From Sipunculus nudus (Eukaryota > Annelida > Sipuncula > Golfingiida > Sipunculidae), in the NCBI GenBank assembly GCA_026874595.1, contig CM049308.1:48553327-48617326 (forward strand): 64,000 bases of DNA, written 5' to 3'. Of the stretch, positions 1-64,000 are shown piece by piece (within the stretch, counting starts at the first letter, position 1; every line of letters begins with the position of its first letter). The notes under the pieces were generated by a model that saw nothing but the letters and a program-made list of their open reading frames with translations, searched no databases and was not told where the DNA came from. The position numbers were made by a program, and so were the translations under genes.

Positions 1-946
1 ATAGTCTATGATAAGAATGAATCAAATACAGAAAATACTAACATATTAACAATAATCAACTTGTTTATGCACCATCTGGTTGGGGGGGGGGGGGGGGGGG
101 GGGAGTGCAGGGCAGAGGGGAAGCCTGCTGGTAGTGGCCAAGCTGAGTCCAGGCAAGCTGCCTGGGGTGGGTTACATAATGCAAGTGAAGGCTGTACTAC
201 AAGGAGGGCTAGATGTAAACAACACTTGACATGGTGTATGAAAACTTGAATAAAAGCTACCCTTTTCAATAAATTCCTTTGAAATTTCAGGTTTTAAAAG
301 ATTGAATCCTTATGTATAAATGCTGTGAAAATTAAATCAACAGTGCTTACAGGGAAAAAACGTGCCATTGCCAAAGTTGGACAAATTTTAAGGTATTGAT
401 TTTTTATTTATGCTAATAACTTGAAAAATTTGTAAAATTCAGATCTAATTTAGGGTAAACAATTAAATCTTGTTTAAATAAAGTTATATTCCTGAAACAT
501 AGTCTATAGCTTCAGCAATTCTCATATTAGGTAAGTAAATATATTTCCTGATTTTTTGAAAATTGCATTATATTTTGGCCCATAACTCCAAAATAAGACC
601 CAACACTGACCTAATTTTTTGTATGTTCATAGAAAATGTATGGAAGAATATGAATACTAAATATGATCAAACCCTGATCAGTGGTTTTGATATTAGGCAG
701 CCTTGAAGTGTAACAATGGCTTTTTTTATGGAAAACAGAGGTTTTTCCTTAATATCTTGAAGGAAGAGGTCCTAATGACCCAATTTTCAGTATGGTAGGA
801 GATTTTGGGGACATCTAATTGTATGCAAATTTTGGAATCGTAGGTCCAACAGTTTTAAAACGTGCCCTGTTAACGGACGGACGGCCGGACGACGGACAAA
901 TGACCATGACTATAGCTCAGATGACTTATAGTCAGCTGAGCTAACT
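1..946 (+). mobile_element. Family A1 repeat, 3' part
   Basis: The body has a G22 run at 82-103 and the A1 blocks TGGTTTTGATATTAGGCAG and CTCGAAGGA-like. It is followed by a short GGAC-rich stretch and the family 3' terminus ACTATAGCTCAGATGACTTA...GTCAGCTGAGCTA. The 5' end is off the window. No coding capacity. It lies in the ERCC2 intron, antisense to the gene. Confidence 0.75.
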
Positions 947-2152
947 AGGTTTAACCGTGTTATTCTGACCTAGGCCCCGCCAACTTTAAGAGATACGAAT
1001 GAAATGCTACCAAGTATTTATATCTTCTTAAATCTTGTCAGTTAGCACTAACATTAGGTCCAAATATTTTACCATATTTGAATATTAGGATTAAATTCCT
1101 GAACATTTTTTCCTTTAAAAAAAAATCAAAATTGTCAAAGTCTCAACAAAAAGTATTTTTTTAACATTAAAATTATAAGCTTTTTCTTGTATATTAGTCC
1201 TGTGTATCGACGCGGTGGGTCAGGGAGGGGTCTCTGTTGTTACTGTTCATCGCTGAAAAAATGTGAAATTATAAGATTCATCATGTTTAGAGTACAAGTC
1301 TGTCAACAGAATGGGGTGGGGGGGGGGGGGGGAGAGAAAGGCTCCCTGTGGTATTTATGCTGGTAGCCTGATCAAGCTCAACACCAGAGAGGGATTGCTG
1401 GAGTGATGGGATTACATAACAATCTGGGGAGCATAGAGTGTTGCACTGAATGACCTACAGTGACCTCAGTGGACTGCTTGACAATTTAAGGGAATACAAC
1501 AAGGGCCTCCTAAATTTTGGTATGCACATAGGAAATGTATGGAAGAATATGAATATTTACAATTACATCTAACATTATGCCAATTTTTGGATTACCAGGT
1601 AAGCAAAAGTAGGGTCATGATGCTAGAAAATACAAATACATTAAGGCTTCTATTATTAAAAAAACTTCAATAGATAGACTATTTTTCAAGCTTATACTTT
1701 CAAATTCAAAATTCATCAGATTAAATCCATCTGTAAACTGGCTGTGAAAATTAAATCAAATGTACTTATAAGAAAAAAACGTGCCATGGTCAAATTTAGG
1801 CAAATTTTAAGGTACCAATTTTTTATTTTTGCTAATATTTTAAAAAATTAAATAGATTTTGATCTAATTTGGGGTATACAATTTAATTTTGATTAATTAA
1901 GGATATATTACTGGAAAAAAAGTCTATAGCTTTAAAATATTTTGTGTTAAGTGATCAAATATCTCTCCTGATTTTTTACAAAATGCATTATGTTTGAGCC
2001 CATAACTTTTTTTAAATCATATAATACAGATCTAATTTCTGGCATGTACATAGGAACTATATAGAGGAATATTTATGGTAAATATGAGGAAAAACATGTG
2101 AGTGGTTTCATAGTTAGGCTGTCCTGAAATGTGAAAATAGGGTTTTAATAAA
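947..2152 (+). mobile_element. Family A1 body fragment
   Basis: This stretch matches 9540-10600 block by block: CCTAGGCCCCGCCAACTTTA, a G-run at 1318-1332, GCTCCCTGTGGTAT, then the AAATTAAATC and AAGGTACCAATTTTTTATTT blocks. It has no 3' terminus of its own and stops where the next copy's 5' terminus begins. Non-coding. Confidence 0.65.
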
Positions 2153-4073
2153 AACAAGGGACCTATGGGTCACTGTGCTCAGCTGACGTTAACCTTGAAG
2201 GTATAATCTAAAATAATATCAAATGGAGATAAAGTGTAAGAGGAAGAGGTGATAAAGGCCATGGTTGGTTTATATGATTGGTTTGTATTGATGAGCAAGA
2301 AATTGTTGCAAATAATATTTTGTGACCTGACCATGTGTTTCCTAATGTTGAAACTGAAGCATGTGAGCAGTTTGTGAACAAATGATCTGTACAATTACCA
2401 CCATCATTAGTTGGCTTTTCGATTAACTGTTGACATTTCAGTAGTTTATACATTTGTTCAATCGAATCTTTTTTTTGTATAATATATATTATTAAATATA
2501 TGTTTTTTTTATGAAATGTATACAGTTGAAATATAACTAATAAACAACATAAAACATGGCAAACAAAGCATGATCTCAAATTCTGCTGATGCAGGAAAAT
2601 AATGAACAAATGTTTGTAATAAATCCTCATTTTTTTATCACATCAATTTTTTTTTAATTTAAGTTTATATTTCTATACATTTTCAATATAACATATATAT
2701 CTGAATATAAAAGTTGATTCATAATTCTCAATTGCATCATCATAAATCTCAATCTTGTCAGATAACACCACATCATGCATACAAATGTTTATTTATTTTT
2801 TACCACAAAAATATATCTTTTAAATTTGTAAAACAATAAATATCTAAAAAAATACCTGATTTAGATTTCACAATTTTTAATTGTGTCTTTATTTATCCAT
2901 AATGTGCTTCATATTTTATCATAATTTAAGCAAACTGATGGGTTCCATTATGATTGGTAAAATCATTTAAAAGAAAAATGATTTCTTTAAAAATGCTACA
3001 TTACACAACATTGCATCTTCTGGATTACACCTTGAATTACTTTTTCAAGGAAAGTTTTTGCATATCAGAGTGGAAACAGCATTACAATTAAGGAGATACA
3101 GTGAAAACAATAACAATACTGCATAACACTTGGTGGGTTGGGTTTGCGCGGGGGGGGGGGGGGGGGGGGGGGTGATTGGGGTGGTGATATGAGAATAACT
3201 GTACACCTGTCACAGCAGGGGATCTCCCCCAGTGACTGTAACAAATCAGAAACCCTGGCATAGCTGACTTCCAGTGACCTGGAGTGGTACCCTGCATCTG
3301 TAATCTGTATTCAAAGCAAATGACTACAATAGAGCCTCAAGAAAAAAATCAATAACTAGCTTAATTTTCAAGCTTTTAATCCCAAATTTCAGATTTAAAC
3401 AAATTAAATATTTATGTTTACATGCTGTGAAAATTAAATCAATGGTACTTACAGGAAAAAAATGTGCCATGGTCAAAGTTTGGCAAAATTTAATGTACTG
3501 ATTTTATTTTTATGCTAATTACTTAAAAAATTTACAAAATTCAGATCTAATTTTGGGTAAACAATTGAATCTTAATTAAACATAGTTATATACTTGGGAA
3601 AATAGACTCTAGTTTCAAAATTTTTCATGTTAAGTGAGTAAATATTTTTCCTGATTTTTTACAAAGTCCATTATGTTTGGGCCCATAACTTAAAGAATTT
3701 ATACTTAACAGACTTAATTTCTGGCATGTACATAGGAACTATATAGAAGAATATTTATGGTAAATATGAGGAAAAACAGATGAGTGGTTTTGATATTAGG
3801 CAGTCCTGAAGTGTGAAAATAGGATTTAAATAAAAAATTGAGGTTTTTCCTTAATTTCTCAAAGGAACGAAGTCGCAAATACCCAGTTTTCGGCTTGGTA
3901 GGAGATCTTGGGGACATCTAACATTATGCTGAATTTTGGATTCCTAGGTCTTACGGTTTCAAAACGTGCCACATCTACGGACGGACGGACGGACGGACGG
4001 ACGGACAGACGGACGGACGACGGACAATGGACCACGACTATAGCTCAGATGACTTATAGTCAGCTGAGCTAAA
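2153..4073 (+). mobile_element. Family A repeat, subtype A5, both ends present
   Basis: It opens with CAAGGGACCTATGGGTCACT and GCTCAGCTGA and closes at 4073 with GTCAGCTGAGCTAAAAA. The interior has TTAACCTTGAAGGTATAATC, a G23 run at 3150-3172, and an A1-like 3' half. A GGAC tetranucleotide run (about 3978-4022) sits just inside the 3' end. Its 5' half matches the copy at 43552. No long open frame and no transposase motif. Confidence 0.7.
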
Positions 4074-4980
4074 AATTGAGGCTTTTCCTTAATTTTTCAA
4101 AGGAACAAAGTCACAAAGACCCCGTTTTCAGCTTGGTAGGAGATCTTGGGGACATCTAACATTATGCCAACAACCTTGGGAGCATAGAGAGCTGCACTGA
4201 ATGACCAACAGTGACCACAGTGGACTGCTTGACAATGTAAGGGTATACAACAAGAGCCTCCAAAAAAATTCAATAACTAGCCTAATTTTGCAGCTTTTAT
4301 TTTCAAATTTCAGATTTTAACAGATTAAATCCTTATTTGAACATGCTGTGAAAATTAGATCCACAGTACTTGCAGAAAAAAACATGCCATGGTCAAAGTT
4401 GGGCAAAATTTAAGGTACCAATTTTTTATTTTTGTTAATTTTTTAAAAAATTTAAAAGATTTTGATCTAATTTTGGGTATACAATTTAATTTTGATTAAT
4501 TAAAGTTATATTACCGGAAAAAAAAGTCCATAGCTTTAACATGTGTTGTGTTAAGTGATTGAATATCATTCCTGATTTTTTACAAAATGCATTATGTTTG
4601 GGCCCATAACTTTTTTAAATTATATAATATAGACCTTATTTCTGGCATGTACATAGGAACTATATAGAGGAATATTTACAGTAAATATGAGGAAAAACAG
4701 ATGAGTGGTTTTGATATTAGGCAGTCCTGAAGTGTGAAAATAGGTTTTTAATAAAATATTGAGGTTTTTCCCTAATTTCTCAAAGGAAGGAAGTCGCAAA
4801 GAACCAGTTTTCAGCTTGGTAGGAGAGCTTGGGGACATCTAACATTATGCCGAATTTGGATTCCTAGGTCTTACGGTTTTAAAACTTGCCACATCTACGG
4901 ATGGACGGACGGACAGAAGGATGGACGACGGACAATGGACCATGACTATAGCTCAGATGACTTATAGTCAGCTGAGCTAA
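4074..4980 (+). mobile_element. Extra family A 3' module in tandem
   Basis: After the 3' terminus at 4073 the sequence restarts inside the A1 body (CTTTTCCTTAATTTTTCAAA) and runs to a second 3' terminus at 4980. It also contains 'ACAACCTTGGGAGCATAGAG', an A1 block. This is a tandem 3'-module duplication or the remnant of an interrupted host copy. Confidence 0.6.
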
Positions 4981-5772
<792 letters not shown>

Positions 5773-8700
5773 CAAGTGACCCAGGGGTCATGACGCTCAG
5801 CTGACCAGGAAGACATTGACAAAGTAATTTTATCATCTGAATGTCAAATTTGAATGAAATACTTTTTTCAAACTTGACCTTTTGTATAAAATCATCCAAT
5901 ATTCATTGGGGTACTATGGAGCTCTGTAGCATGAAGGATATGGGTAACAAACACCTATTTTCAAGGTTTACAAGATGACTTTTCAGGGGTCTCCCAGCAT
6001 GTCAAACTAGATGTGTCGGAACGACACAAATGCCCCCGCCTTGGGCAAATTAGAAACATTTGTAAAATTTGGAAAATTTTTTAAGTTCAGGAGGTGTCAT
6101 ATGGTCAAAAGTAGGTCAACAAGGGCAAAATGCAAACTCGATCTGTAACGGGTCATTATCAAGCAACACACCAAAAATCATGCCAGTATATGCAGGCATT
6201 GTGAAAAAAAGTCCATACATGTGCATTTTCCATAAAAATTTCTGTCTTTCATGAAATTTTCTATGTTTAGGATCTGTAAAACAATCAAAAGTAGGTCAAC
6301 CAGGATGAAACGCAAACTCGATCTGTAACTGTCATTATCTGCCCACACAAAAAAAATCAGGGTGGTATCTGCAGGCATTGAGGAAAAAAAGTCAGTACAT
6401 ATGCATTTGTTATGAACATTTATATTTTTCATGAAACATTCTATGTTCAGGAGCAGTCAAATGGTCAAAAGTAGGTCAACTGAGACAAAACAGGAACTCG
6501 ATCTGTAACTGGTCATTATCTGCCTACACACCAAAAATCAGGCCCATATCTGCAGGCACTGTGAAAAAAAGTCCATACATGTGCACTTTTTTATGAAATT
6601 TTCTATGTGAGAGCACCGCCAAACGGTCAAAAATAGGTCAACTGGGGCAAAACGCAAACTCCATCTGTAACTGGTCATTATCTGCCAACACACCAAAAAT
6701 CAGGCCAATATCTGCAGGCACTGAGAAAAAAAAAACGTACATGTGTATTTGTCATAAAATTTCATATTTTTCATGAATTTTCTATGTTCAGGAGCCGTAA
6801 AAAGGTCAAAAGTAGGTCAACCAGGACGAAATGCAAACTCGATCTGTAACTGGTCTATATCTGCTCATACACCAAAAATCAGGCCAATATCTGCAGGCAT
6901 TGCGAAAAAAAGTCCGTACATGTGTATCTGTCATGAATATTTCTATTTTTCATGAAATTTTCTAAGTGTAGGAGCCGTAAAAAGGTCAAAAGTAGGTCAA
7001 CCAGGACGAAACGCAAACTCGATCTGTAACTAGTTTATATCTGCTCACACATAAAAAATCAGGCCAATATCTGCAGGCATTGCGAAAAAAAGTCCGTACA
7101 TGTGTATCTGTCATGAATATTTCTATTTTTCATGAAATTTTCTAAGTTTAGGAGCCCTAAAACAGTCAAAAGTAGGTCAACCAGGACGAAACGCGAACTT
7201 GATCTGTAACTGGTCTATATCTGCTCACACACCAAAAATCAGGCCAATATCTGCAGGCATTGCGAAAAAAAGTCCGTACATGTGTATCTGTCATGAATAT
7301 TTCTATTTTTCATGAAATTTTCTAAGTTTAGGAGCCGTAAAACGGTCAGAAATAGGTCAAATGGGCTGAAACGCGAACTCGATCTGTAACTGGTCTATAT
7401 CTGCTCACACACCAAAAATCAGGCCAATATCTGCAGGCATTGCGAAAAAAAGTCCGTACATGTGTATCTGTCATGAATATTTCTATTTTTCATGAAATTT
7501 TCTAAGTTTAGGAGCCGTAAAATGGTCAAAAGTAGGTCAACCAGGACGAAACGCGAACTCGATCTGTAACTGGTCTATATCTGCTCACACACCAAAAATC
7601 AGGCCTATATCTGCAGGCATTGCGAAAAAAAGTCCGTACATGTGTATCTGTCATGAATATTTCTATTTTTCATGAAATTTTCTAAGTTTAGGAGCCGTAA
7701 AACGGTCAAAAGTAGGTCAACCGGGACGAAACGTGAACGCGATCTGTAACTGGTCTATATCTGCCCACACACCAAAAATCAGGCCAATATCTGCAGGCAT
7801 TGCGAAAAAAAATCCGTACAACTGTTTCATTTCGGAATGACGGAAGGACGGAATGACGGAATGACAGAATGACGGACATGGGTAAAACTATATGCCCCGG
7901 CCACTTTGTGGCGGGGGCATAAAAATAAAATTCTAGGTCCAGTTATTATGATTTGTGCCCTGTTAACAGATGACCAAATGTTTATTCTGGGGGGTATTTC
8001 AAAGCTGCATAGGATGAAGGATATGGGTAACAGAGATGTAATTTCAGGTGCACAAGGAGACTTTTCAGGGGCCTCCCAGCATATCAAGAAAGGAGATTCT
8101 AGGTCAAGTCATTATAATTTGGGCTCTGTTAACAGATGACCAAATCTTTATTCTCGGAGCCATAGCATGAAGGATATGGGTAACAGAGACCTAATTTCAG
8201 ATTTCCAAAGAGACTTTCCAAAGGCCTCCCTGCATGTCAAGAAAGAAGATTCTAGGTCTAGTCATTATGACCAAATCTTTATTCTGGGGGGTACTTCAGA
8301 GCCCCATAGCTCACAGAATATGGGTAACAGGGACCTTATTTCGGGTTTCCATGTAGACCTTTTATGGGCTTCCCTGGAGGTGAGGACAGAAGATTCTAGG
8401 TCCAGTCATTATGATTTGTGCCCTGTTTACAGATGACCTAATGTTTAAAGATCACAAAAGTAGTTAAAAAAAATCGTAAAAATAAAAAAAATATAGCTGG
8501 CGCCACCAATCTCCAGAAATTGATGAAACACTCCATGATCAATATCCATGCAAAGAATCATGGTGATTAATGCATTAGTTGTTCAGATACTTGAGCTTTT
8601 GTATTAAATTTTGCATTATTCTGGGGGGTACTTCAGAACCCCATAGCTCAAAGAATATAGGTCACAGTGACCTAATTTCAGGTTTACAAGGAGAATTTCC

Positions 8701-9212
8701 ATAGACCTCCCAGGATGTCAAGTAAGAAGATTCCAGGTTTAGCGGTTACGATTTTTGCCCTGTTAACAGACAGACGCCTGGATGGCCGGACGGACGACGG
8801 ACAAAAGGTGATCCCTATAGCTCAGATGACTTTCAGTCAGCTGAGCTAAAAATTGAAAAAATACAGGTGGCGCCACCAGAATGCAGAAACTGATGAGACA
8901 TTTCATGATCAATATCCATGCAAAGAATCATGGTGATCAATATAATAATTGTTCAGATACTTATGCTTTTGTATCAAATTTTCCATTATTCTGGGGGGTA
9001 CTTCGGAACCCCATAGCTCGAAGAATATAGGTCACAGTGACCTAATTTCAGGTTTACAAGGAGAATTTCCATAGACCTCCCAGGATGTCAAGTAAGAAGA
9101 TTCCAGTTTTAGCGGTTACGATTTGTGCCCTGTTAACGGACAGACGCCCGGACGGCCGACGGACAAAAGGTGATCCCTATAGCTCAGATGACTTACAGTC
9201 AGCTGAGCTAAA
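5773..9212 (+). mobile_element. Family A2 repeat, interrupted by a family B element
   Basis: The 5' terminus (ACAAGTGACCCAGGGGTCAT, GCTCAGCTGA) is at 5773. The A2 body is cut at about 6007 by the family B element and resumes at 7922 with 'ATTCTAGGTCCAGTTATTAT'. It continues as tandem ~370-bp A2 modules (TTATTCTGGGGGGTACTTC, TGGGTAACAGAGACCTAATT, GGCGCCACCA). 3' termini are at about 8853 and 9212, the second a tandem 3' module. Non-coding. Confidence 0.72.
6007..7921 (+). mobile_element. Family B element with ten ~180-bp internal repeats
   Basis: It begins ACTAGATGTGTCGGAACGAC with ATGCCCCCGCC shortly after, and ends TTTGTGGCGGGGGCAT. The GC-rich blocks are inverted copies (ATGCCCCCGCC / GGCGGGGGCAT). 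The right end also folds on itself (GCCCCGGCCAC TTT GTGGCGGGGGC). Between lies about ten copies of a 180-bp unit (CTCGATCTGTAACTGGT, AATATCTGCAGGCATTGCG, AAAGTCCGTACATGTG); copies from about 6960 on are over 95% alike by eye. A GGAATGACGGAATGACGG stretch precedes the right end. It is inserted in an A2 repeat and has no coding capacity. Confidence 0.75.
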
Positions 9213-10803
9213 AACAAGGGACCCATGGGTCACATCGCTCAGCTGAATTTTGGAAAATATTAGTAACTGCAAAATATTTTTATTTCTTTTGGTTTTTTAT
9301 GTATATTAGCTGTGAGAAAATGGCCCTGCTAAAATGAAACTCTGTAAATTATACAATAATGGATATGAGCTAAACCATTTAGTGATGCACCAAGGGGAAA
9401 AATTGGCCTACAGTAATTGTTATATAAAAGTAACATTTCATAAACATATTGTGTGCAGGTAAGTTTTCAAAAGTTAAATATATGGCCATATGAGTTAAAA
9501 ATTAATCCCACAAAGTTTTAATATTCCTAATTTTAAAACTAAGTTAACAGTGTTATTCACACCTAGGCCCCACCAACTTTAAGAGATATGAATGAAATGC
9601 TACAAAGTATTAATATCTTCTTAAATCTTGTCAGTTAGCACTTACATTAGATCCTAATATTTTATCACAATTCCTGAACATTTTTTTCTTTAAAAAAAAA
9701 TCAAAATTGTCCAAGTCTCAACAAAAAAAATTTATTTTACATTAAAATTATAAGATTCATCTTGTTTATTAGTCCTGTGTATTGAAGGGGTGGGTGGGGG
9801 GAGGGGTCTCTGTTGTTACTGCTCTTTGCTGAAAAAAATGTTAATTATAAGATTCATCAAGTTCATAGTACAGGTCTGTCAACAGAATTGGGGGGGGGGG
9901 GGGGGGGGAAGGAAGAGAAAAAGGCTCCCTGTGGTATTAACTGCAGACAGCCTGATCAAGCTCAACTCAGTGGAGAGAAGGCTTGCCCTAGTGATGGGAT
10001 TACATAACAACAGCCTTGGGAGCATAGAGAGCTGCACTGAATGACCTACAGTGACCAAAGTGGAGTGCTTGACAATGTAAGGAAATACAACAAGAGTCTC
10101 CAAAAAAATTCAATAACTAGGCTAATTTTGCAGCTTTTATTTTCAAATTTCAGATTTTAATAGATTAAATCCTTATTTGCACATGCTGTGAAAATTAAAT
10201 TCACAGTACTTACAGGAAAAAAATGCCTTGGCCAAAGTTGGGCAAAATTTAAGGTACCAATTTTTTATTTTTGCTTATATTTAAAAAAATTTGAAATATT
10301 TTGATCTAATTTTGGGTATACAATTTAATTTTGATTAAATAAAGTTATATCACTGGAAATAAAGTCCTTAGCTTGAACATGTTTTGTGTTAAGTGATCAA
10401 ATATCTTCTCCGATTTTTTACAAAATGCATTATGTTTGAGCCCATAACTTTTTAAAATTATATGATACAGACCTAATTTCTGGCATGTACACAGGAACTA
10501 TATAGAGGAATATTTACAAATATGAGGAGAAACAGATGAGTGGTTTTGATATTTGCAGTCCTGAAGTGTAAAAATAGGTTTTTAATAAAAAATTGAGATT
10601 TTTCCTTAATTTCTCAAAGGGACGAAGTCACAAAGACCAAGTTTTCAGCTTGGTGGGAGGTCTTGGGGACATCTAACATTATGCTGAATTTTGGATTCCT
10701 AGATCTTAAATTTTAAAAACGTTCCACATCTACGGACAGACGGACGGAAGGTGGACAATGGACCACGACTATAGCTCAGATGACTTATAGTCAGCTGAGC
10801 TAA
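9213..10803 (+). mobile_element. Family A1 repeat, both ends present
   Basis: The 5' terminus CAAGGGACCCATGGGTCACA is at 9213, fused to the 3' AAAAA of the previous element. The 3' terminus GTCAGCTGAGCTAAAAA ends at about 10803. It is about 1.6 kb, with a G18 run at 9891-9908 and the GGAC-type stretch near the 3' end. Non-coding, antisense to ERCC2. Confidence 0.72.
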
Positions 10804-11344
10804 AAACAGATGTAGAAGGCTTCAGAAATCAGGTAATCTTAAAAACCCTCGTGGGAATCATTTGTATGGCTATTTTGAACCCAAATTTTGAAGAATAAAT
10901 ACTGAACTGTACATAGCAGTTCATTACATGTACACACAGAGTACGTGCAGTGAGCACACAGCCTCTGTACTCTGCAAAATTTACAGATAAACCTAAACTT
11001 GGTTCTGCTAAAACTTAATGACAATGACTGGTAAACAGTAATTCTACTATCACTGAAAGTGGAGGAACCTTAAAATATTAAATCCAGGAATGAGAGAATC
11101 AGGGGCATACATCTGGGTTAATTATTAACTAATCATCTATACCAGTACATTTGAAAAGTCTATCTTGCATCAGGGATTCTGGTTTTACTACATACAGTTT
11201 GCACATGAACATTTTGAGCTTGACAATAAATGTAATTTTACAGATGGAAACAAGTATACTTTTCTGGGTTTTAAGAAAAATATCTTAATACCACATAATC
11301 ATTTAAATAATATAAATATATGCTCCAGCATCAGTTCAAGCCTG
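10804..11344. other. Intron, nothing recognised
   Basis: Unique-looking intron sequence between the A1 repeat and the 44-bp array. Short open frames here show no similarity I recognise. Confidence 0.45.
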
Positions 11345-11671
11345 GTAACAGAGAGGGACTTACCTGTTGGTAATTATACAGTGCTAGGATTGTTAAGACA
11401 GACTTACCTGTTGGTAATTATACAGTGCTAGGCTTGTAGAGAGGGACTTACCTGTTGGTAATTATACAGTGCTAGGTTTGTAGACAGGGACTTACCTGTT
11501 GGTAATTATACAGTGCTAGGCTTGTAAAGAGGGACTTACCTGTTGGTAATTATACAGTGCTAGGCTTGTAAAGACAGACTTATCTGTTGGTAATTATACA
11601 GTGCTAGGCTTGTAGAGAGGGACTTACCTGTTGGTAATTATACAGTGCTAGGCTTGTAGAGAGGGACTTAC
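11345..11671 (-). repeat. 44-bp minisatellite made of an exon 3' end plus its 5' splice site
   Basis: Seven tandem copies, period 44 bp, continue directly from the exon at 11672-11764. On the gene strand each copy holds the last ~30 coding bases (ACAAGCCTAGCACTGTATAA, TTACCAACAG), then a donor GTAAGTC and a short CCTCTC spacer. The steps (ACTTACCTG on the plus strand near 11357, 11401, 11445, 11489, 11533, 11577, 11621 and the true donor near 11666) are regular. The copy near 11577 reads TTATCTG, so its GT is mutated to AT. Copies are otherwise nearly identical, which implies recent expansion or homogenisation. Confidence 0.9.
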
Positions 11672-11764
11672 CTGTTGGTAATTATACAGTGCTAGGCTTG
11701 TTTCAGCAGCATCCTGCGTCTCTATGAATAGTAGTTTATGTTTCTGTACCTGGTCAATGATACC
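11672..11764 (-). CDS. ERCC2: XPD exon, residues ~556-586; both splice junctions abut tandem arrays
   Basis: A 93-bp exon in phase 0-0, encoding [20 protein letters not shown], then [11 protein letters not shown]. It matches human [31 protein letters not shown]. The acceptor is a T-rich tract ending ATCAG, directly next to the 33-bp satellite. The donor is GTAAGT. The last 30 bases of the exon with this donor are repeated seven more times downstream (11345-11671). Reading into the first repeat gives VSPSLQA and then TAG. Confidence 0.95.
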
Positions 11765-11785
11765 CTGATAAAAAAAAACATAAAA

Positions 11786-14700
11786 AGGCTGTACACCCTG
11801 GTATCACATGCAGAAACAAAGCTGTAAATTCTTATATCATATGTAGACAAAAGGCTGCATACCCTAATATCACATGCAGAAACAAAGCTGTAAACACTGA
11901 TATCATATGCAGACACAAAGCTGTACACCCTGATATCACATGCAGAAACAAAGCTGTAAACTCATATATCATATGTAGACAAAAGGCTGTACACCCTGAT
12001 ATCACATGCAGAAACAAAGCTGTAAACTCTGATATCATATGTAGACACAAGGCTGTACACCCTGATATCACATGCAGAAACAAAGCTGTAAACTCTGATA
12101 TCATATGTAGACACAAGGCTGTACACCCTGATATCACATGCAGAAACAAAGCTGTAAACTCTGATATCATATGAAGACACGAGGCTGTACACTCTGATAT
12201 CACATGCAGAAACAAAGCTGTAAACTCTGATATCATATGTAGACACAAGGCTATACACTCTGATATCACATGTAGACACAAGGCTGTACACTCTGATATC
12301 ACATGCAGAAACAAAGCTGTAAACTCTGATATCACATGTAGACACAAGGCTATACACTGTGATATCACATGTAGACACAAGGCTGTACACTCTGATATCG
12401 CATGTAGACACAAGGCTATACACTCTGATATCATATGTAGACACAAGGCGGTACACCCTGATATCACATGCAGAAACAAGGCTGTACACTGTGACTTAAC
12501 ATGTAGACAAAAGGCTGTACACTTTGACTAAACATGTGGACACAAGGCTGTACATCCTGAAATCACATGCAGAAACAAAGCTGTAAACTCTGATATCACA
12601 TAGAGAAACAAAGCTGTAAACTCTGATATCATATGTAGACACAAGGCTGTACATTCTGATATCACATGCAGAGGCAAAAGGTGTAAACTCTGATATCATA
12701 TGTAGACACAAGGCTGTACACCCTGATATCACATGCAGAAACAAAGCTGTAAACTCTGATATCATATGTAGACAAAAGGCTGTACACCCTGATATCACAT
12801 GCAGAAACAAAGCTGTAAACTCTGATATCATATGTAGACACAAGGCTGTACACCCTGATATCACATGCAGAAACAAAGCTGTAAACTCTGATATCATATG
12901 TAGACACAAGGCTGTACACCCTGATATCACATGCAGAAACAAAGCTGTAAACTCTGATATCATATGAAGACACGAGGCTGTACACCCTGATATCACATGC
13001 AGAAACAAAGCTGTAAACTCTGATATCATATGTAGACACAAGGCTATACACTCTGATATCACATGTAGACACAAGGCTGTACACTCTGATATCACATGCA
13101 GAAACAAAGCTGTAAACTCTGATATCACATGAAGACACAAGGCTATACACTGTGATATCACATGTAGACACAAGGCTGTACACTCTGATATCGCATGTAG
13201 ACACAAGGCTATACACTCTGATATCATATGTAGACACAAGGCGGTACACCCTGATATCACATGCAGAAACAAGGCTGTACACTGTGACTTAACATGTGGA
13301 CACAAGGCTGTACATCCTGAAATCAAATGCAGAAACAAAACTGTAAACTCTGATATCACATACAGAAACAAAGCTGTAAACTCTGATATCATATGTAGAC
13401 ACAAGGCTGTACATTCTGATATCACATGCAGAGGCAAAAGGTGTAAACTCTGATATCATATGTAGACACAAGGCTGTACACCCTGATATCACATGCAGAA
13501 ACAAAGCTGTAAACTCTGATATCATATGTTGACACAAGGCTGTACACCCTGATATCACATGCAGAAATAAAGCTGTAAACGCTGATATCATATGTAGACA
13601 CAGGGCTGTACACCCTGATATCACATGCAGAAACAAAGCTGTAAACTCTGATATCATATGTAGACACAAGGCTATACACTCTGATATCACATGTAGACAC
13701 AAGGCTGTACACTCTGATATTACATGCAGAAACAAAGCTGTAAACTCTGATATCACATGTAGACACAAGGCAATACACTGTGATATCACATGTAGACACA
13801 AGGCTGTACACTCTGATATCGCATGTAGACACAAGGCTGTACACTCTGATATCATATGTAGACACAAGGCTGTACACTCTGATATCACATGCAGAAACAA
13901 AGCTGTAAACTCTGATATCATATGTAGACACAAGGCTGTACTCCCTGATATCACATGCAGAAACAAAGCTTTAAACTCTGATATCATATGTAGACACAAG
14001 GCTATACACTTTGATATCACATGTAGACACAAGGCTGTACACTCTGATATTACATGCAGAAACAAAGCTGTAAACTCTGATATCACATGTAGACACAAGG
14101 CTATACACTGTGATATCACATGTAGACACAAGGCTGTACACTCTGATATCATATGTAGACACAAGGCTGTACACCCTGATATCACATGCAGAAACAAGGC
14201 TGTACACTGTGACTTAACATGTAGACAAAAGGCTGTACACTGTGACTAAACATGTGGACACAAGGCTGTACATCCTGAAATCACATGCAGAAACAAAGCT
14301 GTAAACTCTGATATCACATGCAGAAACAAAGCTGTAAACTCTGATTACATATGTAGACACAAGGCTGTGCACTCTGATATCACATGCAGAAACAAAGCTG
14401 TAAACTCTGATATCATATGTAGACACAAGGCTGTACACTCTTATATCACATGCAGAAACAAAGCTGTAAACTCTGATATTATATGTAGACACAAGGCTGT
14501 ACACTCTGATATCACATGCAGAAACAAAGCTGTAAACTCTGATATCATATGTAGACACAAGGCTGTACTCCCTGATATCACATGCAGAAACAAAGCTGTA
14601 AACTCTGATATCATATGAAGACACGAGGCTGTACACCCTGATATCACATGCAGAAACAAAGCTGTAAACTCTGATATCATATGTAGACACAAGGCTATAC

Positions 14701-16695
14701 ACTCTGATATCACATGTAGACACAAGGCTGTACACTCTGATATCACATGCAGAAACAAAGCTGTAAACTCTGATATCACATGAAGACACAAGGCTATACA
14801 CTGTGATATCACATGTAGACACAAGGCTGTACACTCTTATATCGCATGTAGACACAAGGCTATACACTCTGATATCATATGTAGACACAAGGCGGTACAC
14901 CCTGATATCACATGCAGAAACAAGGCTGTACACTGTGACTTAACATGTGGACACAAGGCTGTACATCCTGAAATCAAATGCAGAAACAAAGCTGTAAACT
15001 CTGATATCACATACAGAAACAAAGCTGTAAACTCTGATATCACATGTAGACACAAGGCTGTACATTCTGATATCACATGCAGAGGCAAAAGGTGTAAACT
15101 CTGATATCATATGTAGACACAAGGCTGTACACCCTGATATCACATGCAGAAACAAAGCTGTAAACTCTGATATCATATGTTGACACAAGGCTGTACACCC
15201 TGATATCACATGCAGAAATAAAGCTGTAAACGCTGATATCATATGTAGACACAGGGCTGTACACCCTGATATCACATGCAGAAACAAAGCTGTAAACTCT
15301 GATATCATATGTAGACACAAGGCTATACACTCTGATATCACATGTAGACACAAGGCTGTACACTCTGATATTACATGCAGAAACAAAGCTGTAAACTCTG
15401 ATATCACATGTAGACACAAGGCTATACACTGTGATATCACATGTAGACACAAGGCTGTACACTCTGATATCGCATGTAGACACAAGGCTGTACACTCTGA
15501 TATCATATGTAGACACAAGGCTGTACACTCTGATATCACATGCAGAAACAAAGCTGTAAACTCTGATATCATATGTAGACACAAGGCTGTACTCCCTGAT
15601 ATCACATGCAGAAACAAAGCTGTAAACTCTGATATCATATGTAGACACAAGGCTATACACTTTGATATCACATGTAGACACAAGGCTGTACACTCTGATA
15701 TTACATGCAGAAACAAAGCTGTAAACTCTGATATCACATGTAGACACAAGGCTATACACTGTGATATCACATGTAGACACAAGGCTGTACACTCTGATAT
15801 CATATGTAGACACAAGGCTGTACACCCTGATATCACATGCAGAAACAAGGCTGTACACTGTGACTTAACATGTAGACAAAAGGCTGTACACTGTGACTAA
15901 ACATGTGGACACAAGGCTGTACATCCTGAAATCACATGCAGAAACAAAGCTGTAAACTCTGATATCACATGCAGAAACAAAGCTGTAAACTCTGATTACA
16001 TATGTAGACACAAGGCTGTGCACTCTGATATCACATGCAGAAACAAAGCTGTAAACTCTGATATCATATGTAGACACAAGGCTGTACACTCTTATATCAC
16101 ATGCAGAAACAAAGCTGTAAACTCTGATATTATATGTAGACACAAGGCTGTACACTCTGATATCACATGCAGAAACAAAGCTGTAAACTCTGATATCATA
16201 TGTAGACACAAGGCTGTACTCCCTGATATCACATGCAGAAACAAAGCTGTAAACTCTGATATCATATGTAGACACAAGGCTACATATTCTGATATCACAT
16301 GTAGACAAAAGGCTGTACACCCTGATATCACATATAGAAACAAAGCTGTTAACTCTGATATCACATGTAGACACAAGGCTATACACTCTGATATCACATG
16401 TAGACACAAGGCTGTACACTCTGATATTGCATGTAGACACAAGGCTATACACTCTGATATCATATGTAGATTCAAGGCTGTAAACTCCGATATCACATGT
16501 AGACACAAGGCTGTACGCTGTGACTAAACATGCAGACAATAGAATGTACACTGTGACTAAACATGTAGACACAAGGCTGTACACTGTGACTTAACATTTA
16601 GACAAAAGGCTGTACACTGTGACTAAACATATAGACAGAAGGAAGTACACTGTGACTTAACATGTAGACACTAGGCTGTACACTCTGATATCATT
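11786..16695 (-). repeat. 33/66-bp satellite with 1651-bp higher-order duplication
   Basis: About 4.9 kb of 33-bp monomers, each with the palindrome TGATATCA (an EcoRV site). Two monomer types tend to alternate: one with CATGCAGAAACAAAGCTGTA, one with TATGTAGACACAAGGCTGTA, giving a 66-bp dimer. Irregular monomers (CTGTGACTAAACATG type) mark positions near 12500, 13290, 14215, 14940, 15865 and 16520. The block from roughly 12.66 kb repeats almost exactly 1651 bp further on, up to about 16.25 kb, with a shorter sub-period of about 793-925 bp. Because 33 is a multiple of three, long open frames occur on both strands; they are by-products. The array ends against the T-rich acceptor of the exon at 11764. 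Confidence 0.92.
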
Positions 16696-17547
16696 GTAGC
16701 TGACCATGTCCACTCATCTCAGGTTCATAGGTTAACAATATGCTGTAAACTTCCTACGATATAGGATTCACAGTAATTAGCCTTTTGGCTAATTTGATCT
16801 TGAAAATCAATGTCAGGGTCACCACTTTTCAAACATGTCTGAGTAATATGAAGTACCTAAAAATATCAGCATCTTCACAAAAGTTACATCTTAGCCTAGA
16901 AAGCACTATATTTATATGATGGAATCATCCATTACTGTATTTTCTATAACACCACCACTTTTTGTACTAAATATATCTTAATCTTCTGTACCATGGAAAG
17001 GAATTTTAGTGATGTTGCAAAGGCTTGTCAATGTTTTGGCTGACTGCATTAACTTTTAAGAAAATTGGGCTTAATTGTACCCACTGTTTTGCTGATATTT
17101 GCAGTGTGCCAGTTTTGCGCCCTTTGATTTAATAGAATTCAGTTGTTATAAAAATTAAATGGATCTGGAACCAGCCAACACCTTCCAGGCCACATAAACT
17201 TTTGTTTGTTTGACACATGGAAACCGTGTCAGCTTTTCAGCTCATGTAAGACTAACAGAGTTACTGAGAAATATCAGGATATGAATTGTTGGTTGGTCCT
17301 TCTGTTTGACTGTCTCAACAAGAAGCTCATATTTGGTAAATTCCTTATAAGTTTGGCTGTATTGAGTTTCACTGTTGTTTGAGCTGACAGAAATTATTGT
17401 TTACTGTGCAAGTCATAAAGTCAATGGCTCTTATGTCTTATGTGACAAAGCACCTGAATATATCAAGCTCGTTGGTTGCCTGAATTGCTGTAAATGTTTT
17501 GTTATGTTAAACAAGTATCAATATCAGCAGATTGTAAGATGTGACAA
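16696..17547. other. Intron, nothing recognised
   Basis: AT-rich intron after the satellite. No repeat family, coding or RNA-gene signal recognised. Confidence 0.45.
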
Positions 17548-18107
17548 CAAGTGACCCATGGGTCATGACGCTCAGCTGACTGGCATGTTGACAACATGTC
17601 CTAGCACAGGCAACTAATTAAGATAATGTAGGTTGCATCATAGTTCATGCATATTAACTTAAGTTCATCAAGACCTATAAGCACACCAAATTTGATGACA
17701 GTCCATCCTGCCATTCCCGAGGAATCTGGAAATTTGTGTGAATATTGATTTTTTTCTGGGGTGCTCAAACATGGACTGTAACGCAGAGGATATAGGTCAC
17801 AGTGACCTTATTTCAGGTTTCTGAGGAGAACTTTTGAGGAACTCTCAAGATGTCAAGTTAGAAGATTCTAGGTCCAATGGTTATGATTTGTGCCTTGCTT
17901 TGGTATTAAATTTTCAATTATTCAGAGGGGTGCTTATAAGCCCCATAGCTTGGAGAATATGGGTAACAGAGACCTAATTTCAGGTTTCCAAAAAGACTAT
18001 TCACGGACCTCCCTGGATGTCAGGTTAAACGATTCTAGGTCCAGTGATTATGATTTGTGCCCTGTTAACAGATGACTGCATCTTTAAAGGTTTCAAAAGT
18101 ATAGAAA
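17548..18107 (+). mobile_element. Family A2 fragment, 5' end present
   Basis: The 5' terminus CAAGTGACCCATGGGTCATG plus GCTCAGCTGA is followed by A2 blocks (ATGGGTAACAGAGACCTAAT, GATTCTAGGTCCAGTGATTA). It is cut by the A3 element at 18108. A2 sequence that may be its continuation reappears at 27781. Confidence 0.65.
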
Positions 18108-20716
18108 ACAAGGGACCTATGGGTCACGGCGCTCAGCTGTTATATATGATAAAAAAATATGATTTAGTAATGAGGCACATGCTGGTTTTGTGGGGTAATG
18201 AATATAAGCTGTATTATGAGTTGTTGTTTTTTAGCTTATGTATGATTTTGATAGTACCTTTGGAGACAGGGAAGAGGATTGATTTCATTTATTTTATTTA
18301 CAAATGGAGCACTACTGTCACACAGATTTTGACTTGGCCATATAACTTATAAGCAGAACATATAATATAAGAGTTTAACTATTTATTAAAAAAAAAATTA
18401 CAAATATTGTCCCAAATATAATTTTTATTAAAAATAATAAGAGAATCGTAATTTTTTAAAATGAAATATAACTGAATTGATTATTAAAATAATATTAAAG
18501 AATATATTCATGAATGCATTCATGAATACATTTTGAAAGTATTTGCACTGGTATTCATATACTTTCATTTTTACCTGAATTCCTATTCTTTATGCAAGAA
18601 ATTTTATAATGGAGTACATAATCATATTCGTATTTAAATACAATTGCACAGTTTTCACCAAACAATGATGTTGAGAATCCAGAATATACAAAATTCACAC
18701 CTTTAAATAATGATCATAAGTACCTGGTTTTATGCCTTTTATTTATATTTAAAAAAATAAATGTAATATATTCATTTTGGACTGATTTCACATCAATGTA
18801 CACACTAGACACAGTAGGAATCTAGATTACTAATATCAACTGCATCTTTGTCTATCATTAATTTCCTTCATATGATCCTTAATGATTAGTAATGAATAAT
18901 ATGATTTACCTTTTTATCATTAAAATTGAACTGAAAAATACCATAGGTGACTGCACGGTGTTATTTGGAATACATGACATTCTATCCATCGACACAAGAT
19001 TCTTATAGCATCAGTAACTGCAAGTTAATTTCCTGTTATTATAAACTAACAAATTCCTTTTCTATTTTTCTTTAATTTGTTATTAAAAACCAATAAAAAT
19101 TTATTAATTTATTGTTTATTGTTATGTTGTTGGTTAAAACTACTAGATGAGTTGGGTTGGACACCTGGATCAACTGTGGCTGGCCATAAGCTGCCTGGAT
19201 TCCTGTATGCCTCGCCTCAAGCGTGCATAATTTGATGAAAGGTCAACAAGGTCAACATACAGGTGACTCAAGAGGGGCTGGAGAGAGCCAAAGTCTGACA
19301 GGGTCTCATAAAAAACATTAATAAAAGCTACAATTTTTGGCCAATTTCTTTCAGCTTTCTAAACTAAAAAGCTGAAATCCTAATGTGTGCATGATATGAA
19401 AATTATATCAACAGTGCTCACAGGACACAAACGTGCCATGGTCACAGTTGGGCAAAATTTAAGGTACTAATTTTATATTTATACTAATAACTTATAAAAT
19501 TTGAAAAATTCAGAACTAATTTTGGGGTATTCAATTGAATCTTGATTAAATAATGTTACATCCCTGACAAAAAAATCTCTAACTTCAGCGATGCCCTTGT
19601 TAAGGGAGTAAATATATTTCTTGATATTTTACAAAGTGCATTATGTTCGGGCCCATAACTTAAAACAATTACGCAATACTGACATCATTCTGGCATGTGC
19701 ATAGAGAATGAAAAATATGTATATTATTTATGATTAAAGTCAGATCAGTGGTTTTGATATTAGGCAGTCTTGAAGTGTAACAATGGGTTTTTAATGGAAA
19801 AATGAAGTTTTTCATTAATATCTCGAAGGTATTAAGTCCTAGTGACCAAATTCTTGGCATGGTAGGGGATTTTGGAGACATCTATCTGTATGCCAAATTT
19901 AAGGAACTAAGAGCTGAAGCTGGGGAGCTGAGCTCTTGCAAACTGCATAACACTAGCTTGATGTAAACAATATGTTACATGGTGCTTGAAAACTTATTAA
20001 AATCTACAGTTTTTGATCAACTGGTTTCAAATTTTTGGTGTTAACAGTTGAAATGCTAACAAAAACATGCTGTGAAAATTAAATCCACAGTACTTACAGG
20101 AAAAAAACGTGCCATGGTCAAAGTTGGGCAAAATTTAAGGTACCAATTTTTATTTTTATTAATATTTTAGAAAATTTAAAAGATTTTCATCTAATTTTGG
20201 GTATACAATTTAATTTTTATTAATTAAAGTTATATTACTGGAAAAAAGGTCGATAGCTTTAACATTTTTTGTGTTAAGTGATCAAATATCTTTCCTGATT
20301 TTTTACAAAATGCATTATGTTTGGGCCCATAACTTTTTTAAATTAAATAATACAGACATAATTTCTGGCATGTACATAGGAACTATATAGAGGAATATTT
20401 ATGGTAAATATGAGGAAAAACAGATGAGTGGTTTTGATATTAGGCAGTCCTGAAGTGTGAAAATAGGTTTTTAATAAAAAATTGAGGTTTTTCCTTAATT
20501 TCTCAAAGGAACGAAGTTGCAAAGACCCAGTTTTCGGCTTGGTAGGAGATCTTGGGGACATCTAACATTATGCCGAATTTTGGATTCCTAGGTCTCACGG
20601 TTTCAAAACGTGCCACATCTACGGACGGACGGACGGACGGACGGATGGACAGACGGACGGACGACGGACAATGGACCACGACTATAGCTCAGATGACTTA
20701 TAGTCAGCTGAGCTAA
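18108..20716 (+). mobile_element. Family A3 element, full length (~2.6 kb)
   Basis: It runs from CAAGGGACCTATGGGTCACG / GCGCTCAGCTG to TATAGTCAGCTGAGCTAAAAA. The 5' half is AT-rich (TGATTTTGATAGTACCTTTG, CATTAATTTCCTTCATATGA). The middle has GATGAGTTGGGTTGGACACC, and the 3' third is A1-like with a GGAC run at 20620-20660. It is collinear with 22822-25443 and 53277-55921, which defines the full-length unit. No transposase-like open frame. Confidence 0.78.
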
Positions 20717-21000
20717 AAACGGATGAGTGGTTTTGATATTAGGCAGTCTTGAAGTGTAAAAATAGGTTTTTAATAAAAAATTGAGGTTTTTCCTTAATTT
20801 CTCAAAGGAATGAAGTCGCAAAGACCAAGTTTTCGGCTTGGTAGGAGATCTTGGGGACATCTAACATTATGCTGAATTTTGGATTCCTAGGTCTTACGGT
20901 TTCAAAACGTGCCACATCTACGGACGGACGGACGGACAGACGGACGGACGACGGACAATGGACCATGACTATAGCTCAGATGACTTATAGTCATTTTTAG
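20717..21000 (+). mobile_element. Duplicated A3/A1 3' module, broken terminus
   Basis: A second copy of the last ~280 bp of the preceding element (GGTTTTGATATTAGGCAGTC to GACTTATAGTCA). The usual GCTGAGCTAAAAA is replaced by TTTTTAGGTCAGCTAAAC at the junction with the next repeat. Confidence 0.6.
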
Positions 21001-21288
21001 GTCAGCTAAACTCATTAATTTCTTTCATATGATCCATAATGATTAGTAATGAATAACATGATTTATTTTTTTATCATTAAAATTGAACTGAAAAAAAAAT
21101 TGATGACTGCATGGTGTTATTTAGAATAACATTGACATTGACATTCTATTCATTCATACAAGATTCTATGGATGACGTCATCTATGGTATTTTTCAGTTC
21201 AATTTTAATCAGTAACTGCAAGTTTATTTCCTGTGACTCATCAACTAACAAATTCCTTTTCTATTAATTTTTCTTTAATTTGTTATTA

Positions 21289-24200
21289 ACAAGTGACCCA
21301 TGGGTCATGACGCTCAGCTGACTGGGAAGAGATTTGCCAAAGGAAATTTTATCATCTGAATGGTAGTATATACCCATTCAACTGAAGCATCAAACAGATT
21401 AATCAACAGGCCAAGATTGTGACTGTATTTATATATCTCAAAAATAGAGAAAAAATGCATAAACTTAAAAAAAAAATACAGGTGGTTCCACCAGTCTGCA
21501 GAAACTAATAAAAACACTCAATGGTCAATATCCATGCAAAGAATCATGGTGAACTCTGCATTAGTTGTTCAGATACTTCAGCTTTTGTATCAAATTTTCC
21601 ATTATTCTGAGGGATACTTCGGAGTCCTATAGCTTGAAGGATATGGGTAACAGAGACCTAATTTCAGGTTTCCATAGACACTTTTTCTGGGCCTCCTTGC
21701 ATGACAAGAATGAAGATTCTAAGTCCTGTTGTTACAATTTGTGCCAAGTTAACAGATGACAGCATCCTTAAAGGTCTCAAAAATAGAGAAAAAAATTGTA
21801 AAAAAACCTGAACAAATACAGGTGGTGCCACCAGTCTGCAGAAACTGATGAAACACTAAATAATCAATATCCATGAAAAGAATCAATGGTGATCTCTGCA
21901 TTAGTTGTTCAGAAACTTCAGCTTTTGTATCAAATTGTCCATTATTCTGAGGGATACTTCGGAGTCCTATAGCTTGAAGGATATGGGTAACAGAGACCTA
22001 ATTTCAAGTTTCCATGGAGACTTTTCATGGGTCTCCCAGTGTGTCAAGAATGAAGATTCTAGGTATAGTCTTTACAATTTGTGCCCTGTTAACAGGTGTT
22101 CATATCTTTATAGGTCTCAAAAATAGAGAAAAAAATTCATTAAAAAAAACGAACAAATACAGGTGGTGCCACCAGTCTGCAGAAACTGATGAAACACTCC
22201 ATGATCAATATTGATACAAACAATTATGGTGATCGCTGCATAAGTTGTTCAGATACTTCAGCTTTTGTATCAATTTTTCCATTATTTTGAGCTGTACTTT
22301 GGAGTGCCATAGCTAAAAGGATTTGGGTAACAGAGACCTAATTTCAGGTTTCCATGTAGACTTTTCATGGGTCTCCCTGTGTATCAAGAATGAAGATTCT
22401 AGGTCCAGTTGTTACAATTTGTACCCTGTTGACAGATAACTACATCCTTAAAGGTCTCAAAAATAGAGAGAAAAAATTGTAAAAATTTAAAAAATACAGG
22501 TGGCATCACCAGTCTGCAGGAACTGATGGAACACCTCTTGCTTAATATGTATGCCAAAAATCATGACCATCAGTTTTGTAGTTATTGAGATGTTGCAGTT
22601 TGTTTTTATCAAATTTTTCCATTATTCTTGGGGGTAATTGGGAGCCCCACAGCTCAAAGGATATGGGTAACAGAGACCTTATTTCAGGTTTCCATGGAGA
22701 CTTTTCATAGGTCTCTCACTGTGTCAGGAATGAAGATTCTAGGTATAGTCTTTACAATTTGTGCCCTGTTGACAAATGTTCACATTTTGAAAGGTCTCAA
22801 AAATAGCGAAAACAATTCGTAAACAAGGGACCTATGGGTCACGACGCTCAGCTGTTATTTATGATAAAAAAATATTATTTAGAAATGAGGCACATGCTGG
22901 TTTTGTGTGGTAATAAATATAAGCTGTATTATTAGTTGTTGTTGTTTAGCTTATGTATGATTTTGATAGTACCTTTGGAGACGGGGAAGAGAATTGATTT
23001 CATTTATTTTATTAACAAATGGAGTACTACTGTCACACAGATTTTGACTTGGCCATATAACTTATAAGCAGAACATATAATATAAGAGTTTAACTATTTA
23101 TTAAAAAAATTACAAATATTGTCCCAAATATAATTTTTATTAAAAATAATAAGAGAATCATATGATTTTTTAAAATGAAATATAACTGAATTGATTATTA
23201 AAATAATATTAATGAATATATTCATGAATGCATTCATGAATACATTTTGAAAGTATTTGCACGAGTATTCATATACTTTCATTTTTACCTGAATTCCCAT
23301 TCTTTATGCAAGAAATTTTATAATGGATTTACATAATCATATTCGTATTTAAATACAATTACAAAGTATTCGCACCATGTCTGGTATTTATTCAGTTTTC
23401 ACCAAACAATGATGTTGAGAATCCAGAATATACAAAATTCACTCATTTAAATAATGATCATAAGTACCTGGATTTATGGCTTTTATTTATATTAAAAAAT
23501 AACTGTAAAAAATTCATTTTGGACTAATTTCACATCAATGTACACACTAGACACAGTAGGAATCTAGATTAATATTATCAACTGCATCTTTGTCTATCAT
23601 TAATTTCCTTCATATAATCCTTAATGATTAGTAATGAATAATATGATTTACTTCATTATCATTAAAAATGACATTAAAAAATGCCATAGGTGACTTCATG
23701 GTGTTATTTGGAATATGTGACATTCTACCCATCGATAAAAGATTCTTATATCATCAGTAACTGCAAGTTAATTTCCTGTTATTATAAACTAACAAATTCC
23801 TTTTCTATTTTTCTTTAATTTTTTATTAAAAACCAATAAAGATTTATTAATTTATTGTTTATTGTTATGTTGTTGGTTAAAACTACTAGATGAGTTGGGT
23901 TGGACACCTGGATCAACTGTGGCTGGCCATAAGCTGCCTGGATTCTCCCCTCAAGCGTGCATAATTTGATGAAAGGTCAACAAGGTCAACATACAGGTGA
24001 CTCAAGAGGGGCTGGAGAGAGCCAAAGTCTGACAGGGTCTCATAAAAAACATTAATAAAAGCTACAATATTTGGCAAATTTCTTTCAGCTTTCTAAACTA
24101 AAAAGCTGAAATCCTTATGTGTGCATGATATGAAAATTATATCAACAGTGCTCACGGGAAACAAACGTGCCATGGTCACAGTTGGGCAAAATTTAAGGTA

Positions 24201-26163
24201 CTAATTTTATATTTATACTAATAACTTATAAAATTTGAAAAATTCAGAACTAATTTTGGGTATTCAATTGAATCTTGATTAAATAATGTTACATCCCTGA
24301 CAAAAAAGATCTCTAGCTTCAGCAATGCCCTTGTTAAGGGAGTAAATATATTTCTTGATTTTTTACAAAGTGCATTATGTTTGGGCCCATAACTTAAAAA
24401 AATACACAATACTGACATCATTTCTGGCATGTGCATAGTGAATGTATAGAAAAATATGTATATTATATATGATCAAAGTCAGATCAGTGGTTTTGATATT
24501 AGGCAGTCTTAAAGTGTAACATTGGGTTTTTAATGGAAAAATGAAGTTTTTCATTGATATCTCGAAGGAATTAAGTCCTAGTGACCAAATTCTTGGCATG
24601 GTAGGGGATTTTGGAGAAATATAACTGTATGCCAAATTTAATGAACTTAGAGCTGAAGCTCGGGAGCTGAACTCTAGCAAACTGCATAACACTAGCAATA
24701 TGTGACATGGTGCTTGAAAACTTAAATAAAATCAACAGTTTTTGATCAACTGGTTTCAAATTTTTGGTGTTAACAGTTGAAATGCTAACAAAAACATGCT
24801 GTGAAAATTAAATCCACAGCAGTTACAGCAAAAAAACGTGCCATGGTCAAAGTTGGGCAAAATTTAAGGTACCAATTTTTTATTTTTGCTAATATTTTTA
24901 AAAATTTAAAAGATTTTGATCTAATTTTGGGTATACAATTTAATTTTGATTAATAAAAGTAATATTACTGGAAAAAAAGTGCTTAGCTTTAACAAGTTTT
25001 GTGTTAAGTGATAAAATTTCTTTCCTGATTATTTACAAAATGCATTATGTTTGGGCCCATAACTTTTTTAAATTAAATAATACAGACCTTATTTCTGGCA
25101 TGTACATAGGAATTATATAGAGGATTATTTATAGGAAATATGAGGTAAAACAGATGAGTGGTTTTGATATTAGGCAGTCTTAAAGTGTGAAAATAGGTTT
25201 TTAATAAAAAATTGAGGTTTTTCCTTAATTTCTCAAAGGAATGAAGTCGCAAAGACCCAGTTTTGGGCTTGGTAGGAGATCTTGGGGACATCTAACATTA
25301 CCCTGAATTTTGGATTCCTAGGCCTATGGTTTTAAAACGTGCCACATCTACGGACAGACGGACGGACGGCACGACAGACGGACGGACGACGGACAATGGA
25401 CCACGACTATAGCTCAGATGACTTATAGTCAGCTGAGCTAAAAATCAAAAAATACAGGTGGCACCACCAGTCTGCAGGAAGTGATGTAACTTCTCATGAT
25501 CAATATGTATGCAAAAAATAATGACCATCAGTGATGTAGTTAATGAGATATTGAAGTTTTTGTATGAAATTTTTGACTATTAAGGGGGGGGGGGGTACTT
25601 TGGGGCCCCATAGCATGAAAGATATGTGTAACAGAGACCTAATTTCTGGTTTCCATGGAGACTATTCATAGGTCTCTCAGTGTGTCAAGAATTAAGATTC
25701 TAGGTCCAGTCTTTACGATTTGTACCCTGTTAACAGATGTACACATTTTCAAAGGTCTCAAAAATAGAGAAAAAAATTCGTAAAAAATAAAAAAATACAG
25801 GTGGCGCCACCAGTCTGCAGGAAGTGATGAAACTTCTCATGATCAATATGTATGCAAAAAGTCATGACCATCAGTGATGTAGTTAATGAGATATTGAAGT
25901 TTTTGTATGAAATTTTTGAATATTCTGGGGGGTACTTCGAGGCCCCATAGCTCGAAGGATATGGGTATCAGAGACCTAATTTCTGGTTTCCAAGGAGATT
26001 TTTCATGGACCTCTCAGAATGTAAAGTAACAAGATTCTAGGTCCAGCGGTTACGATTTGTGCCAGGTTAACGGACAGATGGACGGACAGATGAGGACAGA
26101 TGGACGACCGACAAAGAGTGATCGCTATAGCTCAGATGACTTACAGTCAGCTGCGCTAAAAAC
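21289..26163 (+). mobile_element. Family A2 element, outer guest, split by an A3 copy
   Basis: The 5' terminus ACAAGTGACCCATGGGTCAT is at 21289 and the 3' terminus CAGTCAGCTGCGCTAAAAA at 26163. The interior is about six A2 modules of ~370 bp, each starting near ACAGGTGGTGCCACCAGTCT and containing CTTGAAGGATATGGGTAACA and GTTACAATTTGTGCCCTGTT. It is interrupted after AATTCGTAAA (22821) and resumes at about 25444. A G12 run lies at 25584-25595. Confidence 0.72.
22822..25443 (+). mobile_element. Family A3 element, full length, inner guest
   Basis: From CAAGGGACCTATGGGTCACG to GTCAGCTGAGCTAAAAA, about 2.62 kb, collinear with 18108-20716. The most obvious difference by eye is a ~55-bp insertion near 23345-23400 relative to the 18108 copy. 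It sits inside the A2 element, so it is younger than that insertion. Confidence 0.78.
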
Positions 26164-27780
26164 CAATAAAAATTTATTAATTTATTGTTTATTGTTATGT
26201 TGTTTTTCAAAACAACTACTAGATGAGTTGGGTTGGACACCTGGATCAACTGTGGCTGGGCATTAGCTGCCTGGCTGCCCCAGTGTATGCCTGGTCTCAA
26301 GCGTGCATTATTTGCTGAAAGGTCAACATACAGGTGACTGAAGAGGGGCTTGGTAGAGCCTGGGTCTGACATGGTCTCATAAAACATTAATAAAAGCTAC
26401 AATTTTTGACCAATTTCTTTCAGCTTTCTAAACTACAAAGAATGAAATCCTTATGTGTGCATGATATGAAATCTATATTAACAGTGCTCTCAGGATACAA
26501 ACTAGCCATGGTCAAAGTTGGGCAAAATTTTAGGTACTAATTTTATATTTATACTAATAACTTATAAAATTTGAAAAATTCAGAACTAATTTTGGGTATT
26601 CAATTGAATCTTGATTAAATAATGTTACATCCCTGACTAAAATCTCTAGCTTCAGCAATCATCTTGTTAAGGGAGTAAATATATTTCTTGATTTTTTAAA
26701 AAGTGCAGTATGTTTGGCCCATAACTTAAACAATTACGCAATTCTGACATCATTTCTGGCATGTGGATAGCGAATCTATAGAAAAATATGTATATTATAT
26801 ATGATCAAAGTCAGATCAGTTGTTTTGATATTAGGCAGTCTTAAAGTGTAACAATGGGTTTTTAATGGAAAAATGAAGATTTTCATTAATATCTCGAAGG
26901 AATTAAGGCCTAGTGACCAAATTCTTGGCATGGTAGGGGATTTTGGAGACATCTAACTGTATGCCAAATTTAAGGAACTTAGAGCTGAAGCTGGGGAGCT
27001 GAGCTCTAGCAAACTGCATAACACTAGCTTGATGTAAACAATATGTGACATGGTGCTTGAAAACTTGAATGAAATCTACAGTTTTTGATCATCTGGTTTC
27101 AAATTTTTGGTGTTAACAGCTGAAATGCTGACAAAAATATGCTGTGAAAATTAAATCCACAGCATTTACAGGAAAAAAACATGCCATGGTCAAAATTGGG
27201 AAAAATTTAAGGTAGTAATTTTTTATTTTTGCTAATATTTTAAAAAATTTAAAAGATTTTGATCTAATTTTGGGTAAACAATTTAATTTTGATTAATAAA
27301 AGTTATATTACTGGAAAAAAAAGTGCTTAGCTTTAACAAGTTTTGTGCTAAGTGATCAAATTTCTTTCCTGATTAATTACAAAATCGTTATGTTTGGGCC
27401 CATAACTTTTTTAAGTTATATAATACAGACCTAATTTCTGGCATGTACATAGGAACTATATAGAGGATTATTTATGGTAAATATGAGGAAAAACGGATGA
27501 GTGGTTTTGATATTAGGCAGTCCTGAAGTGTTAAAATAGGTTTTTAATAAAAATTTGAGGTTTTTCCTAAATTTCTCAAAGGAACGAAGTCGCAAAGACC
27601 CAGTTTTCAGCTCGTTAGGAACACTAGGGGACATCTAACATTATGCCAAATTTTGGATTCCTAGGTCTTACGGTTTCAAAACGTGCCACATCTACGGACA
27701 GACAGGCTGACGGATGGATGGACAGACAGACAGATGGATGACGGACAATGGACCACGACTATAAGTCATCTGAGCTAAAA

Positions 27781-28252
27781 ATCATGGTGATCAATACATC
27801 AATTGTCCAGATAGTGCAGCTTTTGTATCAAATTATTAATTATTCTGACGGGTATTTACGAGCCCTGTAGCTCGGAGTATATGGGTAACATGGGTAATTT
27901 CAGGTTTCCACAGAGATTTTTCATGGACCTCCCTGGATGTAAAGTTAGAAGATTTCAGGTCCAGTGGTTAAGATTTGTGCCCTGTAGACAGATGACAGCT
28001 TCTTTTAAAGTATCAAAAATTGAGAAAAAAAATTGTAAAAATTAGAAAAAATTCATTTGGCACCACCAGTTTGCAGGAACTGATGGAACACTCCATGATC
28101 AATATTCATGCAAAAAATCATGGTGATCAGTGCAGTAGTTATTCAGATACTTGAGCTTTTTTATCAAATCTTTGATTATTCTGGAGGGTACCTACGAGCT
28201 CCACAGCTCAGAGAATATGGGTAACAGAGATCTAATTTCAGGTTTCAAAGGA
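27781..28252 (+). mobile_element. Family A2 module fragment
   Basis: A2 blocks (TCATGGTGATCAATACATCA, ATATGGGTAACA, CATGGACCTCCCTGGATGT, GGCACCACCAGTTTGCAG) without termini. It runs into the 280-bp tandem repeat. Confidence 0.6.
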
Positions 28253-29615
28253 GACCACTGCTGAGATGTGAGTGATTTTATCCCAAGGCAGATGAACAGA
28301 AGACGCTGTGCATAAGTGGTTGCAGGTGGCACCACCAGTTTTGCCTATGATGACGAGCTATGTGAGATCTATACACATGCAAAATTTTGGCCAAATCGGT
28401 CAAAGGTTCCCGAGATATGAGCTTGGATGTCTGCAGAGTAAACTCGAATCTAGGTGGCGCCACCTGTCATAAAATCCAGAAAGCTGTCCAGGATGTATAA
28501 ACCTGCAAAACTTCAGGTGGATAAGTCAAACCACTGCTGAGATATGAGTGATTTTATCCCAAGGCAGATGAACAGATGGACGCTGTGCATAAGTGGTTGC
28601 AGGTGGCGCCACCAGTTTTGCCTATGATGATGAGCTATGTGAGATCTATATACATGCAACATTTTGGCCAATTCGGTCAAAGGTTCCCGAGATATGAGCT
28701 TGGATGTCTGCAGAGTAAACTCGAATCTAGGTGGCGCCACCTGTCATAAAATCGAGAAAGCTGTCCAGGATGTATAAACCTGCAAAACTTCAGGTGGATA
28801 AGTCAAACCACTGCTGAGATATGAGTGATTTTATCCCAAGGCAAATGTACAGATGGACGCTGTGCATAAGTGGTTGCAGGTGGCTCCACCAATTTTGCCT
28901 ATGATGAAGCGCTATGTGAGATCTATACACATGCAAAATTTTGGCCTAATCGGTTAAACGGTTCCCGAGATATTATGTTAAATGTCTGCAGAGTAAATGT
29001 GAATATAGGTGGCGCCACCTGTCATAAAATCGAGAAAGCTGTCCAGAATGTATAAACCTGCAAAATTTCAGGTGGAAAAGTCAAACCACTTCTGAGATAT
29101 GAGTGATTTTATCCCAAGGCAGATGAACAGATGGACAGTGTGCATAAGTGGTTGCAGGGTTGCGCCACCAGTTTTGTCTTTTATGATGAAGAGCTATGTG
29201 AGATCTATACACATGCAAGATTTTGGCCCAATCCGTCAAAAGGTTCCCGAGATATGAGCTTGGATGTCTGCAGAGTAAACATGAATGTAGGAGTCGCCAC
29301 CTGTCACAAAATCGAGAAAGCTGTCCAGGATGTATAAAGCTGCAAAATTTCAGGTGGATAAGTCAAACCACTTCTGAGATATGAGTGATTTTGTCCAAAG
29401 GCAGATGAACAGATGGACGCTGTGCATAAGTGGTTGCAGGTGGCGCCACCAGTTTTGCCTATGAGGAAGAGCTATGTGAGGTCTATACACATGCAAAATT
29501 TTGGCCGAATCTGTCAAATGGTTCCCAAGATATGAGCTTGGATGTCTGCAGAGTAAATGTGAATGTAGGTGGCACCACCTGTCATAAAATCTAGAAAGCT
29601 GTCCAGGATGTATAA
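28253..29615 (+). repeat. ~280-bp tandem repeat, five units
   Basis: Five units start near 28253, 28530, 28807, 29085 and 29367, with period 277-282 bp. Each has CTGAGATATGAGTGATTTTA, CATAAGTGGTTGCAGGTGG, a GGTGGCGCCACC palindrome, GAGCTATGTGAGATCTATAC, TGAGCTTGGATGTCTGCAGA, a second palindrome and GAGAAAGCTGTCCAGGATGT. Related, more diverged units occur at 31380-31660 and 39770-40970. Short open frames inside show no known domain. Confidence 0.8.
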
Positions 29616-29746
29616 ATGTCAAGGGTATTTATTTCTTACATCACTGGGACAAAAGTGTTTCTCGCCAGGACAAGACCGCCAGAACTGGTTGTTTTAACAC
29701 AAGACCAAAATGCTCGGGTCGTCAACAACCCGCTTGTGTGTTGCTA

Positions 29747-30769
29747 TCTATATATTAATAGCGTAAGGCGATTTTTGTAATTTTCCGTATCTCCTCTGAT
29801 ACTACCGTACGGTTCGCCGTGATTTTCGATATACATATGCTCCGGGTTTGTCCGAAAAGATTGCGACGGGGGGTCGTACGAGGACTCCTACCTGCTACCC
29901 CCCTCACATGACCTGATATGCTTGAGTGCACATCAACCCGGTCGCGGAATCCGTGATGGTTAAACAGCGCATACGCGGTAGCACGAAGTCCAGGGTCTAG
30001 CATGCGATTGAGATGCTTGACAAGTATTCAAACATATGCATATATAGACCTACTATGTAACAGATGAAATGAATAAGTTAACCAAATTCACGTTGTGGTT
30101 GGTACAGTGCGATGTGTACAGGTGTGGATTTGTAAAAGTTGTAAACATAATATTGACTTAAAATGTTTTGAATATCGAGATTTTTTCTCATTACTACATT
30201 TACCAAACCTATAATTCCTGTAAAAAATGTAGATTTAATACGGTTATACTGGTATTTGTCTCTTTTATATCCATATGCCATCTCATTCAATAATGTTTAT
30301 GTAATACTCTTTGTTTTTAAAGACTTTATATTCTTTCATTCGGTATGTATGCTTATTGCGTATAAGCCATGGCCATCATTGTTATTATTTTCACATATAG
30401 AACTGGTATTTTTGCATTCTTTTCTTAGGTCTATTCCATGGGAGGTTTCTTTTGTATGTAAATGTGATATTGTTGATCAGTTTCTCATGTCACATGGTAC
30501 ATGTGTAGGTGACTATTTGTTAAAGACCTCAACCAAATGTAAGGCACTTTGAGAGACCGTGTGCGACTGTATGCTGTTCCGTAACATGTTATGAACGCTG
30601 TTCCAAAAGATTTTTATCCACAACACCATACATATAATGGATCTATATATTAAAAGCGTGACGCGATTTTTGTGATTTTCCGTATCTTCGGATTTCCGGT
30701 GGAATTCCGATACCACCATATTGATTGTTGTGTTCGTCCCAAACCGTGCATAGCACGGGTAATTGCTAG
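29747..30769 (+). mobile_element. Helitron-like element or composite of two 5' ends and one 3' end
   Basis: Two similar 5' ends, TCTATATATTAATAGCGT (29747) and TCTATATATTAAAAGCGTGA (30642), precede GCGATTTTTGT and TTTTCCGTATCT. One 3' end closes at 30769: a perfect stem CCGTGC-ATA-GCACGG, then GGTAATTG and CTAG. Bounded by A on the left and T on the right, this fits Helitron rules (5' TC, 3' hairpin then CTRR, insertion between A and T). 30642-30769 is a complete 128-bp mini-element; 29747-30641 may be a longer copy that lost its 3' end. 29790-30000 is clearly more GC-rich than its surroundings. No Rep/helicase coding seen. Confidence 0.7.
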
Positions 30770-31379
30770 TGTTATTTAAATTAGTTAAGCTTCATTAACA
30801 TACTAACTAACACCTGACGCTGTGCAGAGTGGCAGAAACCCCAGACCAGAAGTCCGTTTAGCTGTCACTCTGCCATAGGACTTGGTCGACACCACTCGTG
30901 TCACGTTACATTGGTCTTTTTTTCATAAGGTGAGAAATAGTTTCTTACAGTTGCCTTGTTAATATCAGTCATTTATTTCCTTTTCTAACTCGCAAAGTCA
31001 TATTTTAGTGTTTCATAAAATAGTACATAATGCCTTCATCCAGTTACTCGCAAAGTCATATTTTAGTGTTTTGTAAAATAGTTCATAATGCATTCAGTGT
31101 TTTGTAAAATAGTACATAATGCCTTCATTGGAAGGTTTCAGGTTTAAACTGTTTTCTGTGTTTCTGTGTATTGCTTATATGTATATATGTAATATGTAAT
31201 ATATAGACTCTGCCATAGGACTTGGTCGACACCACTTGTGTCATGTTACATTGGTCTTTTTTTCATCAGGGTCATTAAATGATGTATCGCCACATGTCCT
31301 TGGTTGTTCGTTTCTGGAAGGTCGGAGAGTGGCGTTGATTCCCACAGAATCGGTCCCTGCATCAGAGCTGGACAATTAC
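30770..31379. repeat. Intron with two copies of a ~55-bp block
   Basis: A block CTGCCATAGGACTTGGTCGA / CACCACTCGTGTCACGTTAC occurs at about 30867-30921 and again at 31207-31261, both followed by ATTGGTCTTTTTTTCAT. Between them are repeats of TTTTGTAAAATAGTACATAA. Unassigned repeat, no gene. Confidence 0.5.
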
Positions 31380-32637
31380 ATAAACCTGCAAAATTTCAGG
31401 TGGATAAGTCAAACCACTGCTGAGATATGAGTGATATTATCCCAAAGCAGATGAACATATAGACGCTGTGCAAAAATGGTTGCAGGTGGCTCCACCATTT
31501 TTAATGTATGTTATAAGGCTATCAAAGGGCTACATTTGTGCAAAATTTTTACCCTGATTGGTCAATGGTTCCCGAGATATACGGGTTTATGTGTGGGAAC
31601 AGACGCACAAAGGGACGCTGGGCAGCGAGGAAAGGTCAGAGGTCAACCAAAAATGAGGGTGCATCAGTTCACATGTGACCTGATGATAAACCCGATTCGC
31701 TTAAAATGCAAAACAGTTGAAAGATATAGTTCAAATAATCTGGGAATTCTGCATCTAAACATTGTGTCTAGACGTCTAGACACTGTGTCTAGACGTCTAG
31801 ACACATTGTCTAGACACCCCCCCTGAGCCAGGTCAGTTGCCATGGTGATGTCTGGACCCAATCTGTTTGTACTGAGTGACCTCTTAACTTGGCTGCTGAA
31901 ACTCAGCAAGTTGTCAAATCTGTTTTCAAATACAGAAAGCCTTTTTCAATTGGCAACAATGCTTTTTTAAAGCTGTATTTACCCAATCTATTCTTATAAA
32001 ACTGGCAGAACCCTACCATAGAATAATTCTTGGCAAGTTTAAACCAATCAGCTGAACAGTTTCATCATAAAATTCAGTGTATAAGCTAGAAGAGTTTAAA
32101 ATTACATTTTCGCTTGTAAAAAACACATTAATGTAGGTGGCGCCACCAATAACTCAAAATCAGATATGAAATTTGTGACAAACATTGATATAAAATTTGG
32201 TGATTATAGCTCTAGCCATTTCTCAGATTTTAAGTTTAGTATGCTTTTTTGCACAGATGACTTAGTTCAACTTCCTGTAACTCAGGCAAAAATCTCTGAA
32301 CTGGAACCATTTGAACAAACTTGAAAGAGATTGTTCCAAGGAACATTTTTGTGAAATATTGAACAATATGGCTGAACAGTTTCAGAGAAGAAGATTTTTA
32401 AAGGTTTTTAAGCTTTTTCTCTATAAAATCAAAATTAATGCAGATACCCAATAATAAGCTCCAGGGCTCCAACTTTTACATGTGACTAATTCTTACTTGT
32501 AATTTGGAGCTGCTAGCTCCGACGGTTTCTGACTTACAGCCATGGACGGCAGAAAGCCAGCCCTGGACGGCGGACGGTGGACGGCTGACGGACGACGCTG
32601 CGCCATCTCATAAGCTCACAGGTTCGCTAAAAAGTAC
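31380..32637. repeat. Diverged 280-bp unit followed by unassigned repeat
   Basis: 31380-31590 is a partial unit of the 280-bp repeat. 31590-31690 (AGGTCAGAGGTCAACCAAAA, GTTCACATGTGACCTGATGA) is shared with the right part of the family E element at 40.9 kb and, inverted, with 45.93-46.0 kb. Two perfect palindromes lie at 31764-31804. 32000-32637 ends in GGACGGCGGACGGTGGACGG and AGCTCACAGGTTCGCTAAAAA-like sequence, resembling a family A 3' end but with a different hairpin. No coding. Confidence 0.5.
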
Positions 32638-35600
32638 AGGTGGAGCCACCAGTTTGCAGGAACTGATGGAACACTCCATAATTAATATTCATGCAAAAAA
32701 TCATTGTGATCAATGCAATAGTTATCAGATACTTGAGCTTTTGTATCAAATCTTTGAATATTCTGGAGGCTACTTACAAGCTCCATAGCTCAGAGAATAT
32801 TGGTAACAGGGACCTAATTTTAGGTTTCCAAGGAGATGTTTCTAATACCTGTCAGGATGTCAAGTTTAAAGATTCCAGATCTAGCAGTTAGGATTTGTGC
32901 CCTGTTGACAGATGAAGGCTTCTTTGAAAGTATCAAAAATAGAGTAAAGATTTGTAAAAATTAGAAAAAGTACAGGTGGGGCCACCAGTTTGCAGGAACT
33001 CATGGAACACTCCATGATCAATATTCATGCAAAAAACATGGTGGTAGTTATTCAGGTACTGAACTTTTTGTATTAAATTTCTGATTATTCTGGGGGGTAA
33101 TTACAAGACCCATAGCTCGGAGAATATGGGTAACAGAGACCAAATTTCAGGTTTCCAAAGAGATTTTAAGGACCTCCCTGGATATCAAGTTAGAAGATTC
33201 CAGGTCCAACAGTTACAATTTGTGCCCTGTTACGGGACGGCCAGACGGCCAGAGAGAAGGCCAGATGGACGCCTGACAAAGAGTGATTGCTATGGCTCAG
33301 AGGAGACTCGGTCAGCTGAGCTAAAAATCGTAAAAAAATCGAAAAATTACAGTTTGCGCCACCAGTCTGCAGGAATTGATGAAACACTCCATGATCAATA
33401 TGCATGCAAAGAATGATGGTGATCAATGCATTAGTTGTTCAGATAATTGAGCTTTTGTATTTAAATATGCATTATAAGCGGGGTTACTTAGGAGCACCAT
33501 AGCTCTTAGGATATGAGTAACAGAGACCAAATACAGGTTTCCATGGAGACTTTTCATGGGCCTTCCAGGATGTCAAGCTGAAAGATTCTAGGTCCAGTGA
33601 TTATGATTTGTGCCCTGTTAACATATGAACACATCCTTAAAGGTCTGAAAACAGAGAAAAAAATCGTAAAAAATTAAAAAAAAATACAGGTGACGCCAAC
33701 AGTCTGCAGAAACTGATGAAACATTCCATGACCAATATCCATGCAAAGAATCATTGTGATCAATGCATGAGTTGTTCAGATACTTGAGCTTTTGTATCAA
33801 ATTTTCCATTATTCTGGGGGGTACTTTGAAGCCCCATAGCTCAGACTCAGAGGTTTTGGGTAACAGAGACCTAATTTTATGTTTCCGTGGAGACTTTTTA
33901 TGGGCCTCACTGCATTTGAAGATAGAAGATTCTAGGTCCAGTCATTATGATTTGTGCCCTGTTAACAGATGGAAGCACCCACTAAGGTCTCAAAAATAGA
34001 GAAAAAAATTGAAACTAGATGTGTCGGAAGGACACGAATGCCCCCGCCTGGAGCAAATTAGAAACATTTGTTAAATTTTGTAAAATTTTTTAAGTACAGG
34101 AAGTGTTGTATTGTCAAAAGTAGGTCAACAAGGGCAAAATGCAAACTCGATCTGTAAAGGGTCATTATCAAGCAACACACAAAAAATCAGGCCAGTATCT
34201 GCAGGCATTGTGAAAAAAAGTCCATATATGTGCATTTTTCATGAAAATTTCTGTCTTTCATGAAATTTTCTATGTTCAGGATCTGTCATATGGTGAAAAA
34301 TAGGATAACTGGGACGAAACGCGAACTCGATCTGTAAGTGGTCATTTTGCGCCCACAGACCAAACATTAGGCCAGTATCTGTAAGCATTGCATTGCGAAA
34401 CTAGAATATTAGCAAAAGTTGATAATCATTTATAAATTTAAATTGGAGAGGTATATACCATGTTTCATAACAATCCATCAAATGCTTCCTGAGAACTAAG
34501 CTCCTAAGTTTTTTTCTATACTAAGCTCTGTGACCTTGAAAAGTAGGTCAAGATCACCCATCTTTGAACTTGACCAAGATTTTGTAAATATAATGCAATA
34601 GCACTGAAGAAATGAAGTTCCTGTGTTGAATACCTTTGGAGATATCCTGCACAAAAGGCCAAAATTGAAAAAATCTGATAAAATTTCATTAAAAAATCAG
34701 AAATTGCAGGTGGCGCCACAAAAATTGTGCAGCACATACAGACCATCAGTCCCAATGATCATAGTAAGTTTTGTGAAAATCCACACAATGGTTCCTGAGA
34801 TATACACTTCTGAGTGTTTTTCTATAATCAGCTCTAAAATGTAGAAAAATGGGTCAAGGTCACCCATCTTCGAACTTGACCGAGATTTTATCGATATACA
34901 TCTTCACTGATGAAATAAAATTCCAACGGTGAATCCTTTTAGAGATATCCCGCTCACAAGGTAAAAGTTAACAGACGCGGAACGGACGGACAGACACCGG
35001 ACAGACAGATGGACAGACGGACAGCTTGGGTGACGACAATTGCCCATCAGCCTATGAGCTGAGGGCTAAAAATGGCTGTACATGTGTATTTGTCATGAAA
35101 ATTTCTATTTTTCATGAATTTTTCTAAGTTTAGGAGCCGTAAAACGGTCAAAAGTAGGTCAACCGGGACAAAACGCGAACTCGATCTGTAACTGGTCATT
35201 ATCTGCCCACACACCAAAAATCAGGCCAATATCTGCAGGCATTGCGAAAAAAAGTCCGTACATGTGTATTTGTCATGAAAATTTCTATTTTTCATGAAAT
35301 TTTCTAAGTTTAGGAGCCGTTAAACGGTCAAAAGTAGGTCAACTGGGACAAAACGCAAACTCGATCTGTAACTGGTCATTTTCTGCCCACACACCAAAAA
35401 TCAGGCCAATATCTGCAGGCATTGCGAAAAAAAGTCCGTACAACTGTTTGATTTCGGAATGACGGAATGACGGAATGACGGACATGGGTAAAACTATATG
35501 CCCCGGCCACTTTGTGGCGGGGGCATAATAAAAATACAAGTGGCACCACCAATCTGCAGAAACTGATGAAACACTACATGATCAATATCCATGCAAAGAA

Positions 35601-35885
35601 TCATGGTGATCAATCCATTAGCTGTTTAGATACTTGAGCTATTGTATTAAATTTTCCATTATTCTGGGGGGTACTTCGGAGGCCCATAGCTCTAATAATA
35701 TTTGTAACAGAGTCCTAATTTCAGGTTCCAAGGAGATTTTTCATAGCCCTCTCTGGATGTCAAGTAAGAAGATTCCAGGACCAGCAGTTTAAGATTTGTG
35801 CCTGGTAAACGTATGGACAGACGGCCGGACGCCGGACAAAGGGTGATCACTATAGCTCAGATGACTTTCAGTCAGCTGAGCTAAA
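32638..35885 (+). mobile_element. Family A2 modules, interrupted by a family B element
   Basis: A2 modules 32638-33325 end in a 3' terminus GTCAGCTGAGCTAAAAA. Further modules at 33326-34013 are broken at AGAAAAAAATTGAA by family B (34014-35528). They resume with AAAATACAAGTGGCACCACC and end at about 35885 with the same 3' terminus after CGGACGCCGGAC. No coding. Confidence 0.68.
34014..35528 (+). mobile_element. Family B element carrying a nested insertion
   Basis: It starts ACTAGATGTGTCGGAAGGAC / ATGCCCCCGCC and ends CACTTTGTGGCGGGGGCATA, like 6007-7921. It has only about four of the 180-bp units. Between about 34397 and 35073 a different element, starting near AACTAGAATATTAGCAAAAG and ending ATGAGCTGAGGGCTAAAAA, splits one unit within GCATTGCGAAA. 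It contains AAGTAGGTCAAGATCACC, GGTGGCGCCACA and a GGACAGAC-rich tail. Confidence 0.7.
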
Positions 35886-36324
35886 AACTGGAACAATACT
35901 GAGAGTGCCTTGGGCACTTATTACATCAAATATGGTCCATGACACCCAGGTTAACATGAAACTAGAAGAGGTTTCCAAGGAATACTATGGTGAACTCAGA
36001 ACTAGGGATTTAGTTACAATTTGTGCCCTGTTTAAATGGCAGAACACTGTACTGAGACCAATTTCATGTATGGTACCTTCTTTAAATCAAATAACTGATT
36101 AAACTAGGAATTATTTCTGCACAAAAAAAGATGTATACAGCTCTTAATGTCACTTTTATTAGTGTTTTGTGAAACTTCCTGTTCCATAATGCAGTATTTA
36201 AAATTTACGAGAGTCTTCTAAACTTGCACTGGATAAAATATAATAGTTGAGATGGTTTCCAGTGTGAGTACATCAGAAGCAACAAGATAATGTAGGAAAT
36301 AAATAAAGGTATAGAGGCACATAC
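35886..36324. other. Intron, nothing recognised
   Basis: Unique-looking intron next to the donor of the micro-exon. No repeat family recognised. Confidence 0.45.
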
Positions 36325-36354
36325 CTGTTCATACCAGGCAGCCACAATGGTCTC
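36325..36354 (-). CDS. ERCC2: XPD micro-exon (30 bp), residues ~546-555
   Basis: A 30-bp exon in phase 0-0, encoding ETIVAAWYEQ (human ESTVASWYEQ). The acceptor is CATTACAG and the donor is GTATGT. Because it is in phase with both neighbours, skipping it would remove ten residues of helicase domain 2 without a frameshift. It is followed by a 24.6-kb intron, the longest in the window, filled with nested repeats and the 33-bp satellite. Confidence 0.9.
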
Positions 36355-37123
36355 CTGTAATGAACAAAGCACCTGATTAAATCCTAATGAACACTGTGGA
36401 AAACTGTCTGGTTTATTTATGTATACAGTCTTATCTCCTCCATACTTCAGAACACAAAGTGACCAAGCTGATGGTTATAAGTGAACAAGATTTTGTGATT
36501 ATGCTGAAAGTTCAAAATTGTTGATGAGGAAGCATTAAGGATGCTGACAAGGATGCTAATAAACTGCTGACAGTACAATCACTGACTATTTTATACAGCA
36601 GGTAGTGGATATTTCTTTGTACAGGTAGGGTGTTTCATTTCAAATTCACATGATGACAAAGTTAATATATAAAGGTGTGAAGGAGGTACATTATTTCAAT
36701 CCTATAATGCAAAGCAAATTATTTAATGTTGCACTACCAAAACACCCCAAAACTGTCATTTGTCAGTTTCAACACTTTTACCTAACTTGTCTAAAATCAA
36801 CAAAAAGTAAAGGGTGACCAAACCCAAGTGACAAATAGGTCCCATTTTGTTTTTTAGTGGACGATACTAGCAGTTTTGGACACACTGTGTCGCAGAAGAA
36901 AAGTTCATTAACAAACAGACACAAAGATTATGACTGGTTTATGTCTATATCTCTGACTGTCAAAATGCTAGTCAACAAACAGTGTGAGCCCTACAGATCT
37001 AGGAACTTGATCAAGCCAGCTGAGAAAAAATACAAAAAGGTATACCAAAAAGTCTTTGATGTCACTGCCTTGAAAAAATAATATTTCACATGCTGATGCT
37101 CCAATTACTATTTACTAACTTAC
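36355..37123. other. Intron, nothing recognised
   Basis: A 769-bp intron between two XPD exons. A 74-codon plus-strand open frame near 36857-37081 has no recognisable similarity and is probably chance. Confidence 0.45.
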
Positions 37124-37215
37124 CATATACGTGTAGCTGGTGAAGAAACATACCAAGCCATCAGGTACCACAGACGCCATGTCTACTAGCAAAATACCAT
37201 AGTTCCTGATCACAG
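37124..37215 (-). CDS. ERCC2: XPD exon, residues ~515-545, motif IV region
   Basis: A 92-bp exon in phase 1-0, encoding [20 protein letters not shown] and then [15 protein letters not shown] is the conserved block where human Ser541 and Tyr542 lie. The acceptor is TTATAATTTCAG and the donor is GTAAGT. The 437-bp intron before it is the shortest in the window and is mostly the 30-bp array. Confidence 0.95.
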
Positions 37216-37299
37216 CTGAAATTATAAAACTGACCCGGGTAATGGTTATATAATGAAAATATAAACCATATATAGCTGAATCACAGAGCTAGAATCATG

Positions 37300-37645
37300 G
37301 AAATCCATTTTCTGTACACATGGAAATGTACTGTCATCATGTTTTCTGTACTTAGATTAACTGTCATCATGTTCTGTACATACAGGTGTACTGTCATCAT
37401 GTTCTGTATATGCAGTTGTACTGTCATCATGTTCTGTATATGCAGATGTACTGTCATCATGTTCTGTACATGTAGGTGTTCTTCCATCATGTTCTGTATA
37501 TGCAAATGTACTGTCATCATGTTCTGTACATGTAGGTGTACTTCCATCATGTTCTGTTTATGTAGTTGTCCTGTCATCATGTTCTGTATAAGTAGTTGTA
37601 CTGTCATCATGTTCTGTATATGTAGTTGTACTGTCATCATGTTAA
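37300..37645 (-). repeat. 30-bp minisatellite beside the donor of the 37.7-kb exon
   Basis: About eleven units of 30 bp, on the gene strand CATGATGACAGTACAACTAC followed by ATATACAGAA. They start some 14 bases below the exon donor and fill most of the 437-bp intron. The unit start GATGACAGTACAAC resembles the exon end plus donor, GATGACCCAG|GTACCAG. This suggests, less certainly than for the other two arrays, that the junction was the founder. Open frames on both strands exist only because 30 is a multiple of three. Confidence 0.85.
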
Positions 37646-37652
37646 CTGGTAC

Positions 37653-37716
37653 CTGGGTCATCCCGAGCTTCAAACTTGGATGTGATAGCCACTTGATCAT
37701 TTCCTCTCCCAACAAT
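37653..37716 (-). CDS. ERCC2: XPD exon, residues ~494-515
   Basis: A 64-bp exon in phase 0-1, encoding [20 protein letters not shown] and then P. It matches human [20 protein letters not shown]. The acceptor is TTCATGTTTTCAG. The donor GTACCA is poor. A 30-bp tandem array starts about 14 bases into the intron, and its units resemble the exon end plus donor (GATGACCCAG|GTACC against GATGACAGTACAAC). Reading through this donor gives TAA after two codons. Confidence 0.93.
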
Positions 37717-37925
37717 CTGAAAACATGAAGGGATCTTACACCATGGATTCTGAATTTTACATTAACAGAACATGTCCTACAGCATGAGTTATCACCATTT
37801 TTGTCCATTTATGATCTGTTTTGAAGTGGTAATAACATTTTTTGGTGAGCAGACAATTATCCGCCTTTCATCATATTTAAACTATTGATATGCTAAACGA
37901 AATACTAACAAAATCCTAACACAAA

Positions 37926-38775
37926 TACAAGTTACCCATGGGTCATGATGCTCAGCTGACTGACATGTTAATTTCGAGTTTGATACTAGATCCATCTATG
38001 TACATAAGCAAGTACATGTAATTTTCCCAAAAGAGGTCATTGTAACCTATTCACCCATGTAGAGATCAATCCAATGATTAAAATATAAATACAGGAGCCT
38101 TTGTATCAAATTTCTACTTATTCTGGGGTGCCCAAACATGCCAAATAACCCAGAGAATATGAGTCACAGTGACTTAGTTTCAGGTTTCCATAGGGTACTT
38201 TCGAGGACCTCCCTGGATGTCAAGTAAGGAGTTTCTAGGTATGATGGTTACGATTTGTGCCCTGTTAAAGGAAGGTCTCTCATCTGACAGGTGGGGGAAA
38301 TGTGTAAAGATGTTAGAAAATACAGGTGGCACCACCAATCTTCAGGAACTGATATAACTGCCAAAGATCAATACTCCTGACAAGATTCATGTCAATCATG
38401 AACCTCTGAATCAAATTTTTACCTAGACACATTTACAAGACTATAACTATAATTCAGCTGATTTGACCTTGAAGATCCTTGTCAAGGTAACCAGGTTTCA
38501 AACTTGCCCGAGAACTTGGCAGGAACAATTGGTGTACCAAATTTGAGGACAAAATATGAAAATCTTCAAAAGTTATTGGGTTAAAAAAAATTTTACATTT
38601 CAGCAGATTTGACTTTGAAGATGAAGGTCAAGGTCACCTGGTTTCAAATTCTTTCGAGAATTTGGTAGGAACAATGAGTGTTAAAAACTTTGGAGGAAAA
38701 TATGTAGCCCTTCAAAAGTTATCACGTTCTCAAAACAATAACTATAATTCAGCCAAATTAACCTTGAAGATCTTG
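37926..38775 (+). mobile_element. Family A2 fragment with 5' end
   Basis: The 5' terminus CAAGTTACCCATGGGTCATG plus GCTCAGCTGA leads into an A2 module (CAGGTGGCACCACCAATCTT). Then come GACCTTGAAGATCCTTGTCA and AAGGTCAAGGTCACCTGGTT blocks, and the sequence joins an A1 body near 38775. Non-coding. Confidence 0.6.
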
Positions 38776-39123
38776 GAAAAAGAGAGAGAGGCTCTCTGTG
38801 GTAGTACTGCAGACAGCCTACCCAGATCACCTAGACAGAGCTGGCCTGGAGTGAAGAGATTACTTTTAACACTCTGGGGAGCTGAGAGCTGGCTCTGAGT
38901 ACACACCAAACCAATGGCTTGATGTAAACCATACTTGACATGGTGCTTAGAAACCTGAATAAAATCTAAAGTTTTGATCAATTGGTTTCAAATTTAAGAT
39001 TTGACCAGATGAAATACTTATGTGAACATACTGTGAAAATGGTATGGAATCCACAGCACTTACAGGGAAAAAATGTGCCATGGTCAAGTTTAGGCAAAAT
39101 TAAAGGTACTGATTTTATATTTA

Positions 39124-39457
39124 GGCCAAAAAAATAAAAGGTATGGTTCTCAGGCACCGCCCGCATCAATTTTAAACCCCCGCATCAAAAATTTTTATTT
39201 TTATTTTCCAAAGTGAGTTACCAATTTTGAACTACAGCCGCTCTGACATTTCTTTCAAGAAGATAAAATCATACACTTTCCTTTGTTATGTAGTACTTTT
39301 ACTTGTTTAGCAAAATAAATCTGATATTATCATGCTTTTACCTTATCATTTGACATTTTTATCGAAACATACCAAAAAATTAAAAATAAAAAAAACGCCT
39401 GCCGCATTGATTTCTAAAAAAAAGTGCCTGAGAACCATACCTTTTTTTATTTTGGCC
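39124..39457. mobile_element. Harbinger-like MITE with TTA target duplication
   Basis: A 334-bp element whose ends are inverted repeats of about 34 bp: GGCCAAAAAAATAAAAGGTA... at the left and the reverse complement (...TTTTTATTTTGGCC) at the right. They share GGTATGGTTCTCAGGCAC exactly. It is flanked by TTA on both sides (39121-39123 and 39458-39460). Removing the element and one TTA restores the A1 sequence ATTTTATATTTATGCTAATA. A TTA duplication with GGCC termini fits PIF/Harbinger non-autonomous elements. No coding. Confidence 0.85.
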
Positions 39458-39647
39458 TTATGCTAATAACTTAAAAAAACTGCAAAATTCAGATATAATT
39501 TTTGGTATACATTTGAATCTTGATACAATAAAGTTATATCCCCTGAAAAAGTCTCTAGTTAGCAATTCTCATTATTAGGGGAGTAAATACATTTCCTGAC
39601 TTTTTACAAAGTGCATTATGTTCAAGCCCATATGTTAAAAAAAACTA

Positions 39648-41075
39648 GAATAAGGGTAGTCGACAAGCGACTACGTGTATCCGCCAAAATAAGAGTGGAA
39701 CGGGTAAAGTGAGGCATGGATTGAGTGGCAAGGGAAAATAGAGTGAGGTGTGTTGCATATTAGCATGGATGTCTGCAGCAGAAATGTGTATGTAGGTTGC
39801 ACCACCTACCACAAAATCCAGAAAGCTGTTCAAGTTGTACACATATGCAACATTTTAGGTAATTTAAGTCAAACCACATGTGTATGAGTGATTTTATCCC
39901 ACAGCAGACAAACAGAAGGACTTGTGCAAGAATGGTGGCAGGTGGCGCCACCAATTTTGTGTATGATTAAGAGCTGTGTGAGATATACACATGCAAAATT
40001 TCAGGGGGATATGTCCAACCAGTTCTGAGATATAAGCCTGAATGTCTGCAGCATTAACATAAATGTAGGTTGCGCCACCTGCCAAAAAAATCGAGAAAGC
40101 TATCCAAGATGTATAAACACGCAAAATTTTAGGCAGATAAGTCAAACCACTACAGAGATATGAGTGATTTTAGCCCACGGCAGACAAACAGATGGACGGT
40201 TTGCAAAAATGGTTGCAGGTGGCCCCTCCAGTTTTGTGTATGATAAAGAGCTATGTGAGATCTATACACATACACAATTTTGGCCCAATCAGTCAAACAG
40301 CTCCATAGATATGAGCTTGGATGTCGGAAGCATAAACTAGAATGTAGGTTGAGCCACCTGTCATAAAATCAAGAAAGCTGTCCAAGATGTATAAACCTGC
40401 AAATTTTTAGGCAGATATGTCTAACCACTGCCAAGATATGATTGATTTTAGCCCACGGCAGACAAACAGACAGACACTGTGCAAAAATGGTTGCAGGTGG
40501 CACCACCAGTTTTGCATATGATAAAGAGCTATGTGAGATCTATACACATGCAAATTTTCAGGAAGATACGTCAATCCAGTCTGGAGATATAAGCATGGAT
40601 GTCTGCAGCGTGAACGTGAATGAAGGTGGCGCCACCTGTCAAAATCAAGAAAGCTATCCAGGATGTATACGCATGCTGAATTATCAGGTGAATTAGTTGA
40701 ACCACTGCAGAGATATGAGTGATTTTAACCCAAGGCGGACAAACAGATGGACACTGTGCAAACATGGTTGCAGGTGGCACCACCATTTTTTGTGTATGTT
40801 ATAAAGCTATCCAAGGGCTACATTTGTACAAAATTTTTTTCTGATCAGTCAAACGGTTCCCAAGATATATGGGTTTATGTGTGGAAACAGACGCACAAAT
40901 GGACACTGGGCAGACAGGATAGGTCAGAGGTCAACGCCAATAGGTTAGGCACCAGTTCACATGTGACCTGATAATTGGTGTAAGTTTTGGGAAAATCAGT
41001 CCAGTAGACTTAGAGGAGTTCTCCTGAAAAGAAGGCTGTGGTGGCGGTGGCAGAACTATGTTTTGGCGGATACAA
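39648..41075 (+). mobile_element. Family E element with internal ~280-bp units
   Basis: The left end is AACTAGAATAAGGGTAGTCG / GTGTATCCGCCAAAATA; the right end is ATGTTTTGGCGGATACA, an inverted copy. The interior carries about four diverged units of the 280-bp repeat (GAGCTATGTGAGATCTATAC, GGTGGCGCCACC) and a final CCCAAGATATATGGGTTTAT to GTTCACATGTGACCTGATAA part. It is inserted in an A1 repeat between TTAAAAAAA and ATCACACAATACTGG. Non-coding. Confidence 0.68.
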
Positions 41076-41145
41076 TCACACAATACTGGCCTAATTTCAG
41101 GCATGTACATAGCAAATGTATAGAGTGTAAATGTATTAATATATA

Positions 41146-41895
41146 TGTAACGGGTCGATCTTAAACGCGTCTGGTTCGTCGATCTTAAACTTTTCTGGTT
41201 TGTTTCCGGAGTTCACCCTCAGGGATTTGCCTTATTTCTTCAATCATTCCAGGCTGGATTTCCTGCTACAGATTTGGTCATGTTTTACATAACAACAGAG
41301 CAGGTAATAGCAGGAAATCTTGTTGTAGAGACGGCATTCTGCTCTTACTGTTGGTCGTGACAGTACGCCATTTCAACTACTTTGTCTCTGTAGTTACTGT
41401 AGGCGAGTTATTATTTTTTCTTATTTTAACCACCTTTATAACTCTGGTCTCTAAATAGTCTCTAAATATATGCTTTAATGTAAATCTAACATTGACTCCA
41501 TTTTGCTCTCGTGCTTAAACATGGTCTCTGTTTTGGTTTCGAGCTTTTACTGTTTCCGTATTATTCCCTGTAACCGGACTTCACTTTTGCTCATGTGCAT
41601 AAAATACACGCATGCTAATGTTTTCTTCATGTATTTGTTAATTTTAAATATGCAAATATGTATCTCAGTATGTCTTTGTGTATGGTAAAACGTGTATATA
41701 AAGGCATTCCACTCTAACTGTTAGTCGTGGCAGCACGCCATTACAACTATTTTGTCAATGTTGTTGTTGTAAATGTATATACCACCGCTGGGCAACATCT
41801 TCCTGAAAGGTAAAGGTGGGGTTTTTTTATAGTCTGATATCACAGACGGTGTCAGTCTCATCCGACTCTGAACACATATTTACGACCCCCTTACA
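41146..41895 (+). mobile_element. Candidate solo LTR
   Basis: A 750-bp block from TGTAACGGGTCG to CGACCCCCTTACA, with TG...CA ends and a 12-13-bp imperfect terminal inversion, flanked by AT-rich TATAT on both sides. It holds a TATA-like GTGTATATAAAGGCATTCC and two copies of a GGCATTC..CTGTTRGTCGTG block (near 41331 and 41703). It interrupts the A1 block TGTATTAA|ATACGATCAAAG. No internal retroelement genes lie next to it, hence 'solo'. The class is inferred from the ends only. Confidence 0.55.
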
Positions 41896-42187
41896 TATAT
41901 ATTAAATACGATCAAAGTCAGATCAGTGTTTTGATATTAGGCAGTCTTGAAGTGTAACAATGGGTTTTTAATGGAAAATTAAAGTTTTTTCTTAATATCT
42001 CAAAGGAACTTAGTCCTAGTGACCCAATTTTCACTATGGTAACAACATGCCAAATTTTGGATTCGTACTGGTCAACAGTTTCAAAACGTGCCCTATTAAC
42101 AGAAGGCTGGACGATGGACAAAGGACCATGACTATAGCTCAGATGACTTATTTTGTTCCTGGAGTTGAAAAAACAAGTAAAACTTAC

Positions 42188-42289
42188 CATTGGACAAATA
42201 CACTGCCGAGCAAGAGTCATGGTAAAGGAAGCCATGTTGACCGGCCTGAAGTCAAGGATCTTTGGATACATGTCCAGAGGGGACAAGGT
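42188..42289 (-). CDS. ERCC2: XPD exon, residues ~460-493, motif III end, start of helicase domain 2
   Basis: A 102-bp exon in phase 0-0. It encodes [20 protein letters not shown], then [14 protein letters not shown]. Human XPD has [34 protein letters not shown] here; Leu461 is conserved. The acceptor is TTCTTTCTTCCACAG and the donor is GTAAGT. About 40 bases below the donor lies the truncated 3' end of a family A1 repeat (to about 42150), so the following 4.5-kb intron starts in repeat almost at once. Confidence 0.96.
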
Positions 42290-43551
42290 CTGTGGAAGAA
42301 AGAATGTGTTATCCCAATTAGAAATTACTACACACCAACAGTCACGTGACAAAGAGACACAACACCTGCTACCTGCAACTCACATATACATCAGTCACAT
42401 GATTAATATCACCGACAAATTTGGAGCTGTAAGTTAAACTCTTTTGTATCCATTTCTGGGATAATTTATTAACAGACATTATTCACACAACACCAAAAAT
42501 TGAAATCAGTCACCCACTATTAAAAAAATATTGGTCAGATTCTGTTCAACATTGCAAGCTGATGGTTTGAAAGGTATATTTAAGGCACATTATTTCAAGT
42601 ATATGCTCCTAGGCTACACTGTCCACCAACCTTGAACACTGAGAACAGTTTGACTTTAAGAGTGCTCAAATTATGTTTATGCCCTATAGCTTGCACAATG
42701 AGATCACTGTGACCTAATTTTGGGCTTTAAGGAAGTAATGACCTCCAAAGTTCTTAAGTTAAAAAGTTTCTGGGTAAAGCAGGTATGATCTGTGCCATGC
42801 CAATGGATGATTCAACAGCTGAAGGAACAGACTACCAAGAAAGGACCACTATACAGATGACTTTCAGTCTACTGAGCTAGTAATATTCAACAATGAGTCA
42901 CTTGTTGTTTTTGTAGTATATTAAATCAGGTATATTCATAAAATGACTGTATGACATCTGCAGTGTGTTATGATGTAAACTGTGTAAATGTGACCATACA
43001 AATGTGGAAGCAGCTACTGCTCCTGAGATGACTGACTTCAGTTGGCACTGTAAAGCCTGTCACACTAAGCAAAATATCACCCATCAAATACAATTTATAT
43101 ACCGGTAGCTCTGCCCACAGCTGAAAGCTAAAAGAATGTCAATTACAAAAGCTAGTTTTAGGTAGCATCCCTGGCAAAAAACAATCAATTTAAAATAAAT
43201 CCAAAAGGTGTATTAAATGCACATGAGACATCATAAACTATGTCATTTTAAACCTGGAGTAGAGTCCTTTCTGATAGTATATGTATTTATGAAATCCATA
43301 TTCATTTCATATGAAAATTTTACATTTTCAAAAATTCTGAATTTTTAAATGGTCATAATTTTGACAAACCATTAACAGCAAACCACTTTTTAGTAGATTA
43401 ATATTTAACTATATGACAGTATGTCAAAACATTTTTTTTTTTGTTTACCTCTATCCTGTTTCTTTCATGATTAAAAATACGATTTAAACTTTTTTTATTG
43501 AATCAAAACTTAAAGATACAATTCTAAGTTGTGAAAAAAACATGAGAAAAA
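42290..43551. other. Intron with one degenerate A2 piece
   Basis: About 42655-42885 is a worn A2 module (CACTGTGACCTAATTTTGGG to GACTTTCAGTCTACTGAGCTA). The rest is AT-rich intron with nothing recognised. Confidence 0.5.
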
Positions 43552-45361
43552 TCAAGGGACTCATGGGTCATGGTGCTCAGCTGAAGTTGACCTTGAAGAT
43601 AAAATTCTAAATTAATATCAAATTGAGATAAAGTCTCAGAGGAAAAGGTAAAATAGGCCATGGATGGTTGATATAATTGGTTTGAATTGATGAGTACTGA
43701 ATTTGAATTGTTGCAAATAATATTTTGTGATCTGACCATTTGACAAATTGTTAAAAATTTAGCAGCTGACACATTAATTCATTAGCTCTTAATTTTTTTA
43801 TTATACAAAATTTCTTTATCAATCTATAAACTTTATACATTTACAATATAACTAACATCACCAGTTCACAGGTGCAAGGACTCAATGGTGGTGGTGGTGG
43901 GGGGGGGAATGGAGGGAGTAGCAACATCTCTACATATACATAACGGAAATGAAATTTTATTCATTAGTGCTTACAGGGAAAAAAGTTGATTTATAATTAC
44001 TAAATATTTAAAATGGATAGACAGACAGGTAGACAAACAAAGCTGAAACTTTTATTTCCCAAGCTGCTGAGGCAGGAAAATAATGATCAAATGGATTAGA
44101 TCCTTATTTTTTTTTATTATTTCATTTTTTTTTCGAGTTTATAAATTTTATACATTTGCAATATAACATATTTATGAATATATCAGTTGATTCACACTTC
44201 TTATTTGCATCACAATGTATCCCTAATTTTGCTTATATAACATCGCATTAAGCAAATAGATGTATTCCATTTATTTTATCACAAATATATATGTTTTATG
44301 AACATGCAAAACATATTTAAAAATATAACTTGATTCAGAAATTACAATTTTAAATTGCTCCTTTATTTATCCATAATTTGGCTCATTTATTATCATTTTA
44401 TGCTTCCAGGTATATGGTTTAATCATATTCAATTTGTTATAATTATTTAAAAGGAAATTAATTTTTTTTTAAATGTTACATTACCACAACATGGCATTAT
44501 GGATTACTTCTTGATTTTAGAACAGTTTTGAGCAATGGAGTGGAAATAGGTTTAAAATTAAGGAAATACATTTCAAACAAAAACAATTTTTGTATTACGC
44601 TTGGTGGTTGGGGTGATATGAGAATAAATGTATACTGCTCCCCCTGCTCCCCAGTGACCCATTACCAATCAGGTGAGCAGAGAGAGCTGCACTGAATGAC
44701 CTCCAGTGACCAAAGTAGACTTCTTGACAATGCAAATGAATAGAATAAGAGCCTCCAAAAAATTCAATAACTAGCCTAATTTTGGAACTTTTATTTTCAA
44801 ATATCAGATTTTAACAGATTAAATGCATATTTGTACATATTGTGTGACATTTAAATCCACAGTACTTACATGAGAAAAACATGCCGTTGGGATACCGGTT
44901 TTATATTTATGCTAATAACTTAAAAAATTTGCTAAGTTCTGATCTGATGAAGTTATATCCCTGAAAAAAACTCTAGCTTCAACAATTTTCATGTTAAGTG
45001 AGTAAATACCTTACCTGATTTTTTTTACAAGTGCTTTATGTTTAGGCCCATTACTTGAAGAAATTACACAATACTGACCATATTTCTGGTATGTACATAG
45101 GAAATAATTAGAGGAATATTTGTATTAAATATGATAAAAAACAGATCAGTGGTTTTGATGTTAGGCAGTCTTAACAACTGGTTTTATATGGGAAATTGAG
45201 GTCTTTCCTTATTATCTCGAAGGAACGAAGTCAATGATCAAATTTTCGATATGGTAGGAGAACTTAGGGACATCTTACCTTATGCTGAATGTTGGATTTT
45301 TAGGTCATGCTTTAAAACATGCCCTGTTAACTGGTGACTAGCCGGACAATGGACCATTACT
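43552..45361 (+). mobile_element. Family A5 repeat
   Basis: The 5' terminus CAAGGGACTCATGGGTCATG / GCTCAGCTGA is followed by TTGACCTTGAAGATAAAATT, collinear with 2153-4073. The 3' part is A1-like (GGTTTTGATGTTAGGCAGTC) and ends at a degenerate terminus (GGACAATGGACCATTACTAT). A GTGG/G run lies near 43890-43907. Non-coding. Confidence 0.65.
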
Positions 45362-45490
45362 ATGCACATTTATAAAGTAATCTACCTCATGAAAATTTAT
45401 ACAGTTATCTTCCTCGTGAAAATTTATACAGTTATCTTCCTTGTGAACTTTTAAACAGTTATCTTCCTCATAAATGTTTACACACTAATC
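45362..45490. repeat. 27-bp minisatellite, ~4-5 units
   Basis: Units of about 27 bp (GAAAATTTATACAGTTATCT plus TCCTCGT) lie about 70 bp downstream, in gene sense, of the donor of the 45.6-kb XPD exon. The unit does not resemble that exon end. Confidence 0.75.
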
Positions 45491-45560
45491 TATGTTTTCT
45501 AAGCAAGACATCGTACATTCATTATATCAAAAGCTGTATATTTTTTTCATCAGATATTAC

Positions 45561-45700
45561 CCCTGAAGTGATCACTACAGACTGGAATCGATCAAAGACT
45601 GGCTTGACTGCTATGGATGCATCCATACAGCTGAAATGCATGATGGGATTTGGTACTGTAGGTGTCCTGTCATCAAATGGCTCGATAATCAAAGTGAAAC
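45561..45700 (-). CDS. ERCC2: XPD exon, residues ~413-459, motif III start
   Basis: A 140-bp exon in phase 1-0. It encodes [20 protein letters not shown], then [19 protein letters not shown] and SVVITSG. It completes helicase domain 1 and begins motif III (TSG|T). The acceptor is GTCCTTACAG. The donor GTAATA is less typical. The opposite strand also has a 77-codon open frame here; it is a shadow, because the minus-strand reading is conserved XPD with exact splice phases. Confidence 0.95.
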
Positions 45701-45839
45701 CTGTAAGGACAGAGAATGATGGTAGCCATCAATATGTAACCACAAGGCACAGAGCACCAATACCCACAATGCCAACTGGATCCCTTGAGATTCTAGACTG
45801 ATAACATGATGAAACCCCTCTCTAAATTGGCTTTAACAA

Positions 45840-46520
45840 GTAATTAACCTAACCACCACAGCCCACATGCTCTGCCCTTTTTAACTGCCGGTGCCGCAAA
45901 GGTTTCCGTAGAACTCCTCTGTGCCAGGAATTATGATTTGGTCACACGTGAACTGCTGCGCCCTCATTTTGGGTTGACCTCGGACCTTTCCTCTCTGCAC
46001 AGGTTGTGCCATCTACTATCAGGTCACAGCTGCGATAATGCTAAAATGATGTTAAGGCAATAACTTGAAAACAATTTCAGGTAGGGTCACCAAACCTGCA
46101 CCTTTGATGCACCTTATCAAGCACTAAGTCTAGTTTGGACATGGATGACCCTGACTCATTTTTCAAGGTCACAGCAGTGATAATGCTACAATGATGTAAA
46201 TGCAAAAACTCAGGTAGAACAATTCAGGTAGAGTCACCAAACCTGAACCATTGATGCACCTTATCAAGCGCTACGTCAAGTTCAAATGTGAATGACCTTG
46301 ACTCATTTTTCTTGGTCACAGCAGCGATAATGCTAAAATGATGTTAACAAAATCGAAAACTATAATCATGTTCATGTGGTAGATATCCATGCTAATATGC
46401 AACACATCTCACTCTATTTCCCTGTACCACTCATTCCATGCCTCACTACACCCGTACCACTCTGATTTTGGCAGATACACTTAGTCGCTTTCAACTACCC
46501 ATATCTAGTTATGCTAATGA
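45840..46520 (-). mobile_element. Family E element, inverted relative to 39.6 kb
   Basis: Its right end (TTTGGCAGATACACTTAGTC ... CCCATATCTAGTT) is the reverse complement of the left end of the 39648 element. 45925-46000 (CACACGTGAACTGCTGCGCC, GGTTGACCTCGGACCTTTCC) is the reverse complement of its right part. The interior differs: about two and a half units of a ~150-bp repeat (GGTCACAGCAGCGATAATGC, GTCACCAAACCTG, GCACCTTATCAAGC). With the 39.6-kb copy it forms an inverted pair around two XPD exons. Confidence 0.65.
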
Positions 46521-47177
46521 GCTCCCATAATGCTCATATACGGAAGGCCTTCCATGGCCATGGTTGCAAGATCTGTTAACAAGACAATAGTGATGTCACA
46601 AAGGTCGATGAAGTATGATGTCGCATTGACAGACGTCATCAGCTAGAATTACTATATCTCTGTTCTCCTGGAATGAATATATTGCAATAATTGTGAAGTG
46701 TCTTGCCATATTTTGGATTATTTCTCTCATACTTACATGCCAGGTGAGACATTATTATACAGTCGGTAGTCTGTAGAATGGCTTCTGCAACCTTTTCCCT
46801 TGAACATTTTATAGTGTCTCCTCTGTATAAAAAATATCCCGGAAAACATGTCGACACAGATACTGGTACAGACTACACATGTTCTGTTTGGGAGAGTCAC
46901 CCAAATAATGCAAATTTTGCGCTAATCGGGTGATTGACTCTTCACATTGCCCAGGGTAACTTGATGATTGCTCACAGTTGCTCTGCTCATGATTATTCAA
47001 TGGATGAATATGCTATTAAGGTCACATAGAGTTCATAGATAGGTCAATTATGCTTTAACTTCATGGCATACTTCTGATCAGCTTTAGGGTTAAAATGTAT
47101 CCAGCTGAAGTCTTTTTGTTAATGCAAAATAAGCAAACCTTTAACTTTAAACAAAAGAAAACCTCAGTGCCACCAAC
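46521..47177. other. Intron, nothing recognised
   Basis: Intron between the family E element and the 47.2-kb exon. Short minus-strand open frames here show no recognisable similarity. Confidence 0.45.
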
Positions 47178-47296
47178 CTTTAGCATATGTGCTGACCAAG
47201 GTGGCAAAATTGGAAATAAGAGTTAGCGGAGAGAAGTCTTGGATGTCTGTGAGCTCTAACGTTCTGAGGAGGGACCGCAGCCGTTCTGCGCAGAAC
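47178..47296 (-). CDS. ERCC2: XPD exon, residues ~373-413, end of Arch domain
   Basis: A 119-bp exon in phase 2-1. It encodes [20 protein letters not shown], then [19 protein letters not shown]. It is nearly identical to human [15 protein letters not shown]...[20 protein letters not shown]. The acceptor is CATTTCTCAG and the donor is GTTGGT. The intron on its 5' side is almost entirely the minisatellite seeded by the previous exon; only about 50 bases of ordinary intron precede this acceptor. Confidence 0.96.
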
Positions 47297-47349
47297 CTGA
47301 GAAATGATATATCATAACATATTATAACATATCACTGACATATAAGAGA

Positions 47350-48479
47350 TTTTCTACTATTATGCACTTTTTCTCCAGTCACCTGACAGGTTTCGACTGA
47401 TGCACACTTTTGATCTTCACTCACATGTCAGATTTTCTACAGATGCACACATTTTATTCAATTACCTGACAGGTTTTCTGCTGATACATAATTTTTCTCC
47501 ATTATACTAACAGGTTTCCTATTGATGCACACTTTTGATCTCCATTCACCTGACAGGTTTTCTACTGATGCACACTTTTGATCTCCATTCACCTGACAGG
47601 TTTTCTTTTGATGCACACTTTTGATCTCAATTCACCTGACAGGTTTTCTTTTGATGCACACTTTTGATCTCCATTCACCTGTCAGGTTTTCTTTTGATGC
47701 ACACTTACGATCTCCATTCACCTGACAGATTTTCTTTTGATGCACACTTTTGATCTCCATTCACCTGACATGTTTTCTTTTGATGCACACTTACGATCTC
47801 CATTCACCTGACAGATTTTCTATTGATGCACACTTATGATCTCCATTCACCTGTCAGGTTTTCTTTTGATGCATACTTATGATCTCCATTCACCTGACAG
47901 GTTTTCTTTTGATGCACACTTATGATCTCCATTCACCTGACAGGTTTCCTTTTGATGCACACTTATGATCTCCATTCACCTGACAGGTTTTCTACTGATG
48001 TACACTTTTGATCTCCATTCACCTGACAGGTTTTCTACTGATGTACACTTTTGATCTCCATTCACCTGAAAGGTTTTCTATAATTGCACACTTTTTCTCT
48101 AGTCACCTGAAAAGGTGACTATTAATGCACACTTTTAATTTCTATTCACCTCATAAGTTTTCTACTGATGCACACTTTTTCTCCATTCACCTGACATGTT
48201 TTCTGCTGATACATATTTTTTCTCCAAACACCTGACAGGTTTTCTACTGATACATAATTTTTCTCCAATCACCTGACAGGTTTTCTACTAATACATAATT
48301 TTTCTCCAATCACCTGACAGGTTTTCTACTGATACATAATTTTTCTCCAACCACCTGACAGGTTTTCAACTGATACATAATTTTCCTCCAATAACCTGAC
48401 AGGTTTTCTACTGATACATCATTTTTCTCCAATCACCTGACAGGTTTTCTATCAATACACATTTTTTCTCTCAACTCAC
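47350..48479 (-). repeat. 41-43-bp minisatellite made of an exon 3' end plus its 5' splice site
   Basis: About 26 tandem units fill the intron from the donor of the exon at 48480 nearly to the next acceptor. On the gene strand a unit reads GATAGAAAACCTGTCAGGTG, then ATTGGAGAAAAA or AATGGAGATCAAAAG and TGTGCATCA. The true junction reads GAAAGAAAACCTCTCAGGTG, then AGTTGAGAG, so the unit is a mutated copy of exon end plus donor. Units near the exon are 41 bp (TCCAATCACCTGACAGG on plus). Those farther away are 43 bp and more uniform (GATCTCCATTCACCTGACAG). Confidence 0.9.
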
Positions 48480-48648
48480 CTGAGAGGTTTTCTTTCAATG
48501 CAAACTTTTTGAGAACAGTCTTTCAGAAAAGATGGTGGACTTTCCTGTACAACATGTTGAATTCGAAGCCTTGTTTTAAGGTACTCAACGAAGCGTTTCA
48601 TGAAGGCAACAAAGTGCTCAGCATTGCGAATATTCCCTGGAACAGCCT
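48480..48648 (-). CDS. ERCC2: XPD exon, residues ~317-373, Arch domain; its 3' end seeds a minisatellite
   Basis: A 169-bp exon in phase 1-2, running from [12 protein letters not shown] through [16 protein letters not shown] to VCIERKPL and a split Arg. It matches human ...[14 protein letters not shown]...RVCIQRKPLR. The acceptor is TATTTGAGCAG and the donor is GTGAGT, the best donor of the local series. Starting at this donor the intron is a long tandem array whose units repeat the last ~25 bases of the exon plus the start of the intron (see 47350-48479). Use of any repeat copy as donor would read AGG TGA, an immediate stop. Confidence 0.95.
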
Positions 48649-48781
48649 CTGCTCAAATACAACAAAGTCTCTCATAATGATGATATATTTAATTCCTTAT
48701 GAGTAGAGATACTCTGATAACTGGGAGTATGACCCATTTTACTTGTAAATGAGGTATCCTTGAATACTTGTTTTTAAAACA
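48649..48781. other. Intron, acceptor side of the 48.5-kb exon
   Basis: Short plain intron between the exon and the next family A element. Nothing else recognised. Confidence 0.4.
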
Positions 48782-50573
48782 AAAAAGTGACCCATGGGTC
48801 ATGACGCTCAGCTGACTAGGAAGACATTCACAAAAGGAATTTAATCATCTGAATGCTTAATTTTGTATGTGGTATCCCCATTCAACTGTAGCAACTGAAG
48901 TTCTTCAAAATCAACCAAAAGAAAATATTTCATAACAACATGTCAAGTAATTCCCATTAAATCTAGTGTTTTTGTATGCAGTCAGCTCCGCTAAGAATGA
49001 CCATGCACATTTTTGAAGGACATCCCAGGATGTCAAGACAGAAGATTCTAGGTCCAACAGTGAAGTTTTGTACCCTGTCTGATTATGTGGGTGCATAAAT
49101 TATGTTTTTGACTTATAGCATGCAAAATATAGGTCATCATGATCTAAATTCAGGTTTCCATAGAGATTTGCCCAAGACTTCCCTGTATGTCACATCAGAA
49201 CATTCTAGAGCTAGCGGAAACAATTTATGTCTGTCTGACTTTCAGGGTGCTAAAAATCATGTTTTTGGCCCATAATTCACAGAATAGGTCACCATGACCT
49301 ATTTTCAGGTTTTCATGCAGATTTACCCAGGACCTGCCTGAATGTCATGTTAAAAGAATCTAGGCCAAATGGATACAATTTGTGCCCCTCCTGACTCTCT
49401 TGGTACTTAAAATTATGTTTTTAGCTCGTAGTTCGCAAAATATAGGTATCCATGACCAAATTTCAGGTTTCCAAGGAGACTTGCCTAAGGCCTTCCTGGA
49501 TGTACAGTCAGAAGTTTCTAGGTCTTAAGGTAATGGTCTGTGCCCTATTACTTAAGGGCCAGAATGCTTCATCTGAATGTTTCAAAAATTGAGAAAAAAA
49601 TTGTGTAAAAATTAAAAAAAAATAAAGGTTGCACCACCAGTCTTCAGGAACCGATGAAACACTTCATGATCAATATGCATGGACAGAATCATGGTAATCA
49701 ATGCAATAGTTATTCAGATAATGGAGCTTTTGAATCAAATTTTTAATTATGCTTGGGGGGGGGGGGGTACTTTTGAGTCCCATAGCTCAGAGGATACAGG
49801 TCACAGTGACCTAATTTCGGTTTCCAAGGAAATTTTTATGACCACCATGGGTTTCTTGTTAGAAGATTCTAGGCCTAGCTGATACCTTTCCGGCCCTATC
49901 TGACCAAGTGCTCAAAATCATATTCTCAGCCTGTAGTTTGCAAAATATAGGTCACCAAGACCTATTTTCAAGTTTCATAGTAGATTTGCCTAGGGCCTCC
50001 CTGGATGTACAGTGAGAAGTTTCTAGGTCTAACGGTTACAATTTTTGCAAAATATAGGTCACCGTGACCTTATTTCAAGTTTCATAGTAGATTTGCCTAG
50101 GGCCTTCCTTTATGTACAATTAGAAGTTTCTAGGTCTAATAGTTATGATTTTTGCCCTGTTATTGACAGACTGCTTCATCTGAAGGTCTCAAAAAATGCG
50201 TGAAAATTAGAAAAAAATAAGGTCATGCCACCAGTCTTCAGGAAATGATGAAACACTCCATGATCTAAATGCATGGAAAAAATCATGGCTATAAAAGCAT
50301 TAGTTATTAAGATACTGGAGCTTTTGTATCAAACTTTTAATTATTCTTGTGGGGGGGGGGGGGGTACTTTAAAGCCCAATAGCTTGGAGGATGCAGGTCA
50401 CAGTAACCTAATTTCAGGTTTCCATGGACTTCAGTTGGAAGTTTCTAGGTGCAGCGTTTATGCTTTGGCCTCTGTTAATGGAAGGGCAGACAGACAGAGG
50501 GACAGACAGACAGATGACAGACAAGGAATGATTACTATAGCTTAGATGACTTTCAGTCAGCTGAGCTAAAAAG
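48782..50573 (+). mobile_element. Family A2 element, both ends present (~1.8 kb)
   Basis: The 5' terminus AAGTGACCCATGGGTCATGA / GCTCAGCTGA is at 48782 and the 3' terminus GTCAGCTGAGCTAAAAA at 50573. The interior is worn A2 modules (TTCTAGGTCCAACAGTG, ATATAGGTCACCAAGACC, CACCAGTCTTCAGGAA) with G13-14 runs at 49755-49767 and 50351-50364. Non-coding. Confidence 0.72.
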
Positions 50574-50859
50574 TCAAAGCAAATATATCTTGTTATTCCA
50601 GCAATAGAAAACTTTGAAAAATAAATAATAATGATAATCAGCATGTTCAATATTGAATGTAATCTTCATAGTGCACAGATTAAGAAAAAATACACAAAGA
50701 TAATGCAAAATAATGATCAAAACATATTTTAATATGATTTACATATGTCTTATCACTGTCTGTAATTTTTTTCTTTCATCCAGATCTGGCCTGAACTGTA
50801 TGTATATCTGTCACAGACACATACCACATAGTAGTTTTTTTCATATAAACAAGACTAAC

Positions 50860-50993
50860 CCTCTAGAACTTCATCAGGCAGGACAGGATTGGACAAAATG
50901 ACGTCAGTGTTACGAGCCACACTGGCATCCTGAAGGCCCTCCACCAGTCGACTGTACTCCTGCTGTAACCTCTGAGCATCAGTGTCTTTTATT
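50860..50993 (-). CDS. ERCC2: XPD exon, residues ~272-317, Arch domain
   Basis: A 134-bp exon in phase 2-1. It encodes [20 protein letters not shown], followed by [20 protein letters not shown] and EVLE. The Asp equivalent to human Asp312, a common human polymorphic site, is present. The acceptor is ATATTTCAG and the donor is GTTAGT. It splices in frame to the next exon through a Glu codon split G|AG. Confidence 0.95.
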
Positions 50994-52094
50994 CTGAAAT
51001 ATACACAGAAACTCACCTTTCTCATATGTTACACAGGAAAATTTATTTTGGTCTGCCCCTGTGTTTTCTTTTGCTTTAAAAGAAATCAAGGGCCAAAGGA
51101 CTCAATGCTCCCACTGAAATTTTTTTCTGGCATCACTGATAAATGTGACAATTATTTTACTTCTTGCAGGGTTCTACAATTTATTCTAATTGCAAACCTG
51201 CAGAATATTCCTGCGGGAAAAAGAATTTAAGCAAAAATCTCCTATTTATGATCATTATGAACTGGCTGCTGTAAGTGCTATGCTGGGATTTGAAAAATGT
51301 GTAGAGGACACTTGTCTTTGTTCAAATTTGCACTGTCTGATGTAATGCAAGGGTATGGTCAACATTCTATTTAAAGGAAAGATATACATTGTGTCTGACT
51401 GTACAGCCATCACCATCAATTCAGTCCATTTCACACTGATTAGTCACAGCCAGGGAGAACAGACTGTTTGACTCAAGATGTTTTAGCTTTATCAAATAGC
51501 TACAGGTTACTTGTAGTCAAGACTCCAGCCTTGCACACTCCTTAAGCCTAATTTTGATAGAGCTGATAGACATGATGCCACACAAGCCAAGCAAGAAGCT
51601 GAGAGAGACTGCCACTGTTTTACCCATTCCGGTGACTGAAGGAAGCTACCACATCCAAAGCCGCAAAGCCAAAGGCAAGACACAAGACCCACACTGATCT
51701 CAATGACAAGTACTAAGACAAACCAGAGAGTACAACTCGTGCAAATGTTAATGGAAGGATAATTGTTTTCTTCATCAGCAAAGAACAGATTGTCTGGGTG
51801 TGTATTCACAGCCAGAGAGAACAGATTGTCTGGGTGTGTATTCACAGCCAGAGAAAACAGATTGTCTTGATGTGTATTAACAAGAGAGAATAGAATGTCT
51901 GTATGTGCATTCATACCTGAAGGGAACAGACTGTTTGAGTGTCTTCTATAACTGATTTCAGCTGATACTGAGGGTGCTTCATGATTTTCATTTTTACAGA
52001 CCCAGGGTATAAGTCATATTTGGCATTCACACATTAAGATAACTTAGTTAGGAAGATCAGAGAATAGGAAGATACTGGTAATATGCATACAGAC
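50994..52094. other. Intron with a short 39-bp tandem repeat
   Basis: 51775-51945 holds about four units of ~39 bp (AACAGATTGTCTGGGTGTGT, ATTCACAGCCAGAGAG); a lone related unit lies at 51443-51475. A 135-codon minus-strand open frame over this region reads the repeat and plain intron and has no known similarity. Nothing else recognised. Confidence 0.6.
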
Positions 52095-52191
52095 CTGTCA
52101 ATATGTTGTTTGAGATTTTCCACATTTTGTACACACCGGTCCAAAGTTTTCCTTGATATTGTGACACTCATTGATTCTATACATACATTAT
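52095..52191 (-). CDS. ERCC2: XPD exon, residues ~240-272, start of Arch domain
   Basis: A 97-bp exon in phase 1-2. After the split Asp it reads NVCIESMSVTISRKTLDRC, then VQNVENLKQHID and a split Arg. The Cys equivalent to human Cys259 is present. This segment leads from the first helicase domain into the Arch domain, which with the Fe-S domain forms the pore for single-stranded DNA (family knowledge). The acceptor is ATTGTAG. The donor GTCTGT lacks the usual A/G at +3, so it may be weak. Confidence 0.94.
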
Positions 52192-52801
52192 CTACAATGG
52201 AAGCAGACACCTGATAAAAGCCAATAAGGTGGTTGTAGACATCATCAAAGAAGCACTCATCCTTTAATCAATTCAACTCATCAGCATGACAAAATTATTG
52301 AAGCAACAATTTTTATGCACATTTTAACTAACCACACTGATCATTTTACATCCTTAATCTGTGCAGGATTTCCACCTGGGAAGAAGAGTACATTTTCTTG
52401 GGTTGGTGAGAAGGGGACTGGCTGGTATGTTTGTGTAGGATATGACAGAGCTCTCTCATGTGAGGGAATTTTAAGGACTCTCCCAAGCAAAAAGAGTCTG
52501 TTTAGTGGTCTTAATTTCAGGGTCGGAGTTACCTGATTTGACGATAGGAACAGTTTTTTTTTTCTTCTTTGGTGGTATCAAATAATTAACACTAAAAAAA
52601 GAGCAATGAAACGGGTCTGATACCAGAAACACTGACTCCTAGTGCCTATATGCTTCAATACTTTGTATATAGCAACAGCAATAACTCATCCAAAATAAAT
52701 TTCATAATTTCACAAAGTTAAATATATTTCTGATGCTGAGCAGAGCTTCACATTTAGAAAATTCTTCTACCTGACCTACATAATTAATGAAGTCTGACTT
52801 A
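52192..52801. other. Intron, nothing recognised
   Basis: AT-rich intron. No repeat family, RNA gene or coding signal recognised. Confidence 0.45.
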
Positions 52802-55800
52802 AAAACAATGGACCCATGGGTCACGGCGCTCAGCTGAAGTTTGAAATTTTTGCAAATGCAAAATATTCTATTGTAATTTTTTCATTTATATAAGAATATG
52901 AGAAGCTAAGAGGAAAGGGGCTCTCCAACTTGATTATAGTAAAGTTCTAAATATATGATTGCAAACTAATACCCTGACAAGACTGTCATGAAGAAAAACA
53001 GTAAAAGTTTTGAGATACTGTGATGCATATGAAAATATACAGATGGACAGGCAAGTGGACAGAATGGACTAATACCTTTATATCCCTTTAAGGGAATAAT
53101 GCATTTAAGTTTAAATATAAGCCTATTTTTTAGCATATCCACTTTTTCCATTAAGTTTTTATTTTAATCCTTTTTTTTATTTACAAGTTTATAAATTTTT
53201 AAGAAAAAAAACCTGAAAATATAAGTTAAAATATTAGAATTGTTGCAAAAGTTGCAATTATTATATATCAAGAGTAAAACAAGGGACCCATGGGTCACGG
53301 CGCTCAGTTGTTATATATGATAAAAAATATGATTTGAGAAAGAGGCACATGCTGGTTTTGTGTGGTAATAAATATAAGCTTTATTATGAGTTGTTGGTGT
53401 TTAGCTTATGTATGATTTTGATAGTATCTTTGGAGACAGGGAAGAGGATTTCATTTATTTTATTAACAAATGGAGTGCTATTGTCACACAGATTTTGACT
53501 TGGCCATATAACTTATAAGCAGCACATATAATAAAAGAGTTTAACTATTTATTAAAATTTAATAACAAATATTGTGCCAATTTAATTTTTATTAAAAAAA
53601 AATAATAAGAAAATCATGATTTTTTTAAATAAAATATAACTGAAACGATTATTTAAATAATATTATAGAATATATTCATTAATGCATTCATGAATACATT
53701 TTGAAAGTATCTTCACTGGTATTCAAATATTTTCATTTTTACCTGAATTCCCATTCTTATGCAATCAAATTTTTTAATGCTGTACATATTCATATTTGTA
53801 TTCAAATACATTTGCAAAGCATTTGCACCATGTCTAGTATTTATTCAGTTTTAGCCAAACAATGATGTTGAGAATCCATTATATACAAAATTCACAAATT
53901 TAAATAATGATCAAAAGTACCTGGTTTTATGGCTTTTATTTATATTAAAAAAAAATAAATGTAATATATTCCCTTTTGACTACTTTCACATCAATCTACT
54001 CACTAGACACAGTAGGAATCTAGATTACTATTATCAACTGCATCTTTGTCTATCATTAATTTCCTTCATATGATCCCTAATGATTAGTAATGAATAATAT
54101 GATTTATTTTTTTATCATTAAAATTTAACTGAAAAATACCATAGGTGAAAGCATGGTGTTATTTGGAATAACATTGACATTCTATCCATCCATACAAGAT
54201 TCTTACATCATCAGTAACTGCAAGTTAATTTTCTGTTACTCATCAACTAACAAATTCCTTTTCTATTAATTTTTATTTAATTTGTTATAAAAAAACAATA
54301 CAAAATTATTAATTTATTGTTTATTGTAATGTTGTTTTTCAAAACAACTACTAGATGAGTTGGGTTGGACACCTAGATCAACTGTGGCTGGGCATTAGCT
54401 GCCTGGCTGCCCCAGTGTATGCTTCGCTCAAGCATGCATAATCTGATGAAAGGTCACATGGTCAACATACAGGTGACTGAAGAGGGGCTGGATTGAGCCT
54501 GGGTCTGACATGGTCTCATAAAAACATTAATAAAAGATACAATATTTGGCCAATTTCTTTCAGCTTTCTAAACTACAAAGATGAAATTCTTATGTGCGCA
54601 TGATATGAAAATTATATCAACAGTGCTCTCAGGAAATAAACGTGCCATGGTCACAGTTGGGCAAAATTTAAGGTACTAATTTTATATTTATACTTATAAC
54701 TTATAAAATTTGAAAAATTCAGAACTAATTTTTGGTATTCAATTGAATCTTGATTAAATAATGTTACATCCCTGAAAAAAAAATCTCTAGCTTCAGCAAT
54801 CCTCTTGTTAAGGGAGTAAATATATTTCTTGATTTTTTTAAAAGTGCATTATGTTTGGGCCCATAACTTAAAACAATTACGCAATACTGACATCATTTCT
54901 GGCATGTGCATAGCAGATGTATAGAAAAATATGTGTATTATATATGATCAAAGTCAGATCAGTGGTTTTGATATTAGGCAGTCCTACAGTGTAACAATGG
55001 TATTTTAATGGAAAATGAAGTTTTTTTTATTAATATTTCGAAGGAATTAAGTCCTAGTGATCAAATTCTTGGCATGGTAGGGGATTTTGGAGACATCTAA
55101 CTGTATGCCAAATTTAAGGAACTTAGAGCTGAAGCTGGGGAGCTGAGCTCTAGCAAACTCCATAACACTAGCTTGATGTAAACAATATGTGACATGGTGC
55201 TTGAAAACTTGAATAAAATCTACAGTTTTTGATCAACTGGTTTCAAATTTTTGGTGTTTACAGACAAAATGCTAACAAAAACATGCTGTGAAAATTAACT
55301 CCACAGTACTTACAGGAAAACACGTGCCATGGTCAAACTTGGGCATAATTTAAGGTACCAATTTTATATTTTTGCCAATATTTAAAAAAATTTAACAGAT
55401 AATGATCTAATTTTTGGTATACAATAAAATTTTGATCAATTAAAGTTGTATTACTGAAAAAAAGTCCCTACCTTTAACACTTTTGGTCTTAAGTGACCAA
55501 ATATCTTTCCTGATTTTTTTACCAAGTCCATTATGTTTGGGCCCATACCTTTTTTAAATTAAATAATACTGACTTAATTTCTGGCATGTACATAGGAACT
55601 ATATATAGGAATATTCATGGTAAATATGAAGAAAACCAGATGAGTGGTTTTGATATTAGGCAGTACTGAAGTATGAAAATAGATTTCTAATAAAAAATTG
55701 AGGTTTTTCCTTAATATCTTGAAGGAACGAAGTCCTATTGACCCAATTTTCGGCTAGTAGGAGATTTTGGGGACATCTAACTGTATAGCAAATTTCAGAT

Positions 55801-56851
55801 TCGTAGGTCCAATGGTGTGGAAACGTGCCAGTCTTACCGACGGACATCCGGACGGCACGACCGACGACGGAAAATGGACCACGACTATAGCTCAGATGAC
55901 TTAGAGTCAGCTGAGCTAAAAACTGAAAATATAAGTTAAAATATTATCTCAGCTTTAATTTATTACCGGAATTTCACAGCAGGTGAAGTTTTTTCTCTTC
56001 TGAAGTAAGGAATTCCTTGTCTGATGAACATCCACACTTTCATAGCAATACACCACTTGGTGGACACAATTAAATGTGCACTTTAATCATTGTTACCCTG
56101 GTGGTACAATACATAGCATAGACTAGAATAAGAATAAGTCGAATACAAAAAATAATAACATTCATCTAGTTTATGCAAATTCTGGGGGGGGGGGGGGTGT
56201 ATGAAAACTTGAATAAAAGCTACTCTTTTCAATCAATTTCTTTGAAATTTCAGATTTTAACAGATTAAATCCTTATAAATAAATATATGCTGTGAAAATT
56301 AAATCAACAGTGCTTACAGGGAAAACGTGCCATTGCCAAATTTGGACAAAATTTAAGGTATTAATTTTTTATTTATGCTAATAACTTGAAAAATTTGCAT
56401 AATTCAGATCTAATTTTGGGTAAACAATTGAATCTTGATTAAATAAAGTTATATTCCTGAAAAAAAGTCTCTAGCTTCAGCAATTTTCATGTTAGGTGAG
56501 TAAATATATTTCCTGATTTTTTGTATGTTCATAGAAAATGTATGGAAGAATATGAATACTAAATATGATCAAAAACAGATCAGTGGTTTTGATATTAGGC
56601 AGCCTTGAAGTGAAACAATGGCTTTTTTATGGAAAACTGAGGTTTTTCCTGTATATCTCGAAGGAACAAAGTCCTAATGACCCAATTTTTGGTATGGTAG
56701 GAGATTTTGGGGACATCTAAGTGTATGCAAAATTTTGGAATCGTAGGTCCAACAGTTTCAAAACGTGCCCTGTTAAAGGCCGGACGGCCGGACGGACGAT
56801 GGACAAAGGACCACAACTATAGCTCAGATGACTTATAGTCAGCTGAGCTAA
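52802..56851 (+). mobile_element. Family A4/A1 host element split by a full-length A3
   Basis: The 5' terminus CAATGGACCCATGGGTCACG / GCGCTCAGCTGA and TTTGAAATTTTTGCAAATGC match the copy at 63229. At 53276 it is interrupted by the A3 element. From 55922 the sequence continues (TGAAAATATAAGTTAAAATA, a phrase also found just before the insertion), then an A1 body with a G14 run at 56184-56197, and ends at about 56851 with GTCAGCTGAGCTA. That 3' end lies about 85 bases from the DEAH exon donor. Confidence 0.65.
53277..55921 (+). mobile_element. Family A3 element, full length, third copy
   Basis: From CAAGGGACCCATGGGTCACG / GCGCTCAGTTG to AGAGTCAGCTGAGCTAAAAA, about 2.64 kb, collinear with 18108-20716 and 22822-25443. 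The 3' GGAC stretch is replaced by GACGGACATCCGGACGGCAC. No open frame of note. Confidence 0.76.
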
Positions 56852-56935
56852 TGAAAGTACAAAACAAATGTTTCCTTATGCCCATCAACTGGATATCTGA
56901 ATATAACTCCCTTTACATGTAGCTGAATGCCTTAC

Positions 56936-57059
56936 CTATGTTATGAGCTTCATCAAACACAACTACGCTCTTCTTGGACAACTCCTTTGACACAAGATCA
57001 GCTATTTTGGGGTCTAGGAGGTAATAGTAGCTGTATACTACGATGTTGGCATGAGATAT
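56936..57059 (-). CDS. ERCC2: XPD exon, residues ~199-240, DEAH box (motif II)
   Basis: A 124-bp exon in phase 0-1. It includes [20 protein letters not shown] and then [14 protein letters not shown] is the Walker B/motif II box of the helicase (human 234-237), which coordinates Mg-ATP, and it is intact. The donor is GTAAGG. The acceptor is a short, weak-looking CACTTGTGTTGTAG. Most of its pyrimidine stretch overlaps the 5' terminus of a family A repeat that begins a few bases upstream of the exon, so the repeat may supply part of the 3' splice site. Confidence 0.96.
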
Positions 57060-57063
57060 CTAC

Positions 57064-57093
57064 AACACAAGTGACACATGGGTCATGATTCTA
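57064..57093 (+). mobile_element. Family A 5' terminus next to an XPD acceptor
   Basis: ACACAAGTGACACATGGGTC followed by ATGATTCTAAGG is a mutated family A 5' end, starting about 4-7 bases from the DEAH exon's 3' splice site. The GCTCAGCTGA block is degraded and the rest of the element is not clearly recognisable. Confidence 0.55.
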
Positions 57094-60000
57094 AGGCAGC
57101 ATGCATGGCCCAAGATATTATAAGCTATAACATATTATATTCACAACTTTCTGAAGAACTTGACTGTTGATTTCGTTATAGTTTTTGTGAGATCACAGAA
57201 ATTTACATGTCTGATTTGCATATTACCTGATAGTAAAAGGTCAAATATGTTATTACTATGGTAATGGGAGTTAAATTGGTGACATCACTGATATTTGTTG
57301 GTCTCAAAATACCCATTTAACATGAAAATAAAGAATAAATATGTTTTAGTTGGCACCAATGGTGTCATACAAAGGTTGAGCTATCTAAATTCAACATGCA
57401 GAGCAAAGCAATGCCATCAGTGCATAAATTATTAGGAAATTGGTTATTGTACAAATTTGTACTAAAAATAGATTGACTGTACAGAAATTCTCTGATTTTC
57501 AGTCAAACTCATGAAGATCTCTTTAGTCTTATTTGGATAAAACTATATAGGATATATGTCTGATTACTGGACACAATTTAATTTGAAGGTCAAATGCAAA
57601 GGGTATGATTGCTTTGCCAGTACTCTGACATGAGTGTAAGCACATGTAGATATCAACTGCTGAGAAAGTAGAATGACTGATGTAATTTGACAGATTTAAA
57701 ACATAATGTTACTATAGGATTTCAATGCAATACAGGTTTTTCATAATTTTATTTAAAAAATAAGGTTACAGTGACCTTGTTTTTTTTTGGTTTGGTATGA
57801 GAACTTGCATAACTAATTTCAAACAGAATTTGAAAAAATACGACTGTAATTTTTTATTGTACCTTGTTCATGGACAGTCCAATGGCTAGACAACCCACAA
57901 GGTGTATGACAAACTTAGGATCATCGCCATTAAAAGGAATATAAAAGCAGATATAAAGAATTACCTGTAGTGTGGACATATACAAGATTCTGTCATCTTG
58001 TTTATACTTCCATAAATTCAGTAAAAATTATTTCCTTCCATCACAAGTAAAACTGAGAGACTGATCAGACCAAGTTAATATTCCATTGTAAAGCTCAGAG
58101 AAAAAAACACACCTGGTGACAATACACAGTTATTGCTTTACAAACTGTAGATTCACATGCATTCTTTTGTATTAGGTTATGTCTCCCACCCTAATGTTAA
58201 TATCACCAGCTATGACAATGCTGCAGAATGGATGGCCACAGCATTACAGTTTAATAAATGCTTGGGACCATGACTTAAAGCATCAAGTTAGTTAACATAT
58301 TCTGTCTGGATGTCCAGCTAAATGTTTCTAGATGTAACCGTTACTGTATTTAAGCGTGTATAAAGTGATAAATTTTATCCAAGAGAGAGAGGGGGGGGGG
58401 GGGGCGTGCGTCTTATACAAGAATAGAGTTTTTTCAGCAACTTCAGGGCTGCTTGGGATAATTTACATCAATCAGCATTAATACTTTAGTCAAACTGGCC
58501 GCCTTGAATACAGGTGATCATGTCCGTACTATGTTAATATACACTCAATAAAGAACATTACAATGCTTTGTTTTTGTTTGAATTTATTATTATACATCAG
58601 ATTAAGATATGCACATAGTTTAATAATAATTTATAAGAAAGGGTTTGCCCTTGCTGCATTGACACAAGGATTTTAACAGAATCGATTTATCATATTTATC
58701 TATATGAAAGTCCTACCGACAGTAGAGCCAGTGATTTTCCTCAATTGAGTACGGAAGAGTGAAAACAACAGACTGAAAGGCAATTCCCAATCCTGAAAAT
58801 GTTTAAGTTTTAATGTATTTTTTGCAAAAAAAATATCTTGACAATTCACTTGAAACATGTGTGCAGTGATATAATTGTCAGATGCTCCTGACAGCGTACG
58901 GGGCTCACCAATGTACACAAGGTCCGAACTGGCTTTATTTGTGTGTTACACAGCAATCATGCAAGGCAGGCTGGGAACTTGGCTATATGCCATCCAGTAG
59001 CACTAATATGAATATTAAAACAAGGATGATTTTTTCACAGGGTGCCATATTTACCGCATAAAATATTCACAGTAAATGTTCAGTGAATGTGGACGCTGTC
59101 TGCTGGCTTGCACACTGACATACACGGAGACTTGCAGAAGGTACCTCGAACACAAGACAACCAGTAGCGTGTAATCATTATAAATATGAAGTGACCTTTC
59201 TTCAGGTGACTTTAAATACAATGTTTGTCAGGCTTGAAGTATTGGACTACGTCATGAAATGAATGTATTATGAAAGGCCAACAAAGTTTAAGAAAGGGAC
59301 CGTGTTTCTGCGGGACATAAATATGACAATTTTCCATGCAATTTTAAAATGTAACCTTGGATTAGGTGCTTACACTCTCTTGGGAAATCATCTATAAAAC
59401 AGTAACTGGACGAAAAACCTGGTTACAGGAGCACTGAAATGGCACAGTTAAATGTCATAAAATAATGTAGTTCACTACAGTTCTGTTGGGGTCATAACCT
59501 AATTACATGTTTTTTCTTCCACAGTGGCACAATGGAATCAATTCAAACCTAACCGATGTCGTTAACACTAACGTGGTATATTTTGTGAAAAAATTTGGTG
59601 ACTATGACATTATGGTAGACAAGCCGAAAAATAATTTTTGATAATATAAGATTAACACCAGATAAAAATTGAGGAAGCCTGGTTATGCAGAGCACCATGG
59701 TAGCATTGGTTTCGTGCGCCCTCACTGGCCTACCTCAAGCCACTTGTGAGACAATATTACGCTGATATGCAGTGAGTGTTTGAGGTGATCTCCCTCAAAT
59801 TATGCAGAAGACTGACATTCGATTGAAATAAATTTATTTATTTTTTATGAGTATGGTGTCAATGCCCTTTAATGACGTCTCTCTTGACATGGTAATTCTC
59901 AGTGGATGCAACCTCCTGGGCATTTGCCGAAAATAATTCTGACCAAAATTTGGGCCCTATAATTGTCTTATATACAAGGTCGCCTTATACACACATAAAT

Positions 60001-60380
60001 GTTACAAAAGTGCTCTGCTGTCAGAAGGTCAGCTTGACATGATGAAGGACAAAGCCCCATCCACAGCCCTCTACAGCTCAGCATGAATGAAAACCACTGC
60101 AGCTAATAACCCAGTTTTGGTTTGCTTTGACATTATTTTGAGTAAGGTAGCAGTAGTATATCTCAGACTTTTCTGCAATTATGGACCCTACACATTAAGC
60201 ATAAAGGATGAAGCTGCAATCATGGTAAGTTTTGACACCTATGTCAGAGAGGGGTTCTGAATGAGCATCTGCAAGTCCTGGGACTCTCCCAGCCACCTGC
60301 AGTATTATTATGAATATATTTGCATGTCCATAATCCAATGTTTTAATTCAGGGACTCCCTCCTCGTAAACTTGGACTTAC
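57094..60380. other. Intron, mostly unassigned
   Basis: AT-rich intron without clear family A ends. It has a GA/G run (AGAGAGAGA then G14, 58391-58404) and a few ordinary short open frames. No gene or RNA gene recognised. Confidence 0.45.
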
Positions 60381-60443
60381 AGCATGACGAGTGAGGAAAT
60401 ACGGACACCAGCCCCTGTCCCTGCCATACTCCTTCAGCTTGTC
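60381..60443 (-). CDS. ERCC2: XPD exon, residues ~178-198, fourth Fe-S cysteine
   Basis: A 63-bp exon in phase 0-0, encoding DKLKEYGRDRGWCPYFLTRH plus A. The WCPYF motif carries the last of the four cysteines that hold the 4Fe-4S cluster (human Cys190). The acceptor is GGTTTTCAG and the donor is GTAAGT. It joins in frame to the preceding DL and to the following ISHAN, matching human ...CPYFLARYSILHAN. The flanking introns of 1.5 and 3.3 kb hold mostly unassigned AT-rich sequence. Confidence 0.95.
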
Positions 60444-61980
60444 CTGAAAACCAATTAAGAGTAAAGAATTAACAACAAACTGACCATATGATATGGAAAC
60501 ATTTAATAACATATTATTATATTTACATAGAGACAGTTGTTGCATGGTAGTTCTTGTACTTACCAGTATTTGTTTAGCTAAATATCCCACTAAAGTCTTC
60601 TAAACTGAACAACCAATATTAGATAGAGGTTCCCATTGAACATTACAGTTACACATTCCAGCTGAACTGTTTTTCAATATGGCCAAAACAATATCACATT
60701 TGGCTCTAAATCAGCCACTGTAACCCTCCCTCGGAACCTAGCAAATTTTCGCAGCAAATCATATCTTAAGCATGTCACAACAACCAGTTGTGAAATTTCA
60801 ACTACTTATTAAGTTATTATTTAATATTTAAATATCAAAACTTAAAATTATTTCAATATGGAGGGTTCTTGCTTTGAACAAGCACAAGATCCAACACATG
60901 AGTTATCTGCAGCCTCATTCCATCAATCCAAACACATTCTCTTCACATATTTATTTCTTTATAAATGTACGTTATAATAATCAACAGACTTGATTAGAAT
61001 ATAACATATGCTGTTTCAACTGGAATAATTTTGATGTGCTGATTCATCTGTGATTCATTTAATGAATATGATGGTCTCAGAAATCCATGAAATGACACAG
61101 CCTGGAACCAAAATTTTATATTTATGTTTTACGTTTTCCATTCCCAATGCTGTGTCATTGGTAAATGAATAAAGAAAGACCTAAAAATAGACAGCGTGCA
61201 TAATATGACTCCACAAGGGTTAAAAAAACATTGCTGATACATTTCCAATTATCCTGTCATGCGAGATATCATCATCCGGGAAACCCTGAATATCATACAG
61301 GTATTTGTGTGGACCATTTATTACAAACTATTTAGAAAATATCTAAATGAGCTAATGTGGACATAGAACCTCCTAGTAAAAGTCATGACTCATATTTAAA
61401 TAGGCTTCATCGTATGAACCATTTATGTACATGTGCACAATAATGAGAAATGTTTCCTTTTGTTTTCCGTTTAACCAATCAAGTTGTACAGTAGCAGAGA
61501 TACGGGAGGATACAGTGCACAAATGGAGAAATGGTAGGAGCTATCTTTGGCCATTCTGATATTCAGACCAGTCCACTGACCTCTTATGAGATATGTTCTG
61601 TTTGATTCTCACCTATATTTGGACCAATTCAAAGTCAAGGTCACATTTGTAGTACAGGTCATGATCCCATTTTATACTGGCTTAATCCTCTAAATTAGAT
61701 GTTCTATAAAATATTTGCAGGCATGACTAGTTGATGGCTTACTCCCTTAACCTAAACTGTGAGCAGAAATCTCCCAATTACCTCAGGTCAACTGCCAATA
61801 TTTAGTCCTGAGCCTGCCCAGGTATACTATCTTCCTGCTGTCTGTACATGATGGATCAGTCCATCATGATTGGAGGTGAACCCAAATATACTTGTTTGCA
61901 CAGGCAGCCAGCTATTACACATACCAGGAAACTGATCTAAAGTTACAAACCAAATGCTAGAAAAACCAGATTTAACATAC
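60444..61980. other. Intron, nothing recognised
   Basis: A 1.5-kb intron between two XPD exons. No repeat terminus, coding or RNA signal recognised. Confidence 0.45.
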
Positions 61981-62034
61981 CAAGTCATAGACCCCCGGGG
62001 GCAGCGTGGTCTCTCTTCCATGGGCTTCAAATCC
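61981..62034 (-). CDS. ERCC2: XPD exon, residues ~160-177
   Basis: A 54-bp exon in phase 0-0, encoding GFEAHGRETTLPPGVYDL. It matches the XPD segment between the third and fourth Fe-S cysteines (human ...AHGREVPLPAGIYNL). The acceptor is TTTTGTGTTTCAG and the donor is GTATGT. This is the first exon of the gene inside the window; the preceding exons, with Walker A and three Fe-S cysteines, must lie to the right of 64000. A longer minus-strand open frame covers this exon, but its flanks are intron read-through. Confidence 0.92.
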
Positions 62035-63228
62035 CTGAAACACAAAATAAGTTCAGGTAGATCTGGATGTATATTAATGTTAACTATACCTGTGTTATTA
62101 TATGAGTGACTGGTGGAAATTATATCAATGTATTAGAAACCTCTGTAAATAATATCAATCCCTGGTTGCAGTATTAAACTACTTTACCTCTCCATTTAAA
62201 GAAACAGAAAATGTATGTACTCAATAAATCCTCAATGGTGAAAAACTACCACTATGCCCAACAAGTGACCTAAAGTCTAAATAGGTGTTAAACAAAAGGC
62301 AATGAATCTTAAATTTGAAGTTTCTATCATCAGTAATAATACTTACAGTGTATAACTCTCCATCTATATGGATTGAATGCTGGTCTGACCATGTAGATGT
62401 ACATCTTCACTATAGGTATCTACATGTCAAGCTTGGGGATTTATCCCCAGTTATTACAATTTGGGCAGGATTGATTGGTTAATAATGGTTCAATCAGTAA
62501 AGATTAACTATCTAAGATATCATTTTATCAAATTTCTTAATTACTTAAAAAAGTTATAGCATCACAAAATGTTAAAGACACAGTAAAATTTTGCTGATTT
62601 GACATTCAACACAAATTCCAAGGTCACAAGTTTTCACAATCCTCCGAAAACTTGGGTTGAAACATTGTCTATAAAAAAAATTCATCAATACTTCAAAAGT
62701 TATCAGGTATAAACAAACTTTACATTTTGGCTGATTCATCAAGGTCAAGGTCACCAGTTTCTTACCTTTTGAAATAAATGCATTGTGGAAACAACTTGTT
62801 CTTCAAATTTGAGGGAAAAATCTTTAGTAATTCAAATGTTATAAGGGCTATAACAATCCTAGAATTCTACAGATCAGACCTTGAAGATAGGGATCAAGGT
62901 CCCCAGTTTTTCAACTCATCCCAGAACATGGCAGAAACAACTGGTGTGTTAAATGTGAAAAAAATAAGCAGTACTTCTAAAGTAATAAGGTTCATTATAA
63001 TCTAATGTTCTGCAGATCTGACCTCAGCATGACTGAAAGTCAGCTGAGCTAAATATTTATAAAACTTTCAAACTCAAGCCAAGCATAATAAATACCTAAT
63101 AAACATGAACACACCCATAAGATACACCTGCCATGTTAATCAGGAGTAGATATGAGCAATAGATTTTGAGATATCACATTTCTGCTGTATTTGAAATGAT
63201 TAATTTAAGATGTAAAGATGTGTTAAAA
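62035..63228 (+). mobile_element. Intron; family A-type 3' end at about 63053
   Basis: 62035-62570 is plain intron. 62571-63055 carries blocks TCAAGGTCAAGGTCACCAG and GACCTTGAAGATAGGGATCA and closes with GAAAGTCAGCTGAGCTAAAT, a worn family A 3' terminus in the usual plus orientation. 63056-63228 is plain. No upstream XPD exon was found here. Confidence 0.5.
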
Positions 63229-64000
63229 ACAAGGGACCCATGGGTCTCGGCGCTCAGCTGAAGTTTGAAATTTTTGCAAATGCAAAATATTCTATTGTGA
63301 TGTTTTTCATTTATATAAGCATATGAGAAGCTAAGAGGAAAGGGGCCTTCCTACTTGGTTATATTAAAGTTCTAAATATATGATTGCAAAATGTATACTC
63401 TGACAAGACTGTCATAAAGAAAAACAGTAAAAGTTTTGAGATACTGTGATGCATATGAAAAATTTACAGATTGACAGGCAAGTGGACAGAATGGACTAAT
63501 ACCTTTATTTCACTTTCAAGGAATAATGCATTTATAAGCCTATTTTTTTGCAGATCCAAATTTTTCATTAATAGTTTTTATCTGATTCTTTTTTATTTTC
63601 ATTTACAAGTTTTATAAATTTGAAATAAAAAAATCTGAAAATATAAGTTAAAATATCAGAATACTAAGTTGTAATCATTATATATCAAGAGTGAGCTCAT
63701 ATTGGGTCATATTATGCATACACATATATTTTATTATTTTTAAATCACAAATGTTAAAACTGAATTTAAAAGAAAAAAACATGTCATCTTCAAGATTATC
63801 CCTTGAAAAACTATTTAAAAGTTTTGCACATTGGAGTTTTCAATACATGCTTAATTTCATTCACCGAAATATAATAAAAGATTCAGTAAATTTGATAAAA
63901 TAATAACATCTTTTCAAATAAAGTATATACACTGTTGGTTGAATGAGGGACGAACAATAACTTTGTCCTAATTACTATCTCAGCTATAATTTATTACTGG
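63229..64000 (+). mobile_element. Family A4 element, 5' part, runs off the window
   Basis: CAAGGGACCCATGGGTCTCG / GCGCTCAGCTGA, then TTTGAAATTTTTGCAAATGC and GAAGCTAAGAGGAAAGGGG. It is collinear with 52802-53276, then with the sequence after the A3 insertion (CTATCTCAGCTATAATTTAT at the window end against 55945). This copy lacks the A3 insertion and so serves as the empty site. Confidence 0.68.

Follow-up and report, generated by a model that had tools for sequence, protein, structure and literature searches.

How an intron of a conserved gene came to consist almost entirely of degenerate copies of the splice junction at which it begins is the question raised by this locus, together with whether such copying is confined to one gene or recurs in the genome. 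The window, meaning the whole 64,000-nt stretch of DNA that was analysed, lies on contig C3 of a 1.43 Gb genome of 153 contigs. Exons of XPD/ERCC2 were located by tblastn with a human XPD protein as the query; they extend across most of the window on the minus strand, from approximately human residue 157 (near 62034) to residue 610 (near 5496), and more XPD exons lie outside it, upstream in L138 and downstream in L139. The array in the focal intron is very probably a minisatellite of the mirage type, produced by tandem duplication across a splice junction and then by local amplification, and the same process appears to have acted at donors and acceptors across the genome.

The focal intron and the origin of its array

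The features of the focal locus are as follows.

48480-48649, minus strand: XPD exon, source of the repeat; human residues 317-373, beginning EAVPGNIR (tblastn, and phmmer to PDB XPD chains)
47178-47296, minus strand: next XPD exon; residues 373-414, ending STYAKG (tblastn and phmmer)
47297-48479, minus strand: focal intron, 1,183 bp, 94% array
48478-48479, minus strand: authentic GT donor (CAG/GTGAGT)
48468-48510, minus strand: authentic junction unit (copy 0), 31 exon nt plus 12 intron nt
47365-48509, minus strand: 41-43 bp minisatellite, 27 copies besides the junction copy (TRF period 43, 27.2 copies, score 1273)

When joined, the two exons (48649-48480 and 47296-47178) match PDB XPD chains without a gap (phmmer, best E 7e-47; a human chain is apparently among them), and a sequence check found the exon-exon join across the intron to be open and conserved. 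By these matches the 1,183-bp gap is an intron of the DNA-repair helicase gene XPD/ERCC2. The array occupies 1,115 of its 1,183 bp, in agreement with the 1.13 of 1.18 kb given in the preliminary description, and its first unit extends about 30 nt into the exon. A register scan recovered the junction copy and 27 further registers, where about 26 units had been proposed to come from the 5' splice junction of this exon; this derivation is borne out, as every one of the 27 further copies aligns to the 43-nt junction unit above all 200 of its single-base shuffles (29-36 identities, 66-84%, alignment scores of 12-29). The exon end at this junction encodes VCIERKPLR, which is conserved in XPD among the PDB chains shown by phmmer. 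Since the exon part of the unit is conserved in these chains, the exon sequence is older than the array, and the copying ran from exon to intron.

The 43-nt junction seed opens with AAAAA, and a second AAAAA stands just after its end. It is proposed that this 43-bp stretch, the 3' end of the XPD exon plus the first 12 intron nt, was duplicated in tandem, perhaps through slippage between the two short A tracts that bound it, a route suggested by the sequence. Amplification would have followed in local blocks by slippage or unequal exchange; the likeness of neighbouring units is observed, and exchange is a likely means of producing it. The exon copy would be kept by selection on the protein, and the intron copies would drift and homogenise. 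Splicing presumably takes place at the exon-proximal donor, as under exon definition, leaving the inner copies inert and tolerated.

The internal order of the units bears on how the array grew. Unit spacings are, in order, 43, then 41 seven times, 43, 41, 43 thirteen times, 41, 41, 42 and 41. The shift from 41 to 43 bp with distance from the exon that had been described is not upheld, as spacing has no steady trend with distance (Spearman 0.26, P 0.20) and units of 41 bp reappear at the end distal to the exon. Stepwise expansion, which had been read from that shift, fares no better: how well a unit matches the junction is unrelated to its distance from the exon (rho -0.09, P 0.67), and neighbouring units are the most alike, being closer than random pairs (0.154 vs 0.209; 0 of 2000 permutations). 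To judge from the unit sequences, this neighbour likeness fits local block duplication, and outward stepwise growth does not fit.

That 94% of the intron is array could also be expected had the intron arisen when an exon segment containing AGGT was duplicated in tandem (a Rogers-type gain), the array then being the scar of its birth; intron gain through tandem duplication is on record (PMC4974935, PMC3087553). Such a birth is nevertheless very unlikely here, because no extra residues appear when the two joined exons are aligned to XPD chains. In human ERCC2 this codon position (c.1118/1119) is presumably also interrupted by an intron, and the focal intron would then be ancient; a literature search for an ERCC2 c.1119 intron found nothing.

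Other arrays in XPD and the strength of their donors

Four further features of the window are needed here.

11352-11701, minus strand: second proven exon-derived XPD array, 44 bp x8, made of the exon end plus GTAAGT (32/32 identical; 30 exon nt + GT)
11672-11764, minus strand: XPD exon from which the 44-bp array arose; donor at 11672 (tblastn)
11785-16693, minus strand: 33 bp x148.7 array, about 4.9 kb, just short of the acceptor of exon 11672-11764 (TRF)
37326-37643, minus strand: 30-bp array, x10.6, beginning immediately downstream of a different XPD exon's donor (TRF)

The 44-bp array, in the same gene, agrees with the earlier description of the focal array as a second exon-edge minisatellite. 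A third proven exon-derived XPD array, 37 bp x10.8, comes from an acceptor in L139, where the start of exon HHYGRCVIMF recurs beside the exon and again in the 37-bp array, which lies approximately 2.5 kb upstream. In all, counting the focal one, 3 of the 34 XPD edges tested have arrays derived from their own exon. Two candidates were rejected. The 33-bp array adjoins an exon and its consensus contains an acceptor-like ATATCAG, but this consensus matched XPD junctions no better than shuffles did (97/200), and it is not accepted as an acceptor mirage. The first match of the 30-bp array to exon sequence proved to be the array's own first unit, and a retest gave no exon match; this array may be a decayed junction array. 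As both abut exons without provable exon sequence, a flush position is not proof of exon origin. As a separate observation, a 180-bp repeat occurs in the window at 6074-7820 and 35078-35442, each time followed by CGGAATGA short repeats, and arrays of 180-bp period are also present in L025 and L139.

Introners carry a splice site by definition, and the units of the focal array bear a donor-like site; the repeat might thus be conceived as a mobile element or introner-like sequence inserted here together with its splice site. A two-unit probe of the focal array, however, gave 15 matches genome-wide, all at the focal locus, and probes for the 44-bp (two units) and 33-bp arrays matched only their own loci (very common words being skipped in these searches). 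Within that limit, no dispersal in many introns is seen, and the possibility, raised at the outset, that the unit lies closer to some other genomic repeat than to this exon junction found no match in its favour. In the other proven arrays the units each differ, and each is made of its own exon. From these comparisons the insertion of an element is largely refuted, and is extremely unlikely as the source of the array.

Each copy was scored as a splice site by U1 duplex energy, as had been recommended. At the focal array, the true donor CAG/GTGAGT scores -12.2 and the strongest copy no better than -8.4, the copies' donors being mostly GTGAAT or GTGATT (18 of 27). The preliminary description was correct that the copies here are weaker than the GTGAGT donor, yet this does not extend to other arrays: in the 44-bp array 7 of the 8 donors, the true one among them, are CAGGTAAGT (-12.1) and the eighth is CAGATAAGT, and in L104 8 of the 10 donors, again including the true one, are CAGGTAAGT. 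On these predicted strengths, donor weakening holds at the focal array and is not a general rule. Because the copies of the 44-bp array mostly match the strength of the true donor, position alone must decide donor choice there, and it is likely the exon-proximal donor that is used, as exon definition predicts.

Use of an inner copy would introduce a stop. An immediate AGG TGA had been foreseen for every copy, and use of any of the 27 is indeed predicted to place a stop right after R373; it is not specific to the copies, however, since the authentic donor's own GTGA supplies TGA as the first intron codon. Read in this frame, the stop belongs to the first codon of the intron. Early stops are likewise predicted for use of any of the 7 copies in the 44-bp array. 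Unit length is divisible by 3 in 5 of the 17 listed arrays, some of which are unproven; unit lengths thus give no sign of selection on reading frame, as would be expected if the copies are untranslated.

These two properties, predicted stops at all inner focal copies and donors weaker than the true one, could be taken as marks of a selected decoy array that regulates XPD splicing or output. As most of the donors copied in the 44-bp array and in L104 are not weakened, and as exon-edge copies are spread over unrelated genes, selection for decoys is a most improbable account, and duplication across the junction with local amplification is preferred.

Exon-edge copies in other genes

The frequency of such copies was estimated in a survey of 215 exons (430 edges) with 230-330 nt of flank, taken from Pfam matches to TCP-1, myosin, adaptin and kinesin. 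A first set of 132 exons comprised 32 of 33 matches (C11:3985009 being dropped), 70 of 75 and 30 of 31, with five alternative myosin exons and a 520-aa frame on C6 also dropped from it; for kinesin, 85 of 126 matches were chosen roughly by rank, one long stop-ridden match was dropped, and 83 lay within the 80 regions fetched. The bacterial loci L001-L010 and L015 were left out, as was L011. The outer 40 nt of each exon was aligned to its own flanking intron, with a pass level of 1/400.

An exon-edge copy in the adjoining intron was found at 12 of the 430 edges, 11 of them scoring at least 16, compared with 0 of 394 exon-interior controls and 1 of 430 swapped-intron controls (Fisher 4e-4 and 2e-3). 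Survey edges are the ends of profile matches and may include intron bases (about 33 in L043). Among the 12 passes, L162 is doubtful, as its profile match takes in intron and exon-only sequence gave 275/1000, and L044 (score 14) stood outside the retest that follows. When splice sites were placed manually and the test was confined to exon sequence, 9 of 17 candidates passed at 1/1000 or better: L043, L056, L089, L115, L131, L141, L166, L206 (whose exon start is the analyst's own reading) and L208. L056 is a single copy and L115 holds about 1.9 copies, and near-identical copies occur in L089 (39/39 aligned) and L208 (37/38 aligned). The other 8 missed 1/1000, with L104 at 5/1000 and L158 at 7/1000 being borderline and the remaining six falling at 19-659/1000 (L032, L049 and L081, each with 9-11 matching exon nt, and L137, L162 and L199). 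From these alignments, exon-edge copies are estimated at roughly 2-3% of sampled edges (12/430, 95% interval 1.5-4.8%; strictly, 9/430).

Outside the 430-edge tests, L012-L014 and L016-L030 were scanned with TRF. To be set against the estimate, by TRF alone 17 further PF00118 host exons (L013, L014, L016-L030) are without an array at the matched exon edge, the array in L017 belonging to a neighbouring exon in L032. L012 (C3:73093755 region) holds, at 2395-2780, an 84-bp x4.7 repeat, which overlaps a frame resembling HSP60/TCP-1 and interrupted by one stop.

Junction arrays occur at donors (48480, 11672, L089, L115, L208) and at acceptors (L139, L043, L131, L141, L166, L206). Their identity to the source junction, and with it their apparent age, ranges from complete or nearly so (32/32 in the 44-bp array, L089, L208) to approximately 75% at the focal array, indicating that the process has recurred. 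Single unarrayed copies of a donor junction were also seen in the adjacent intron in L081 (near 1832) and L056 (near 462). By their sequence these are possible first steps of a mirage; only L056 passes the exon-only test.

Several other observations were made in the genome. The myosin gene at C2:44848559-44854198 has about four tandem exons for one stretch (profile positions ~109/122-153), which are likely mutually exclusive, and squid and vertebrate PDB chains match one myosin exon equally well. Nine full-length bacterial-type GroEL matches of equal score and nine bacterial-type COX1 matches, also of equal score, lie among contigs C60-C99, of up to 3.3 Mb, and one short COX1 fragment lies on C5; the GroEL and COX1 contigs are probably several copies of one bacterial genome in the assembly, from a symbiont or contaminant. 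At least 141 C1q matches are present (203 candidates, 150 scored), and many of their frames could accommodate two domains, a pattern typical of bivalves. Searches for PF00777 (sialyltransferase), GFP and PF14830 (mollusc haemocyanin), run without a positive control, gave no genome match. The C1q abundance and the missing PF00777 and GFP matches point, indirectly, to a bivalve as the probable host and make a lancelet unlikely; the myosin exon does not discriminate.

Whether junctions are preferred sites is a further question. The genome may make minisatellites everywhere, with those overlapping junctions being the ones that get noticed; the absence of any junction-specific process has somewhat less than an even chance of being correct, and is compatible with the mirage reading of the focal array. 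It draws on repeat coverage, which has no junction peak (repeated 30-mers make up about 2% at the exon edge and 3.5-4% deeper in the flank), and on an automated edge-bin test (10 vs 16, P 0.09). It is opposed by the clustering of array ends near edges, with 22 of the 28 lying between -90 and +60 nt (P 0.010), and by straddling arrays, 11-14 of 28-29, at 2.3-6.5-fold the rate under uniform seeding (P 0.03 to 3e-6), where the classification was made by eye and P depends on the assumed unit size and on the arrays admitted. Within XPD, 3 of 9 hand-chosen arrays straddle (P 6e-4), the small arrays of the window, those at 31065 and 31754 among them, being left uncounted. The evidence is mixed and does no more than hint at a mutational preference for junctions. 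A wider proposal, that minisatellite birth in this genome has its mutational hot spots at splice junctions, probably coupled to transcription or splicing, and that mirages are a major continuing route of intron lengthening and a source of spare splice sites, is regarded as rather unlikely; under it, mirages would be tolerated wherever exon definition operates, and few would be expected in animals that define their short introns instead.

Relation to known mirages

Mirages are known from lancelets (amphioxus), where they have been described in Adh3 and the globins BflGb6 and BflGb9 (PMC3087553) and in TnC and PGBD5 (PMC3902484). The arrays here have in common with them minisatellite-like tandem duplications that span exon-intron boundaries at 5' and 3' ends (PMC3087553), an authentic junction at the array end, local homogenisation of units, and units of tens to about 160 bp; on sequence grounds, they meet the structural definition of a mirage. 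The lancelet reports concern single genes, whereas another animal is probably involved here, to judge from the marker families, with 27 focal copies and a frequency of about 2-3% of sampled edges. Splicing of the lancelet genes was found to be normal by RT-PCR, whereas the present arrays are known from sequence alone; length polymorphism or somatic instability is taken as a further mark of mirages, and one assembly is considered here. What is new is the host animal and the measured commonness, the mirage kind being already known.

Related systems differ in instructive ways. Human IFI6 (6-16) carries a minisatellite with a 12-bp unit, the copies serving as splice donors, and it shares with the present arrays tandem donor-site copies at an exon-intron boundary; the unit here is mostly exon sequence, unlike the 12-bp one, and its copies are putative donors. 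In human segmental duplications, internal tandem repeats alter exon-intron structure, and the minisatellite variation found at exon-intron boundaries, among other places, is a shared feature; half of these repeats, however, lie in coding sequence, they belong to recent primate paralogues, and the text available describes no intron filled by its own junction (PMC2812944). Intron gain by tandem genomic duplication has the same source of splice-site-bearing sequence, but it makes a new intron, whereas here an apparently pre-existing one grew (PMC4974935). Intronic repeats are reported in earthworm metallothionein and seabream myostatin, with no junction-derived units named in the available text. 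A literature search found no report of genome-scale exon-copy arrays, which is weak evidence given that most subscription journals lay outside it, and nothing on minisatellites at intron-exon boundaries in bivalves.

Exon-edge copies at 12 of 430 sampled edges, with 9 candidates strictly proven, in what is apparently a mollusc would make mirages a wider feature of animal genomes. The arrays are in addition natural experiments, both in the choice that the spliceosome makes among eight nearly equal sites and in the growth of introns.
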